Assembly: GCA_963575645.1 (NCBI GenBank)
Contig: OY754465.1
Coordinates: forward strand, 38,962,401 to 39,026,400
DNA length: 64,000 nucleotides
Direction of reading: 5' to 3'
DNA from: Xanthostigma xanthostigma
Taxonomy: Eukaryota; Arthropoda; Insecta; Raphidioptera; Raphidiidae
A model generated the notes under the pieces. It saw nothing but the letters and a program-made list of their open reading frames with translations. It did no database searches and had not been told where the DNA came from. Below are positions 1 through 64,000 of this stretch, piece after piece. The translations under genes were made by a program, and so were the position numbers. Position 1 is the stretch's first letter. The number at the start of each line of letters is the position of its first letter.

Positions 1-180
1 GAAAACACTGTCAAAAAATCTAGTTCGACGATGATCCTCAATTTTTAATTGTCTATACATACAAATATTAAAAGCACTGTGGTTGAAACAAAAATAAAAA
101 AAATAAAGAATAGTAGTACCACAACAGTTTTATTAGCGGATGTACATTTCGGGAGCTATGCTCTTATCTTCGGCAAACAC
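1..180 (-). repeat. Family E retroposon fragment, cut by the window edge
   Basis: Positions 119-176 are the reverse complement of 44450-44510 (GAAGATGAGAGCATAGCTCC, then an AATAAAACTG stretch). The part at 68-92 (CACTGTGGTTGAAACAAAAA) matches 44408-44430 in the same orientation, so the copy carries an inverted tail like its partner. The 5' side runs off the window. Retroposon of uncertain class, possibly Penelope-like. Confidence 0.6.
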
Positions 181-229
181 TAAACTCTATACATATTTCT
201 TCATAAGAACAGCATTGTAAAATTTCAAA

Positions 230-520
230 ACGATCGCGATCCTGCGAAAAGAATAACTATTCCTTGCAACAATGTATAAAGATTTTATACTTCATTTTTT
301 ACAGTTTCCATTTTGAAACAACACTTTTCTACGCATTTTGATAGAAATTTTGCTTGAAAAGCTATATTTTTCTATCTATTTTGTTTTTCAAGGAGTACTG
401 AGTACTACCTAATGTTCTATGTAATAAAATGTTAGACTGTTCATGCATTTAATAAACAAATTTTTAGGTCATTGTCAAATCAAATTTTCTGACAATGCGT
501 TTTGCAACCCTGCATAAATA
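230..520. repeat. Family F dispersed repeat
   Basis: This is a diverged copy of 40366-40697. Shared blocks include CGATCCTGC, AAACAACGTTTCT-like sequence and TTTAGCTTGAAAAGC-like sequence. The right end (TTAGGTCATTGTCAAATCAA, 466-485) is the inverse of the left end of the 40.4 kb copy, so the family probably has inverted termini. A further diverged piece lies near 8130-8200. No coding capacity. Confidence 0.5.
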
Positions 521-893
521 TGTAAAACATAGTTTACTTCTATTAACCCAAGTTTAAATGAATAATGAAAAGTAATGGAAAAACAATTAGATAATACTGT
601 TATCACTATAGCACGCAGTTAAAATTTCAAACAATTAAACGATTACTATTGCGTAATATGAAAATTCACGCTGAGGCAATCTAAACGTCAATATTTTACA
701 CGGGTAGAAAATATATCGACCAGGCATAGGTAGGTGTTATGATTGCTCAATGTTTAGCTTTTACCTGTCATAAAACGTGAACAATTCTGCTGTGACACTG
801 TATCAATTAATAAAAATTAATGGGTTTCTACAAATGTAAATACAATACATGCTTATCGTTGTATATTCGTATAGACTATAGAGCAGGGGCGGG
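521..893. other. Unassigned AT-rich DNA
   Basis: I see no paired repeat, TIR or meaningful ORF in this stretch. Confidence 0.5.
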
Positions 894-1110
894 CAAATCT
901 TTTGATCGACGGGCCACATAGCTGATGAAAATTTGACCGCGGGCCGGATTGCTGACGAAAATTTCACTGCGGGCCAAAAAGGACCCCGCACGGAACATAT
1001 GGGAATCGGGCCTCGGTTAAAATCTTCCATACTCGGGGATATTATCCAAAAATCGACGCTGATCAAAAGTCTCCATGGGCACGAAGTCCGGAAATGCGAT
1101 CCCGGGGAGT
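894..1110 (+). mobile_element. hAT-like MITE fragment (one end)
   Basis: It begins CAGGGGCGGGCAAATC and continues with repeated GCGGGCC blocks (930-980). That is the usual look of hAT terminal regions starting CAGGGGTGGGCAA. The local GC content is clearly higher than the surroundings. No opposite TIR is visible, so this is a one-ended or decayed copy. Two ORFs of 63 and 119 codons here are by-products of the GC-rich sequence. Confidence 0.55.
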
Positions 1111-1594
1111 TATTATTATTTTGATTGCAATAAAAGTATACTTTAACGTAGTGTGATTTCAATGTTTAAAAGAAGCCACACCGTTAACAATACCAGTGAA
1201 ACTGGTTAGATCTTTAATGGAGATTTATACCCAATAATTCCCTATAATAGGTTTAAGAAAAGAAAGAGCAGAGATGCAGTGTAATAAAACAATGTATTTT
1301 AAACAACAAAAAAAAACACAAAACAATTAATGTTGATAATAATTAACAAATTAGAATTTGACAAAAAAGAAATAAGAATTCACAGGAAAAAAAAGGCTTG
1401 TAAAAATTGTGAACAACGGACGACAGATCTCTCTTCTGTACAACAGCTCATGGCCGGTATTTATAGACGAATCGATGTCCGTGTTGTCCAATTATGCAAT
1501 TTAAATAAATTATATTTTGATCTCTGTCAGATCACAGCTAGTAACACTGGTTGCGGTCTGACAGGATATTTATGAAAAAGAAAAAAATGATAAA
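1111..1594. other. Unassigned stretch with an 81-codon ORF
   Basis: An ATG-initiated ORF at 1330-1575 encodes a lysine-rich start followed by undistinguished sequence. I recognise no domain, and nothing in context (splice sites, neighbouring exons) supports it as a gene. Confidence 0.4.
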
Positions 1595-1870
1595 TTTAGA
1601 AATACATAAATTTATAAATGTTTATTATAAAAAAAGGTAATCGCTGCAGTCCGGTCCTGTCGGGTATATTTTAATGAAATTTTGGCGGCACATTTTTATC
1701 TGTAATAGTGGGTTAAATTTCAGTTTTGAAACAATTCAGAAATAGTTTTTGGTATTTTTGGGTTAAAAAATTTTTTCAACCTCTAAAAACCACCCTTAAA
1801 GTAGCCCGATTGGCCCCATTTTAAATAGGCTTCGTACGGTGATAACATGTGGAACAAACTTGTGTTTTTT
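1595..1870 (-). repeat. Family B dispersed repeat
   Basis: This is the reverse complement of 48108-48380. Diagnostic blocks here are GTCCGGTCCTGTCGGG (1650-1665), CCACCCTTAAAGTAGCCCGA (1790-1809) and TAGGCTTCGTACGGTG (1827-1842). In the sense direction these read TGGGCCCAATCGGGCCACTT-like and AATCGGCCCGACAGGACCGG-like. Non-coding; element class not recognised. Confidence 0.65.
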
Positions 1871-2145
1871 TTTACTCTCCGGTTAAAGAAAACTCTTTAT
1901 AATGCAATAAATACCCGGTCCCTTCAATTTCACTATATCGAGTTTACACTATACATAATTTTAAATTGCAGATCAAATGCTGTTTCACAAATCGAACAAA
2001 CATTTTTACGCCTAAAATATGCTTGAGAATACAGAGAAACCTGATAAGTTAAATGCGTAAAAAATCTCTTAAATTCCGCATGTGAAATCCCATCTGAATT
2101 TTTTTTTTCTTTGCACACAAAAAGCTAGTACCTACTTCAACTAAG

Positions 2146-2352
2146 TATATATGTCACCGTAAAATTGTAAATACCTTAGGTTGTAATCTGTCTCGCGAGA
2201 TTGTGAACTGTCGAAAGATTGTGAACCTCAACGTAATAATAATACATTAAATTGTAAGCAGTACGTTGAGGTTCACAATCTTTCGACAGTTCACAATCTC
2301 GCGAGACAGATTACAACCTAACGGTATTTACAATTTTACGGTGACATATATA
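2146..2352. mobile_element. Palindromic MITE, 90 bp arms
   Basis: The left arm (2146-2235) and right arm (2262-2352) are near-perfect inverted repeats with one single-base indel, around a 26 bp loop. The outer termini read TATATATGTCACCGTAAAAT and each arm contains CTCGCGAGA. Flanking TA-rich DNA suggests insertion into a (TA)n target. There is no ORF, so it depends on a transposase elsewhere. Confidence 0.85.
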
Positions 2353-3220
2353 TAACTTTTATACTGATGGTTTTATTATTTTTTGCAACATAAATTACAT
2401 ATGTTCTACACTGATTTTAAAAATATTTTGCAAGGCCTGTCCATTACGTAGCAAGTCCTGCATAAATTTAAATTCGCAATGGATCATAACTGAAAATTTA
2501 TATGTCATTTTTCTACAGTTTCTTTTCCAAAATACATTTTTTACAGATTTCTGTTATATTCTATGCTTGAGATTTTAAAAATAATTTTCAAATTACCATT
2601 AAAAATATATATCTATCTTGAATGATTATTTCATTTATATTTCGTACAAAAAAAGAAAACGTAGTCTAAAAATTTAAACTAAGATTCAAAACTTATATTT
2701 TTCATTAATTTGACCGTACGGCAGGTATACGGATACATTTTTTTTTGGTTCCGGCTTAACTCAAAACTACTGAACCGATTTACTATAGTTATACATCAGG
2801 AAATAGTCAAAGACTAGCTAATTTAAATAAATCGATACTAGTTATTATAACTGGAATTATAACGTCTCTGTACTAATTATAGTACAGTTAGTAAGCACTA
2901 AGTTATTAAGGGAAAAAACAGCTGATATTATGAAAAGCAATTAAAAGTTAAGCAATTAAAATTAATTGCCATATTTTCCGTTATTAAGTCTCTTAACCTA
3001 CAAAATATCAACACAGATAAGAATAAGTTCAACTTGTCCTATCCAAGTATATACAATGTACATTGTATATAATATTCGTAGTGCATAAACCAAAGTACCT
3101 CCTGACACGATACACCACACACATTGATTGTTCTTCCTGCAGCCATACAATATGTCGTCAGATGAATTTTATTTATACAGTACCAGTCAAAAGTTCCGCC
3201 TTGATATCAATTGAATTTTA
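2353..3220. other. Unassigned DNA with a 22 bp palindrome
   Basis: 3049-3070 is a perfect 22 bp palindrome (ATATACAATGTACATTGTAT plus AT). Around 2755-2790 the phrase AAAACTACTGAACCGATTTA resembles the subterminal wording of many insect Helitrons or LINE 3' ends, but I cannot bound an element. Confidence 0.4.
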
Positions 3221-3585
3221 GGTCCTCCGGTACACGGGTTAGCTATTTATTAATTTGAGTTTCAAACCGGTTCACGATGGGATCATATGAGACGTTTCTT
3301 ACGTCAGAGAATGGGGTGCCACACATGGATCGACAGAAACGTGACCGATTTGAAATTAGTTTCAAACTGGTTGTGTGCGACTGTGTTTGCAGCAATTTCA
3401 GTTGTATGGTTGTGCGTTTTACTTATGTGAGGTAGCAGCAACCATCTTTATTAATTCAGATTCTGTCGATCTCGTGTGCGAACAAAGAACCTCAATTGAT
3501 TGCAAACCGATTGCATAACAGTCGCGTCCTGAACCGGTTTGAAACTCAAATTGCAAAACAGTTGACCCGTGTGCGGAGCGGTTTA
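3221..3585. mobile_element. MITE with about 60 bp TIRs
   Basis: The left end (GGTCCTCCGGTACACGGGTT, then TTTGAGTTTCAAACCGGTTC) is the inverse of the right end (GAACCGGTTTGAAACTCAAA, then GACCCGTGTGCGGAGCGGTT). The G-rich start and short AT flanks would fit a PIF/Harbinger-type MITE, but no clean 3 bp TSD is visible. No coding region. Confidence 0.7.
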
Positions 3586-3610
3586 GATTTTTGAAAAATC
3601 TGAAAATACG

Positions 3611-3672
3611 TTACTTCCACCATATCAGACCCGTTCTTCCACCATATCAGACCCGTTCTTCCACCACATATT
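3611..3672 (+). repeat. 22 bp short tandem repeat within family C
   Basis: CTTCCACCATATCAGACCCG(TT) occurs twice exactly (3614-3635, 3636-3657) and a third, partial unit follows (3658-3671). The same motif reappears as a 1.5-unit copy at 11190-11224. The following sequences (3690-3790 and 11440-11510, with TTCTTCGGTTTAGAGG-like wording) also correspond, so the tandem is part of a larger dispersed repeat. Confidence 0.7.
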
Positions 3673-3680
3673 TCATTTTT

Positions 3681-4480
3681 CTTTTGTGATATTTTTATAT
3701 TTAAAATAGTTTGATATTCTTTTAACGTCTATTTTATTCCCGTTGCAGATTTTAAATTATTCTTCGGTTTAGAGGTACAATAACTAAATATTATGCCAAA
3801 CTCCAATTCTCTAATTAATCAGAAATTGGGGTAGAATTTCCGAACAAAAATATTTTCTGTCTAATATATTTAAATATATTATTGCTTGTATACTAAACAA
3901 CGGTGTGAATATTGAAACAAAGTTGACGAAAATTCTAGTTAGTTTGTAAAGCTTTAAAAGGTGTTCTTAACTTCTGTTAAATTCACTTCCGTTTATCACT
4001 AAAGCCATATAATCAATTTAGAAACCTAAAATTAATAAACTATTGTGTCCAGTAAAAAATAACAATATTTCTTTTCTCCAGAATAATGGGTTACTCGCAC
4101 TGCATACATATTATTTTAGGTAAGTAAATAGAACTTAATAATATAGTTTGATCATTGCGTCATATATCAACAAGTGTCAAAGTTACAAAAAAAAAAAACC
4201 GTGCATGTTCGTATCTTTTATATTGGCTAATAAAAATTTGATCGTAACTATTTTATTTCTATCATTTTTCGAAGATAAACAAATATAAACGAAGTGCTTT
4301 TTCCAATATAGTACCTACTGCATAAAATAAGGGTTACGATTTTACGTCTGGTTCGGATGTCTACTTTTCCTTTATGCTAATGGACGTTGTAGTCCAGCAA
4401 TTCTCAGTCAGTTGAACTGGTGCGAGAAACCATATTTTGTAAGAAAAAAAGCGCGTGTGTATTAGCTCCGACGCACGACT
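3681..4480. other. Tail of family C, then unassigned DNA
   Basis: The first 120 bp match the 3' part of the 11.2-11.55 kb copy. After that I see only AT-rich sequence with an A-run at 4187-4198. Confidence 0.4.
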
Positions 4481-4696
4481 GGAGTTTACTCCTTAGATAT
4501 GAAGTGTGATGTATTCCATCTCATTCTTTCGCACGTTAAGTCCTACAGATATATATATTTGTCTCATTTGAAGCAGAGGAGCGTAACGCCACACTTAAAG
4601 CGGTGGAGCGTAACGCCTCACTAATTGATTTTACTACTCCTAAATTTCCGTACCGGACCTTATAACTCAAAATCGTTTCTTAAGGAGTAAACTTCA
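4481..4696. mobile_element. MITE-like hairpin ending GTTTACTCCTTA
   Basis: GGAGTTTACTCCTTAG at the left is inverted at the right as TTCTTAAGGAGTAAACTTC. Inside is a 1.8-copy tandem of GGAGCGTAACGCC (4577-4622). The 63494-63640 hairpin has related termini (TACTCCTTAAATTT), suggesting a family. TIRs are only about 17 bp, hence moderate confidence. Confidence 0.45.
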
Positions 4697-6577
4697 AAAA
4701 CATTCAGTCAATGAAAATTTTTTTCAAAGTTTGTTGAAAGCTTTGAATTAATAAAAACCAATGTCATGTACCTAAATATGAAAAAGTACTAGCTGCAAAT
4801 TGTTTTGACTCAATGTACTTACAATGTACATTGTACATATTATACGTCTATAACAGTACTCTCCAGAGATGTGTAAACATTCAAATTGTAATAGAGTATG
4901 GTCGTTTTTTTTTAGATCTATAGAGTTACCTTGGTTACTGTAATTGAGGATTTTTTGAAAATAAGCTTTGCTTAAATTGCAACTGTCAAAAATAACTTGA
5001 CGTTTAAAATTTTAAGACATAATACCTTTGCACCAAGATGAATGTGTAAAAGAAAACCTACGGATGTTCGAAAAATGGGTGTTGAAAATGCACATTTATA
5101 TAAATTAAAAATAGTTCAATTAAAAACTCAGCTATTTTATAGGAGATAATGCAAAAAATGTAATACGCATCTCGACTCGTGTGGCTGTTAAACATGCTGA
5201 CGTTAGTTATTGAATATTGTCTCTTACTCGTCACTGTTCAATGCCCTTATTCTGTTGGTAGCCTTTTCTACGAGCAGCTTCTTCTTGTTAATTTTGATGT
5301 TACAAGGTGCGCGTGCATCGTACATTTTATATAGCGCGCCAAAGTAAGTATAAATATTAAATACAATGAAAAATAGTGACCTAAAACTATACTAATTTTA
5401 TAAAAAGTTGAAGTTTTTAAGTACTACCTTATTCGATTTCAAAAATGTTTTCACCAATATTTGGAATGGACCTTCAGAATGAACATAATATATATAATAT
5501 ATATTAGCACCTTAAATTGTAAGCGCTTTTTTCTGGTGAGCAGGACTAGTGGTTTAATAAAACTTTCAACATTATAATATCAATTACACGTTTAGTCGTA
5601 ATGCATTAGAAAGCTATAAACTATAAGTTTCTTTCCACTTTTTCCTTAGGAAAATGTGCAAAGCAACTATAAATCACATAACATAATCTGTGGTAGAAAC
5701 TATGTAATCGCAACTATTTTCTGAACAGTTAAAGACTTCTTGTCGAGTTCTGTGTATACATACCTACACCGTTTTTATATTTTTCCACGAAATAATGATT
5801 AAATGAGTAAGCGAATTTCTCCTTTCGGAAAGTGTTTTTTACTTCACAAAAGAGTAAATTATTTTCCTTTATAACAAAGTGTTGTCCTGAAAATAATTGG
5901 ATTTAACACAAAAAGATTATTAAAGGTAAATAAATATTTGTTTATAAATTCAATGTAGCAACACTTCGTCAATATTAATTTTATATAGAAAAATATAAAT
6001 TATTGTGTAATCAAAATCGGCTACCTTGAGATAAAGTTTAAGTTTATTTTTTATAAATTTTTTCGTTAATCACAATTAATATTAATAAAATGATTAACGA
6101 TTTTTTATAGACATAACAGCTATTTTTACATTCAGAAAGTACATATATAAGGATTTTATATTCGGTACTATTTGTATTAATTATTAATTTTCTTAAAATA
6201 CATTTCATGCGGTGTATTTACTTTAGAAGAACTCAATACAAGGCAAAGAATAACTATTTATTTACTGAGTCCTTTATTGATCAACGTTTTGTCAATAATC
6301 GTGTCCACTTCAGAACCTTAAAAATTATCTGATATTATTTTATGAAATTGTGAACCAGCGCTTCTCAAACTGTGCTACGTGAAGCCTGCAAAGGTGATAC
6401 GCAATCAATCAGCAGACATAAATGTACCTACGCGCGAATAAAGTAGGTAAACATATTTTACTGAAATTGATTTCGATAGAACATCTCTCTCAATGCAACT
6501 ATGCAGACCCATCATTCTCACTGAATTTTTAGACTTTAAGAATTTCTTGGCAACGTGTGTAATACTTGTTTTATTTG
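4697..6577. other. Long unassigned AT-rich stretch
   Basis: No ORF above 60 codons and no TIR pair is seen. Minor points are an ACAATGTACATTGTACA palindrome at about 4822-4838 and an AT-only palindrome near 5485-5505. A more GC-balanced patch at 5240-5330 has no recognisable content. Confidence 0.4.
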
Positions 6578-6725
6578 TATATATGTTACGGTTAATACAA
6601 GAAAGTAGTTTATTCGCGAATTAACCGGCTAATAATTAACCAAACGTCAAGCATTGGTTAATTCGGGTATTAGTCGGTTAATTCGCGAATTAACTACTTT
6701 CTTGTATTAACCGTAACATATATAT
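6578..6725. mobile_element. Palindromic MITE, about 66 bp arms
   Basis: The left arm (6578-6643) and right arm (6654-6725) are inverted repeats starting TATATATGTTACGGTTAATA, each containing TTCGCGAATTAACC. The loop is about 10 bp. The terminus and the TA-rich insertion site are shared with the elements at 2146 and 38114. Confidence 0.8.
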
Positions 6726-6879
6726 ATAATTCTATTGCATGTTTATCAATATTTTTTTATTATACTAAAAGTTTTATGAATATGTGGGTACATAGGTACA
6801 GCACGATTAAAGATCTTTTTTTAGTGATGTGTTTACGCATTAGAACTAATTGCACACGAATGGTACGTCAAAAAAAATT

Positions 6880-7528
6880 ACCAATTGGGCGACGGGGCCA
6901 TCCCAACTACAAAAATATTGAGATTTGATATAGTAGGTATAATAAAGAAAATAAAATTTTTGATATCGCGTTTGGTGACACGGGTAACGGCTAGTATTAA
7001 ATATTATTATATTTGTTCGTTAGCATTGTTACCTGCATAATAGATATGCTGCATGTCAACCAAAAAAGTATCAAAGCATGCCTAGCTAATTTCTTTCTGA
7101 CATATCTGCAGAACAAAAGAACAGCTGATTTTTTTATATTTAAAATATATCCAAAACTATAAAGTTTAGAAAAAAACGTTTTCAACAAAACTTTTTTGAA
7201 AAAATAGATGTAATAATAGACCATTATGAAATGTATACCATTATTATATAAGAAACAACGTTATAGCATATATCTATTCTGCACATGCGCCGATTTTTGC
7301 GAAACACAATGGAGATCTTCATATTTGGATATCAAACATCATCCCAAAATTTGGTTTCAATCCGTTTGACCTGTATGGTGTATACAGATAAAAAGACTCA
7401 CAAACATTTTCCTATAATATGTTTTTTGGATTGGGGCGATCTCAAAACGAAAAATATTGAAAAAATTGGAAAAGTTAATTTTGACCTAAATCAGTACCAT
7501 TCCCCACTTGTGGTGTTGGAATGGTAAA
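6880..7528 (+). repeat. Family A repeat, copy 1
   Basis: It begins CCAATTGGGCGACGGGGCCA and passes an internal Helitron-like end (GGTAACGGCTAGT, 6983-6995). It carries the CTGCACATGCGCCGATTT block and ends CCACTTGTGGTGTTGGAATGG. The final ACCATTCCCCACTTGTGGTG...GGAATGGT can fold into a hairpin. ORFs at 6997-7224 and 7285-7527 are chance frames in the repeat and recur degraded in other copies. Confidence 0.85.
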
Positions 7529-8886
7529 ATCCACGGCAGTATAACATGTCTATAGAATTTGTAATAGACAATCTATAAATCCGGGTGAAGCCGGACTTGG
7601 CTGCTATAAAACAAGGTGTTTTATAAAAATAATATTCTGATGTGATTTGATTCCGTTTAATGATGAATAAAATTTGACAGATTTGCATGAACATTCCGTT
7701 AATTAAAAAGTAAACCAATTTTCCATTTAATTAATTGCACTACGCTGATTGTTTATAGAATGATCGATTTGTTTACCTTTTAATTAAAATTTTAGACCAT
7801 AGGTACCTATTCGTATATTTTTTTTTTTATAATTGACTACCAAAATTACAAAATTACTTTTCTGTAAATGGTATACAAAACCTTGACCTATTTACACTGG
7901 GAAGTCGTTGTAATGGGACCGAAAAAAGAAATCAAATTTTTTAACATTTCTTCATATTTCAAAGTCACTACATTAATTTTACACTATTTTTGAAAATTAG
8001 TATTTGCTTGTATGTACGTGTACGACGTGATTATTTCTTTCCAGTACAACTCGATAAAAGAAATACTATCGACTCTTTTAGGGTGTTGACGCGGATTTAT
8101 CTAAACTGTGCAATTAACATACTTTTTAGTAGAATTTACCTTTTGAAATATTATTCATGCATTTTTGATCAAAATTTAGCTTGTAAACGATCTTTTTTTA
8201 TGTAGAAAACTTATTTGTTTAGCTTGGTGTCTGATATTCTACGTATAATAGAAATTCAAAACAGCGATAAAAAGTTTAATATTATTGCAACCTATCTTGA
8301 ACATTTCTAGGACATTGAAACTCGACACTAAATATCCAAGGAACCGGTGGAAGTAGCGTCCCTTACCTACTGTTAGATGTTATATTCTGATGAAAAATAA
8401 CAGGTCGAAAAACAAGTCAATGCTAAAATTGAAAAAGAAGCTTTCTTTTAGTCAGTTCAGTGGTAATTTATCATTCGGTATTCAGCATGGTTTGTCTGTA
8501 TATATATACATTGTTTACTTTATGACTCGAACCTTTTGTTCCATTCACCGAGCAAGTCCATTAAGCATTGCCGAAATGGCCTTGTTTGTATGCCGTAGAC
8601 CGTCTATATTATGTCTACTTTACAAGATTATCTCTGGATGTGACCATTTTTTCAATGGTTTTATTGTTTCAGTAGATCGTCACAGCACTAATTTAAAAAG
8701 TCTAAACATTAAGAATGAATCATTACACTTCTGAATTGTTGCAACAAGAATAATAAAATGAAAACAAAAGAAATAGTAAGCAAGGTTTATAAATGGACAA
8801 CATCTCAAGCGAATCCTTTAATGTTTAGTGTAGAGGTCTCTTGGCCTTGGAAATATCTAACTCTACATCACCAAGCATTTATAATG
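7529..8886. other. Unassigned, with weak repeat traces
   Basis: ATCCGGGTGAAGCCGGACTT (7579-7598) looks like a decayed Helitron 3' hairpin. 8130-8200 resembles family F (TTTTTGATCAAAATTTAGCT). A 114-codon ATG ORF at 8390-8734 is basic at its N-terminus and has no domain I recognise. Its reverse strand looks equally protein-like, so I do not call a gene. Confidence 0.35.
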
Positions 8887-9010
8887 GGTGTGTTCGTTGG
8901 TTTCTCCTTTTTTAAAAGTTCCATTAAAATGATGGAAATAGCATGCGCAGTCCTAAAACACTCATCATTTTGATGGAAATTTTCAAAAATAAGAAACCAA
9001 CGAACACACC
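8887..9010. mobile_element. 124 bp palindromic MITE
   Basis: GGTGTGTTCGTTGGTTTCTC at the left is inverted at the right as AAGAAACCAACGAACACACC. Homology continues inward (CCATTAAAATGATGGAA against TCATTTTGATGGAAATTTTC), giving arms of about 48 bp. It accounts for the C-terminal half of a 71-codon ORF at 8758-8973. Class unknown. Confidence 0.75.
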
Positions 9011-10292
9011 TAAACACAGTCTAAATCGTTGGTCATCACACACTAAACAAAAAAAAAGTGTCCTCGGTATTCTCAAAACATGTTAACAGATGAAGTAAAG
9101 GAGTTTCTGACAATAGAGATTTGCGTCTTTTCCGTGGCATTTTATCGAATTACACTAGCAAAATATGAGGAGGAGACAGTAAAAACATATTAACATATTA
9201 GTAAATATGTATTTGTTTCCACGAGTACCTACCTGAGTAAGTAACGAGAACAAAACAAAATTAAAAATATAATTCGAATTTTAAAATGGGAACTTTACCA
9301 AACTAATATTTCGTGACAAAAGAATTTCCAGTGCAAAGCTTCTATTCCCAAGCATGCCTCATCCACCTTTTTTTATTAAAAATGACTTATTTTACCTAAA
9401 TGAAACAAAAGAAACATATTTTTTTTAAAGATCACATTTTCGGAAAACAAAATGTAACTCTTTTCAATCTTAATTCTTGAAATATATAACGCAGATTCAC
9501 ATGATAAGCGGCTTGAATTTTTGCCAGCTTGCGCACTGAATGAGCGGTTTTGTGAGCTACAAATTATTAAATAACACATTCTTTTTTTTATCCTCAAGGA
9601 TATCTTGTTGCATAATTACATGCTCTTCGAGTATACTCGACGTACTAAAACAAAGTAAAATTGCTACTCTCTCCACGAAAAAGCGTACCTATATAGGTCA
9701 ACAATGAAATTCACGTTTTTATTTAAGAATATAAAACACTTAGTTTCAAATGCTTTTAATGTGTTACTATTGTAGAAAATATGAGAAAGCGACGGCAATG
9801 TAGAACGTGAAAATAAAAACGAGTCAATGACTGCGTTTAAACTTTCGCGGTTTTAATTAGTTCGGATAATCGACGCTCTAGAGTCTAGCCTTAACGTATT
9901 TAAAGTAAATATGCTTAATTGATATTAACTTCCTATTTTATTCTTCAACTTTTAAATGAATATAATTTTAAAGCCCTCTTCAGAATCAATATACGTAGAT
10001 ATTTCGCTAGAGTATAAAAAATAAACACATCGGTAGACGTGGATAGTACATAAAACTGGTCCTATAGAAAAACTCGTAACACACGTTCCATCTGTTTTTA
10101 GCGTAGCAAAACAATACAATATTTAATGTAATTGTTTCGCTATATTGCGTTGTGCGGACGTGTTTTTATCCCGCATTTAGAAAAGTCTTGACCTAAAAAC
10201 GTTCTCTTCATAAAATGGAAGTTGGCACATCGACATATTATTATGTTATACCTACTTAAAAAACTCACCGAGCTACGTAGAATAGTGATGAG
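9011..10292. other. Unassigned AT-rich DNA
   Basis: No paired inverted repeat was found. A 73-codon minus-strand ORF at 9376-9597 has no recognisable features. Confidence 0.4.
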
Positions 10293-10549
10293 AAAAAAAT
10301 TTTTTTTTCTAGTTAGCAACGATTATACCATATTTTTGACGTGATAACGTCATATAAATTGATGAAACGCCTGCTGCACGCACGAAAAAGTGTCACGTTC
10401 CGCCTGAGCCTGAGCGTGCAAGCGAGAGCGCGGTATAAGCGATAGAGAGTCACGATCGGCCCAAGCGTCGGCTTGTACGCATTTCAATGTTTCTTTATTT
10501 CATTAAAAAATGTGGTATAATCGTTGCTAATTAGAAAAAAAAATTTTTT
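10293..10549. mobile_element. MITE with about 45 bp TIRs and GC-rich centre
   Basis: TCTAGTTAGCAACGATTATA followed by CCATATTTTT at the left is mirrored at the right (GGTATAATCGTTGCTAATTA), both bounded by A/T runs. The centre (10368-10490) is markedly GC-rich (GCCTGAGCCTGAGCGTGCAA, GAGAGCGCGGTATAAGCG) and non-coding. This contrast in base composition marks it as foreign to the surrounding DNA. Confidence 0.75.
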
Positions 10550-11184
10550 ATTCTAAATTAATACGGGAGATCCCTTTTATATACTTTAATACATTTTTCA
10601 TCAAAATATTGTTTTTTACTATGTCAGATTCAATTTTAAGCGCCGTGACAGAGTTTTTTCATTAACAAATCAGCTTTTACAAGGGCCGTGTCTCAAACTT
10701 TATTTAAAAAAAAAATTCAAGGAGGTATTATGAAATGTATTTTCATAAAAAAAATAATTTATAACAAATGAAGTCTGACAAATTTATTAACAAAAATTGT
10801 CAGCCAGACAATTTTTTTCAAAAATGGTACATTATTTACTACAAATTGTATAAATTTCAAGCAGGTGTTTTGGAAAAAAAATCATGTTTTTTTAAATTCA
10901 AAAATTCATAAAAAATAACAATTAACAAATTTTTACTAGTCTGGCGGGCGTAACATGTTTCTTACGTGTTTTTCAGCCATTTTCACTTTATAATTTTGAG
11001 GTGTTCGTAGGGGTAACTTTTTCTGTCATGGGAGCTTGGACTAGAAGATGTATTTAGGTTGACCACCTATAGCTAATATCTGAATTGTTTATCATAAACG
11101 AAAAGCTGATCAAATTCTCACTTATATTTTTATACGTAACAGTTCATGCTTCAACAAAGTTAACTTCCAGGATAACTGAATACA
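10550..11184. other. Unassigned, A/T-run rich
   Basis: Many homopolymer runs. Two similar blocks (GACAAATTTATTAACAAAAA and AGACAATTTTTTTCAAAAAT, 10778-10825) hint at local duplication. No gene. Confidence 0.35.
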
Positions 11185-11550
11185 TTTTCACTTCCACCAT
11201 ATAAGACCCGTTCTTCCACCACATATTCTGATTTTTTTCTAACAAATTGAGCGATTCTGTTACCTCTGTTAGATTTGTACAACGCTGTTAATTTTTTGTC
11301 ACTTTCTAACAAATTTAGCATTACATAAATTAAAATGAGACAGAATCTTAACAACGTTGTACAAATCTAAAAGATATTACAGAATAGGTACCTATGTTTT
11401 GATTATGATTTTATCGTAGAATATGGTGTTTTTCTAAAATTTCTCATTGCATTTTCGTTATTCTACCCGAAACTATTCTTCAGTTTAGGAGATACGACAA
11501 TTACCGTTTTCAGTGTACTCAAGTAAACTATTTTAGTTTAGAAGATACGA
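11185..11550 (+). repeat. Family C repeat, copy 2
   Basis: CTTCCACCATATAAGACCCG with a following TTCTTCCACCACATATTCTG matches 3614-3680. The later CGTTATTCTACCCGAAACTA, TTCTTCAGTTTAGGAGATAC stretch matches 3740-3780. Internally TTTCTAACAAATTGAGCGAT and the inverse-like 11300-11320 form a weak hairpin. A 64-codon minus ORF spanning 11160-11354 is incidental. Confidence 0.55.
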
Positions 11551-12677
11551 TCATTCAAACATTTTTAACGATTTTTTAAAACCAGCAAAAATACAAATGT
11601 AGTAAACTTGTTTCCATTAGATTCAGCGTATCATTTAGTACAAGCAGCGGTAAGTTTGAAAAAGTTTTGTGATACCGATTTTCGTAAGAAATCCGCTTTT
11701 TTTGAGGTGTATCACAAACATTGTAGTCTTTCAAATATTTTTTAATTTATTATTTAAAACAAATTGCGCTTATTTCAACGAGCCCAAGTAAACGTCCGTC
11801 TCACTTTTAGTTTAGAAACTGCGGTCAAGAAGGGTGAACATGGCTCACTTATGGCCATACTTACCGAGCGTAAATAGTTATTTATTCGATTCATTCGTTC
11901 TTCCTCCGAATAAATAGCGTAATTCAATTCACAAACCATATAAATATATGTCTACTGCAGGTATAAATCTATTATGTCTTACTTCCGGAGTAGAAATATT
12001 TATTCGCCTGGGAAAATAATAATGGCCGCCACATAGATCATAATACCTAACCCATAAACATGGAGTAATATATCTACATGTTACTCTTGCGAATTTATTT
12101 ATGTGTTGTTTATTAACCTTTTGTGAAGTTTATAGTTGTAAGACATTAAAGTTAGTGGAAGGTTTATGTGCAATTGGATTAGGATAAAACATTATTATTA
12201 TGTGGAACTTTTTTACACTAACGCCATCGATCGGATTTTTGGGTGAACGTCAAAATATAATCAAAATGATTAAGGAGTATAGTGCAGTGTATATTTATTC
12301 TTCAACTAACTTTTCTACCTGATATATTTCTTAGTGAATTAAAAATTAATTTTATTTATGAATAAATTTGTTCCAAGACTAGTAGCTTCTATCTTTAATA
12401 GTGTTCGGTGAATATGGGCATTAAGTAGAAACTGAGGTTAGTAAAAATGTTTACGCATTAAAATATGAAATAAGCAGTTATAAAAGTAAAATATGATACA
12501 AGGACGGCTATCAAATGTTTCATAATAAAACAATCGCACTTTCTGTTTTCACTGGGTTAAATACATAAAAATTTACCGTTATATTGCAACCTTGCCCATC
12601 TGTGGATAAAAGTAAAAATAGGTACTAATATCGCTATTAAAAATAATAGTTTAGTCAATGAGTGCTCATAAGGGGCA
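11551..12677. other. Unassigned AT-rich DNA
   Basis: No repeat pair within the window. A patch at 11780-11860 is less AT-rich but has no open frame. Confidence 0.35.
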
Positions 12678-13845
12678 TCTAGATGGAAAAGTCGAAAGCA
12701 GAACATTTGACTTAGGAACTTTGTTTGGGCTAGTTAGGAGATAAACATACTAAAAGTCCTTGCCCCTCTGAGGTACGCCCGAAGGGGGGGAGCACAAAGA
12801 AGGTCCCGTTTTTTGGTTTTTTGCTTTCATCTCGAAAACGGTACGTCGTACGAAATTTTGTTGTAATACATAATGAAAGCTGATAAAATTCTCTACAACT
12901 TTAGCTTTCACACTTTTTATCTATCTCCAATCTTTGCCTAGCTATGAGCTCCGAAAAATGGTCGATTTTCAAAAATGTGTTAAATTCTCTGTAGCACATT
13001 GTAACAATACGAATTTGTCAAAATCATTTCGTATCGCTCATCCAAACTATTAAAAACACCCACACACTATTAAAAAATAACATAAGCTTTAACCTATTGA
13101 AGGCCCTGGGCACATTAGGATTATGGGGCCCCTATGACCTTAACAGAGCACTATTTGGTTAGAATAGACAAAGAAAATAGATAAACAAGGTTCTAGATTC
13201 TAAGTCGAGGAATGTGATATAAAATGCATATATTTAAAAGGATCACGTTCCCAATTTTAACATGAAGGACACAAAAAAAATAAGTATATGAAAAATAGTT
13301 CACTGATGATTTTTGTTTAAAACAGTTTAGGTACTTAGTATACCATTAAACTAGGGGGTCCCTATCGATCGCGGGGCCCTGGGCACGTGCCAGAGTGCCC
13401 AGTGGGAAAGAGGGCCCTGTGTGGAGGTACTCCCAGCTTATGTTATTTTTTAATAGTGTGTGGGTGTTTTTAATAGTGTGGATGAGCGATACGAAATGAT
13501 TTTGACAAATTCATATTGTTACAATGTGCTACAGAGAATTTAACACATTTTTGAAAATCGACCATTTTTCGGAGCTCATAGCTAGGCAAAGATTGGAGAT
13601 AGATAAAAAGTGTGAAAACTAAAGTTGTAGAGAATTTTATCAGCTTTCATTATGTATTCCAACAAAATTTCGTACGACGTACCGTTTTAGAGATGAAAGC
13701 AAAATGCCAAAAAACGGGACCTTCTTTGTGCTCCCCCCCTTCGGGCGTACCTCGGAGGGGTAAGGACTTTTAGTATGTTTATCTCCTAACTAGTCCAAAC
13801 AAAGTTCCTAAGTCAAATGTTCTGCTTTCGACTTTTCCATCTAGA
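12678..13845. mobile_element. Foldback element with about 410 bp inverted arms
   Basis: The left arm (12678-13087) and right arm (13435-13845) are inverted copies at very high identity, differing mostly by single bases. Termini read TCTAGATGGAAAAGTCGAAA. The 347 bp spacer holds two GGGGCCC-rich patches (13115-13130, 13370-13420). There is no ORF, so the element is non-autonomous. The palindromic TCTAGA terminus hides any TSD. Class not recognised (foldback or MULE-like are possibilities). Confidence 0.85.
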
Positions 13846-15075
13846 ATTATTCGTTGCTTAAGCTATAAGGGCTGCTGGTAGAACGGTGAAAATTTAGGGT
13901 AAGAAATATTTTTATGGCAAATCATAAAAAAATTTTAAGAAAATTTTTGTCAAAAAAAAAAAAAGAGGGCCACCCTTATCACCTAGGGGTATAAAAAATA
14001 GCCTACGACCTATTCTCAGACCTACCAAGTATACACAAATTATTTCCTAAAAAGCGGTCAAGCCGTTTCGGAGGAGTTCAATAACAAACACTGTGACACG
14101 AGATTTTTATATAATAGTCTATAAGCACATAAAAAATTCAGTACCCTACTGTATACTAGAAAGTTCGTTTATTCTTAAAAAGACAATTATCATTTTTAAC
14201 GCAAACTGTAAGGTGGCAACTTTACCTATATTCTCTAGGCACCTAGTTGACTCTTACTTTGACGAGATTTTCAACCAACTAATATAACATTTATGTCTTA
14301 AGTATGACATCGAATTCCTCATATGCGGTCGAGAAACTAAGTTTTCTCGGCTCCCGTAAAGCAGATTAACTAAAATATTTATGTAATAGTGATTCTCCTT
14401 TGATATGACAGAAACTATGCGTTTTGATGTTTGATGCCTGTAAGGTAAATGTACCCAATTGGTTTCATCTAGATGTTTACCGTATAAGGATCTAAAAAAT
14501 AATTTAAAAAATAATAAACCTAGTTCATTTAGAAGAGGGATCAATATTTCTGTTAAAGTAGTTTATTTGAACCGATTTTTGACTGTAGGCAGGGGAAAAT
14601 CTAAAACAAAAAATAATAATATTTTGTCCTTTTCAATGTTATTCTAGGAAAAAGGCTGTAGATACTGGTAGGTTTTTTGAAGTTTATTACATTTTTTAAC
14701 AATTGTTTTTAATATTCTTAAATTTTCTTATATTACAGGTCGCCCAAATAATGCGACTAATCTTAAGATCTTTGTCATTGAATCCTAAATAATGTGATAA
14801 AAGTTTAATCCAAATCAGTCCAGTGATTCCTGAGAGATTTACGGTTATAACTATAATTATATATACGTACTCAAAGAAAATTGCAGTGGCGTCAAAACAC
14901 TTATTAAAAAAACATTCTAAACAAAATAGCCTCGAAATTTTTCAAATCGACGCACAACTGGCTGAGTTATCGCGGAATATAAACAAATAAAAAACCATAC
15001 GCTTTACACGTCGTATTTCTACTTATCTATGTACAATCATATTATATTATTATTATATCATATTATTATCATATT
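13846..15075. other. Unassigned, with LINE- or Helitron-like wording
   Basis: 14800-14990 includes AATCAGTCCAGTGATTCCTG and TTTTTCAAATCGACGCACAA, phrases typical of insect LINE 3' regions, without clear edges. A12 run at 13954-13965. ORFs at 14093, 14254 and 14459 overlap one another on both strands and show no domain. Confidence 0.35.
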
Positions 15076-15410
15076 AATATTATAAATGCGAATGTAAGTT
15101 TGTTTGTTACGCTTTCACGCAAAAACTACTTAACCGATCATCATGAAACTTTGCACATACACTCTTGAAGGTATTAGAAGTAACATAGGATACTTTTTAT
15201 TAAAAAAAAAATAAAAATTTTTTACGAAAATATTATCATATTATTAATAATGTAAGTTTGTTTGTTACGCTTTCACGCAAAAACTACTTAACCGATCATC
15301 ATGAAACTTTGCACATACACTCTTGAAGGTATTAGAAGTAACATAGGATACTTTTTATTAAAAAAAAAATAAAAATTTTTTACGAAAAATAAGAAATGTT
15401 ATCATTTTCA

Positions 15411-15668
15411 TATTATAAATGCGAATGTAAGTTTGTTTGTTACGCTTTCACGCAAAAACTACTTAACCGATCATCATGAAACTTTGCACATACACTCTTG
15501 AAGGTATTAGAAGTAACATAGGATACTTTTTATTAAAAAAAAATAAAAATTTTTTACGAAAAATAAGAAAATTGTTTGTCAAAATATGTGCAATACCTCA
15601 ACCCCTGATATGCATGTCAAAAGTCGATTTCCATCTCAATCGCGGGCGTAGCCGCGGGTAGCGGCTAG
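15411..15668 (+). mobile_element. Complete Helitron-like unit 1
   Basis: This 258 bp unit starts TATTATAAATGCGAATG. Near its end, CGCGGGCGTAGCCGCGG (15641-15657) forms a 5 bp stem hairpin 7 bp before the terminal CTAG, matching the Helitron rule of a hairpin followed by CTRR. The apparent 61-codon ORF at 15476-15661 is just this unit read through, and it recurs in every complete unit. Confidence 0.75.
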
Positions 15669-16007
15669 TAATAATATTATAAATGCGAATGTAAGTTTGT
15701 TTGTTACGCTTTCACGCAAAAAATACTTAACCGATCATCATGAAACTTTGCACATACACTCTTGAAGGTATTAGAAGTAACATAGGATACTTTTTATTAA
15801 AAAAAAAATAAAAATTTTTTACGAAAATATTATCATATTATTAATAATGTAAGTTTGTTTGTTACGCTTTCACGCAAAAACTACTTAACCGATCATCATG
15901 AAACTTTGCACATACACTCTTGAAGGTATTAGAAGTAACATAGGATACTTTTTATTAAAAAAAAAATAAAAATTTTTTACGAAAAATAAGAAATGTTATC
16001 ATTTTCA

Positions 16008-16265
16008 TATTATAAATGCGAATGTAAGTTTGTTTGTTACGCTTTCACGCAAAAACTACTTAACCGATCATCATGAAACTTTGCACATACACTCTTGAAG
16101 GTATTAGAAGTAACATAGGATACTTTTTATTAAAAAAAAATAAAAATTTTTTACGAAAAATAAGAAAATTGTTTGTCAAAATATGTGCAATACCTCAACC
16201 CCTGATATGCATGTCAAAAGTCGATTTCCATCTCAATCGCGGGCGTAGCCGCGGGTAGCGGCTAG
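16008..16265 (+). mobile_element. Complete Helitron-like unit 2
   Basis: Identical by eye to the unit 597 bp upstream, including the hairpin and the CTAG end (16262-16265). Confidence 0.75.
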
Positions 16266-16271
16266 TAATAA

Positions 16272-16529
16272 TATTATAAATGCGAATGTAAGTTTGTTTG
16301 TTACGCTTTCACGCAAAAACTACTTAACAGATCATCATGAAACTTTGCACATACACTCTTGAAGGTATTAGAAGTAACATAGGATACTTTTTATTAAAAA
16401 AAAATAAAAAAATTTTACGAAAAATAAGAAAATTGTTTGTCAAAATATGTGCAATACCTCAACCCCTGATATGCATGTCAAAAGTCGATTTCCATCTCAA
16501 TCGCGGGCGTAGCCGCGGGTAGCGGCTAG
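16272..16529 (+). mobile_element. Complete Helitron-like unit 3, array end
   Basis: A third 258 bp unit follows only 6 bp after the previous one. It differs at a few bases (CCGATC to CAGATC near 16327, AAAATTTTTT to AAAAAATTTT near 16408). It ends at GGCTAG and then enters unrelated DNA (TGAGAATATAATAC). Confidence 0.75.
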
Positions 16530-18245
16530 TGAGAATATAATACACACTAACCAATATTTATGTACACGATACTAAGTTCATTTATTTCTAACGATTATTT
16601 TTTCACACTGTCTATTTATTTATTACGTGGTGAATTAGCCCACTCATTTACTCGCAGTATAAGACTGATTTTGACTGCCTGTTGTTTCGTAAAGCATTGG
16701 CTTTTATATACTGGCAATAAAACAAACGCAGACACATCTGAACAAGTCGTAGAAACGTCCAGAAAACTCCCATTATTAAATAGTGCAACGAAAATATTCC
16801 ATACACAGTGGTGTGCCTTATATACAGATTAATCCGCTACAAAGCATATAATCATCGAAGAAGTATTTATGAACTATTTTTAAGTCGGTTAATAATGGCA
16901 TACCTGGAAAAAATTGAAAAGTTTTTAAACTTAACATTTAGGAAACTTCGTATACTAATTAGAGGACATTATAGGGACCTATATATATTATAGAAAGTAA
17001 ATTTCCTACAAGTTTTAAATGAGACTTTTTTAAATTATCGGAGTTAATGATCTAAAAATGGTTGATAAATTGAATATAAACATTTCTGTTCTGATTGCAG
17101 TCGTTGATATGTCAACTTTACCTTAAGCAAATATGGACACATAACCTACCATTAATGGCAAATTACTTTTCAAATTCAGGACACGCTTACAATAAATTAT
17201 TAATAATTTCACAATATCGTTTCTCATTTTGTAGAAACTTTGATAGTTTAGAAATTACACAAAGATTATATCGATTATTATTATTGCCTACATTAAATTC
17301 AACGTTTAATTATAAAAATTACGTTGATAAAACTCCGTTGAAAATAAAGTGCAGAAAACATGACTATTTGTTTGACTACTTTTCTTATGTAAAACTTGTT
17401 TTGTATTTTTGTGAGAGACATTTTTTTTTTCAATAAAAACATTTTGTATTTTACTTTTTTTTATAATATTTTTATAAAGGTATCCCTTAAATAACTCTTG
17501 CGATATTTTTTTTTCGTCAAGTCCTCGTATTTTATATGCCTCAAACAAATTTTTTGACCGACTTTCTATTTTTCTCTTTTGACAATACTACGTCGAGCGT
17601 CCATCATATCGAATTCTACGTGTCGTCACTCGTGAGATTATGAGTAACCATTCGACATCTTACCTTTGGTTAAAAGATGGTTAAATTCTTATATATATTT
17701 TATGTGTTAAAATTTCGATAGAAAACTTACGATAACAGGAAATTGAAAATATTTTCATTGATTTCAGAATTAAATAATGTAATCTGAACGTACCGTTTCA
17801 ACTGATAACCGGTAATGAAAACAGAATTGTATTGAATCGAGTCCATTAAAGATTTGCTTCCTGCCTGTTTCAATAGACAACAAATAATTTATCAATAACT
17901 CTAAAAACAAAAGATACGTTTTCCGTGTTGTTCAAAGAACAATGAAAGTATTGTTGTATATTCAGTTTAAATATATAAATTCCTCTGCGACTATGCATCG
18001 CTTTATTCTCACGTACCGCTGTCAACAAACAATCATTTACTGAAACGATTCATTGTGGATTCCATTCATCCAAAGCATTTTTTTCACGCGTTTCCTTCTT
18101 TCGCAAACAAAACTAACTATATAATATGGCAGCAGAATGAACGTTCCGTGTAGGATGACCTTCACCTTGTGTGTATGACATTTTAACGATTCTCTAATAC
18201 CCTAATTAATTCAGAGGGAACCACTGCCATCGTTTGAAAAATAGA
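16530..18245. other. Unassigned, several short ORFs
   Basis: ORFs of 90, 61 and 113 codons (16560-17436) follow one another on the plus strand, and TTCTGTTCTGATTGCAG at 17084-17100 looks like a 3' splice site. The peptides show no domain, and their composition is what AT-rich random sequence gives. I record this as the least implausible place for host exons, without calling one. Confidence 0.3.
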
Positions 18246-18350
18246 CATGACAGATTTTGAAATACAGTTTATAATGTTGATACACACTACTATTCCCGAA
18301 AAAAAAAACATTATTTCAGCAGTAAATTAAATTTTTACGTAAATCATTGC
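18246..18350 (+). repeat. Family D dispersed repeat, copy 1
   Basis: ATGACAGATTTTGAAATACA and CCCGAAAAAAAAAACATTAT with TAAATTAAATTT following match 55268-55385 in the same order and orientation. Both copies contain a poly-A stretch. Class unknown. Confidence 0.55.
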
Positions 18351-19080
18351 ATTTTTATCTTTCTATTTTGAAGTAATCGCGAAAACAATTGTGACGTCAC
18401 GTCTCAGAGACAGTTTACATTAGATATTGAATTTGTAGGTGTAGAGCTGTGGTTCAGAGGTATTTATTAGAAAGGTGTGCACATTTACTTAATTATATGA
18501 TTTATATTAAGTATTTTCTTAAAAGTAGGTACACCGTAGTAAAAATAGTAGGTACGTTTTTTTAGTTGCAAGTTAACAAATATCACAAAAAAAAACGAAT
18601 AAAGAACAAATCAACTAAAAAAATGATGCAGAAGTGAATGATCACAAAAATTTAAGCGACACGGTGATTATTCACTTCACGTGTTTATAGGTATTCTCTT
18701 TGATTTAAGAAGGCGTGACGTCATTCGGTGTTTCAGTCAACACAGTCAATTGCAGTATTTTATACTTTTATTTTATCAAAAATCTTATTAATCTCAATGT
18801 TTATGGTTAACACTAGGTCTTTTTTAGAATCCTTTCAACATATATTTTTCTCAAAAACTATTTATTCTTTGATTTTTTTATATATTTTTTATATATTTTT
18901 TCATTCCTATTATTTGAATTCAACTTTTTGTTTAGGATAAAGTGCATGTTGCCGGGCAATAACTGAGTACGGTAGAGTTTAAGTCAACATTGCTTAAACA
19001 ATATGTTTTGGCACAAAGTGAATTTGATTCATGAGATTGATAATGTAATGAACGTTAAAACCGGCTGCAAAGCATAAAGC
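18351..19080. other. Unassigned AT-rich DNA
   Basis: TGACGTCACG at 18391-18400 is an isolated CRE-like palindrome. A 70-codon ORF (18728-18940) is hydrophobic only because of T-richness. Confidence 0.35.
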
Positions 19081-19200
19081 TAAGGTGGCGGCGAGGTAGA
19101 ACAGTTGTCTTGGAACCTAAACGCAGTAGGTTCTATCCCAGTTGTCGATAACCATTATTATTATCTTTAGTCCAGTTACAATACAACATTTCAGTGGATT
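19081..19200 (+). mobile_element. tRNA-derived SINE
   Basis: An RNA polymerase III A box-like TGGCGGCGAGG (19086-19096, 9 of 11 to consensus) is followed 32 bp later by a B box GGTTCTATCCC (19129-19139, 10 of 11). After the tRNA-like head comes an ATTATTATTAT tail (19153-19163). No acceptor-stem pairing is evident, so this is a SINE head or tRNA pseudogene rather than a functional tRNA. Confidence 0.6.
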
Positions 19201-21805
19201 TTTATTGTAAATTCAACAGTTTTTTGGTAACATTTTTTTTTTTATTTAAAGGTGTCTGAAATTGGATATTTTCAGTTTTTTAAAAGTACGTTGAAAAAAT
19301 AATTTTCAATCGACTTCTATCTTTTACATTTTCTTAAACTATGCTAAATAATCTATGCAAGAGTTATTTCGTTATTGTTCATTTTTTAATTCGCGGAGAA
19401 TCAATACTGCAAATAAGTGTGAATTTTCTTTTAAGTTTTCCTGTAAACAATATTATGTTCCCTATTTTTGTTTTTTTTTTGTTTGAAAATTTTAGGCTTA
19501 CCTACTAGTTTCGTAGATAATGAGAAGGGAGGGGACAGTCGAACTTTATATATTTTCTTTGTTATATCTATTTTCAAAATTATAAAAAAAAAATTTATTT
19601 CTAGTAAACGAGCTCTTTCATTGGATACGTTAGTCACTTGAAAAAAATATTTTTTTTATTGTGCAATTTGCCTTCCAAAATTACCCCCTAAAATCTTAAT
19701 TCCTTAATTTTTGCTCTACGTCCATGATTGAGTCATCTAACTTTATGTATGCACCATATTTAAACTTTTTTTCGTCTTTTCATTTGGAAGAAAATAAGCT
19801 GTTACAGACACACAAGAGAGTAAATTTAATAAAAGTTCCGTTTTTTTCATCGAATGTATGGAACACTCAAAGCGTATTTTCAGCCCCAATTTTCTGAAAG
19901 GTAGTAAATCTCCTACGATTCACACTATTCACTTTCAAATTATTTTATTCTAGAAATATTACATCAACGTTAACGCAATCCCTAAAGAAAAAATAAAATT
20001 GGCAATTCGTTGATTGCGTGAGTGACACTTTTCATCAGTGCCTGAATTGTACATCAACAAAGCTTTCACAAACAGACAATAAGCGTGTTGTCTTGTCACT
20101 TATTTCTGTCTTGGTTAGTAAGCGATTACACTTTATAATGCAACTATCATACGACATACAGAGCGTTTCGAAATTCGCGCATACGGGAATTACATTATGC
20201 AACAAAAACCGAACAAGTAGTCCCAATGAGATTTTTCGATAAGATCAATACTTTTCAAGATTAAAAATCTGAAAATTGCAGAAAAGTTTTGTATCTCAAC
20301 ATCATGTATTCAATTCCGTTTCGTAACAACTGACACCAGATATTCATGAACGATTAATTTTTTGCATTTTGGAATTAACTAGAATTATGAATATTTGTAA
20401 ATATCTTTAATTATATACGCCATTAATTATTCTCGTAATATCTGAATCGATAAATACTTCAATGGATTCATAGTATTATTTAATTTGAAAATAGAGATCG
20501 GTAAATATTTTACATCGCATTTTTTTACTGCTTTTTGTTTACCAACATTTGTTAATTTGTCATGGATTACTTTTACAACTGTCAATTTCAGATTTCACAA
20601 CTACCCTTGTATCGGTCTTATCGATAAACTGTGAAACGGTGAATGTATTTTTTGTTTGATTTTATTCGCATCACTCCGAACGGGTGAATTTAAAAACATC
20701 CAGTATATGGGTTGCTAAGAGTCGTTAGTGTCATTAAAAAGACATCGCTTCGGGCGGTTCCTTTGATGCTAGCGTCAAGTTTCAGTGACTAAATGTCACC
20801 ATAAAAATGATGTATATTTGGAAATAAAATGAAATTTAACCTGTCTGGTTTTTGTACATGTCCAATTTAGAAAATTAAAATATAAAAAATAGTAATTAAA
20901 AACATAGGGTTCGCTCAATGATATTATGCGTCCGATAACGTACCTAACTGCACGTATATGGACAATCAACTTCCTTGTTCGATTATAATAGAAATATCTT
21001 GTCTTTGACTGTCGCAATGTACAATGTACATAACCTTGAGTAGAACCATATAGTGGCGAAAAAAGATGTATGTGAAAATAAGAAACACACTCGCAAATAC
21101 GTTATATCTGTGCAAAGTTCTAATAGTACAATTAAAAAAGTTTTTTAAAATCGGTTAAGGCGTTTGGGCTGTACGCTGGATACAAAAAGCGTGACTCACA
21201 GATCACAGATTCACAGATTCACAGACAAAGCGAGTACATATAGGCGCTTTAGCTTACGCTATTCGCGCCTAAAAATTTACCTTCTAATTTTTTTTAAGAT
21301 AACGCACTTCATGCTTTCATTTTCAACAAAATAGTAGGCTAAAAAAAGCATAACTTTTCCATTTTTTTTTTTCAAATAGATATAATTTATAAATAATTTA
21401 TTTCAAAATTTTAAGCACATAAAACAGTAACATTTAAGCAATATTTTGCAAAATTTTTATCCAAAACTTTGTGAAATTCACCCAGTGGGACTTAGTTTCC
21501 GGAAAACTTCCAAGAAAAAGTATCTTCGCGATGGACATGATAACTCTTGATAGCTTTATCAGAAATTAAAATACTATTTTTCTTCTGTTAGTAGATAAGT
21601 ATAATTCGTGATTGAATGAAGAATCTAAAAATGAAATTAAAATTTGAATTTTTGTATGCCAAATAGTTATTTTTTTTTACAATTTATTACACTACGTATA
21701 TAATGCCTAGTAAAATTAGTTCAACTTTTTACGATTTTATTATATTATATTCATATTTGATAGAAAAATAAAAAAGGGGCTTTTTGGAATTTCTGAAAAC
21801 ATATA
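19201..21805. other. Unassigned, with one low-complexity patch
   Basis: 21190-21225 contains tandem CACAGATT units (four or so). Around it, AAATCGGTTAAGGCGTTTGG and a final GCGCTTTAGCTTACGCTATT look like a retroelement 3' end, unbounded. Overlapping ORFs on both strands at 20018-20242 are chance frames. Confidence 0.35.
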
Positions 21806-22430
21806 CAGTGTGGTCACTTAAGTGTGCAACATATGGGAAAATTTTTAATTAAATGCACAACCAAAATACAAATATTGCCAAAAGCTGGTGCATGTCCGAT
21901 AATCATTTTAGGTGCTCTTAGAATTGTTGAAACTCAAACAGCATACAGGATGGGTAAAAAATATAAAAATTGTACAAGAGTAAAGTGCTCTTATTTCAAA
22001 AAATTCAGCGAAATGTTATAAAAAAAGTTGTTTAGAATTAAAAGTTATGCCCAAATACCAAAACATGGCTTTCTAAGAAAAAAAATTTTTTTTTTTGAAA
22101 AACCAAAATTATAATTTTTTTGAAAATTTTTTTTTATACTTACCTTAAACACACTAATAAATTATTCAAAATCAAATCAATTTCACATAACTTTGTTCAA
22201 ATTCAGGCATATTTGTAAAATAAACTTAGATTTTTTATTTTTTATGGAATCACAAACTTTATGTTTGTTGCAACGATATTAAGCACCCTGTATGCTGTTT
22301 GAGTTTCAACAATTCTAAGAGCACCTAAAATGATTATCGGACATGCACCAATTTTTGTCAATATTTGTATTTTGGTTGTGCATTTAATTAAAAATGTTCC
22401 CATATGTTGCACACTTAAGTGACCACACTG
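21806..22430. mobile_element. Tc1/mariner-like MITE, about 150 bp TIRs
   Basis: The element starts CAGTGTGGTCACTTAAGTGT and ends with its inverse, flanked on both sides by TA, the expected Tc1/mariner duplication. Arms 21806-21955 and 22283-22430 match over nearly their whole length (GCTCTTAGAATTGTTGAAAC on both). The 327 bp centre is AT-rich with no transposase. A 65-codon ORF at 21824-22021 is a frame through the TIR. Confidence 0.9.
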
Positions 22431-23535
22431 TATAATATTTTTGTTGTTTTCATTAAGTTTGTTTGAAATAAGGTTATCAAAAACTGCAATGGTATGCGGT
22501 ATACTCCATTGAATTTTTTTGATGACCCTACTATTAGCGAATAATAATAGCCTTAAAACACCAGAGAATATAAGTCTATAATAAGTATAACGTCACAGTA
22601 AACCGGTTACAAAAACTGATAACAAATTCGTTCAGTGTGACAGCCCATTTATCTGTCGATTCAAGTTCCTACACACCCCAACCTTTCCATTATCTTTAAA
22701 AAAAACAGCAGATCCACAGCTGTCGTCTAACTAAACAATAGCTACCGCCCAGTAAATCGTCTGTATTTCTTCAGCACTCATTTTCTTAGAGAAAATTACC
22801 GCACCACAAAGTAATGTAAACCCAACGGGGAACCTATAATAAGTTGATTGCCTAGTGCTAAGAAGCAAAATATATTTTGTCGCATTTATTTAATTTCAGT
22901 GAAATATATTTTATCTGTTATCTTATTCATTTTTATTGATTATAGCTAATTGAATTACTCGTTTTTTGTTTTCAATAAAATGCTGATGATCTCAGTTGTC
23001 GAGCGTCTATATTATTATATTATTAATCTGCACTTTGATCATAAGTTTAATAAATATGACTGACTACGTAGTTTGTTGGACGAAAGCTTAGAAAATTCCA
23101 TAAAAAATTAATTTAATTTACAGTTGAAAGTTCACGAACTTGTACATTAGTGTATATTACAATAATTATATGAGCTAAATATTACATTTAGTAAGGGATT
23201 GTGGCTCCCAAATGATATCCTATGAAACAATTACAAGTTGAAAGTTTTTGCCTTTTAATGCAAATGAGCAAACTGTGGCAAATAACTGTTTCTATTTGTT
23301 TCACTTCAGAACACGTAGGTTTCTGCGAATAAGCTAAAAACTCGAGTTATAACCGTATAGGTATTTAATTCTAGTATTCAAGAGTAGATTATATATCTAG
23401 TTGCACGATGAAGGTAATTACTTAGGTAAAGACATGCAAAAACAAGTTTTAATAGTCACATTGCCCACGAGATAAATTGTATTATGAAGATTGACTCTAT
23501 TCAATAAATAGAGTAACTGTGATCCATTGAAGTTA
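22431..23535. other. Unassigned AT-rich DNA
   Basis: Nothing repeated or coding is visible. CTCTATTCAATAAATAGAG at 23495-23513 is a small hairpin beside the next palindrome. Confidence 0.4.
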
Positions 23536-23577
23536 ATGATGAGTATTTGGAAAGAATTCTTTCCAAATACTCATCAT
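23536..23577. repeat. 42 bp perfect palindrome without a spacer
   Basis: ATGATGAGTATTTGGAAAGAA is followed directly by its exact reverse complement, centred on GAATTC. Such zero-loop palindromes are unstable in cloning and replication, so it may be recent or a collapsed MITE. Confidence 0.85.
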
Positions 23578-23772
23578 AAATTGTATTTTTTGTCATACCC
23601 TTTATAAAATGGTTACTTTTCACTTCATTTTTAGTATATTTTCAACATTTTTGACAGTTCAATTGTGTTGCAAACGTCATTTCGTATAGTAGGTGATTTA
23701 TAAAATTACCATTCTTGCCTACCTTTGCTTATCATATTATGCTTCTAGTGGAAAGCTTAGCTAATTTATAAA

Positions 23773-23975
23773 AACTAGTGGTCGCCAAGTGGGAACGTAA
23801 TTCATTATTTTTTTTAAGTTTAAAAGTTATTGAGGTTCTTTTGTTATTATATGGATTTCTCCTAAATCGATTTAACCTGTGTTAATTCGTACACACCGTG
23901 ATGAAACATATATTGTGCTCGTCTCCTCATTAAAACTATGTATGTTTCATCTTAATGTGTGCGAATTAAGAGACT
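23773..23975 (+). repeat. Family G foldback repeat, copy 1
   Basis: It reads ACTAGTGGTCGCCAAG, TATTGAGGTTCTTTTGTTAT, TGGATTTCTCCTAAATCGAT, GTTAATTCGTACACACCGTG, then an inverted TTTCATCTTAATGTGTGCGA. The whole is the inverse of 62135-62390 in content. The ACTAGTGGTCG start suggests a Helitron 3' end read on the opposite strand. The small hairpin (TTCGTACACACCGTGATGAA against its inverse) is internal. Confidence 0.55.
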
Positions 23976-26339
23976 CAAATCAGTACTTTTCCCTATTTAT
24001 ATATGATTTCTTCAAAGCTTGATCATTATAATATTAAGTTGTATAATGCAGAACTTACATCATTATCTACACACACATCATATTCACCTACCTAATTGAA
24101 ATAATTTTAAAATTAGTACCTATATTATAATAATTAACGTTTTGAAACATTTAGATGCAAATATAAAAGAGCTCTCGTTGCCCATAGCATACATGCTGAC
24201 CCTAAATTTCGAAAATGGTTTTTTCTCGTTTAATTTTCAAGAAATTCTATATTTGGGGTCTTTGAAGGCGATAAACACCATTTCGTCATTTTTTTTTTTT
24301 TAAGAAAGCGAATCCAATTTTCAAGTATTGCGACTGTTTTATTATTTCACGGGCGAAGACAAATTATTATTATTTATACAAGTGATTTATTAGGTCAACA
24401 AATAAAAAAAAACATAGAATGTTTTCTTATTAACGTGTAAAAATACCAAGGAATATTATTATATCTTTTATTCCCTATAATATAAGCAAAAATTAGATAA
24501 GTTTTCATGTCAGTGTTTTTCGATGAGTTAAGAACTTTTCCTATTAGCTGAAAATAATTTTTAACAGACAACCACTTCTGAAATGAAGCAAACTCTTTAG
24601 TAGTTCAAGGATGAATTTTAAATGAACTTCTTTACTGTTGCATTAATAATAGGGTTGACATTACTTCGTCACAAAAGTCGATGTGTTATAAAGCTTACAG
24701 GCTGCGTGTCTTTCTGTTGTCTAACGAAAGTGAGTGATGAATATAATTTGTAAATTAATTAGGGAAGGTTTTCCTGTTTATTCTCTCTGACTAATAGAAT
24801 ATTTACCATGTTTTATTACCAGATGACTGACAATGTAAAGTTGTTAATTAGCACAATTGTTCCATCTTTAAAAATACTATTTATTAAACTATGAGTAATT
24901 AACTTTAATAATATTTGCTTAACGCTGTATCTATTAAATTAAATACAACGAGTGTTAGAACATCTTTTATTTTGCGTTTCTAATTTAGGAACATATTATT
25001 TATCTGGGTCTAATAAAATTATGTACAAGGAGGAATATGCGTTTTTTGTGTGCTTTCTTAACAAAATGACATCTAAATCATTGCATTATCAAGCTCAAAA
25101 AAAAATTCAAAAATGTGTTAAAGTTTCTCCCGCCATAGAATAATTTTACCTGTGACGTCAAATGTATTGAAATAGGTACCAATACAATTTCAAATGTAAT
25201 TATTAAAATATCGTTGATCATTTTAAAAATTAATGTTAGGTAGTAAAACTAATCTTAAAAAAATAATAAAATGCAAGATTTAACTCAAAAGTATTCTGTA
25301 TTTAATAAAATGTTTTGTTAACAATATATTTGAGGATGACTTTGGTCAAAAGCGCTTATACTAGAGATTTTTAGTGAAAGAAAATTGGAATGGTTTTTCT
25401 ATAAAAATTTGGCAGTTACATTTTAGTAGTAGATATTTGATCATTATTATAGTATGGTTCGCTTATTGTAAAACATACCCGCCCCTCTGCCGCTTCTATT
25501 AGACTTTAAAGTATAAGTGTAGGACTCATTCCCTAAATTTTGAATTTATAGTATACTCATTGCGACGCCTATAGCCGAAGTCAGGACAAAATTTAGTTTA
25601 TTTTTAAACCATTTTGTAAACGGTTTTCTTATCATCAATGCAAACATCTTTACTCGCGTCCCCCCAAATTTTTCCTAGTGACTCGATGAAATATCACGGA
25701 AGAGATGTATAGTGAACATGACTTGAAATGTCACTTTGAACCTTCCTTGCTCAACGACTGTTTTTTTTGAGGTTATGTGTAGATGTCATCTTATTCTATA
25801 ATCTGAATATTTATATGTCATTTGATTACACCGGGGACTGTTTTTTTTTCTTTTCTGGGAAATTCACAAGCTATTCATCCTTGCAATAATTTAAAACTCG
25901 CACTGAAGTGAGTAAAACGAAAAAATATGCTAACACATAATTTTCTTAAAATTATATTCGTCTAAGGATAAGCATTGTTGTTTTTCTTATAACAAAAAAA
26001 GAAAACTTTTAAGTTTTCGCTAACATTATTATTCATAGGGGATTCTGAGTTTGAAAGTTTCTTCGTTGAATTCGTAATTAACAAAGTTGAAAATTGTTTT
26101 CACCTTATGAAAGTTGAAAATAAGTCAGACTTTAAAATAGAATCGGCTATAATTGTATCTGTAAATTAATAACTGAATTTTGAAATTTTCATAAGCGTTT
26201 GTCACACAACAATCACATTTGAAATTTATAAATATGGTATTATTGTTTATTGTTAGCTTTCCAGTACATTGGGAGGTTATGGTAATAGATGACTGGATCT
26301 GAAAAAAATCAAAACTTCAAACACTTCTTATATATAGGT
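23976..26339. other. Unassigned AT-rich DNA
   Basis: No TIR or repeat pair. A 63-codon ORF at 24952-25143 is not recognisable. 25480-25560 is a little richer in C but open in no frame. Confidence 0.4.
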
Positions 26340-26379
26340 CACTAGAGCATATTTTTACTCTTTTAGAAAAGATGTATGT

Positions 26380-26720
26380 GTATGTGCGTAAGTCATTTAT
26401 ATCTAGTACGAAATCTCGAGAATAAAACATGATATCGACTACGTTAGGCTTCCAATCGAAATAAGATTTTTTTCAATCAGTCCAGCCATAATCTCTTTGT
26501 TTAAACAAAAAGACTGCAGACAAGTAAATTTAGCACAAAATCTCGCGAACAAAAAATTATATTGTCATGATTAGGATATTAGTCGAAAAGTGTTAATGTT
26601 TTTATCCGAAAGAAATGCATTTAAAATCGATGCAACCGTTTTTTGTTTTTTATTTTGTTTAAACAAAAATGTGGATTTTACCCGAAAAAGATTTAACGGG
26701 TCTAATTTATTCTAGTGTCA
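26380..26720 (-). repeat. Left inverted array of about 150 bp subrepeats
   Basis: On the minus strand this holds about two diverged units (CGAGATTTCGTACTAGAT at 26404-26421, AAAATCTCGCGAACAAAAAA at 26537-26556). Each has GTTTAAACAAA-like and TTTCTTTCGGAT-like blocks about 150 bp apart. The same units occur in the opposite orientation at 29160-29600. Both arrays end outward with the block containing CTCGAGATTTCG and ACTAG. Confidence 0.6.
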
Positions 26721-26856
26721 ATCGATAAAAATCAAATATTTTCTTAGAGTTTAACACTATCATTTTCATCCAGACTACATAATAATAATAAGTATATTAT
26801 ATTTAGTTAATCTTATTAATCACATACATATCTAATATATTCTATTTTCTTCATAC

Positions 26857-29039
26857 TGGGTCGTGTGGACCTCAAGGATAGCACTTGTAGAGTTCTAATA
26901 CACCACCATACTCACCACTTGTATTTTATTTAAAGTAGGCCGTCCCATATTTTTATCGCATCGTCAGAGCTAGAATATTCTAACAGTTATATTTTTGCCC
27001 AACTTTTATTTTGTGTAATATAACTAAATAATGTCGGCGCTACACGATGCTAACAACACCGTCCAACGTACGTTCGTCGCATCGTGTGGCCGACGGTCAA
27101 ATCTACGAGCTTCCAATGTAGAGCGTCCAACGTTCGCGTTTGATCATGTTCCGTCTGTTGTCGGTATTCTTGACCCAAGTCAAAGGAAGCCTCCAACGTT
27201 CGAAGGAAAACATTCTTATGCTTTAATGTACAGCTACATGATTCAATCGAATATTATGCCAATTCGTAGTGTATTGCTAAATACTGTTGGAGTGTTTATA
27301 CTTTATAAATTTTTTTAATCTAATTTATTTGTGTTTTAAACAGGTACGTTTATTAGATTAATTATCATTTTATATTTAGAAACATATGCTTCCCGTACAA
27401 AATCCATTACTTTTTGCGCTATATTTTATTAAGGCATTTTATTAAAGTACTAACTATAATAATATTACAAGTTAATTCAGTACTTTACTATTTGTATTTT
27501 GTATTATTTATCTTAAATTATATTGAAGTTACGTTTTTGTTGGTATTTTGTATTTCTTGACAAAAGTTTGTACCAACTTTTCTCAATTCAAGATATCAAA
27601 CATTCCACACACCGTGTGGCAAGTACTTTGGCACACCAATTGTCGAACTCAGTTGACTCAAACGTCCTGTCCAACACCCGATCGAACGTTCGGGTCAACG
27701 TTCATAGCATCCACCCTAGCACTGGCTATACCAAGTTGGGTGGATCAATTTCATACATAAAATAGCAATTTATATATTTGTACTATATTATTGAAATAAA
27801 TTTATTATTATTGTTATTATTATCGTGTAGCGCTGGTTTAAGTCGAACAAATGAATGTCTAGCTTGCGCGTCATTCGTTGGTTTGTTTTACCACGGTAAC
27901 GTCATAAAGTCACTATTGGCTGTTTGTTTTAATCAGAAACGTCACAATAAATGTCAAAAGCTGTTTTGAGAACTGTGAGATCCCGCACTGAAATCCAGGT
28001 CCAGGTGAAATTTTTTTAACAATGCACTCTAATATCTGTTCATCGACCAAGAAGATTAATAATTTTCGATGGTAAGTAAATAATATAGTTACAAACCAAC
28101 TATTAAGATTAACATCTGTATATTTCCAATATACTAGCCGTTACCCGAAGTTTTGCACGTGATGGTGATGAAACACAGCAGCGATAACAGAAGGCTCTAT
28201 TGCAGTCTTGCCTCACGGAGCTGCGGATCTACCATATAGCAGAGTGCCACTTTAAAACAATATTTTCACGCATTTAATTTTTTTTTTACTAGGATCCTTC
28301 GTGGGAGCGAGCACATACCTACATTAAGTTTCATCGTAATCGGATAAATGATTTAGGAATGCATAGGTCCCAAACAGACAATAATTTTTATATATCGGAT
28401 AAGTTTATGATATCATATTCTGTATTTAGATAGGATATTCATATAACATATTATAAGTTAAAGTTTCTAGTTACAAAGAAAAGCTTATGATAGATTTGGT
28501 TAAATAAATATAACAGATGATGGCTCTGTTGTTACCTTTGATTTGGTATAAATGAAACGTTTTTTTAGAAATACTGTTGGATCCCGAAGAACTGGTAAAT
28601 TTTTAGCAAAATTTAGGGAAAAATTAAGTCTGCGGGATTGCAAACCTACGTATAATAAAGAGTTGTACGAGAAATGAACATTTTTTGTTTAAAACAAAAA
28701 AAAAACTTGATAAAGATACGGTTGGTTTATACTGTATAGACGGCATATGTATGTATGTCGGTGCGGTTTTTTTTTGTTTTGTTTGAGTTGGCACAAACAA
28801 ATGGAATTATATATGTGTCAGTAAAAAGTTACATTTACTAAAGTGGTAGATACTCATTACTGTCCATCAGAGACACAGCGTCTAAAACACAATGTTAATA
28901 TAATATCCTTTGTGTGCAAATGGTCTACATATGACCTGACAAAATAGGATTTAGACATAAAACACAGAAAACAACAAGCCGTGAGGCGGGTCGTGTGTTA
29001 GGGCTCTACAAGTGCGACCCTTGAGGTCCCCGCGACCAA
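26857..29039. mobile_element. hAT-like non-autonomous core element, 2.18 kb
   Basis: The left terminus (TGGGTCGTGTGGACCTCAAG, then GCACTTGTAGAG) is the inverse of the right (CTCTACAAGTGCGACCCTTG, then AGGTCCCCGCGACCAA); TIRs are about 45 bp at about 80% identity. The flanks CTTCATAC (26849-26856) and CTTCATAG (29040-29047) are 7 of 8 identical, and both fit the hAT preference nTnnnnAn. Two GC-richer islands (27030-27210, 27600-27740) repeat AACGTTCG. A 95-codon ORF (27031-27318) in the first island has no transposase motif. It could also be the core of a larger foldback. Confidence 0.55.
28134..28415 (-). mobile_element. Helitron-like copy nested in the core element
   Basis: Read on the minus strand it ends CAAAACTTCGGGTAACGGCTAG, the CTAG terminus at 28134-28137. 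Upstream it has TTATCCGATTACGATGAAAC, the usual target-like phrase of this Helitron group. The hairpin is decayed (GCAAAACTTCGGGTAACGG). No protein. Confidence 0.6.
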
Positions 29040-29159
29040 CTTCATAGTATAATTTATGTTGAGTATTAAATATATATTTAACAAATTAAAGCCGACAATT
29101 TTTTTCAAAAAATCTTAAAATACATTTTTCTTTTTTTTAATAAAACAACAGATTAAGCG

Positions 29160-29600
29160 GTTTTGATAAAATTTCTTTCGGATCATATTGACTTTCATAC
29201 GCGTCGATTGGCACCCTAACAAAGTTTTTTTTATTCGCCAGATTTCGTGTAAATTTCACTTTTTCAAGTTTTTAGTTTGAGCAAATAAACGGCTGGGCTG
29301 ATTTTAAAAACATTTCTTTTGGGTCAGATTTTACTCAACACTCTTTGATTGACCGCACCCTAATTTAGTCGATATATCATTTTTTATCCGCGAGATTTCT
29401 TGAAAAATCTACTTTTTTGCAGTATTTATGTTTAAACAGAAAAAGCACGAATTAACCAATTTCAAAAAAGTTTCTCTCAGACCATATTTACGTAAATATG
29501 CAACGATTTGCACCCCAATAGATGATATAATGTTTTATTCTCGAGATTTCGCACTAGAAAGAAGTGATCACGTACATAAGTACGTACCATACTCTCAACC
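29160..29600 (+). repeat. Right inverted array of about 150 bp subrepeats
   Basis: Three diverged units are marked by TTTCTTTCGGATCATATTGA (29173), TTTCTTTTGGGTCAGATTTT (29313) and TTTCTCTCAGACCATATTTA (29471). Each is followed by GCACCC(T/C)AA and CGAGATTTC blocks. Spacing is 140-158 bp. The last unit ends ATTCTCGAGATTTCGCACTA, matching the outer end of the left array in inverse. The 73-codon ORF at 29428-29649 is the last unit read through. Confidence 0.6.
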
Positions 29601-29885
29601 ACAGTGTAAAAATAGTATAAAGACCTTGAAACAAAAAAAAATATGTTAAAAACTTTTATTTCTATTTCCGGACCCAATACAAACTAAATAAATGTATTGG
29701 GAGAGTAAAAATAAAAGTATAAAAATAAAAACCACAAAAAAGGCAGTCACTGAGGACAGCCGAGGGAAGTGATAACTTAAAACTATGAAAATATAACAGT
29801 GGCTAGCGTAGTCAATTTAACTTTACTTATATACATATTATATACATAGCACTCTACAGATATACTGTTAACATTAGCATTGCCC

Positions 29886-30215
29886 AAATCAATATGACTC
29901 TTCATATTTACATATCAAACATCCTACCAACATATATATTATATATCGTGTCCATCGTGATAATAATAATAAGAAAAATCGCAGGGTTGTAAACATAAAT
30001 ATCAGATTTACACTAAATAAGTCTAATATTTTTGTTCACGATCTTGCAATTTTTCTTATTACCCTACCAAAATTTTGTTTCAATACGTTCATCCGTTTGA
30101 CCTGTATCGTGTAACAGACGCACAGACTTTTTCCAAAAATATGTTTTTGGATTCGAAAGATCTCCAAACAACAAATATTTTAAAATTTTGAAAAGTAAAT
30201 TTTGAAATAATTAAT
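29886..30215 (+). repeat. Family A repeat, 3' fragment interrupted by a MITE
   Basis: ATATGACTCTTCATATTTAC (29892-29911) and the stretch AATTTTGTTTCAATACGTTC through TTTTGAAAAGTAAATTTTG (30069-30208) are the 3' third of family A. They are separated by about 125 bp of unrelated DNA that includes the hairpin at 29968. Confidence 0.65.
29968..30060. mobile_element. 93 bp foldback MITE inside family A
   Basis: AATAAGAAAAATCGCAGGGT with TGTAAACA at the left is mirrored by TGTTCACGATCTTGCAATTT with TTCTTATT at the right. A solo terminus of the same family (AATAAGAAAAATAGCAGGAT) is at 47486-47505. Confidence 0.65.
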
Positions 30216-30495
30216 TAGGGGTCCAGTACGATAACACTATGCACCCAAATTTTGAAAATTTTTTTTTTAAGTCATAGAAAACGCTAAATTTTGACGTTCA
30301 AAAAAAAAAAAACTTTGCGGATTATTCACAAATTTCCTCAAAAATACGTGATCAAAATGGAACTACTTTTCGTCTTTCACTGTCATTTTTTGAATCTAAC
30401 CAATCAAAAATCACAAATACACGTCATAGCAACTGGTGTAGAATTATTGTATAACTATCTCACTTTGAATGCAGCTTTCGATTGTGTTATGGAAG

Positions 30496-30947
30496 CAGGG
30501 TCGTATTTAGATTCGCATACCCGTTTATCGTTCACCCCGGAATTGTTTTTTTAAAAACTAAACATTTGCCCCTTCCCGTTTCACTGCGAGACAATTCGCA
30601 TACCCCTTTATCGTTCACCCCAGAATTACAATTCGCATACCCGTTTATCGTTCACCCCGGAATTGTTTTTTTAAAAACTCCACATTTGCCCCTTCCCGTT
30701 TCACTGCGAGACAATTCGCATACCCCTTTATCGTTCACCCCAGAATTACAATTCGCATACCCGTTTATCGTTCACCCCGGAATTGTTTTTTTAAAAACTC
30801 CACATTTGCCCCTTCCCGTTTCACTGCGAGACAATTCGCATACCCCTTTATCAAAAAAAGCGGTGGTTTTCAATCTTCATGAAAATGTGAGCTTTAAATT
30901 TAAAATTCGTTTTATAAATTAAAATTTCCAAATACGACTCTGCCCTG
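30496..30947. mobile_element. hAT-like TIR element carrying a minisatellite
   Basis: CAGGGTCGTATTTAGA at the left and TCCAAATACGACTCTGCCCTG at the right are inverted, differing by a 3 bp insertion. The CAGGG start is typical of hAT ends. The 8 bp flanks (TATGGAAG, ATCGTTCA) do not match, so the TSD is lost or the boundary differs. Most of the interior is a 120 bp tandem repeat. Confidence 0.55.
30511..30852 (+). repeat. 120 bp minisatellite, about 2.85 copies
   Basis: Units start at 30511, 30631 and 30751 and are almost identical. Each unit contains two 34 bp subrepeats (ATTCGCATACCCSTTTATCG then TTCACCCCRGAATT) and TTGCCCCTTCCCGTTTCACT. The period is divisible by three, so one frame stays open for 146 codons (30482-30922). 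The peptide is a 40-residue repeat and is not evidence of a gene. Confidence 0.9.
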
Positions 30948-32045
30948 ATCGTTCAATTGTATTTCATTCCAACCAATTGATATTTCTATCTTTGTTTATC
31001 ATAGGGACAGGTGTATATAACTTTCTTTTTTCTTATCATTATATAAGACAAGATAGCGATCGCTATAGTAAATAATATACTTACTATACCATATTTAATT
31101 TTTTTAAATTAATTTATAAAAATTAATTTTCCGCACTTAAAACGACCAATAACGCTGTTATATGTTATATAAAACAATAATTGTGAATTTCCAGTGGATA
31201 TTTTGCATAGCAAGTTATCGTACTCTTACCATTAATTCGTACTATTCCTCACTTGTGGTGTTGAACTGATAAAATTATAAATTGCATCCGAACTTTACTT
31301 ATAGAATAAACATGTTTGCATCATTATGAATTTCCATAAAAATTTAAAGCGTATTTAATTTGAAAATTTATACAATGGAGTCACAGCCTCATAAATGGGC
31401 GGTTCTCTAAAAGATTGTTTTCGCTTTGAATAATTGTAGTCATTTTTAAACTTCGTAGCTTAATTGACATGTCACCATCATGTCATGTGCGATTATATAT
31501 TACACATACATATAGATATATCTTTATAATGCCAGTCATTTTTTATTTTTCTGATTTTAAAAATCAACACACACACAAACTTTGACAGATTTTTACGAGC
31601 TACGAGGTCTTTTAGCGTAAGGAAATTTAGAAATAATAAGCTGGTCTTTACATAGCTCAAGGAGCGAATTAATCAATCGCCGAAATTATTAGAGCCTTTT
31701 TACGAAGGGAGAAAAATTTAACATAAAAAAATAGGAAAGAAAGCATATAGAATTCTTAGAACTATTATCATAATATTTGTGAACCTAATGTAAAATGATA
31801 AAGACCATATGGTAAATAAATAAAGTTTTCAATTTGGGCAACGTCTGTTTTACTGCCTAGGGGACCTAGAATTTTAAATTCACCTTTGTATAGCGCATAG
31901 TAGAACTAGAACTATCTTATAAATTCTAAGAGCAAATTATTCCTAAATTAATAAATTTTGTAGAAAAATAGAATATTAAATTGGGCACCAATGTTTATTT
32001 ATTATTATCTCGTATATTCTTGAAAATAGTAGATATATTACACAA
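30948..32045. other. Unassigned, with a solo family A 3' end
   Basis: 31238-31276 (CGTACTATTCCTCACTTGTGG, GTTGAACTGATAAAA) is a diverged family A terminus without the rest. Elsewhere nothing repeated is visible. Confidence 0.4.
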
Positions 32046-32140
32046 CAGGGGCAGAGAGTTTGAGATTCTTGAACTGCGCATCAAGATGTTGCCTAGCGCA
32101 TCATGACGCGCAGTTAAAGGCTCTCAAAATTTCTGCCCGT
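32046..32140. mobile_element. 95 bp hairpin MITE
   Basis: CAGGGGCAGAGAGTTTGAGA followed by AACTGCGC is mirrored by GCGCAGTTAAAGGCTCTCAA with TTTCTGCCCGTG. The CAGGGG start would suit a hAT-derived MITE. No TSD is obvious. Confidence 0.6.
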
Positions 32141-32189
32141 GTGGTGTATACTATTTTTTTATACCTCCTTCGAAAGTACGTACTTTCTA

Positions 32190-32331
32190 TATACCTCGAT
32201 TGAAAGTACGTACTACCGGCATCAATTTTAAGGCAGAAAGTCTAGCGTGCGTGTAATCCCGTCAATGCATAACTGTAAGATTTTCTGCGTTAAAATTAAT
32301 GCTGGAAGTACGTACTTTCGACTGAGGTATA
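32190..32331. mobile_element. 142 bp palindromic MITE with an extra left terminus
   Basis: TATACCTCGATTGAAAGTAC through CATCAATTTTAAGGCAGAAA is mirrored by TTTCTGCGTTAAAATTAATG through GTACTTTCGACTGAGGTATA; arms are about 53 bp. A second partial terminus (TATACCTCCTTCGAAAGTAC, 32159-32178) lies immediately upstream, as if one end had been duplicated or a sister copy had inserted next to it. Confidence 0.75.
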
Positions 32332-33340
32332 AAGCAGTCATATTTTTTTTTTCATATATTTGTTAGCATAACAAAAATTGTAGGATTTATTAAATTTTTT
32401 TGTCTGGTAGCTAAAATGTTAGGAATTTTACTTTATTTTGGTAATAATTTTCTAAGATTTTTTCGGAAATAAGTAGATATTATTATTAATAGCGCTAAAT
32501 TTCTGCGTGCTAAAATAACAAAATAGAAGTGATAGCGCATTCAGAATAAATTATTAATGAATACTACATTAATCCCGACAACGTATGTAATTTGTTTGTA
32601 TCAATTTATTGCTGAACCTCCGATTTCCGGTAATCAAATTTTCCGGATGAATTACAAAACTGTTGCAAAACTCCGTTACTAACGAATATACAAACATCAA
32701 TTGTTTTTTTAGATTTTTAGGTACCTAAAATAGATTTGCTGAATTAAATATACAGATTTTTAAATGTTTTAAGTAAATTTAATGAAATAAAATAAATCGC
32801 ACATATATATATATAAATGACATATTAAGATAGACAGGATTTTTGATAAATTTTCATCAATTCCACAGCACACCACTTCCATTACATTTCTCTTAATCAG
32901 TCTAACAGGAAGAGGCGACGAGAAACAGAAAAAATCATTACAAATTAAAAAAAAAACTAATTGGTGATGTGTAATTCCACTCCTTTATACCTGCTTCATT
33001 GCTGATCTGAAATGATTTTATAATCGTTCCAAAAAAGAGAAATTAATATTATTTTTTTAATACTCGTATTAAAAGTGCAACCTTACGTACTTGTTGTTTT
33101 CGAGGACGCATGTCGGTTTTTGCATGTCAGTGACGTATTCGCACATCAAAAGTAAAGTGTTTCCGTCCCTTAGGAAATTCTTTTCGACACCAATGTAAGT
33201 GAAAGTGACGCCATCCTACGCGATGATTGTAAACTATATCTGACAGTGTTCCCGTAATTTACAATATCCATTTACAATGTTTTTATGTTTTTCATGTAGT
33301 TCTTTAATGCATTTATAACAAAAAGTACTGTGGCTAACTC
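32332..33340. other. Unassigned AT-rich DNA
   Basis: Only a short AT dinucleotide run (32803-32815) stands out. 33090-33230 is more GC-balanced without an open frame. Confidence 0.4.
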
Positions 33341-33435
33341 GTGTGGAATTGACGATTGCGACTCGTATGTGATTGCCCCCTCGCTGCTCTATGAAGTTAA
33401 GCGTGACACTCGTTCGCAATCGTCAACTTTCCACT
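33341..33435. repeat. Short inverted repeat (probable MITE)
   Basis: GTGTGGAATTGACGATTGCG at 33341 is mirrored by CGCAATCGTCAACTTTCCAC at 33415-33434 (18 of 20). The loop is about 55 bp. It falls inside an otherwise meaningless 61-codon minus ORF. Confidence 0.5.
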
Positions 33436-33544
33436 CTGGGTGCATAACGCACTACTAAAATGGAAAAAAAATACTTAGTGATTTACTTCATCCCAGAATA
33501 TTATTTTTATTCCGGTTTTGAAATGAACTATCTACCACATCAAA

Positions 33545-34109
33545 AAAAGAAATTATAAAATTTCTAATATCGCGTGAGTTGACGCGGATAATGGCTAGTA
33601 TTCAACATGGTATTTTGCTATTCGTGGCCATGGTTACCTACATAATATGTTCTACGTCATGTAAAAATTAATCAAAGAGTTTATTTCTGGCAGAGCAGCT
33701 AATTTTTTTTATTTTCAAAATATTTCCGAAACCATAAAGTTAAGAAAAAGAATTTTTGACAAAATTTTCTTGAAAAAATACATAAAATAATAAGCCGTTA
33801 TGAAAATAATACCATAATTATATAAAAGACATTGTTATAGCAAATATCTCCTCTGCGCTTGCGCAGATTTTCCTCAAAAACAATACGGCTCTTCATATTT
33901 GCATTCTAAACACCCTCCAACTATTTGGTTTCAATCCGCTTATCCGTTTGACCTGTATTCTGCTCACAGACTAACACACACACAGTTGTTCCAAAAATAT
34001 GTTTTTTGAATTCGGGGGATTTCAAAACGAAAAGATATTGCAAAATTTTGAAAAGTGATTGTTAACCTAAACTAGTTCCATTCCTTACTTGTGGGTTGGA
34101 ATGGTAATA
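33545..34109 (+). repeat. Family A repeat, copy 2 (5' truncated)
   Basis: It enters family A at AAATTTCTAATATCGCGTGA and has GGATAATGGCTAGTATTCAA at the internal Helitron-like end. It then runs to the normal 3' end CTTGTGGGTTGGAATGGTAA. The ACCATTCCAAC 5' part is missing. Confidence 0.8.
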
Positions 34110-35225
34110 AAGAAAATAACATACTTTCTGTTAAATCCCGAGAGCAAGAATAATCTAAACAACCCAACTTATATTAATCTAGAAAAGAAACAAAAAATGT
34201 AAGAGCCGTTAAAATAGATTAGATAATATCTTACGACGAACGTTGACTAACTGTGTATATAAATCGTTTAACGGTTGGTCGAGGAAAGGACTACTCACGT
34301 ATAAAAATAGAGTAAAAGAGACAGCTAGATATATTATTTCCAAGTTTATATATGCGCGTCTCGATAATAAAAACTAGAGTGCGGATTTCCCGATGGACTT
34401 TACGAACCAGGCTCCACTACGTCACGTCCGGTCTGCTCGCTCGATCGGAAGTGCGGTATTTGTTTTACCCTTCCAAACCACACGTCGCTTATCGCCGTAC
34501 TTATAAATAATGAATAAGTTTATTTACCAATATCTACAGCATACTGCACACCTGTATGATCGTTTCGTTGTTATAACATCGGTGTGGGTGGAAGAAAAAA
34601 GCTGTCTTTTAATTAACATAATGGATTTTACTTTAACAAGTAATAAACTAGGCCTAGTTTTGATATTGTAGACTGAAATGTACTGAAAATTTTATTAATA
34701 GAGAACATAATCGACGTAATAATATGACATAATATATGACAGGAGCACGGGGTGGATAGAACACAGGGTTAGGATAAGAAACATGTAATAGGCCCATGCT
34801 ATTCTCTTCAGGTAATAGACTAACAGGATGACCAGAAAGAAGAAAGAGCCATGGTTGCTTGGATCAGATTTTAAATTAATGTTTAAAAACGTATAGGTAC
34901 ACAAAAAAGCGACGAACTTATTAAGTTTTTTATTTATTTATTAATAAGAAATATGAAAAAAATAAAAATTATTCAATTTTTTACTTATTAAAAAGAAACA
35001 ATATATAAAAAAATATTTTTTTTATTTATTATTAACAAATATAAAAACCTGAGAGGTTGTCTGGAGGCCTTCATTAAGAAGCATAGCTTCAAAATATTGA
35101 AAGCGTTTCGCTATATTTAAAGTCACACTTCTGATATAACTCAGCCGTTCTTACTTGCCTAAGATACAGAGTACTGTATATGATAAGTATTAGACAGAAG
35201 AAAATCACAATTATTTTATGTGAGA
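34110..35225. other. Unassigned, with a GC-rich patch
   Basis: 34380-34500 (ACCAGGCTCCACTACGTCAC, GTCTGCTCGCTCGATCGGAA) is clearly richer in GC than its surroundings and has no mate in the window. It could be a promoter-proximal or untranslated region, or a decayed GC-rich MITE. No ORF supports a gene. Confidence 0.35.
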
Positions 35226-35480
35226 CAAGCCGCTACCCGCGGCTTTGCATGTGATTGAGATGAAATAAAAATGTATAGCTCTTCCCGCGGATATAATTTT
35301 TAAATCTCATAATATATTAAAGCTTTTACCCTACGTAATTTTGTGATCAAATGTAACCTAGATCACTTTCGGGATAGTTCTTAACCTGGCTGTGAAGTAT
35401 AATCCCAATCGGTTCAGCTGTTCTGAAGATTTGCTAGGACAGGCACACGGGAATTTTAAAAACAATCGCTTATGTTCTGA
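35226..35480 (-). mobile_element. Helitron-like copy
   Basis: Read on the minus strand it ends GCAAAGCCGCGGGTAGCGGCT (35228-35248), the same hairpin and end as the 15-16 kb array but lacking the last TAG. Inside is TGAACCGATTGGGATTATAC, the expected subterminal phrase. The rest is diverged from the array units. Confidence 0.65.
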
Positions 35481-35982
35481 TAGCTTAAAAAATGACGGTT
35501 ATTTCGATATTACAGACTAGACACTTTAAATTATATGTATTTCAAACATCTATTTTTAAATTTACACTCATAAAAAACTAATTTCAACGCAATTTTAGAA
35601 ATTGTAAAAATTATTACAAATTGTAATACACTTAGAAGACTATCTCCTTTGAGGTGTACCTCTCATGAAGAAAAAATTATCAAAGTGAACACTCACTGTC
35701 TTTGATGCTGAGAAAAAAAGCGTAACCTTATAACACTGAACACAAATATAAAAATATTTTCTTAGAAAACCAAACAGGCAGTATAATTAATTATTCTTTG
35801 ATCTTTTATAAAAACACGAGAATATAACTTGCAATAAAAATGACAAATATGTGTGACTGTCAAGAATCAAGATAGATAAATAAAATACAAAGTATCTGTC
35901 TGTAACTTTCGAAAATTCTACTTTAAAATACTTTTTTATTTGAATTCTTGATTACTAAACCAAATTTAATGTTAAAAATCTC
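35481..35982. other. Unassigned AT-rich DNA
   Basis: No repeat or gene seen. Confidence 0.4.
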
Positions 35983-36470
35983 AGCCAATTGCGCAACAGG
36001 ACCATTCCGACTTCAGAAATATTGACGTCTGACAGGATAAAAAATAAAATAAAATTTCTATTAAAGCGTGCGGTGACGCTGGTAACGGCTAGTAATAAAT
36101 ATTATGATGCTTGCTATTTGTTTACATGGCGACATAATATGAATCATATACAAAATTTTATGAAAAAATACATTTCTAATTATGAACCGTTTTTAAAAGT
36201 ATATACAGTTATATTAGAAAAAATAAAATAATAGCACATATCTCGACTGCGCATAAGCCGATTGTTCCCAAAAACAATAAGTATCTTCATATTTGCAGAT
36301 TAAGCATCCCCCCAAAATTTTATTTCAATCCTCTCATCCGTTTGGCATGTATCATACAGACGAAACAATTTTTTTCAAAAATGTTTTTTGGATTCGGGAT
36401 AACGAAAAAGTTGTGAAATGTGATTTTTGACCTAAATTTATTTCCCTACTTGCGGAGTTGGAATGGTAAA
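35983..36470 (+). repeat. Family A repeat, copy 3 (internal deletion)
   Basis: CCAATTGCGCAACAGGACCA starts it and GGTAACGGCTAGTAATAAAT is present. About 200 bp of the middle are missing relative to copy 1 (the GACAGATCTAC and TATAAAGTTAAG blocks). The end GCGGAGTTGGAATGGTAAAA is intact. An 80-codon ORF at 35989-36231 is incidental. Confidence 0.8.
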
Positions 36471-37019
36471 AAAATGTTTGTCTGTCTGTACTTAAAAACG
36501 GATAAAAATCTTCGGACACGAAATTTTTATAGCCAATTTTTGTTTCATCGTGATATTTCCGATGATATTATAATGTTCCGTAAAGTAATTGGTCAGCTAT
36601 ATCTAATGCAGTGCAAATGTATTAAAAAACAATGACATTTAGAAGTCTTCCTGTATATTCAAAGATATTCGGAAATGACAATACAGAAGCTGTTTTGATA
36701 AAATTCTATAAAGAGCCATCTATCGTGCAGTAATAGAATTCGCGTAACAAAGATTACGACAGTTATTTAAATATCGAACATGAGCCGAAGCTTTCCGAAT
36801 ATGATTTATGGAGCACCAAAGAACTCAAAAATGTTCAATGAATCCAAACAAATAATCTGTGATCACAGATAATGTTTATTAATATTTATTAAAGTTTCTT
36901 TTTTTTCATTTTTCGTTTATTTAATGAGCGTTTAACAGTCCGAGGGTTCCAGGCGAAATGTCTAATAACGCATAAAAATGAAAATTGTGTTTGTTACTCA
37001 ATCAAGCATACCATTATTA
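36471..37019. other. Unassigned DNA between two family A copies
   Basis: No inverted repeat or ORF of note. The two flanking copies are in the same orientation, so unequal exchange between them could delete or duplicate this segment. Confidence 0.4.
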
Positions 37020-37250
37020 CAGGGCTCTTCATATTTGCATACCAAACACCCTCCTAAAATTTTGTTTCAATCCCCTCATCCGTTTGACCTGTATCGTGCT
37101 CACAAACAGACTAACAGACACACAGAGTTTTTCCAAAAATATGTTTGTTGGATTCGGGGTAACTGAAAACGAAAAGATATTGTAAAATTTTGAAAAGTAA
37201 TTTTTGACCTAAACTAGTACCATTCCCCACTTGTGGGTTGGAATGGTAAA
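37020..37250 (+). repeat. Family A repeat, copy 4 (3' third only)
   Basis: It starts abruptly at AGGGCTCTTCATATTTGCAT and continues to CTTGTGGGTTGGAATGGTAA without indels. 5' truncation with an intact 3' end is unusual for a TIR transposon and more like a retroposon or Helitron. Two overlapping ORFs (36978, 36985) arise from it. Confidence 0.8.
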
Positions 37251-38009
37251 AAAGTCTTATGAGAACGGGTAATCCAAACTTGTATTCTTAAAATATCGAT
37301 GTTTTACTTTGACATTTACATTCTACACATCTAATATTATATTTATATAAGTACGGTATGCTTTTTTCTGTCGTCAACATTGTGATACCTGTCAACAAAA
37401 GATGTCTCCGTATTTACATATCAATATAAAAATAACACCATTTTTCGGCCAGATAACGTTTTCTTAACAATACGGTTTGTAACGTTAGTGGTGTAAGTAA
37501 AGAGCGTAGTGGCGTAAGAAAAGGGTCAGATTCACATGAATACATTTTTTTGCGTTCGAAATACCGAGTCAACAATCCATAGATTCTCCAGCTTTGTCTG
37601 CGATACAAAATTACACAATTAAATTATAATGTTTTCTCTTATGTAGTGTAGCAAACTTATATTTTCTAATGTGTGGGTTGGTGTGTGTGTAGTAAATGAA
37701 CGAGGATTTAGGAACTAGGGCTGTAATTAAACCATCTTTTGTGAAATAAAATAATTATGCACTGTGTACATTTAGTGTACAGAAGAAAAAAAAATAGAAT
37801 GTCAGTAATAATATCTCGATAGCAAATCAATAAGGGGAAATAAATTAAAATGAATTTTAAAAGTTTAAATAAATTCCAGCTAACTATTACAACTTCAAAA
37901 AAAATTGACATTTGATATATGTATTATGTAGTATAATAAAAAAAATAAAATAATATTAAACGATTATTGTCATAACATTTATCAGAAATTTTATACTTAT
38001 ATAAAAAAA
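37251..38009. other. Unassigned AT-rich DNA
   Basis: Minus ORFs of 64 and 67 codons (37414-37608, 37708-37911) are without domains. A short GT run is at 37680-37692. Confidence 0.4.
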
Positions 38010-38100
38010 ATGTAATTGTCAATATCGGGATTTGAACCCGAAACAAACAATTTCGCGTTGGCAAAATTTTATTACTCCACAGTGTTCACTACTAGTAGGC
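38010..38100 (-). mobile_element. tRNA-derived SINE or tRNA pseudogene
   Basis: On the minus strand a perfect B box GGTTCAAATCC (38028-38038) sits in an intact T-arm (TCGGG paired with CCCGA). A loose A box (CACTGTGG region, 38077-38087) lies about 38 bp upstream. AATTTTGCCAACGCGAAATT makes a poor anticodon-arm-like hairpin. No 7 bp acceptor stem pairs, so it is not an active tRNA. A T/A-rich tail follows (37995-38010). Confidence 0.6.
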
Positions 38101-38113
38101 ATTTAATTTCTAT

Positions 38114-39458
38114 TATATATATTACGGTCTATAGGTACCCGAATTCGGTCAATGACTGAAATAAATGCGCAAACTAGTTTTAACCAACGAATATTTCCCA
38201 AAACCGAAATCTTACATTAAAACGGGTATTATATAGGTATATATTATTATTATTATAGTTTCTGAACAGACGGTACTAATTCTGCTTGTTTCATTCAATC
38301 AACGTTGCTTTTAGGTTTCATTAGACACTAAAAAAAACCACTAAAAATCTAAAATAAACAACTTTTTTTTAATTGAACCTTCTTTAAAAGGGTCGCTAAA
38401 AAGCGTAAAATAATAGTTTTGAGGTCGGCACCAATTTAATTTAAGTACATAAAACGTGATAGAAATTAAATTGATGCCGACCTCAAAACTGTTATTTTAC
38501 GCTTTTTTTAGTGACCCTTTTTTGAGAGAGGTTAAATTTTTAAAAAAGAAGGTTTTTTATTTTTAAGTTTTAGTGTTTTTTTTTTTAGTGAAACCGAAAA
38601 GCAATGTTCACGTCGACAACTACAACTTTCACAATATTTCTTTGATTTTTGTTAACTTTCCAAAAAGGAGCTGAACCGATTTTGCTACAATTCATATGAG
38701 AGCAACTTTGAGACACACTTTATCGAAATCGGTTCCCAGCTGGCGAATATCGACAGACATACATTAAAAAAAAAATGCAAACGAATAGAAAACTTCCTCC
38801 TTTTTTGAAGTAGATCAAAAATGAAATATTTAATTTTTGGAACAACTATTGTGCAATTAATTATGGCATTATATTATAATTGAAAATCGATCTTAGAGGC
38901 GGCTTAAGGCTTGAAGTTTTATAATTTACAAGTATTAAAATAAACAAAATGTGATGTTCAATATAATATGTCTTATCGGACCCGTTAGCAATTATTTTTC
39001 ATCATAAAATTATGTTTTTGTGTATCGGAAACCTCCAATAGGCGAACTAGTTGAGACTAGAATTCACCTTACATTGTTACTTAATTATTACATAGAATAT
39101 CCCGCAATTTTATAAATTATAACATTGTGTTATATTGATTTGTATTTTTTGAGGAGTTCTATTCAGACGTTAATCAAAGATTTGAATTCAGGAGAACAAT
39201 TCAATAGCTAGGTACCTGGGACATAAACGAGAACATAACCTTACTTTTCTTCGGGTTCGGGCGTTGTTTGAATGAAACAACTAGTACCATCCGTTCATAA
39301 ATAGACAGAACTAGTTTTGACCAAAATATTTTTGCTCATTTTATAACACTCAATAATGTAAGATTTCGGGTTTGGGAAATAATATTCGTTGGTAAAAACT
39401 AGTTTTGCGCATTTATTTTGGTCATTGACCGAATTCGGATATAGACCGTAACATATAT
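38114..39458. mobile_element. 1.34 kb TIR element, about 110 bp TIRs
   Basis: The left arm (ATTACGGTCTATAGGTACCC, GAATTCGGTCAATGACTGAA, ACTAGTTTTAACCAACGAAT) is inverted at 39350-39456 (ATTCGTTGGTAAAAACTAGT, GGTCATTGACCGAATTCGGA, TATAGACCGTAACATATATA). It is flanked by TA-rich DNA. No transposase is present. The interior includes a nested foldback, and a LINE-3'-like phrase (GAACCGATTTTGCTACAATT, 38675-38694). Confidence 0.8.
38300..38612. mobile_element. Nested foldback MITE, about 140 bp arms
   Basis: CAACGTTGCTTTTAGGTTTC at the left mirrors GAAACCGAAAAGCAATGTTC at the right. Inner parts (AAGCGTAAAATAATAGTTTT with GAGGTCGGCACCAATTTAAT) are mirrored at 38467-38515. The loop is about 25 bp. 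It lies wholly within the 38114-39458 element, so it inserted later or is part of that element's design. Confidence 0.75.
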
Positions 39459-39649
39459 AACACTATGTACCGCAGAATTTACAAACTGCCAGAGCTAATA
39501 TTTTTATAATAACAACAAAGCCAGAATGCTGCCTTTCTCAAACGGTCGGACTTGCCAATATTAAATTAATTTATAAAGATTTTTTTTTACTGAAAAAGAT
39601 GCGGTAAAGAAATCTAATCATATTGATTAATAATTATTAATCTACATAT

Positions 39650-39818
39650 TTAAAACTCAAAATTCTAATTTGTCTGTCCGACAAAAACTTTAGAACGGTA
39701 ACTCCGATCATCATGAAATTTGGACACAATATTCATCGATAAACGAAGAACGTGCGTACTCACGTCCCTCCCCCTCACACGTTCTTTTGCACCCGGGTGA
39801 AACTGGGACGGGCCACTA
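39650..39818 (+). mobile_element. Helitron-like copy, second type
   Basis: AACTCCGATCATCATGAAATTTGG (39700 region) precedes a hairpin-type end CACCCGGGTGAAACTGGGAC then GGGCCACTATAATT. CACCCGGGTG is itself a 10 bp palindrome near the 3' terminus. The last bases CACTAT deviate from CTAG, so the end is decayed or one-ended. Confidence 0.5.
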
Positions 39819-40365
39819 TAATTAATATTATTCATTGTTATAAAGGTACAACTTATTTGAAAACGATTAGCTCCTGCATTATTTATTTTAATTAAATTAA
39901 TATACTGTCAAAATTTAGTAATAATAACCAAAATGGTTTTAACCAGCCCTGTATAATATGAACATGCATCAAACATAATATATACGTTTCGGCACGAGAT
40001 CTCATTTAAGGCTCCCCAGAACGTGTTTGACGAAGCAATGATACCGGTTGCGCTTGAAACATAAAATACAACAGAGTTCTGATTATTTGACATAAAAGGG
40101 ACACAGGTGGTCGTATATAAAAAAAAATGTCCGATACTTCGGGAATGACGGACACGAGACGAAATGTAAGCAAATTATATAAAAGCATCTAATCTGTTTG
40201 CAATAACGTTTTCTTGCAGATTTTGTTGCAGTTTTGAGTATTTTTAGAAAACGTATTTTCAGTATCGTCTGTCTGTTTGTTTGGACCAGCATTACTTAAA
40301 AATTGCTAGACTGATTTTGAAAAAAAAATTGCTTAATAAATTTAGGTATACTAAGTTGCACAAAG
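39819..40365. other. Unassigned, overlapping minus ORFs
   Basis: Three minus-strand ORFs of 60-69 codons overlap in different frames at 39908-40292. Overlap in three frames argues against coding. No repeat is recognised. Confidence 0.4.
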
Positions 40366-40697
40366 TATTGTCAGAAAATTTGATTTGACAATGACCTTAG
40401 ATTGTGAACATACATATTTCTCTAGATATGAAAAGCATAGTATAGTCTTAACGATCCTGCTCGAAAAATAATTGATCGATTGAAATAATATTTCTATTAA
40501 ACCGTGTATAAATGTATTTAGTATCGGTTTTTGTACAGTTTACATTTCAAAACAACGTTTCTTTATGCATGATCAAAATTTAGCTTGAAAAGCAATCTTC
40601 ACTTGTTTTTGTGTGAGTACAATCGGATCTTTATATGACAGGATGTTTCACAACAACATTAAACTGTTCCTGCATATATGATGACAATGATGTTGTT
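40366..40697. repeat. Family F dispersed repeat, copy 2
   Basis: It begins TATTGTCAGAAAATTTGATT, TGACAATGACCTTAG, the inverse of the right end of the 230-520 copy. It then follows that copy through TTAACGATCCTGCTCG, AAACAACGTTTCTTTATGCA, AATTTAGCTTGAAAAGCAAT and AAACTGTTCCTGCATATATG. Confidence 0.55.
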
Positions 40698-40823
40698 CCG
40701 TATCTCCTAGGAGACGTTGGAGACCACTTTTTTCCACTCGTACTTATTTTTGGCTCTATTTGTGAGCAAGTTTAGACTCAAGCCGGTCCATTGTTTAATA
40801 TTATCCATCCATGAGGTTTTTCC
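40698..40823 (-). pseudogene. RTE-type LINE ORF2 C-terminal relic
   Basis: The minus-strand frame 40823-40707 reads a 38-residue tail containing SWMDNIKQWTGLSL, then NRAKNKYEWKKVVSNVS and a stop. This is the conserved C-terminal signature of RTE-class retrotransposon polymerases (W-x-D-x-I-x-x-W-T-G-L ... W-x-x-x-V). Only the last 38 codons survive. Upstream, the frame closes within about 20 codons and the sequence switches to repeat family I, so the copy is 5' truncated or chimeric. Confidence 0.75.
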
Positions 40824-40960
40824 AAAAATTGTGCCAAAGTGTTCAAGAGGCTATGAAATGCCGAGAAATTTTGGTCCGACCCCTAGGTCTCGCCATCCGA
40901 CCGACGCCGATAGTGTAAGTGTCTTATGGCAAATACACTAATAAGTCGGATAAGAGAGAC
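40824..40960 (-). repeat. Family I repeat joined to the LINE relic
   Basis: GTTCAAGAGGCTATGAAATG, TTTTGGTCCGACCCCTAGGT, CTCGCCATCCGACCGACGCC and AGTGTAAGTGTCTTATGGCA form the inverse of 47955-48083. At 48.0 kb the repeat lacks the RTE tail, so the join here is either the truncation point or an original feature of the LINE. Confidence 0.65.
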
Positions 40961-42710
40961 CCTACTGTACCTATATACCGAACTCAGCTGGATACATTTA
41001 TATGAATGTCAATTATTAACTTTTGCCTTACTTCATAGCTATCTATTTCTTGAAAACTTATTATATTTTTTATTTCGAAACGAGACGAAAATTCTTTTTT
41101 AGTTCTTACTTTTTTTCAGACTAAATATTTAGCATCAGTAAAATTTATAGTTAAAGTTTGAAATTGCATCCCTAAAAATTCATTTTTTTTATTAGTCTTA
41201 TCAATGCACTATTCAGTCGTATGTTTTGGATAGGAAGCGATTTATTATTATTAGTTTTTTAGATCTGAAGGGGGATCTGTGATGAGTCAAAAACGAAAAG
41301 AAGGGTATAAGTAGTTTGCTTGTTGTAAGAAAGGCGCTCTCCCGTGACGTCTAAAATCATCACTGAATCCCTACGAATCCCGAAAAGAAAAGTTGTTGCG
41401 TAACAAAAATGTACGGTAAACCTTTTTTCGTTCATTTGACAGCACTAGATATAATATTTAGAATCAACATTAAACACAAAAAATATGTGTTTATAAAAAA
41501 ATATTGTACTCTCTTCGGAACTATGTTTGTGTGCAAAGTTTTAAGTCGATCACGTATTGCGAAGTGGGTCAAAATTGGATAACAAGATTTAACACTAACT
41601 TACTACACAACGTTTCTGGAATAGTAGAGAGTGATTCTTATACTTCACAATGTAAGTGGTACAGTTGTTATGTGGTGAAAGGTTATTCTTTACATAGTTT
41701 CATTCCTTCGCCGCTCCATTAGCGAACTATTCTATTTTAGAGCCCTACAATAGGTTAATAGGTTAATAAAAAGCTTGTAAAAAATATTCAGTATATACCA
41801 AATCGATGATATAAAACATGCATTATGTATGAAGATGTATGATATTTCCACATTGTTTTAAATAGTTTAGTGGATTTATTTATTTACTAAAAAAAACATT
41901 TTTTTCTCGGCTCAGTTGATGGTCAGAAAACTGTAAAGGGTTTCAGAAGAATAAATCTGTAAGTGAAATATAGTTCATAAAGTTAGTCACAAATACATAA
42001 TATGTATTTTTGTTTTTTACTGCAATATACAATTTATTATCTATGTCAGAAATGTTGTGGCAAAAAAAAATTTAATTTAATCAATACCAAGTTGTGAAAA
42101 TCGGTCTCGGTATCAATAGAACGACACAAATTTAAACTTTTCAGTTTGAAAAAAAAATGATACAAAAATTTGAACCCTAAGCCTCGACATTTTGAAGGTT
42201 TTTATAAAAAGTAGATAATTTAAAGAGATGCGTGAGGAACTGCAGAATATAAATGTATATATTCGAATAAATTTACAAGCAAAGACAGCTTTACAGTTTC
42301 ATATATTTTAGAGTTCAATTTATTTTATGTTTTTTCCAATATCCATAAAATTCATCGACGCACCTGAACTTGTATTCACATTGACATAAAGTTAGTTTCA
42401 AGAATTTTATAAAGTAGGTACGTAAAATAAAAAAAACATGGAAACATTAAAAAAAATCGATTCAGTACCAACTCAGCTTTTGCACTGAGAGTCCCGTACT
42501 TGCAATAATTATATCTTACAAGTTTCCGAGTCTCACCAGCCGCTGAACCTATTTTGACAAATATTCTTTGTCATTACTGTTGTTTCATGAATCTACCAAA
42601 TTTTACATTTTGAAATTAAATAGTTTCCAAATGTGACTGAGAGACGCAATATTGTAAAGTTGCTCACTTTGCTGGTCTCCGACATGGCTGTTTTGATATG
42701 AAAATAATTT
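40961..42710. other. Long unassigned stretch
   Basis: A 72-codon ORF at 41504-41722 has an NSxx-rich, undistinguished peptide. 42470-42700 contains phrases common in LINE 3' regions (GCCGCTGAACCTATTTTGAC). Otherwise AT-rich with no repeats visible. Confidence 0.35.
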
Positions 42711-43100
42711 TAAGGTAGTTCACTCATGAAACGGATTTTCTTAGGAATATAATAAAATTGAAGTATAAGATTAATAAATGTACCTTATATGTTTGTAAAA
42801 CAAGATATTAACAATCAAAATGTGCATAATTAACTTCCTGGAGGTATAAAAAAAGCGAGTAATACATTCCAGAATATCTCGAAAACGGTTCTTTGTATAT
42901 TTCCTAAAAACTAATGTATTCTGAATTAAAAAATTTTTGTTAAAAAATATATATATCTTTCAAATAAAAATAGTTTTATTGTACTTACAATTGTAATATT
43001 ATTGTATAGGAGTGTATCTGATTTGTTACAAAAATGCACGGAAATCTCTCCGTTAGTACGCTATACTTATGTCTACAACTGTCGCGAGTGAACTACTTTA
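42711..43100. mobile_element. Short-TIR element ending GGTAGTTCACTC
   Basis: TTAAGGTAGTTCACTC at the left and GAGTGAACTACTTTAA at the right form 14-16 bp TIRs with one mismatch. The TTAA-like flanks could be a piggyBac-type target, though here they merge into the TIR. The 360 bp interior is non-coding. Confidence 0.45.
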
Positions 43101-43361
43101 AAAATTTCTATACATAGACATTGAAAAAATAAAAAAAAATCTGATAAAATTAAGCCACACGTTTAATAAAAGTTTTCGAGTTAAATGAAAGTCATAAACA
43201 TAAAAACTCAACCTTTGTACATCCTATTAAATTGTTAGCGATTTAAAAAATAAACTGCGTTCATTTTTTGCAACTATAAAGTAATTTTTTATTTATCGAA
43301 TCTGAACGTATAGGTTTACTTACATGTTTAAACTGTGCGCACGAAAATATAAAAAAAATTC

Positions 43362-44005
43362 CAACCAATAGAGCGACGGGATCACTTCAACTTCAAAAAC
43401 ATTTATATTTGAAGTAATATAATAAAGAAAATAAAATTTCTGAGGTAACGCGGGTACTGGCTAGTATTCAATATGATATTTGCTATTTGTTGCCTGCATA
43501 ATATGTTCCACGTCATGTAAAAATTAATCAAAGCGTGCTTAACTATTTCATTTCTGACAGATCTACAAAACAAACGAACAGCTGATTTTTTTATTTTCAA
43601 AATATTTTCGAAACTATAAAGTTAAGAAAAAACGTATTAACAAATCTTTCTTGAAAGAATTATTAGAATAATAAACGAAAAGTATACCATTATTATATAA
43701 AAAACATCGTTATAGCATATATCTCTTCTGCGCATGCGCCGATTTTACCCAAAAACAATGAGGCTCTTCATATTTGCATACCAAACATCCCCCCAAAATT
43801 TACTTTCAATCCATTCATCTGTTTGACATGTATTGTGCTCACAAACAAACAGACTTACAGACGCACAGAGTTTTTTCCAAAAATATGTTTTTTGGATTCG
43901 GGGGACCTCAAAACGAAAAAGTATTGTAAAATTTTTGAAAAGCGAATTTTGATTTAAACTAGTAGGTAGGTTATCATTCCCTACTAGTGGTTTAGAATGG
44001 TAAAA
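43362..44005 (+). repeat. Family A repeat, copy 5
   Basis: Near full length: CCAACCAATAGAGCGACGGG, GGGTACTGGCTAGTATTCAA, AAACAAACGAACAGCTGATT, CTGCGCATGCGCCGATTTTA and a decayed 3' end TAGTGGTTTAGAATGGTAAA. Minus ORFs at 43403-43600 and 43745-44059 match by eye the frames produced by copies 1, 6 and 8. They therefore reflect the repeat, not genes. Confidence 0.85.
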
Positions 44006-44193
44006 ATGTAATTGGCATATTTTGTTCAACACGCAGGCGTTGTTTAGTGAACTATGCACTCCGTCATGTTTATGTCATTTGTTAATGTCGTCAGAACCGC
44101 CTATTTTGTGTCTGCGTTTATAACAATGTATAATATACTATTTGAATACGTTTTTTAAAACAACAAAAAAATACGGTTGTCTTTCGTTAAGTA

Positions 44194-44318
44194 GTTGCTT
44201 ATTCAGTTCAAGTTTGCAGCCCTTTTCCTTCCGCGTCTGGCTGTAGCTATAAGGTCCCATTATAGCTACAGCCAGACGCGGAAGGAAAAGGGCTGCAAAC
44301 TTGAACTGAATAAGCAAC
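44194..44318. repeat. Perfect 59 bp hairpin with a 7-base loop
   Basis: The arms 44194-44252 and 44260-44318 are exact reverse complements over 59 bases; the loop is GGTCCCA. The arm starts GTTGCTTATTCAGTTCAAGT and includes TTCCGCGTCTGGCTGTAGCT. The perfect match and higher GC contrast with decayed neighbours, implying a recent origin, a gene-conversion-maintained palindrome or selection. A 70-codon ORF at 44195-44407 crosses it and is incidental. Confidence 0.95.
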
Positions 44319-44394
44319 GTCCATTGTTAGCACCATTCTCTATGGAACCAGCAATGTGGTATTGTTTACTGTCAATTAACCTAATCGACTATTA

Positions 44395-44534
44395 TATACA
44401 AATTTAAGAACACTGTGGTTGAAACAAAAATATAAATATAAAGTATTTGCTGAAGATGAGAGCATAGCTCCCGAAATGTACATCCGCTAATAAAACTGTC
44501 GTGGTAAGAAGTAACTAGTCTTTATTTTTTTTTA
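44395..44534 (+). mobile_element. Family E retroposon with 13 bp TSD
   Basis: The perfect direct repeat TAATCGACTATTA flanks it (44382-44394 and 44535-44547). The body begins with an inverted copy of the family's tail (CACTGTGGTTGAAACAAAAA) and then GCTGAAGATGAGAGCATAGC, TCCCGAAATGTACATCCGCT, ATAAAACTGTCGTGG. It ends in a T-rich run. Target-site length and 3'-type tail favour TPRT-style retroposition. Penelope-like or SINE-like; no coding capacity. Confidence 0.75.
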
Positions 44535-44831
44535 TAATCGACTATTACTTTTATAACGGTGTTTATTTCTATTTTGCAAAAAAGTTCAAATCGCTTGGTT
44601 ACCTATTCTGCTAGGGATTTTATAACTTCAGCACGTCTACCACCGGAATAGGAACCCTATAATTTTCCTCACTTGAATGCATGGAAATTATTCCCCTTTC
44701 TCTCTATTCTCCATTAGCGTAGCGCTGAAATGTCACCTACACACAGTTGTCTATAATAACCTACACAATAATAGCAAATAATCCAACTATAGATTTCTTT
44801 GCTGACTCAATACATCAATTTATGAATAAGC

Positions 44832-44995
44832 TTGATTCTAATCTTTGATTAACGTCTGATTAGAACTCTTCAATAAATAAAATTATCGACCAATTTTTCA
44901 GGCAATATATCAACAAAAAAAATATATAATTAATGCATTAACGTTTCGATCCGGATTTGGATTTTCTTCAGAACGGATCTAAAAATATAAAAAAA
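44832..44995 (-). mobile_element. Family H retroposon 3' end
   Basis: On the minus strand it reads TTCTGAAGAAAATCCAAATC, CGGATCGAAACGTTAATGCA, TGAAAAATTGGTCGATAATT, TTATTTATTGAAGAGTTCTA, ATCAGACGTTAATCAAAGAT. The last block also ends the copies at 39152-39185, 54513 and 62905-62937, so it is the true 3' terminus. Confidence 0.7.
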
Positions 44996-45168
44996 TAATT
45001 AATGCTTATTTAGTTTCTATTTATTTTTAATGAAATTCGTGAAAGATTTTTTTACTATTGAAATATTGAAAAAATAATAATTCTATCTGAATTGTGTCTT
45101 TTTATTACATATGTGTATGTAATTACTTTAATAACACTCTGTAAGTGGATCTTAGGTCTGTTGAGTGG

Positions 45169-45192
45169 ATAAATAAATAAATAAATAAATTT
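45169..45192 (+). repeat. (ATAA)n microsatellite
   Basis: Six uninterrupted ATAA units. Confidence 0.9.
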
Positions 45193-45209
45193 AATACACA
45201 TGACTGTAT

Positions 45210-45560
45210 CACTGACAAAATTGTGCCTAAAAATATTGAAAAAAGCGGAATTTTCTCAAAATCTAAAGATTAAAATGTGCTTCTAAAATCTTATCAAAAT
45301 CAAGGACGATCTTACAAAATTAATTTTCGGATAGTGCATTATTTTGTTTGCAGATATTAAACTAATAGAATACTTACCGAATATCGAAATTGAAAAAAGT
45401 GATCGTCTTTAAAAATGTGTTAAGGGATACTTTTTTTTGTAAAAGAACAAATTTAAGTTCACCAATTAACACACTTAAAATGCCAAAATATATGTTTGAG
45501 AAAATACATTCTTTTGTCGGCAGTGTTCAGCTCTGTCACACGACTTTTTTGTAAATCGTG
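45210..45560 (+). repeat. Diverged long-form family B copy
   Basis: AAAATGTGCTTCTAAAATCT, TTAAGGGATACTTTTTTTTG, CATTCTTTTGTCGGCAGTGT and CTCTGTCACACGACTTTTTT correspond in order to 48320-48620. Divergence is much greater than between the two conserved family B blocks, so this is an older insertion. Confidence 0.5.
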
Positions 45561-45964
45561 TAAGTAAATGTCAGAATATGTTACGTTTATAACAATAATT
45601 TTGGAGAATTGAACAGTTAGATGCAAAGTTTATATTCTCAAGCTATTTTACATAACAAAACTGCGAATATACGTACGTAAATTAGAAGAGAAAGCTTCCA
45701 AATTCACTTCTTATATTAAATTATATCACAAAAGTTTACAGGTTGTAACGTGGCGCCATAAAAGAAACGAAAACATTGTAATTTGAGTGACATTTAATTT
45801 AATAAGCTTTGAAATAATATTCCATGTAAAGGAAATGTTAGGTAATAACGCAGCTTTGCTGAAGTGTAAAATTTAATTCGCGCATATAGGCTGCGCAAGC
45901 GATCAACCCGTTCTTAGCAGGCATCGTTCTCACCGATGCTGTCGTATAGGTCGTATCTATAGTA
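45561..45964. other. Unassigned DNA
   Basis: 45880-45955 is GC-balanced (GATCAACCCGTTCTTAGCAG) with no mate and no frame. Confidence 0.4.
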
Positions 45965-46550
45965 AATTAGCGGCGCGATCTGGCTTCGCCCAGATTTGTT
46001 AATTAATTAATTAACCAAAAACATACACATATGACTGCCATACAGCATGGCACCTGTTTGACCTGGACATTCACAGTTCGGCCTTTATCGGTAATGATCG
46101 GTCTTCGGCATGCAACCAACCGGCACCAGACTCAATGGGCCGCTGTCGCTTCTTAGGGTCATAGCATAAACGTATGTATATATTTGAATAATTTATTCAG
46201 GAAGGCTCTAGGCCTGTGATGTCAAACACGCGGCCCGCCGATACATAGATTGAGGCCCGCCGAGACGTTAAAAAACATTGAGTCTAATAATATAATCATT
46301 CCAACAATCGTATTCTATTAATATTTTTTAACATTAAAAACATGCGGCCCCCAACTTAGTACAAAATAGATAATGTAGCCCGCAATATCATATGAGTTTG
46401 ACATGCCTGCTCTAGGTCATATATGGCCTATAGCCTTCGTGAATAAACGGGGTTTCTAATGCAAAACTAATTTTTTAAATTGGATTAGTATTTCCTGAAA
46501 TTAGCGCGTTCAAACAAACAGACTCTCCAGCTTTATTATAGTAGTATAAG
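45965..46550 (-). mobile_element. Helitron-like element, interrupted by a hAT MITE
   Basis: On the minus strand it opens ACTACTATAATAAAGCTGGA, GAGTCTGTTTGTTTGAACGC, GCTAATTTCAGGAAATACTA. It closes AATCTGGGCGAAGCCAGATC, GCGCCGCTAA, with a TCTGGGCGAAGCCAGA hairpin. That layout is typical of lepidopteran non-autonomous Helitrons. The GC-rich interior (46040-46145) is not coding. A later hAT MITE splits it at 46213-46408. Confidence 0.7.
46213..46408. mobile_element. hAT-like MITE with perfect 8 bp TSD
   Basis: GCTCTAGG occurs at 46205-46212 and 46409-46416. The ends are CCTGTGATGTCAAACACGCG and its inverse-like GAGTTTGACATGCCT. TGTCAAAC followed by CGGCCCGC is a common hAT terminal design. The 196 bp body has no ORF. 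Removing it rejoins the surrounding Helitron sequence. Confidence 0.85.
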
Positions 46551-46967
46551 AGGTGGGGTTAATGTACCCTAAAGGAGCAGTATTGTGTCTTAGAAAGCGA
46601 TTAACAAACATCAACGTACCGATAGTCAATGAATATGCTATCTCGATATGTTGTGGTCATAATTATTGTATATTTGCTGATTGTAAAAAGAACGTAGTTT
46701 TTTTAAAAAAGTCCATTTTTATCAAAAATTGATAGAGAGCATGCATAAAACTTACAAATCAATATTATAATAAAATTTAAATTGCAAAAGTAGAGCGTGC
46801 AATACTAAACGGTTTATCTACAAAAAGCGACGTCACTCCATCGAAATTAATTGGCAACTGCCTAGTTTACTAATATCGAATGATTTTTTTGATAGAAACG
46901 TTAATGTTTTTATTTTTCACCTAGAATAGCAAGACCCCCGACGATACACAAAGGCAATAGGCCTATA
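46551..46967. other. Unassigned, edge of an inverted pair
   Basis: GACGTCACTCCATCGAA at 46830-46846 is mirrored at 47668-47684, enclosing the MITE at 46968. The match is too short to call an element. Confidence 0.35.
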
Positions 46968-47476
46968 CAGGTGATTTTTAAGTTGATTCTTTTTTTTTTA
47001 AAGCGCGTAGAAATCAAATAGACGAACAAATATTTTATGTACTTAACTTTTTTATCAAAACTCAAAAACAAGAGAGAGACAGCCGTTAAAAATTTAATTA
47101 CAGTTTTTTAATTTTATTTAATTAGTTCAATAGCCCGGTTAACACACAAGAAGAAATGATAGCACGAATAATGGAAATGCATCCCAAATAATTCTCGGAA
47201 GGCCCGTATCGCTACTCACAAGCATGACTACAATGCACGCATCTTTGTGTCCAACAAAACGGGGAATATTTCTGTGATTACTTGATAATGACATAACATA
47301 TTTCCATAGTGACATAACATATATTGCTAGGACCGACCTCAAAATTTGATAAATTTAATCAAACTTTGAAAGCCTGTTTCTTTTTCATTTTTGAGTTTTG
47401 GTAAAAAAGTTACTTGAAATATTTGTTCGTCTATTTGATTTCGACACGCTGTCAAATCAACTTAAAAATCATCCTG
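46968..47476. mobile_element. 509 bp TIR element, about 100 bp arms
   Basis: CAGGTGATTTTTAAGTTGAT then AAATCAAATAGACGAACAAA and TTTATCAAAACTCAAAAACA at the left is mirrored at 47380-47476 (TTGAGTTTTGGTAAAAAAGT, TTTGTTCGTCTATTTGATTT, CTTAAAAATCATCCTG). CAGG termini would fit a hAT or CACTA-like family, but no TSD is clear. The 67-codon minus ORF at 47139-47342 is in the spacer and meaningless. Confidence 0.75.
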
Positions 47477-47483
47477 AATAATT

Positions 47484-47530
47484 AATAAGAAAAATAGCAG
47501 GATTGTGGACAAAAAGTTAGATCTACTAAT
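47484..47530 (+). repeat. Solo end of the 29968-type MITE
   Basis: AATAAGAAAAATAGCAGGAT and TGTGGACAAAAAGTTAGAT match one arm of 29968-30060; the other arm is absent. Confidence 0.5.
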
Positions 47531-47954
47531 GTACGACGTTTCGTCTATAGATTTAAACTTTTTTAAGTACAATAAGAAAATTCAAAACAATAATTATCTC
47601 GATGAAAACGATATCTAATATATATCCTGAATAATAAGTTATACTTGTGATCTGACAAGAAAATTCGATGGAGTGACGTCAGATCACGTAAATTGACGTC
47701 ATATTTCAACATGCGTTTATGTAAGACTTATTTTTTTCTTTACGCTGAAAAAACATGACGTGTATATTCTCTAAATAATCCGTAAATTATTGTAAAGAGA
47801 GATCCACCTACAGTAGTGCTCAATTTTTGGTGCGACTTTTCAAAATAAAGTACTCTTAAGACTGAATTTCACATAATTCTTAAAAACAATTTTAAAGTTG
47901 TTCCACAAAGATAATTAATAGCACAACTGTATGAATAGAATATTCAAACCCACT
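47531..47954. other. Unassigned DNA
   Basis: TGACGTCA-like motifs at 47675-47700 occur twice within 25 bp (GACGTCAGATCACG, TTGACGTCATA). No gene. Confidence 0.35.
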
Positions 47955-48083
47955 TTTTAGTGTATTTGCCATAAGGCACTTACACTATTGGCGTCGGTCG
48001 GATGGCGGGACCTAGGGGTCGGACCAAAATTTCTCGACGTTTCATACCTTTCTAAGAAGTTTAGCACCATTTTTGGAAAAGTA
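47955..48083 (+). repeat. Family I repeat, copy 2
   Basis: TAGTGTATTTGCCATAAGGC, GGCGTCGGTCGGATGGCGGG, CCTAGGGGTCGGACCAAAAT run to CCATTTTTGGAAAA. This is the inverse of 40824-40960, ending where that copy joins the RTE tail. Confidence 0.65.
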
Positions 48084-48088
48084 TGTTT

Positions 48089-48107
48089 ATATATATATAT
48101 ATATATA
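48089..48107 (+). repeat. (TA)n microsatellite
   Basis: A pure alternating TA tract of 19 bp separates family I from family B. Confidence 0.9.
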
Positions 48108-48640
48108 GGTGCGGGCAATAACTTTCGAAGGAGTTAATTGATTTTAACGAAATTTGGACCACATGTTAAAATCCATCACCGCACGAAGCCTATTTAAAAT
48201 GGGCCCAATCGGGCCACTTTAAGGGTGGGATTTAGGGGTTGAAAAATATTTTTGGGCCCAAAAATACCGAAAAATTTTTCCGAATCGTTTCAAAATTGAA
48301 ATTTAACCCTTTAGTAATGATTAAAATGTGCTACCAAAATTTTATTAAAATCGGCCCGACAGGACCGGACTTATAAATTTTATGAAAACATTAATTTGTA
48401 GATATGGATTTACATAGTGCAGGGTGAATTTAATTTGGTAAATTGATAGTAATATTGAAATTAAGAAAAAAAATATTATTTTAAGGGATGTATTAAGTTA
48501 AAATTTTTATTTTGTTCAAAACCAAAAGGGTTAAGTTTACATAATAAAGCCACACTGCCAGTGTAAGCAAATACACTATATTGTCGGCAGGGTTTGGCAC
48601 TGCGACCCGAGTTTTTCTTTCATTTATTATTTTTCATAAA
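48108..48640 (+). repeat. Family B repeat, long copy
   Basis: GTGCGGGCAATAACTTTCGA opens it, then CACCGCACGAAGCCTATTTA, GGGCCCAATCGGGCCACTTT, AATCGGCCCGACAGGACCGG. The part after 48380 (TTAAGGGATGTATTAAGTTA, TATTGTCGGCAGGGTTTGGC) matches the older copy at 45.4 kb. The phrase style resembles a LINE 3' untranslated region; no ORF. Confidence 0.65.
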
Positions 48641-48989
48641 AGACAACTTTATGTGATTTAAAGTTTTTATCATCCACCAGTATTATTATTAATTTAACTT
48701 ACTTAATTAACTTTTACACAAGTTTCGTTGTATAATTGGAGCTGTAGAATATGCGGAGACATTATAAAAAATTGAAGTTTTTATAAAACTAAATAAGAAT
48801 AATTTAATAACCCTTAAATATAACATGTGCACACAATCGTAACACTTTTATGTCAAGTTGTCTGCTTTAAAAATTGCCTATACTTTAGAATATTTTACAC
48901 TTTCAGATTTATCGACTATTTTCATCATTAAAATTTCATGCTAAACTTAGTAGGTACATAATGTATTTTTTTATTATAGAGAAAATAAT
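48641..48989. other. Unassigned AT-rich DNA
   Basis: Nothing recognised. Confidence 0.4.
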
Positions 48990-49643
48990 TCCTGCCAATT
49001 GGGCGACGAGACCATTCCAACTTTAAAATGTTGACATTTGATATAGTATAATAAAGAAAATAAAATTTCTGATATCGCGTAAGATGACGAGGGTACTGAC
49101 TAGTATTCAGTATTATATGTGCTACTAGTTGCCATGGTTACCTTTATAGTATGTTCCACGTCGTTTAATAATTAATTAAACAAAGCATGCTTAACTAGTT
49201 TATTTCTGACAGATTTACGCACTAAAATAAAAGTTGATTATTTTTTATTTTCAAAATATTTCTGGAACTATAAAGTTAAGAAAAAAAAATTTTAATAAAC
49301 TTTCTTGAAATAATAAATAGAATAATAAGCCGTTATGAAAAGTATACCTTTATTATATAAAGAACACCGTTATAGCATATGTCTCTTCTTCGCATGCGCC
49401 GATTTCCCCTTAAAACAATAGAACTCTTCATATTTGCATACCAAACATCCTCCCAAAATTTGGTTTCAATCCGCCTATGCGTTTGACTTGTATCGTGTTC
49501 ACAGACTAACAAACTAATCAACTAACAGACGCACAGAGTTTTTCCAAAAATATGTTTTTTTGGATTCGGAAGATCTCAAAACGAAAGATATTGTAAAATT
49601 TTTAAAAAGTGATTTTTGACCTAAACTACTACCATTCCCCAGT
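48990..49643 (+). repeat. Family A repeat, copy 6
   Basis: The best preserved 5' end: CCAATTGGGCGACGAGACCA, TTCCAACTTTAAAATGTTGA. The internal GGGTACTGACTAGTATTCAG and CTTCGCATGCGCCGATTTCC are present. The 3' end stops at CTACTACCATTCCCCAGTTA, losing the last GGTTGGAATGGT. Confidence 0.85.
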
Positions 49644-50261
49644 TAGATTATAAGAACTAATATTATACTAATATAAAAAAAAAAAACTATCTATAGTTAA
49701 GTTTTACTCCATCGCACATTTTTATTTAATTTAAAAAATAACTAAAACTTGGACATATCTAAAGTAAAAATTCTGATTTCTGAATCAAAAGTTTAAGCTT
49801 CTTGTAAATAAATTAATAAATTAATTCGACTGCAGAAATAAGACACACTGTATATATTACTTCGTGCATTGTAATGATATTCAAATTTCCAAACAAATAG
49901 GTTTTATGGATAACAATAAAATTTAATACGTGCTTTATGCACGATGCTCATGTACAGTAAATCTTTAAATTTGTCTGAAATTTTAAACAAAAAATGCAAT
50001 TTGATGTTTTATTTGCCGATAAGTATACGTCACATTTTGGACATAAAATTCTTACAACCAAGTCGCCGCACAGATGAAATATTTTATGAGGTCTTATAAA
50101 ACCAATATGAAAACAAAAATTTTGAGCGCTGAAGATGTGATTATATTTGACAAAATGTCAGCTAATAAATGCGAAATTCGCTCTAGTAATTGCGTAATAC
50201 CGTTTTCAACTAAATTTTTACAAAAATGAAAATATATGCTATATTTTCTTTGAAGGTGATG
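49644..50261. other. Unassigned AT-rich DNA
   Basis: A12 run at 49676-49687; otherwise nothing repeated or coding. Confidence 0.4.
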
Positions 50262-50780
50262 CAGGGTTGCCAGACGTACGAAAAATCTCGTACCATTACG
50301 AGATTTACAGTTTTTGTACGAGATACAAGAATAACAAAATTCTTGTACAATTTTGTACGAGATTTTAACAATGATGACTGCCTTCGCTAGGTATCAGCCA
50401 AAAAGTGTAAGAATTTGCATATTTACCTACTTCAGACACCACAAAACCATCGACTGGGCGCATCACTAAATGCACTACCTCATCACTATATGAAACTAGA
50501 CAGCTTGAGTGGGGAATCCCCGTTTAATGTATTTATTTATTGTTGTCCTTATTACACTAATGTTAATCACTATCAGTTCTAATTGTTTCATTTGACTTGA
50601 CAGCTAAAAGCGCAAAGAATATGACTACTCAAAGTTAAATAGTACAGTAAATAGCATAAATTATAAATTTTATTCGATATACCTACTTTAAATTTATACT
50701 TGTAGGAGATTAACTGTTAAAAGTACGAGATATTTAGTAACGCTGGTACGAGAAAAAAAATCCGTCATCTGGCGACCCTG
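50262..50780. mobile_element. hAT-like element, 519 bp, 7 of 8 bp TSD
   Basis: CAGGGTTGCCAGACGTACGA at the left and GGCGACCCTG preceded by TACGAGAAAAAAAATCCGTC at the right are inverted (CAGGGTYGCCAGA). Flanks AGGTGATG (50254-50261) and AGGTGATA (50781-50788) are a hAT-length duplication. Subterminal TACGAGAT occurs repeatedly at the left (50288-50365). No transposase remains. Confidence 0.85.
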
Positions 50781-50809
50781 AGGTGATATCTACTAGTCTC
50801 ACCGAAAAA

Positions 50810-51437
50810 AATTCTAGCCAATAGGGCGACGGGATCATTCCAACTTCAAAAATATTAACATTTGATATACTTAGTATAATAAAGAAATCGTATGTGAAGA
50901 CGCAGGTAACAGCTAGTATTAAATATTATGATATTTGCTATTCATTGGTATGGTTACCTACATATATGTTCCACGTCATGTAAAAATTAATCAAAGTATG
51001 TTTAACTAATTTCTTTCTGACAGATCTACAAAACAAAGGAAGAGGTGGTATTTTTTTTATTTTCAAAATATTTCCGAAACTATAAAGTTTCCAAAAAATT
51101 TTTTTAATAAAACTTTCGTGAAAAAATAAATAGAAAAATATAAACCGTTATCTAAAGTATACCATTATTAGGTATATAAAAAAAACAACGTTATAGCATA
51201 TAGCTCTTTTGCGCATGTGCCGATTTCTCCAAAAAACAATAGGACTCTTCATATTTCCATATCATTTGCTCAAAATTTGGTTTCAATCCGTTCGTATGAC
51301 CTGTATCGTGTTCACAGACAAACAGACGCACAGAGTTTTTTGGATTCAGGGGACATAAAAACGAAAAAATATTGTAAAATTTTGACCTTATTAGTACCAT
51401 TCAACATTTATGAGTTTATGAATTGAAATGATAAAAT
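50810..51437 (+). repeat. Family A repeat, copy 7
   Basis: CTAGCCAATAGGGCGACGGG, GCAGGTAACAGCTAGTATTA, TTTGCGCATGTGCCGATTTC and a decayed 3' end. It starts 29 bp after the hAT element ends. ORFs at 51191-51400 (minus) and 51217-51426 are the usual frames of this repeat. Confidence 0.8.
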
Positions 51438-52024
51438 ATTGGCGAGTGCGACTTATTATGTGTACACGTATTTATGTTGGCCCTGAGTGACACAAAACAG
51501 TTTATTTTGTAAGCATTAAAAGCAAATCATTGAATACAGTCTGTAATTTGCATATAAATGGAAACAAGTCTATATGGAGGTACCCGGCACGGTTTCGGTA
51601 AATGTTGAACAAACATACAAATATTTTAGAAATGCATCTGGATTTTATTTTTACGTCAGAATGTGCTATATTTATAGATATTATCATATTATCGACCATT
51701 TCCGTGATAGTATGAAATGCAACCGAAAACTCCACAATACACGAAATATCATAAAACCTACAACAAAATATATCCGGTTATACTATTTACTTTAAACTTT
51801 AAAGGATACATCTCGCTAATGACGGCTGTTTAAATTCCAGCTGAATAACTCACACCAGTATTTCCAGACAATTTCTTTCAGAAGGAAACCTTGAAATATT
51901 TCGCAAAAACTCGGGGAATCCGTACGTTAAGCTAAACTGAAATACATTTTTACTAGATTTGTAACTACATTGAAATAAAACTAAAATTAAAATAGAAAAC
52001 TAAATAAATAACCAATAAAACTAC
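51438..52024. other. Unassigned, mirrored ORFs
   Basis: ORFs of 73 (plus) and 77 (minus) codons overlap at 51502-51795 on opposite strands. Neither shows a domain. Confidence 0.35.
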
Positions 52025-53012
52025 AAAACCGGTCAAGTGCGAGTCGGACTCGCACATGAAGGATTCCGTACCATCGTACAAGATAACACTATATACTTTT
52101 TACACACATAACCAATAGGCTATGTGCAAGGAGGCAGAGTTACAAATTTTTCGATGCGCGCGTTTGTGGTGAGCACTAGAGGAAACTTCAATCTCAAATT
52201 TTCCGTATGTCAGTGAGCAATGTTTATTAAAAGTGAAAATAGTTAGAATTTTATGAAGTTTTATAATTACAAAGAAAACGTGGGCTAAACTAAGCGATCT
52301 GGAAATGCTTGATGTGTTCCGGGCTGTTGCGCTGATGGCGAATAAGTAAAATAAAGACCATTGGCGCCATAATTTTACGTTCCGCTGTCAGTGTAAACAA
52401 AATTATTTTTTATATATTGTACGTCACAATTGATAAAAAAATAATTCTCACATACCTTTTACGTTATGCTATTTATATAATGGTTTACAATCTGAATTTT
52501 ATGGTACCTATATAAAATTAACATCAGTTTTTCTTATTACATTTTTTTTGACACATCATGGCCAACTAAAGCTTTTGACTTATCACCATAGAAATATGTC
52601 GCGATTTCCATAAAAAGTGAGTTCAATAATATTCTCTATTACCCACTACCGGCGCTAGTAGGCTTCGTGCACACAGCCTATACCAGCTGAATCGGAATTT
52701 TTTTTAATTGAAAGGCGGGATTTTGTAATTCGCCATCTTTTTTTTTCAATTTGGTATATTATTATAGAACTGAGCACGCATGCTCAATATCAGTTTATAA
52801 TCGGTGAGTTTTTTTCTAATTTGTATGGCGGCCATTTTGAAATTCGCGATCTTGGTTTTTTATTATTTGTTACAGCAGAAATACACACTCTGTGAAAATT
52901 TCAACTCTACCTATTATGGTTCATGAGATACAGCCCGCTGTCAGACAGACGGACAGCGAAGGCTTAGTAATAGGATTCCGTTAGGCACCCTTCGGGTACG
53001 GAACCCTTAAAA
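52025..53012 (+). mobile_element. Insect repeat with GGTACGGAACCCT terminus
   Basis: It opens AAAACCGGTCAAGTGCGAGT, CGGACTCGCACATGAAGGAT, TCCGTACCAT. It closes CTGTGAAAATTTCAACTCTA, TTCATGAGATACAGCCCGCT, GACAGACGGACAGCGAAGGC, TTAGTAATAGGATTCCGT, CCTTCGGGTACGGAACCCTT. I recognise this as a repeat very common in lepidopteran genomes. Its ends (TTCCGTACC, GGTACGGAA) are inverted. Not coding. Confidence 0.8.
52115..52673. mobile_element. Possible nested element inside the 52-53 kb repeat
   Basis: AATAGGCTATGTGCAAGGAG at the left and CTTCGTGCACACAGCCTATA at the right are inverted over about 20 bp. The sequence between is absent from the consensus of the host repeat as I remember it. A GC-rich spot (52300-52340) is inside. 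The call depends on the short TIR. Confidence 0.45.
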
Positions 53013-53034
53013 TTAACGAACAAATATTAAACAC

Positions 53035-53557
53035 AAAAACTCTGCGCGGTTGTTTTTCTGTGAGCACGATACAGGTCAAACGGAAGAATGGATTGAAACC
53101 AAATTTTGGGAGGATGTTTGGTATGCAAATATGAAGAGTTCTGTTGTTTTTGGGGGAAATCGGCGCATGTGCAGAAGAGATATATATCATAACGGTGTTT
53201 TTTATATAATGGTATACTTTTCATAGCGGCTTATTATTCTATTTATTTTTTCAAAACTGTTTCGTAAAAAATTTTTTTATTTATACTTTATAGTTTCGGA
53301 AATATTTTGAAAAATAAATCAACTGTTTTCTTGTTTTGTAGAAATAAACTAGTTAAGCATGCTTTGATTAATTTTCACATGATTTGGAACATATTATGTA
53401 GGTAACCATGGCAACGAATAGCAAATATCATATTGAGTACTAGTCATTACCCACGTCTCCTCACGCGGTATCAGAAATTTTATTTTCTTTATTTAACTAT
53501 ATCAATTGTCAACATTTTAAAGCTGAAATGGTCCCGTCACCCAATTGGCTAGAATCT
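53035..53557 (-). repeat. Family A repeat, copy 8 (the only minus copy)
   Basis: The inverse of the family: GGTCAAACGGAAGAATGGAT, AATCGGCGCATGTGCAGAAG, GAGTACTAGTCATTACCCAC, ATGGTCCCGTCACCCAATTG. It lacks the 3' terminal hairpin and abuts the preceding repeat 23 bp away. Minus ORFs at 52981-53224 are its usual frames. Confidence 0.8.
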
Positions 53558-54499
53558 TTTACTGTAGAATAATGGCACAACTTAATGGAGAATTTAGGTT
53601 TTCGTCAGTTCCTAAGAATAGTAGTGCCTATCTTTGGTTTCAAAATAATGTATAAATTGTACCAAAATATTTTGGTGATTTTCATAAAAAAGTCTAGAAA
53701 ATTATAAGTTTTAAGTAGGGGTATTTTGAGTAGAGATATGATCGCATGTATTATAAGTAAAAATATTATGAGTGAACCTTATTTTAAGTGGAGTATTTGA
53801 ATTGGTATAGATATCATTTAGTTAAATTGACACTAAAATGTCTTTAGAGTAGATTGTGATTCTTGAATTTTGTGTGAAATTTAAAGTAAAACCTCCCTCA
53901 ATTATGCAATTTTAAACATCAGTATTGCTTCATAATTGACCCCATACCACGGAAGTTTTCGTTTAAAACCATCATTTAATATGGGTAATTTCAAACAACA
54001 ATTAATATTAATAATAATAATAATATATTTATTGATCTCAAAATGAACGGGGTAGTAAATGCTGTTTTTTAACAATTCCCGCTAATTCCAGGAACTCGCA
54101 AACCATTGTTGGGAATCACTGACTTATTCAGTGATAAATAATCACAACGATACAAATTTGTAATTTGTTTAATTTTGGAAAATTGTTTTTAATATTTGAA
54201 ATTCCATTAGCTCCTAGACTGCACTGAAAATAAAAACGTTGTTTCAATAAAAACAGAAAAGAAATAACGCTGAGTAATGTAATTAATTTAAAAATAAACA
54301 CTAGAGATATTAGTTCAGAGCTCTGTATTTTAACCCTCTCACATTCGAATCGTCATATGTAGGTACAATTAAAACTAAAATATAAATGCTGCAATAACGC
54401 AGCGAAACGTCATACAACGATCGCAAAGAGGTGTTATTATTATTATTACCATCACCTGTCCATTTTCCTGTGACATTTACAATTATCTAAAATATAAAG
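53558..54499. other. Unassigned AT-rich DNA
   Basis: (ATA)n-like run at 54008-54026 and another ATT run at 54435-54446. No gene. Confidence 0.4.
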
Positions 54500-54512
54500 T
54501 ATATCTGTAATT

Positions 54513-54805
54513 CAAATCTTTGATTAACGTCTGATTAGAACTCTTCAATAAATAAAATTATAGACCAATTTTTCAATAATGACTACTTAATAAAAAATTG
54601 TTTGTTATTATTTTTTCATTATTTTGAAAATCATAATCAATTTTGAAAAATTCTATAAAAAGCGAATTATATTTAATTATTAATTATTTTTATATTTTTA
54701 GATCAATTCTGAAGAAGGTCCAAATCCGGATTGAAACGTTAATGTATTAATTTTATATTGTTTGTTAATATATTGTCTGAAAAATTGGTCGATAATTTTA
54801 TTTAT
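54513..54805 (+). mobile_element. Family H retroposon with 13 bp TSD and inverted tail
   Basis: TATATCTGTAATT flanks it exactly (54500-54512, 54806-54818). The left end is the inverse of the family's 3' terminus (CAAATCTTTGATTAACGTCT, GATTAGAACTCTTCAATAAA, TTTATTGGTC-like). The right part reads forward (TTCTGAAGAAGGTCCAAATC, CGGATTGAAACGTTAATGTA, TCTGAAAAATTGGTCGATAA) and lacks the final 35 bp. The result is a foldback of about 29 bp arms. Fits a Penelope-like or other TPRT element; no coding part. Confidence 0.75.
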
Positions 54806-54898
54806 TATATCTGTAATTATTTTTTGCAATGTTTTCGAGTTTTTAAAACAGGACAGCGCGCTACTCGAACCATTCAGTTTTTCTTAACCATAACAATA

Positions 54899-55241
54899 TA
54901 ATTGAAGAAGATTTATTTGGTTGAGGAACAATAGAAATATTAAGCTCTACCAAAGTCTCAGTACAATATTTATGTTCACATTGGACAGAACAAAAAAAAA
55001 AACAGTTTTACGATATTTTTATTAATTAAAAATGTTGTTTAAATTCATAATTTTAAATGATCATGTATACTACAATAATCTGCACAATTTACCATCTCAA
55101 CTTGCATTGAGGCCCTGAGGATGAATATATAATTTTCGAAACGTTGGCCACAAGCGATACTTTGGTAAAGCTTATTTCTATTGTTTCCCCAACCAAATAA
55201 ATCTCCTTCAATACATATTTTGGAACAAAACTTCTACTAAT
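54899..55241. mobile_element. Retroposon-like foldback with 10 bp TSD
   Basis: CATAACAATA flanks it (54889-54898, 55242-55251). GAAGAAGATTTATTTGGTTG, AGGAACAATAGAAATATTAA, GCTCTACCAAAGT at the left is mirrored at 55157-55216. Near the right end is CCCTGAGGATGAATATATAA then TTTTCGAAACGTTGGCCACA. This is the same CTGARGATG...CGAAACGTT layout as families E and H, though the sequence is otherwise unrelated. Confidence 0.7.
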
Positions 55242-55267
55242 CATAACAATAATTTACGATTTGGTGT

Positions 55268-55385
55268 ACCTAGGAGAGCAATATGACAGATTTTGAAATC
55301 CCCTTCTATAATGTAGGTGCACGTCTACTACTTCCGAAAAAAAAACATTATTTGAGTAATAAATTAAATTTAACGCAAATTATTT
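55268..55385 (+). repeat. Family D dispersed repeat, copy 2
   Basis: ATATGACAGATTTTGAAATC, TACTTCCGAAAAAAAAACAT, TATTTGAGTAATAAATTAAA match 18246-18350 with similar spacing. Confidence 0.55.
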
Positions 55386-56830
55386 GCCTACCTTATCCTA
55401 ATGTCCCAAAATTCCTTCATTCGCCCATTGCTATTAATTCAGTGGAAGTTTAAAAATCTAGAAAATAACGGGAAGTGTGATAGATGGAAAATAGTAATGG
55501 TGCGAATGGCATCAGATATGAAATAAAGTCGATAAACGGACGTTCAACTCATTATTATTATTATTATTAAATCAGAAAAAAAATTCAATTTCATTTGACT
55601 GTTTATGTGTAGGTGCTCTAACGACAACGTTCTTTAAAAGGTTAAATGAAAGAAAATTAAATTAAGGCGACTATATAAAGTAAATACTAAAGATCTCTCT
55701 ATAGATAGATATTTTGAGTTGTGAACATTGCTACAGTCCCCGAAGTAACATTTTATTTCACGCCATAGGTAAAAGCCACTCAAACCGTTCCATATTTGTA
55801 AAACTCACCTTCCTTTTCACTATTAAGAAAAGAAAGTCTAGAAGAAAATGAGCTGCATTTAACAAATTGAGTTTTCGTTAAATGGAAAATTCATTTTCAC
55901 AACAAAAATCAAAACGATTTTTTAAAAATATTTTTTGATAATGACTCGTTGTTGAACTAACAAAAACTTCTAATATCTTTATCGATACCAATCAATTTGA
56001 GAAATGATGTCACCTCTTAAAAACCTATTTCTTTCTCAGCAGCATAGGCTCATATAATATTACGCTATGAAGAGTGACCGAAAATAGGCGCATGTAGACT
56101 AACACACTTTCGTATGTTACTGGAGCATGCGCCAAGAGTCTGCAGAGTCGCAGAGGTATTCGCGCGTTCTAGAACAGGGGAGGAAAAAATGTGTGTGTAA
56201 GTCCAAAAATCTTGTTTTGTTCGACATTAAAATCAATCGGTGCAACAAACAAAAACGTGCGTAAGGCTCTCGCGCACTATAAGTGAAACTTCTTGGGTTC
56301 TAGCATTTGATGACGATTTTATTATTTCAAGATTAGAAAATGGTTATGTGGAATTTGTTACCATCACTAGAGAAAATGCTACGTATACACACAGTACGTA
56401 CTGCGCATGCGTGTAAAGCGGGTATGACGCTTTAATTGAGAGAGTAAAAACGATTATTCCAATCTTTCTTCTCGACTGCCGATTGAAGTCGGAGAAGGGG
56501 AAACGTAACACTTTTCGTCTGATCCAGGTCCATTTCCCCTACCGCGCCTAAAGAGCTTTACCTGAGGTTAAAATAAAACATGTAAACAATACATAAATTG
56601 TTGGGTATGTAGTTTTTTATGTATATACTGTATAGTGTAGAGATAAAGATAAATAAAATGTAAATTCGCTCTAGGGATCTTTAAAATTACAAACTAATTT
56701 AGGATTTTACATATTTGTGTATAGTCGTTTGAACAAAAAAATAAGTTTTGTCAAATGATCGATGTTTTCAACGTTGAGCTGACAAAATTGACACATAAAT
56801 TAACTGCGTAATGAATATAGTTCCATTTTT
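55386..56830. other. Unassigned, with a GC-richer block
   Basis: (ATT)n run at 55551-55568. 56060-56545 is GC-richer (GAGCATGCGCCAAGAGTCTG, CGTACTGCGCATGCGTGTAA, GATTGAAGTCGGAGAAGGGG), unlike its surroundings, with no ORF and no inverted ends that I can find. An untranslated or regulatory region or an unknown MITE is possible. Confidence 0.35.
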
Positions 56831-57915
56831 ACCCGACTGCGACGCAGCCAAAAAGGTAGGGTTTTAAGTAAGCAGTGTGTTTGTATTTACGGATGTTCCA
56901 CCGTAGCGCCTAAACTATTCATCCGATTTTGACAAATAAGGGGTCAATCGATTCTTTATTATGGCCCGGGTATCATCGGTATATTTATTTTTGAATTTTG
57001 ATCCTAGAGGAGAGCAAATTGAAAACAAATAAAAAATAAGTTCAAAAACTAAAACCTAACAACTGAAAAGTATGAAACAAGAAAATATTCTTATCTAAGG
57101 ATAGCCATAGTCGTATGTCATCTCATATATATGATGTTTATGATATAGATGTATAGCGTGATGCACTTTGCCTTAGAGGTGATCGCTTACTACTGTTAAA
57201 ATGTAATGTTTTCTTTGGGTAGGTGGCATATGACTACGCCTATCTTCAGATGGGAATATTTTCTTGTTTCATACTTTTCAGTAGTCTGATTTTATTTTTC
57301 GAAGTTTATTTATTTTTATTTTTTATTTTATTTATTTTATTATCCCTATATTATTTTTTATTACATTTATATTTTCTTCGAATAAGATGACGAATCTTCG
57401 TTGAGTTTGTAAAAATGTCGTTTGAACGCGTTAATCTAAATTTCTTGAATATTCGTCAATATCTCCGGACGTTTTAATCATTCCTTAGTTAAAACTTGTA
57501 CTGTTTACTTTTCTTTACTCAGTGCAGCTTTGGTACGTATACAATCACATGGAACGCACGCTCACATAGACGATACGATTATATCAGTTTATTGGAATCG
57601 ATTTTGCCATACCGCTGCTTATATATATATTTATTTTGTAATAGATACAGAAACAAGCGCAAACGAAAGGTGATTTTTCACCGAAAAGGTAAAAAATATA
57701 TTCATTAATTTCGAAAGAGAATTTTATTATTCATCCGCAATTTATAAATACAATAAAAATGGCTTTCCGTCAAAGAGGTAAAATATAAGTTCTTTACGGG
57801 CTAAATTATTTTGCTAGTAGAACCAGTGGTGTGTTTGTGAAGATCCGTTATTATAATATTTAACACGCTTGCATTTACTTGATTTGTATGTTGTACGTTA
57901 TTACAAATATTAATA
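56831..57915 (+). repeat. Direct repeat copy 1 flanking the ORF1-only LINE
   Basis: ACCCGACTGCGACGCAGCCA (56831-56850) starts a dispersed repeat. From 56862 to 57915 (1,054 bp) it is duplicated at 59650-60703 with three substitutions noticed and no net indel. Inside is a foldback of about 60 bp arms (57061-57125 against 57222-57291: GAAAAGTATGAAACAAGAAA and its inverse). A 70-codon frame at 57496-57708 begins at TTG, not ATG, and occurs in both copies. Confidence 0.9.
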
Positions 57916-59649
57916 GAATAATATAATAATAATAATAATAAATGTACTGTATTTCGGTAAGTAACCATTACAGGGGGATTGGCAATACAACAATAATTAA
58001 AATATAACTTACTAATAATTAAATCTATATAAAAAAAAGTAAATACTTATAGAACAATCTTAGCAGATAATAATCCTTTTTCATGAACATCGCAATTCCA
58101 CCATTTACACGTCCTAAACTCTTTTCTTTTACTACCTCAGTATAAAATAATTCACAATTATTATATTACCTAAACATCTCATTTCCCGTTATTTATAAAG
58201 GATTCAATGTTTCTACCAGACAGCAAACATCATTGTTATAATGTCTCGAATTAGCATACTATCTAAGTTTTCTATATTATAACACTGGTATCATAAATAT
58301 TCCAAAAACATTTTTCAAATTGTTTTCCCTTCAAATACTGATTCGGAGACAATATACTATATTGAACAGCTGACTGTCTATTTTTGAAGAGTATACGTCA
58401 TTTCGAAATTTACTATACCGCGTTTCACTATGACTATTAAAATGTACCATTCTACTAAAACTGATATCATACCTAATTTGAGTTATCTAATTTTTACCAC
58501 GCATATTTTCATTTGCTCCTACCCTTTGGCTGTGTCCGGTGAACTGGACTTTTCTAAAACAAAATATCTGTCAATTGTTTTCTCTGCACTTATTTTCCTT
58601 TTCTTTGTTCTATCTTGTTCCCTGCATTCCTCTTCATCTCTTGTAGTTACTGCTTGTGTATAATATGTTTTCTTCTCCTTTAAAATTATATTGTTTTCGA
58701 TCTGTCTATTAGTTTTTTCTAAGTGTAAGTCTTGAAGACTGTACAATTTTCCGTCTAAGTATATCTTATTACCTTTTAAGTAACTTCTGTTACCTTCTTT
58801 CCTTGCCTTAATCATAAACGGGATCAGCTGTTTTCTCTCTTGTATTGTCTCCTTCACGTAATCATTTTCTATCCAAAGATTACTACCTCTTAATGCTTTA
58901 GAACCAGACATTACGTCATATTTTAATAACCTTGATCTAAAAGCAATGACTATTGGCCTAGTTTTACCCTCCGTTTTTTTCCCGATCCTATTAACATAAT
59001 TTATGTCATATATATCGAGGTTGATTTGAAGTTTCTCTTTAAGTAATTCGTATATAGAATTAACCAGAAAGGTTCGATTTTCGTTTTTATTTTCTTTCAT
59101 CCCAAATAAAATAATGTTATTCTTCTTATTTTCTTTTTGAAGTTGAACTATAACTTGTTCTTGTTGTGCTACTTTACTATGAATATTTTCAATTTTTTCT
59201 TCATTTTTATTAATCTTTTCTTCAAAACTTTTCAATTTTAGTGCTATACCCGAAATTTCTTCTTTAACTCCTTTAAAATCTTTTCTAAGCTGTTCTATTA
59301 TTGCCAACAGTTTATCAAGTTTAGCTTCCATTTGTACCATAATTTTTTGATATCGGAATGAACTATATTATCAAATTGTGGTTCGTCGTTTGACAAGTTG
59401 AATTAGGAATTGGAGAGCAAGCAAATCTCGCCTTTAACAACACTTGTTTTAATGTAACGTTTTTAAACAAAAAACTAATTTTATTAAAATTATTACACCC
59501 TTAACTGTTAAAATAAGATCTCTATTCACATTTCCTAACCGTTTATCACAATATTTTAACTATAACTGCTGTAAAAACTACTAAAAGTTATTTTTTTTAC
59601 AGAGCAAATAAAAACGTGTATGCTTATAGTCACGCACACTACCATACCC
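57916..59649 (-). mobile_element. ORF1-only LINE derivative
   Basis: Reading on the minus strand, a 309 bp leader precedes the ORF1 start at 59340. ORF1 ends at 58519. The remaining 600 bp carry no reading frame or endonuclease/RT motif, and the element ends TACCGAAATACAGTACATTT then (TTA)n at 57916-57950. Both edges coincide with the junctions of the 1,054 bp direct repeat. I infer a non-autonomous LINE that lost ORF2, comparable in layout to mammalian HAL1. Class could be RTE- or L1-like. Confidence 0.75.
58519..59340 (-). CDS. LINE ORF1 protein (coiled coil, RRM, C-terminal domain)
   Basis: This 273-residue protein is intact from ATG to stop. Residues about 5-72 are heptad-rich and charged (LDKLLAIIEQLRK, KINKNEEKIENIHSKV), a coiled coil expected to trimerise. 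Residues 74-135 look like an RRM, with NNIILFG as the first strand, NRIGKK, then RPIVIAF as the RNP1-like strand. Residues 150-205 (LWIENDYVKETIQERKQL, ARKEGNRSYL) form the CTD seen in L1/RTE-type insect ORF1 proteins. A basic KKRK at 246-249 may be a nuclear signal. Such proteins coat LINE RNA and act as chaperones in the retrotransposition particle. ORF2 is missing downstream, so mobility would need a partner. The uninterrupted frame suggests recent activity. Family assignment is from motif recall, not a search. Confidence 0.85.
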   Translation of the reverse strand: MVQMEAKLDKLLAIIEQLRKDFKGVKEEISGIALKLKSFEEKINKNEEKIENIHSKVAQQEQVIVQLQKENKKNNIILFGMKENKNENRTFLVNSIYELLKEKLQINLDIYDINYVNRIGKKTEGKTRPIVIAFRSRLLKYDVMSGSKALRGSNLWIENDYVKETIQERKQLIPFMIKARKEGNRSYLKGNKIYLDGKLYSLQDLHLEKTNRQIENNIILKEKKTYYTQAVTTRDEEECREQDRTKKRKISAEKTIDRYFVLEKSSSPDTAKG

Positions 59650-60703
59650 TTTTAAGTAAGCAGTGTGTTTGTATTTACGGATGTTCCACCGTAGCGCCTA
59701 AACTATTCATCCGATTTTGACAAATAAGGGGTCAATCGATTTTTTATTATGGCCCGGGTATCATCGGTATATTTATTTTTGAATTTTGATCCTAGAGGAG
59801 AGCAAATTGAAAACAAATAAAAAATAAGTTCAAAAACTAAAACCTAACAACTGAAAAGTATGAAACAAGAAAATATTCTTATCTAAGGATAGCCATAGTC
59901 GTATGTCATCTCATATATATGATGTTTATGATATAGATGTATAGCGTGATGCACTTTGCCTTAGAGGTGATCGCTTACTACTGTTAAAATGTAATGTTTT
60001 CTTTGGGTAGGTGGCATATGACTACGCCTATCTTCAGATGGGAATATTTTCTTGTTTCATACTTTTCAGTAGTCTGATTTTATTTTTCGAAGTTTATTTA
60101 TTTTTATTTTTTATTTTATTTATTTTATTATCCCTATATTATTTTTTATTACATTTATATTTTCTTCGAATAAGATGACGAATCTTCGTTGAGTTTGTAA
60201 AAATGTCGTTTGAACGCGTTAATCTAAATTTCTTGAATATTCGTCAATATCTCCGGACGTTTTAATCATTCCTTAGTTAAAACTTGTACTGTTTACTTTT
60301 CTTTACTCAGTGCAGCTTTGGTACGTATACAATCACATGGAACGCACGCTCACATAGACGATACGATTATATCAGTTTATTGGAATCGATTTTGCCATAC
60401 CGCTGCTTATATATATATTTATTTTGTAATAGATACAGAAACAAGCGCAAAAGAAAGGTGATTTTTCACCGAAAAGGTAAAAAATATATTCATTAATTTC
60501 GAAAGAGAATTTTATTATTCATCCGCAATTTATAAATACAATAAAAATGGCTTTCCGTCAAGGAGGTAAAATATAAGTTCTTTACGGGCTAAATTATTTT
60601 GCTAGTAGAACCAGTGGTGTGTTTGTGAAGATCCGTTATTATAATATTTAACACGCTTGCATTTACTTGATTTGTATGTTGTACGTTATTACAAATATTA
60701 ATA
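59650..60703 (+). repeat. Direct repeat copy 2 flanking the ORF1-only LINE
   Basis: It matches 56862-57915 at a constant offset of 2,788 bp. Differences seen are T for C (59739), A for C (60451) and G for A (60563). It starts exactly where the LINE 5' end stops and lacks the ACCCGACTGCGACGCAGCC lead of copy 1. This is what a very long target-site duplication, or a partial tandem duplication, would leave. Confidence 0.9.
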
Positions 60704-62134
60704 TGAGTCAATCAATATTTATAATTTATTATTATTTTTCAACTTTTATATAGGGTCATACATATTATTTAATTTTTCAAATACTGGTGCTGAAGTTAAC
60801 AACGTAAAAAAATCTTGCAACTCGATTTTCAGCATCTTCTAAATGCTAACTTGACGTGAAACTACAGTCGTACGTAGTTTGGATGATTACAATAATCTGA
60901 TATAAATAATAAAGAATGGAAAAATAAGTGGTGGGAGTGACGGTCTTGATGGTGGGAAGACGTCACTCCAGGCATTTAAAATAAAATATAATATATACCT
61001 TTAATGATTAATAATTTGAAAATAAAATTTACAGTTTAAAAAAATCTAAAAAGCACACATATCAACACACTAAAAAATAGAAAATACATTTCTTCACGTT
61101 TAAAAGCGTGGGACACTCGAATTAAATGAAATATAGGTAAAGTGAGAGCCCCACCCTTTCGAAACATTGTAAAGAAGAAAAAATTCTTTTCAACTTCTGA
61201 GTGCGTTGATTTGACCGAGTTCTCAGTTTTTTTAAATTAAAATTGGTATAAACTTATAAAAATACATCTATCTGAAAAGCTAACCTTTTCAAACGATAAA
61301 TGAAAAATTATTTCACATTACTGACCGCAAGAGATGCAAAAAATATTTTATGGAATCACTGTTCGCCCGTGTGTCACAAACCGTTTTCTTTTAAACTATC
61401 TGATGTAGTTTCTCTTTTTATTTTTTAATAAAAGGAACCGTGAAAGATATGCAGAACAGATTACTCTCTCTGCATGTATAATGTCAGCTTACTACGATTG
61501 TCTATAACAGGTCTATAATAGACGAGCGAACTGTTTTCAATATTTTAATTCAGACATATAAATCCGGAAAATGAACCATTTCGTATAATGCACAATACAG
61601 TTGATAAACTGTGCCGTCACTCTATTTTTTTCCCAAGGTTGTTTATTGAACTGGTATCAAATATCACATCCAATAAATTGCAGCATTTATCTCGGACATG
61701 ATACATTTTCCTCTTTTATAAAAATAATACAATAAACGTCAAACAAAAAACACCACAAACGCATCCGACACATTTGTTATATGAAGGAGGGGGAGGGGGA
61801 ATGATTCCGCCTTTGAAACAGCACACCTGAGACCAGCACAGTATTAATATATACTCGGTTCTCGGTTCCGCCCTATATACAGAATCAGAGCTGGACAAAC
61901 TTTTTTTATAAAAACAGGTTAGCCAGATGTAACACCCTTCCTTTGCAAAAAGTTTCTCTTAAAAATATAATAAAATATGACGTAAGTATAAACATTCCCG
62001 AATTTACTTTTTGTTGGCTGAAGTATCTATTTTTATAATACTGCTTTATACCGGAAAAATTACAACTTTTATATTTTTTATAAGAACATATTATCTACAT
62101 AAATAAGGGAAGTAAAAAAGAGTGTGTGAGTGTG
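60704..62134. other. Unassigned DNA
   Basis: GGGAGTGACGGTCTTGATGG with GACGTCACTCC (60933-60972) is a small inverted pair. A G-rich run GGAGGGGGAGGGGG lies at 61785-61798. A 60-codon ORF at 61716-61898 reads through it and is not a gene. Confidence 0.35.
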
Positions 62135-62390
62135 TTAATTCGTACATATCGTGATGAAACATACATCGTCCTCTTCGTTTTATGAGGGGAAGTGCGCAAT
62201 ATATGTTTCATCACGATATGTACGAGTTAACACAGATAAAATCGATTCAGAAATAATTCATATACGACGTGTACGAATTAACAGGTACGATTCAGGAGAA
62301 ATCCATATAATGGCAAAAAAACCTCAATAACGTTCAAACTTGAAAATTTAATTAATTACGGTCGAATTTCGACCACTAATTTATATCAAT
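62135..62390 (-). repeat. Family G foldback repeat, copy 2
   Basis: GTTAATTCGTACATATCGTG, ATGAAACATAC and its inverse ATATGTTTCATCACGATATG, TACGAGTTAACAC make a 38 bp-arm hairpin at 62135-62234. It is followed by GTGTACGAATTAACAGGTAC, AGGAGAAATCCATATAATGG, AAAACCTCAATAACG and GGTCGAATTTCGACCACTAA. The order is the inverse of 23773-23975. Confidence 0.6.
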
Positions 62391-62904
62391 AATTTTAAAT
62401 ATTTATAAATTCGTAATGTAATTCAGTGTGTAAGTAATATGGCTCTAATTACGTTACAGTAGTTTTATATATCTAGGATAGAATGAACTTTATTACTGAC
62501 GAACAGTGACATTACATTATATTTTTTGTAATATCTCCGCCAATTATCTAATAAATATTATACTTAATCGGCTCAGTAGTTCTACCTATTATTTAAGCTC
62601 TATGATATCTCTCTGTGAATCGATTTTAATGTTTTTTTTTCTTTTTAATAGAGCATACCTTCAGATTAATCCTATATAAATTTTACCTAATTCAATTCAA
62701 TAGTTTTCTATATTTCTAGTTTTAAGTTAAGTACCCAAACTTAAAAAATTAAATTGAAAGCTTCTATTAATACATACATAGATGCATAAATACGAGTGAC
62801 GTTTAATAAAAGAGCGTTCAAAAAAGGAAGTCGGTTAATATTAATTAATAACGTGCAAACTACATATTGCAGATCCACTAAGTGAAAAATAATTTTATTT
62901 ATTG
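62391..62904. other. Unassigned AT-rich DNA
   Basis: No repeat pair or ORF of note. Confidence 0.4.
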
Positions 62905-62937
62905 AATAGTTCTAATCAGGCGTTAATCAAAGATTTA
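62905..62937 (+). repeat. Family H terminal fragment
   Basis: TTGAATAGTTCTAATCAGGC, GTTAATCAAAGATTT is the 3' end block of family H without the rest. A similar solo end is at 39152-39185. Confidence 0.5.
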
Positions 62938-63493
62938 AAAAATATAAATATATAAAATGAGAAAAATTTGATCCTCCTCTTCAAAGTCAAAAATAATAAA
63001 ACTTATAGGCCGGTGCCAATTTAACAAAAGTATATATAGGTATGTATAAGGAGTTTTAGTAATTACTTCGAACTTTTTCATTTTCCTCATTTTAGAAACT
63101 TTTTTGAAGGTTGAATATTTTTTTTTTTTAGATTTTCTTCGATTTCTACAATACGCACGGTATAAACACATACTGTTTACTAACGTTATGTAAGTAATGG
63201 ATTAGGCAAGCCACAAAGAGTTTTTTTTTTCTGTAGGTATAAGTAGTATGGATGCTATATTTCAACTACTGTAAGAGAACCTTTTGATGTTTTATTCCGT
63301 ATTTATCTTGCAGGAATGAAATGCGCTATCAATTTTATTTTGATACGATCAGCAAAATTGCAGATGTTTTCATTATCGTATCTTTAAAAACCTTCTTGAT
63401 ATCAATTTTAATAAAATATATTCGCAAAATGTATTTCATTTTCTTTAAGACCACCAACAGTTAGGATTTTCTAAGCCGAACTATAAATTCAAA
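62938..63493. other. Unassigned AT-rich DNA
   Basis: A 78-codon basic minus ORF (62935-63171) is caused by A/T runs. CTTATAGGCCGGTGCCAATT at 63002 is reminiscent of the 38.4 kb foldback wording but too short to assign. Confidence 0.35.
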
Positions 63494-63640
63494 ATTTAAG
63501 GAGTAAGTCATGTACTTACTCTTCAAAATTTAATAAAAGCGGCATAGTTTTTATATACGAGACGGGTATGCTTTACATTGTACATTACTTTGCCGCACCA
63601 TTAAGCGAAGCTTACTCCTTAAATTTTGGTACCTCACTAT
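63494..63640. mobile_element. Short foldback MITE ending TACTCCTTAAATTT
   Basis: AAAATTTAAGGAGTAAGTC at the left is mirrored by GCTTACTCCTTAAATTTTGG at the right. An internal ACTTACTC hairpin and ACATTGTACATTAC are present. Termini resemble those at 4481 and 4690. Confidence 0.6.
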
Positions 63641-64000
63641 AGTGCCGACCCACATTTTCAATAATAAATTGAAATTTCAATTGATACTTTCTCCAGTTTG
63701 CGAATAAGAACCTGAAAATATAAGAACCTGAAAATTTAAGATAATCTCTTAACAGAGTAACTATATAAACAACGGCAATGCCACACACCTTGAATCTATA
63801 CTCTAAAGTTGGGTGGAGCTAGAGATTCTTCTTGGCACGAGGGTGAGATTATAAGCACGTAAACCAGTAACGTTTACAAATATAATAATTAGAATTACAC
63901 TATCATATATATTATACGCTAGGGTCTAAGATGTTTGCCTCCCTTTTTAGAAAAAGCCACACAATTTCTCCACATAAATTATATATCATTTTACAGATAA
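63641..64000. other. Unassigned DNA to the window end
   Basis: A 16 bp unit (TAAGAACCTGAAAATA) is tandemly repeated at 63705-63738. Nothing else is recognised. Confidence 0.4.

Follow-up and report, generated by a model that had tools for sequence, protein, structure and literature searches.

What gives a LINE insert in a natural genome two flanking direct repeats of about a kilobase? This question is raised by a locus in a 64,000-nt stretch of the Xanthostigma xanthostigma genome (referred to here as the window; GCA_963575645.1, contig OY754465.1, positions 38,962,401 to 39,026,400), in which a minus-strand insert lies between two direct repeats of 1,054 bp each. A previous interpretation based on the nucleotide sequence (the sequence-only reading) had proposed that these repeats represent a very long target-site duplication. 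To place the locus in context, the complete 623-Mb assembly (28 contigs, with the window mapping to contig C2) was searched, all loci being read from this one assembly of one individual. The results obtained support the proposal: the locus probably represents a long target-site duplication made in the target-primed insertion of an ORF1-only LINE derivative, with the second 3' end positioned about 1 kb away.

Alignment of the two repeat copies (Table 1) was ungapped and revealed three substitutions (56954 C/T, 57664 C/A and 57774 A/G, copy 1/copy 2), with identity coming to an abrupt stop at either side. The repeats, their three substitutions and the minus-strand orientation of the enclosed insert were thereby shown to have been described correctly to the base. 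The insert (57916-59649) was found to consist of a single G and the element itself, which touches copy 1 with its (TTA)n end and copy 2 with its 5' end, so that the duplication lies directly at both element ends, as in a LINE target-site duplication and as was also observed for other copies of the element. Its length exceeds the 100 bp above which an insertion with a normal tail and element end is regarded as a large-duplication insertion. The fit of the repeats to the element ends is more than chance, as a second locus with this element and three further loci with other LINE families display this arrangement as well. Elsewhere in the window, tandem blocks were observed at 15066-16542 and 30511-30852 (copies 99% identical, spaced by about 600 bp and 120 bp), as well as an inverted repeat at 62131-62234 (46-nt arms, 87% complementary, 12 nt apart).

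Table 1. Features of the insertion locus and its flanks (positions in the window)
Feature	Position	Strand	Remarks
Copy 1 of direct repeat	56862..57915		Duplication copy at the element's 3' side; ungapped versus copy 2
Copy 2 of direct repeat	59650..60703		Duplication copy directly adjoining the 5' end of the element
Putative ORF1-only LINE derivative, 1,733 bp	57917..59649	-	5' end GGGTATGGTAG... at 59649; 3' tail (TTA)n at ~57917-57942; both ends common to three other copies
Intact ORF1, 273 aa	58519..59340	-	Coiled coil and L1-ORF1p-like region
Broken remnant of ORF2 endonuclease N-terminus	58043..58234	-	Stops interrupt the frame; remaining ORF2 absent
3'-terminal ~74 bp, also present in a distinct dispersed family of short (~135 bp) repeats	57917..57990	-	Sequence comparison, 6 loci
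Dispersed, partly palindromic host repeat	56822..57320		Spans the left edge of copy 1; inverted arms 57016-57123 / 57221-57328

Based on its coding content, the insert is read as an internally deleted, ORF1-only and non-autonomous LINE derivative. Residues 35-176 of ORF1 matched the solved structure of human LINE-1 ORF1p (2ykp; phmmer, E 9e-4), and a Pfam search of ORF1 returned sub-threshold matches only. The endonuclease remnant exhibited 52% identity across 64 columns to ORF2 of the related LINE L040 (tblastn, E 5e-17), and neither a frame nor a match for a reverse transcriptase was detected in the 1,733-bp element. An autonomous LINE would possess an ORF2 with endonuclease and reverse transcriptase, of which only the broken endonuclease remnant is present here; an intact ORF1, a deleted ORF2 and two ends that were kept and multiplied (four copies) are instead the attributes of an ORF1-only, HAL1-like element. 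Hallmarks of a target-primed, APE-type LINE insertion are evident from the 3' (TTA)n tail and from 5' truncation among other copies. The previous designation of the insert as a LINE was accurate as regards strand, tail and end positions, and has to be amended in that the element is not a complete LINE, encoding ORF1 and no reverse transcriptase.

A candidate autonomous partner sharing the 3' end of the element was rejected, as the family carrying the element's last 74 bp (L043, L045 and L047-L050, near 1501-1635) has the appearance of a short repeat of ~135 bp and not of a full LINE; this family may represent a SINE using the same enzyme as the element. A related autonomous LINE was identified at C11:11370976 onward, with an intact ORF1 and a 1,181-aa ORF2 specifying endonuclease and reverse transcriptase. 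At the DNA level it is weakly alike to the element, its 3' end giving no clear match, and its target duplication is about 12 bp in length. Searches for the LINE clade against Pfam and PDB returned APE and RVT_1 domains, with matches to L1, R2 and other reverse transcriptases.

A genome-wide search for the element, in which 40 of 56 candidates were scored, identified four copies with both ends: the window copy, C3:34513017-34514749, C5:14176711-14178446 and the interrupted C3:36654714-36657544. The copy at C3:34513017 differs from the window copy at 4 of 1,733 positions, two of which are within the tail. It is situated in unrelated DNA and flanked by a pair of direct repeats of its own (963 bp), which differ from each other by one substitution and exhibit no long similarity to the 1,054-bp repeats (best match 20 bp). 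The first ~354 bp of the 963-bp repeat correspond to an abundant dispersed repeat and the remainder matched only the two flanks (40 of 967 candidates scored), just as the right 594 bp of the 1,054-bp repeat matched only at the two flanks in the window (40 of 537 candidates scored). The two other full-length copies were shown to possess duplications of 14 and 15 bp, and duplications of 22 bp, about 8-10 bp and 11 bp were observed for three 5'-truncated copies; no duplication was readable at C6:29783801, C7:11833559, C12:20050978, C3:20304258 or C1:36272007. At C8:31506212-31512772 (L025 and L033), about 6 kb of other DNA interrupts a copy of the element, with a 5-base overlap in element coordinates, as an LTR element would leave.

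Because other copies carry unrelated 963-bp or short duplications, the 1,054-bp repeats do not belong to the element. The sequence-only reading had singled out the presence of the 1,054-bp sequence at other copies as the observation that would speak against it, and this sequence is absent from the three other copies with both ends. It had also suggested measuring the duplications of further copies, which were found to include long and short ones (963, 14, 15 and 22 bp); together with the 963-bp repeats of the second insertion, these data argue for the proposed target-site duplication. Whereas the duplication of the window copy lies far beyond the ordinary LINE range of about 5-30 bp, those of 14, 15 and 22 bp fall within it, and the element also makes ordinary duplications, as is evident from the older full-length copies, the truncated 22-bp copy and the related autonomous LINE.

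The dispersed host repeat (Table 1) bears on the question of which junction is ancestral. It crosses the left edge of copy 1 and is truncated at the left edge of copy 2, corroborating the earlier observation that copy 2 is devoid of the upstream part of this repeat. Ten of 12 examined copies of the dispersed repeat reach upstream past the position equivalent to 56862 (eight as one piece and two as a separate piece), the other two not doing so; this comparison of repeat sequences indicates that the junction between host DNA and the left of copy 1 is ancestral. At C3:34513017, palindromic repeat arms are located on either side of the matching copy 1 edge, and at a further locus on C11, with a 522-bp duplication (see below), the outer edge of the duplication copy at the element's 3' side lies within a perfect hairpin. 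The edge repeats of all three loci therefore agree with a host-segment-host order before insertion. No dispersed repeat was found to cross the junction between copy 2 and position 60704 among the places scored.

To explore long duplications at other LINEs, 38 other ORF1-bearing copies were picked from 104 matches, mostly from groups of similar score that were taken as young, and their 5' flanks were fetched. For 30 of these, the 120-220 bp adjoining the element 5' end were searched genome-wide for a second nearby copy on the same strand; the other eight were left out because their flanks seemed repetitive (L052, L076, L080 and L085), because they lay in long identical duplicates (L055, L056 and L084) or because the 5' end was not located (L060). 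L078 was dropped as satellite, leaving 29 informative copies, the full-length status of which was deduced from their shared 5' end, with the 3' end read in four (L057, L066, L082 and L086). Long duplications were identified in three of the 29 (366 bp at C4:28664509, 522 bp at C11:19202568 and 280 bp at C12:13219188), in a survey that is mostly blind to duplications under about 100 bp and that, with 40 places scored per flank, could miss a near-identical second copy in repeat flanks (e.g. L054, L059, L069, L070, L079 and L088). Two cases with an opposite-strand copy downstream were counted as non-duplications, namely L088 (identical, 3 kb downstream) and L070 (95%, 4 kb downstream).

No difference was present within any of the three duplication pairs (100% identity). 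At the C12 locus, the 280-bp duplication is separated from the LINE 5' end by 18 additional bases (C12:13218707-13218724; L086:1018-1035), compared with direct contact or a gap of no more than a few bases at each of the four remaining long loci. Since the flanks of sister copies in the surveyed families diverge at the element 5' end, these long repeats are not part of the elements either. When the four copies of the window's element are added, duplications of at least 280 bp were present in 5 of 33 copies, which is not significantly above a rate of 10% (P of five or more=0.23), and the genome may not be unusual in its rate of long duplications; for the window's element alone, with two of four copies being long, P was 0.05 against the same rate. 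Among the copies considered for the survey, L083/L084 (C13:17663700 and C13:17870490) and L055/L056 (C1:41283090 and C1:41382500) were 100% and 99.9% identical, respectively, across ~1.5 kb including flank, and are probably recent segmental duplications.

The insertions with long duplications were shown to be young, the members of the repeat pairs differing at three positions in 1,054 bp, one in 963 bp and none in 366, 522 and 280 bp, compared with a divergence of roughly 2% or more between the window copy and the two full-length copies with short duplications. This difference bears out the previous claim that the event was recent. Among the full-length copies of the element, long duplications are confined to the two youngest, a pattern that fits a loss of long duplications over time, but one that two copies cannot prove.

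Regarding mechanism, we propose that the non-autonomous derivative was recently inserted by target-primed reverse transcription, for which an autonomous LINE would have supplied the reverse transcriptase in trans. In this scenario, a nick in the plus strand, placed at the right border of the 1,054-bp segment, would have provided an A/T-rich 3' end from which the (UUA)n-tailed RNA would then have been copied. On the minus strand, the 3' end used to complete the 5' side would have been located about 1,054 bp away, as compared with the usual 10-20 bp, and fill-in of both strands would have generated one copy of the segment on each side of the element. Duplication length would accordingly equal the distance between two opposite-strand 3' ends, set by a distant nick or free 3' end, and one event would account for each locus. 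The finding that both young copies of the element have duplications near 1 kb (n=2) is not explained by a nick at random distance.

Two factors that could underlie a distant second 3' end were evaluated. Loss of nucleotide excision repair, a pathway known to keep duplications short, is not supported, as searches for two of its genes identified an XPC-like match (Rad4 domain, partial match, 72 bits) and an XPA_C match (96 bits) in the genome. The distal edge of the 522-bp duplication (C11:19198425, L092) coincides with the tip of a hairpin (perfect 24-bp stem, 3-base loop); a second nick at a hairpin tip was, however, rejected as a general explanation, as it holds at this one of the five long loci, the best stem at the other four being no better than background.

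Several rival explanations were weighed against these data. Sister-chromatid bridging, in which cDNA initiated at the right edge on one chromatid is linked to a 3' end at a distance of about 1 kb on the replicated sister to produce a tandem duplication with the element at its junction, is a version of the long target-site duplication with the same end product and not an exclusive alternative to it. It has the advantage of not requiring a 1-kb duplex to be unwound, and it was invoked to explain a tumour case in which a single L1 insertion bridges a tandem duplication of 22.6 Mb (PMC7058536). Nothing in the present loci distinguishes bridging from a distant nick, and, relative to the tumour case, the five lengths observed (280-1,054 bp) are all short, for which reasons we consider this route conceivable, if rather doubtful. 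The same end product could in principle also arise from a two-step history, in which a 1,054-bp tandem duplication occurred earlier or later and the element came to be located at its junction by chance. The sequence-only reading had kept such a partial tandem duplication, with a chance breakpoint at the LINE edge, as its alternative; it would require the element 5' end to coincide with a duplication junction five times, to within a few bases in four cases and to within 18 bases in the fifth, which renders it very unlikely.

An assembly artefact, in which one repeat copy was duplicated in error (for example, around a heterozygous insertion), would call for a false join at the element 5' end at five loci representing four element groups. 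Furthermore, two of the five repeat pairs carry substitutions and the window contains no N, and an artefact is therefore deemed improbable, to a slightly lesser degree than the two-step history. Two direct repeats around an internal open frame are also reminiscent of an LTR-like or Penelope-like element, of which the 1,054-bp sequences would be the terminal repeats. Such an element would have the same terminal repeats at all of its copies, and was rejected, as other copies of the internal part are without repeats or have different flanks, the right 594 bp was matched only at the window locus among the 40 of 537 candidates scored, and the inner part represents a LINE ORF1 with a LINE tail; this possibility is considered negligible. 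The long target-site duplication outlined above, whether completed at a distant nick or by bridging, thus remains the preferred reading.

The last half of LINE integration, i.e. cutting of the second strand and joining, is poorly understood, and long duplications directly record the position of the second 3' end. In the papers cited here, the long duplications stem from engineered insertions in cultured cells. Several such insertions in a natural genome, distributed over more than one LINE group, would allow this question to be tested in a whole animal. The current findings also show a route by which LINEs can generate tandem copies of host sequence up to a kilobase in length. More speculatively, second-strand completion might often be uncoupled from the first nick in this species, with LINEs regularly duplicating 0.3-1 kb of host DNA in the germline. 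Most of these duplications would be transient, as recombination between the repeats removes the element, so that only the youngest insertions would display them and searches up to 30-50 bp would miss them. This broader scenario is put forward tentatively and is, in our estimation, less probable than its converse.

Surveys of natural insertions have been directed at short duplications. A human/chimpanzee survey was confined to duplications of 5-30 bp, with longer ones said to need study (PMC2912911), and a Bov-B survey used duplications of 10-49 bp (PMC13295347), which suggests that cases such as the present ones would not be counted. A median duplication of 13 bp was reported for human germline and somatic insertions (PMC12016303), and terms for long duplications had no match in the available text of that paper. 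A kilobase LINE duplication in a natural genome was not found among the listed titles and abstract openings of the open-access literature (up to 20 of as many as 660 papers), and the available parts of PMC4245944, PMC8090852 and PMC2996970 contained nothing bearing on kilobase duplications.

In cultured cells, conversely, long duplications are already known, being rare in normal cells and common in repair-deficient human cells (PMC5223499 and PMC2666801). L1 duplications of more than 100 bp never exceeded 10% of events in HeLa cells, and were observed in 4 of 7, 21 of 23 and 22 of 28 insertions in human cells without XPA, XPC and XPD, respectively (PMC5223499). The median L1 duplication was 1,495 bp in nucleotide-excision-repair-deficient human cells, compared with 14 bp in complemented cells, 3 of 9 duplications in the latter, repair-restored cells being over 100 bp (PMC5223499). 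The explanation proposed by its authors is an unrelated nick at a distance, together with the suggestion that recombination between the repeats makes insertions of this kind short-lived (PMC5223499). What is new here is the recurrence of long duplications in a natural genome and their presence in a non-autonomous element.

With respect to the element itself, HAL1 (half-L1) is an internally deleted, non-autonomous LINE, and resembles the present element in that ORF1 and the element ends are kept and the reverse transcriptase is missing. R2 and R2/R1 derivatives (PMC3414825) are likewise internally deleted non-autonomous LINEs with element ends kept and without reverse transcriptase. Both HAL1 and the R2-type derivatives differ from the element in being found in other hosts. 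With respect to the duplications, the closest counterpart in normal cells is ZfL2-2 in DT40 chicken cells, where a 1,228-bp duplication is comparable to that of about 1 kb observed here, and where it was reported for 1 of 25 insertions, as opposed to two of the four full-length copies of the present element (PMC2666801). De novo human L1 insertions are similarly target-primed, with the same geometry and with duplications of hundreds of bases to several kilobases; they were obtained with a reporter L1 in cultured cells, whereas the present insertions occur in a natural genome, involve several LINE groups and are accompanied by XPC/XPA-like matches (PMC5223499). Finally, the tumour case bridged by L1 (PMC7058536) shares with the locus described here an element positioned at the junction of a tandem duplication, and differs from it in being somatic and in spanning 22.6 Mb, as compared with about 1 kb.
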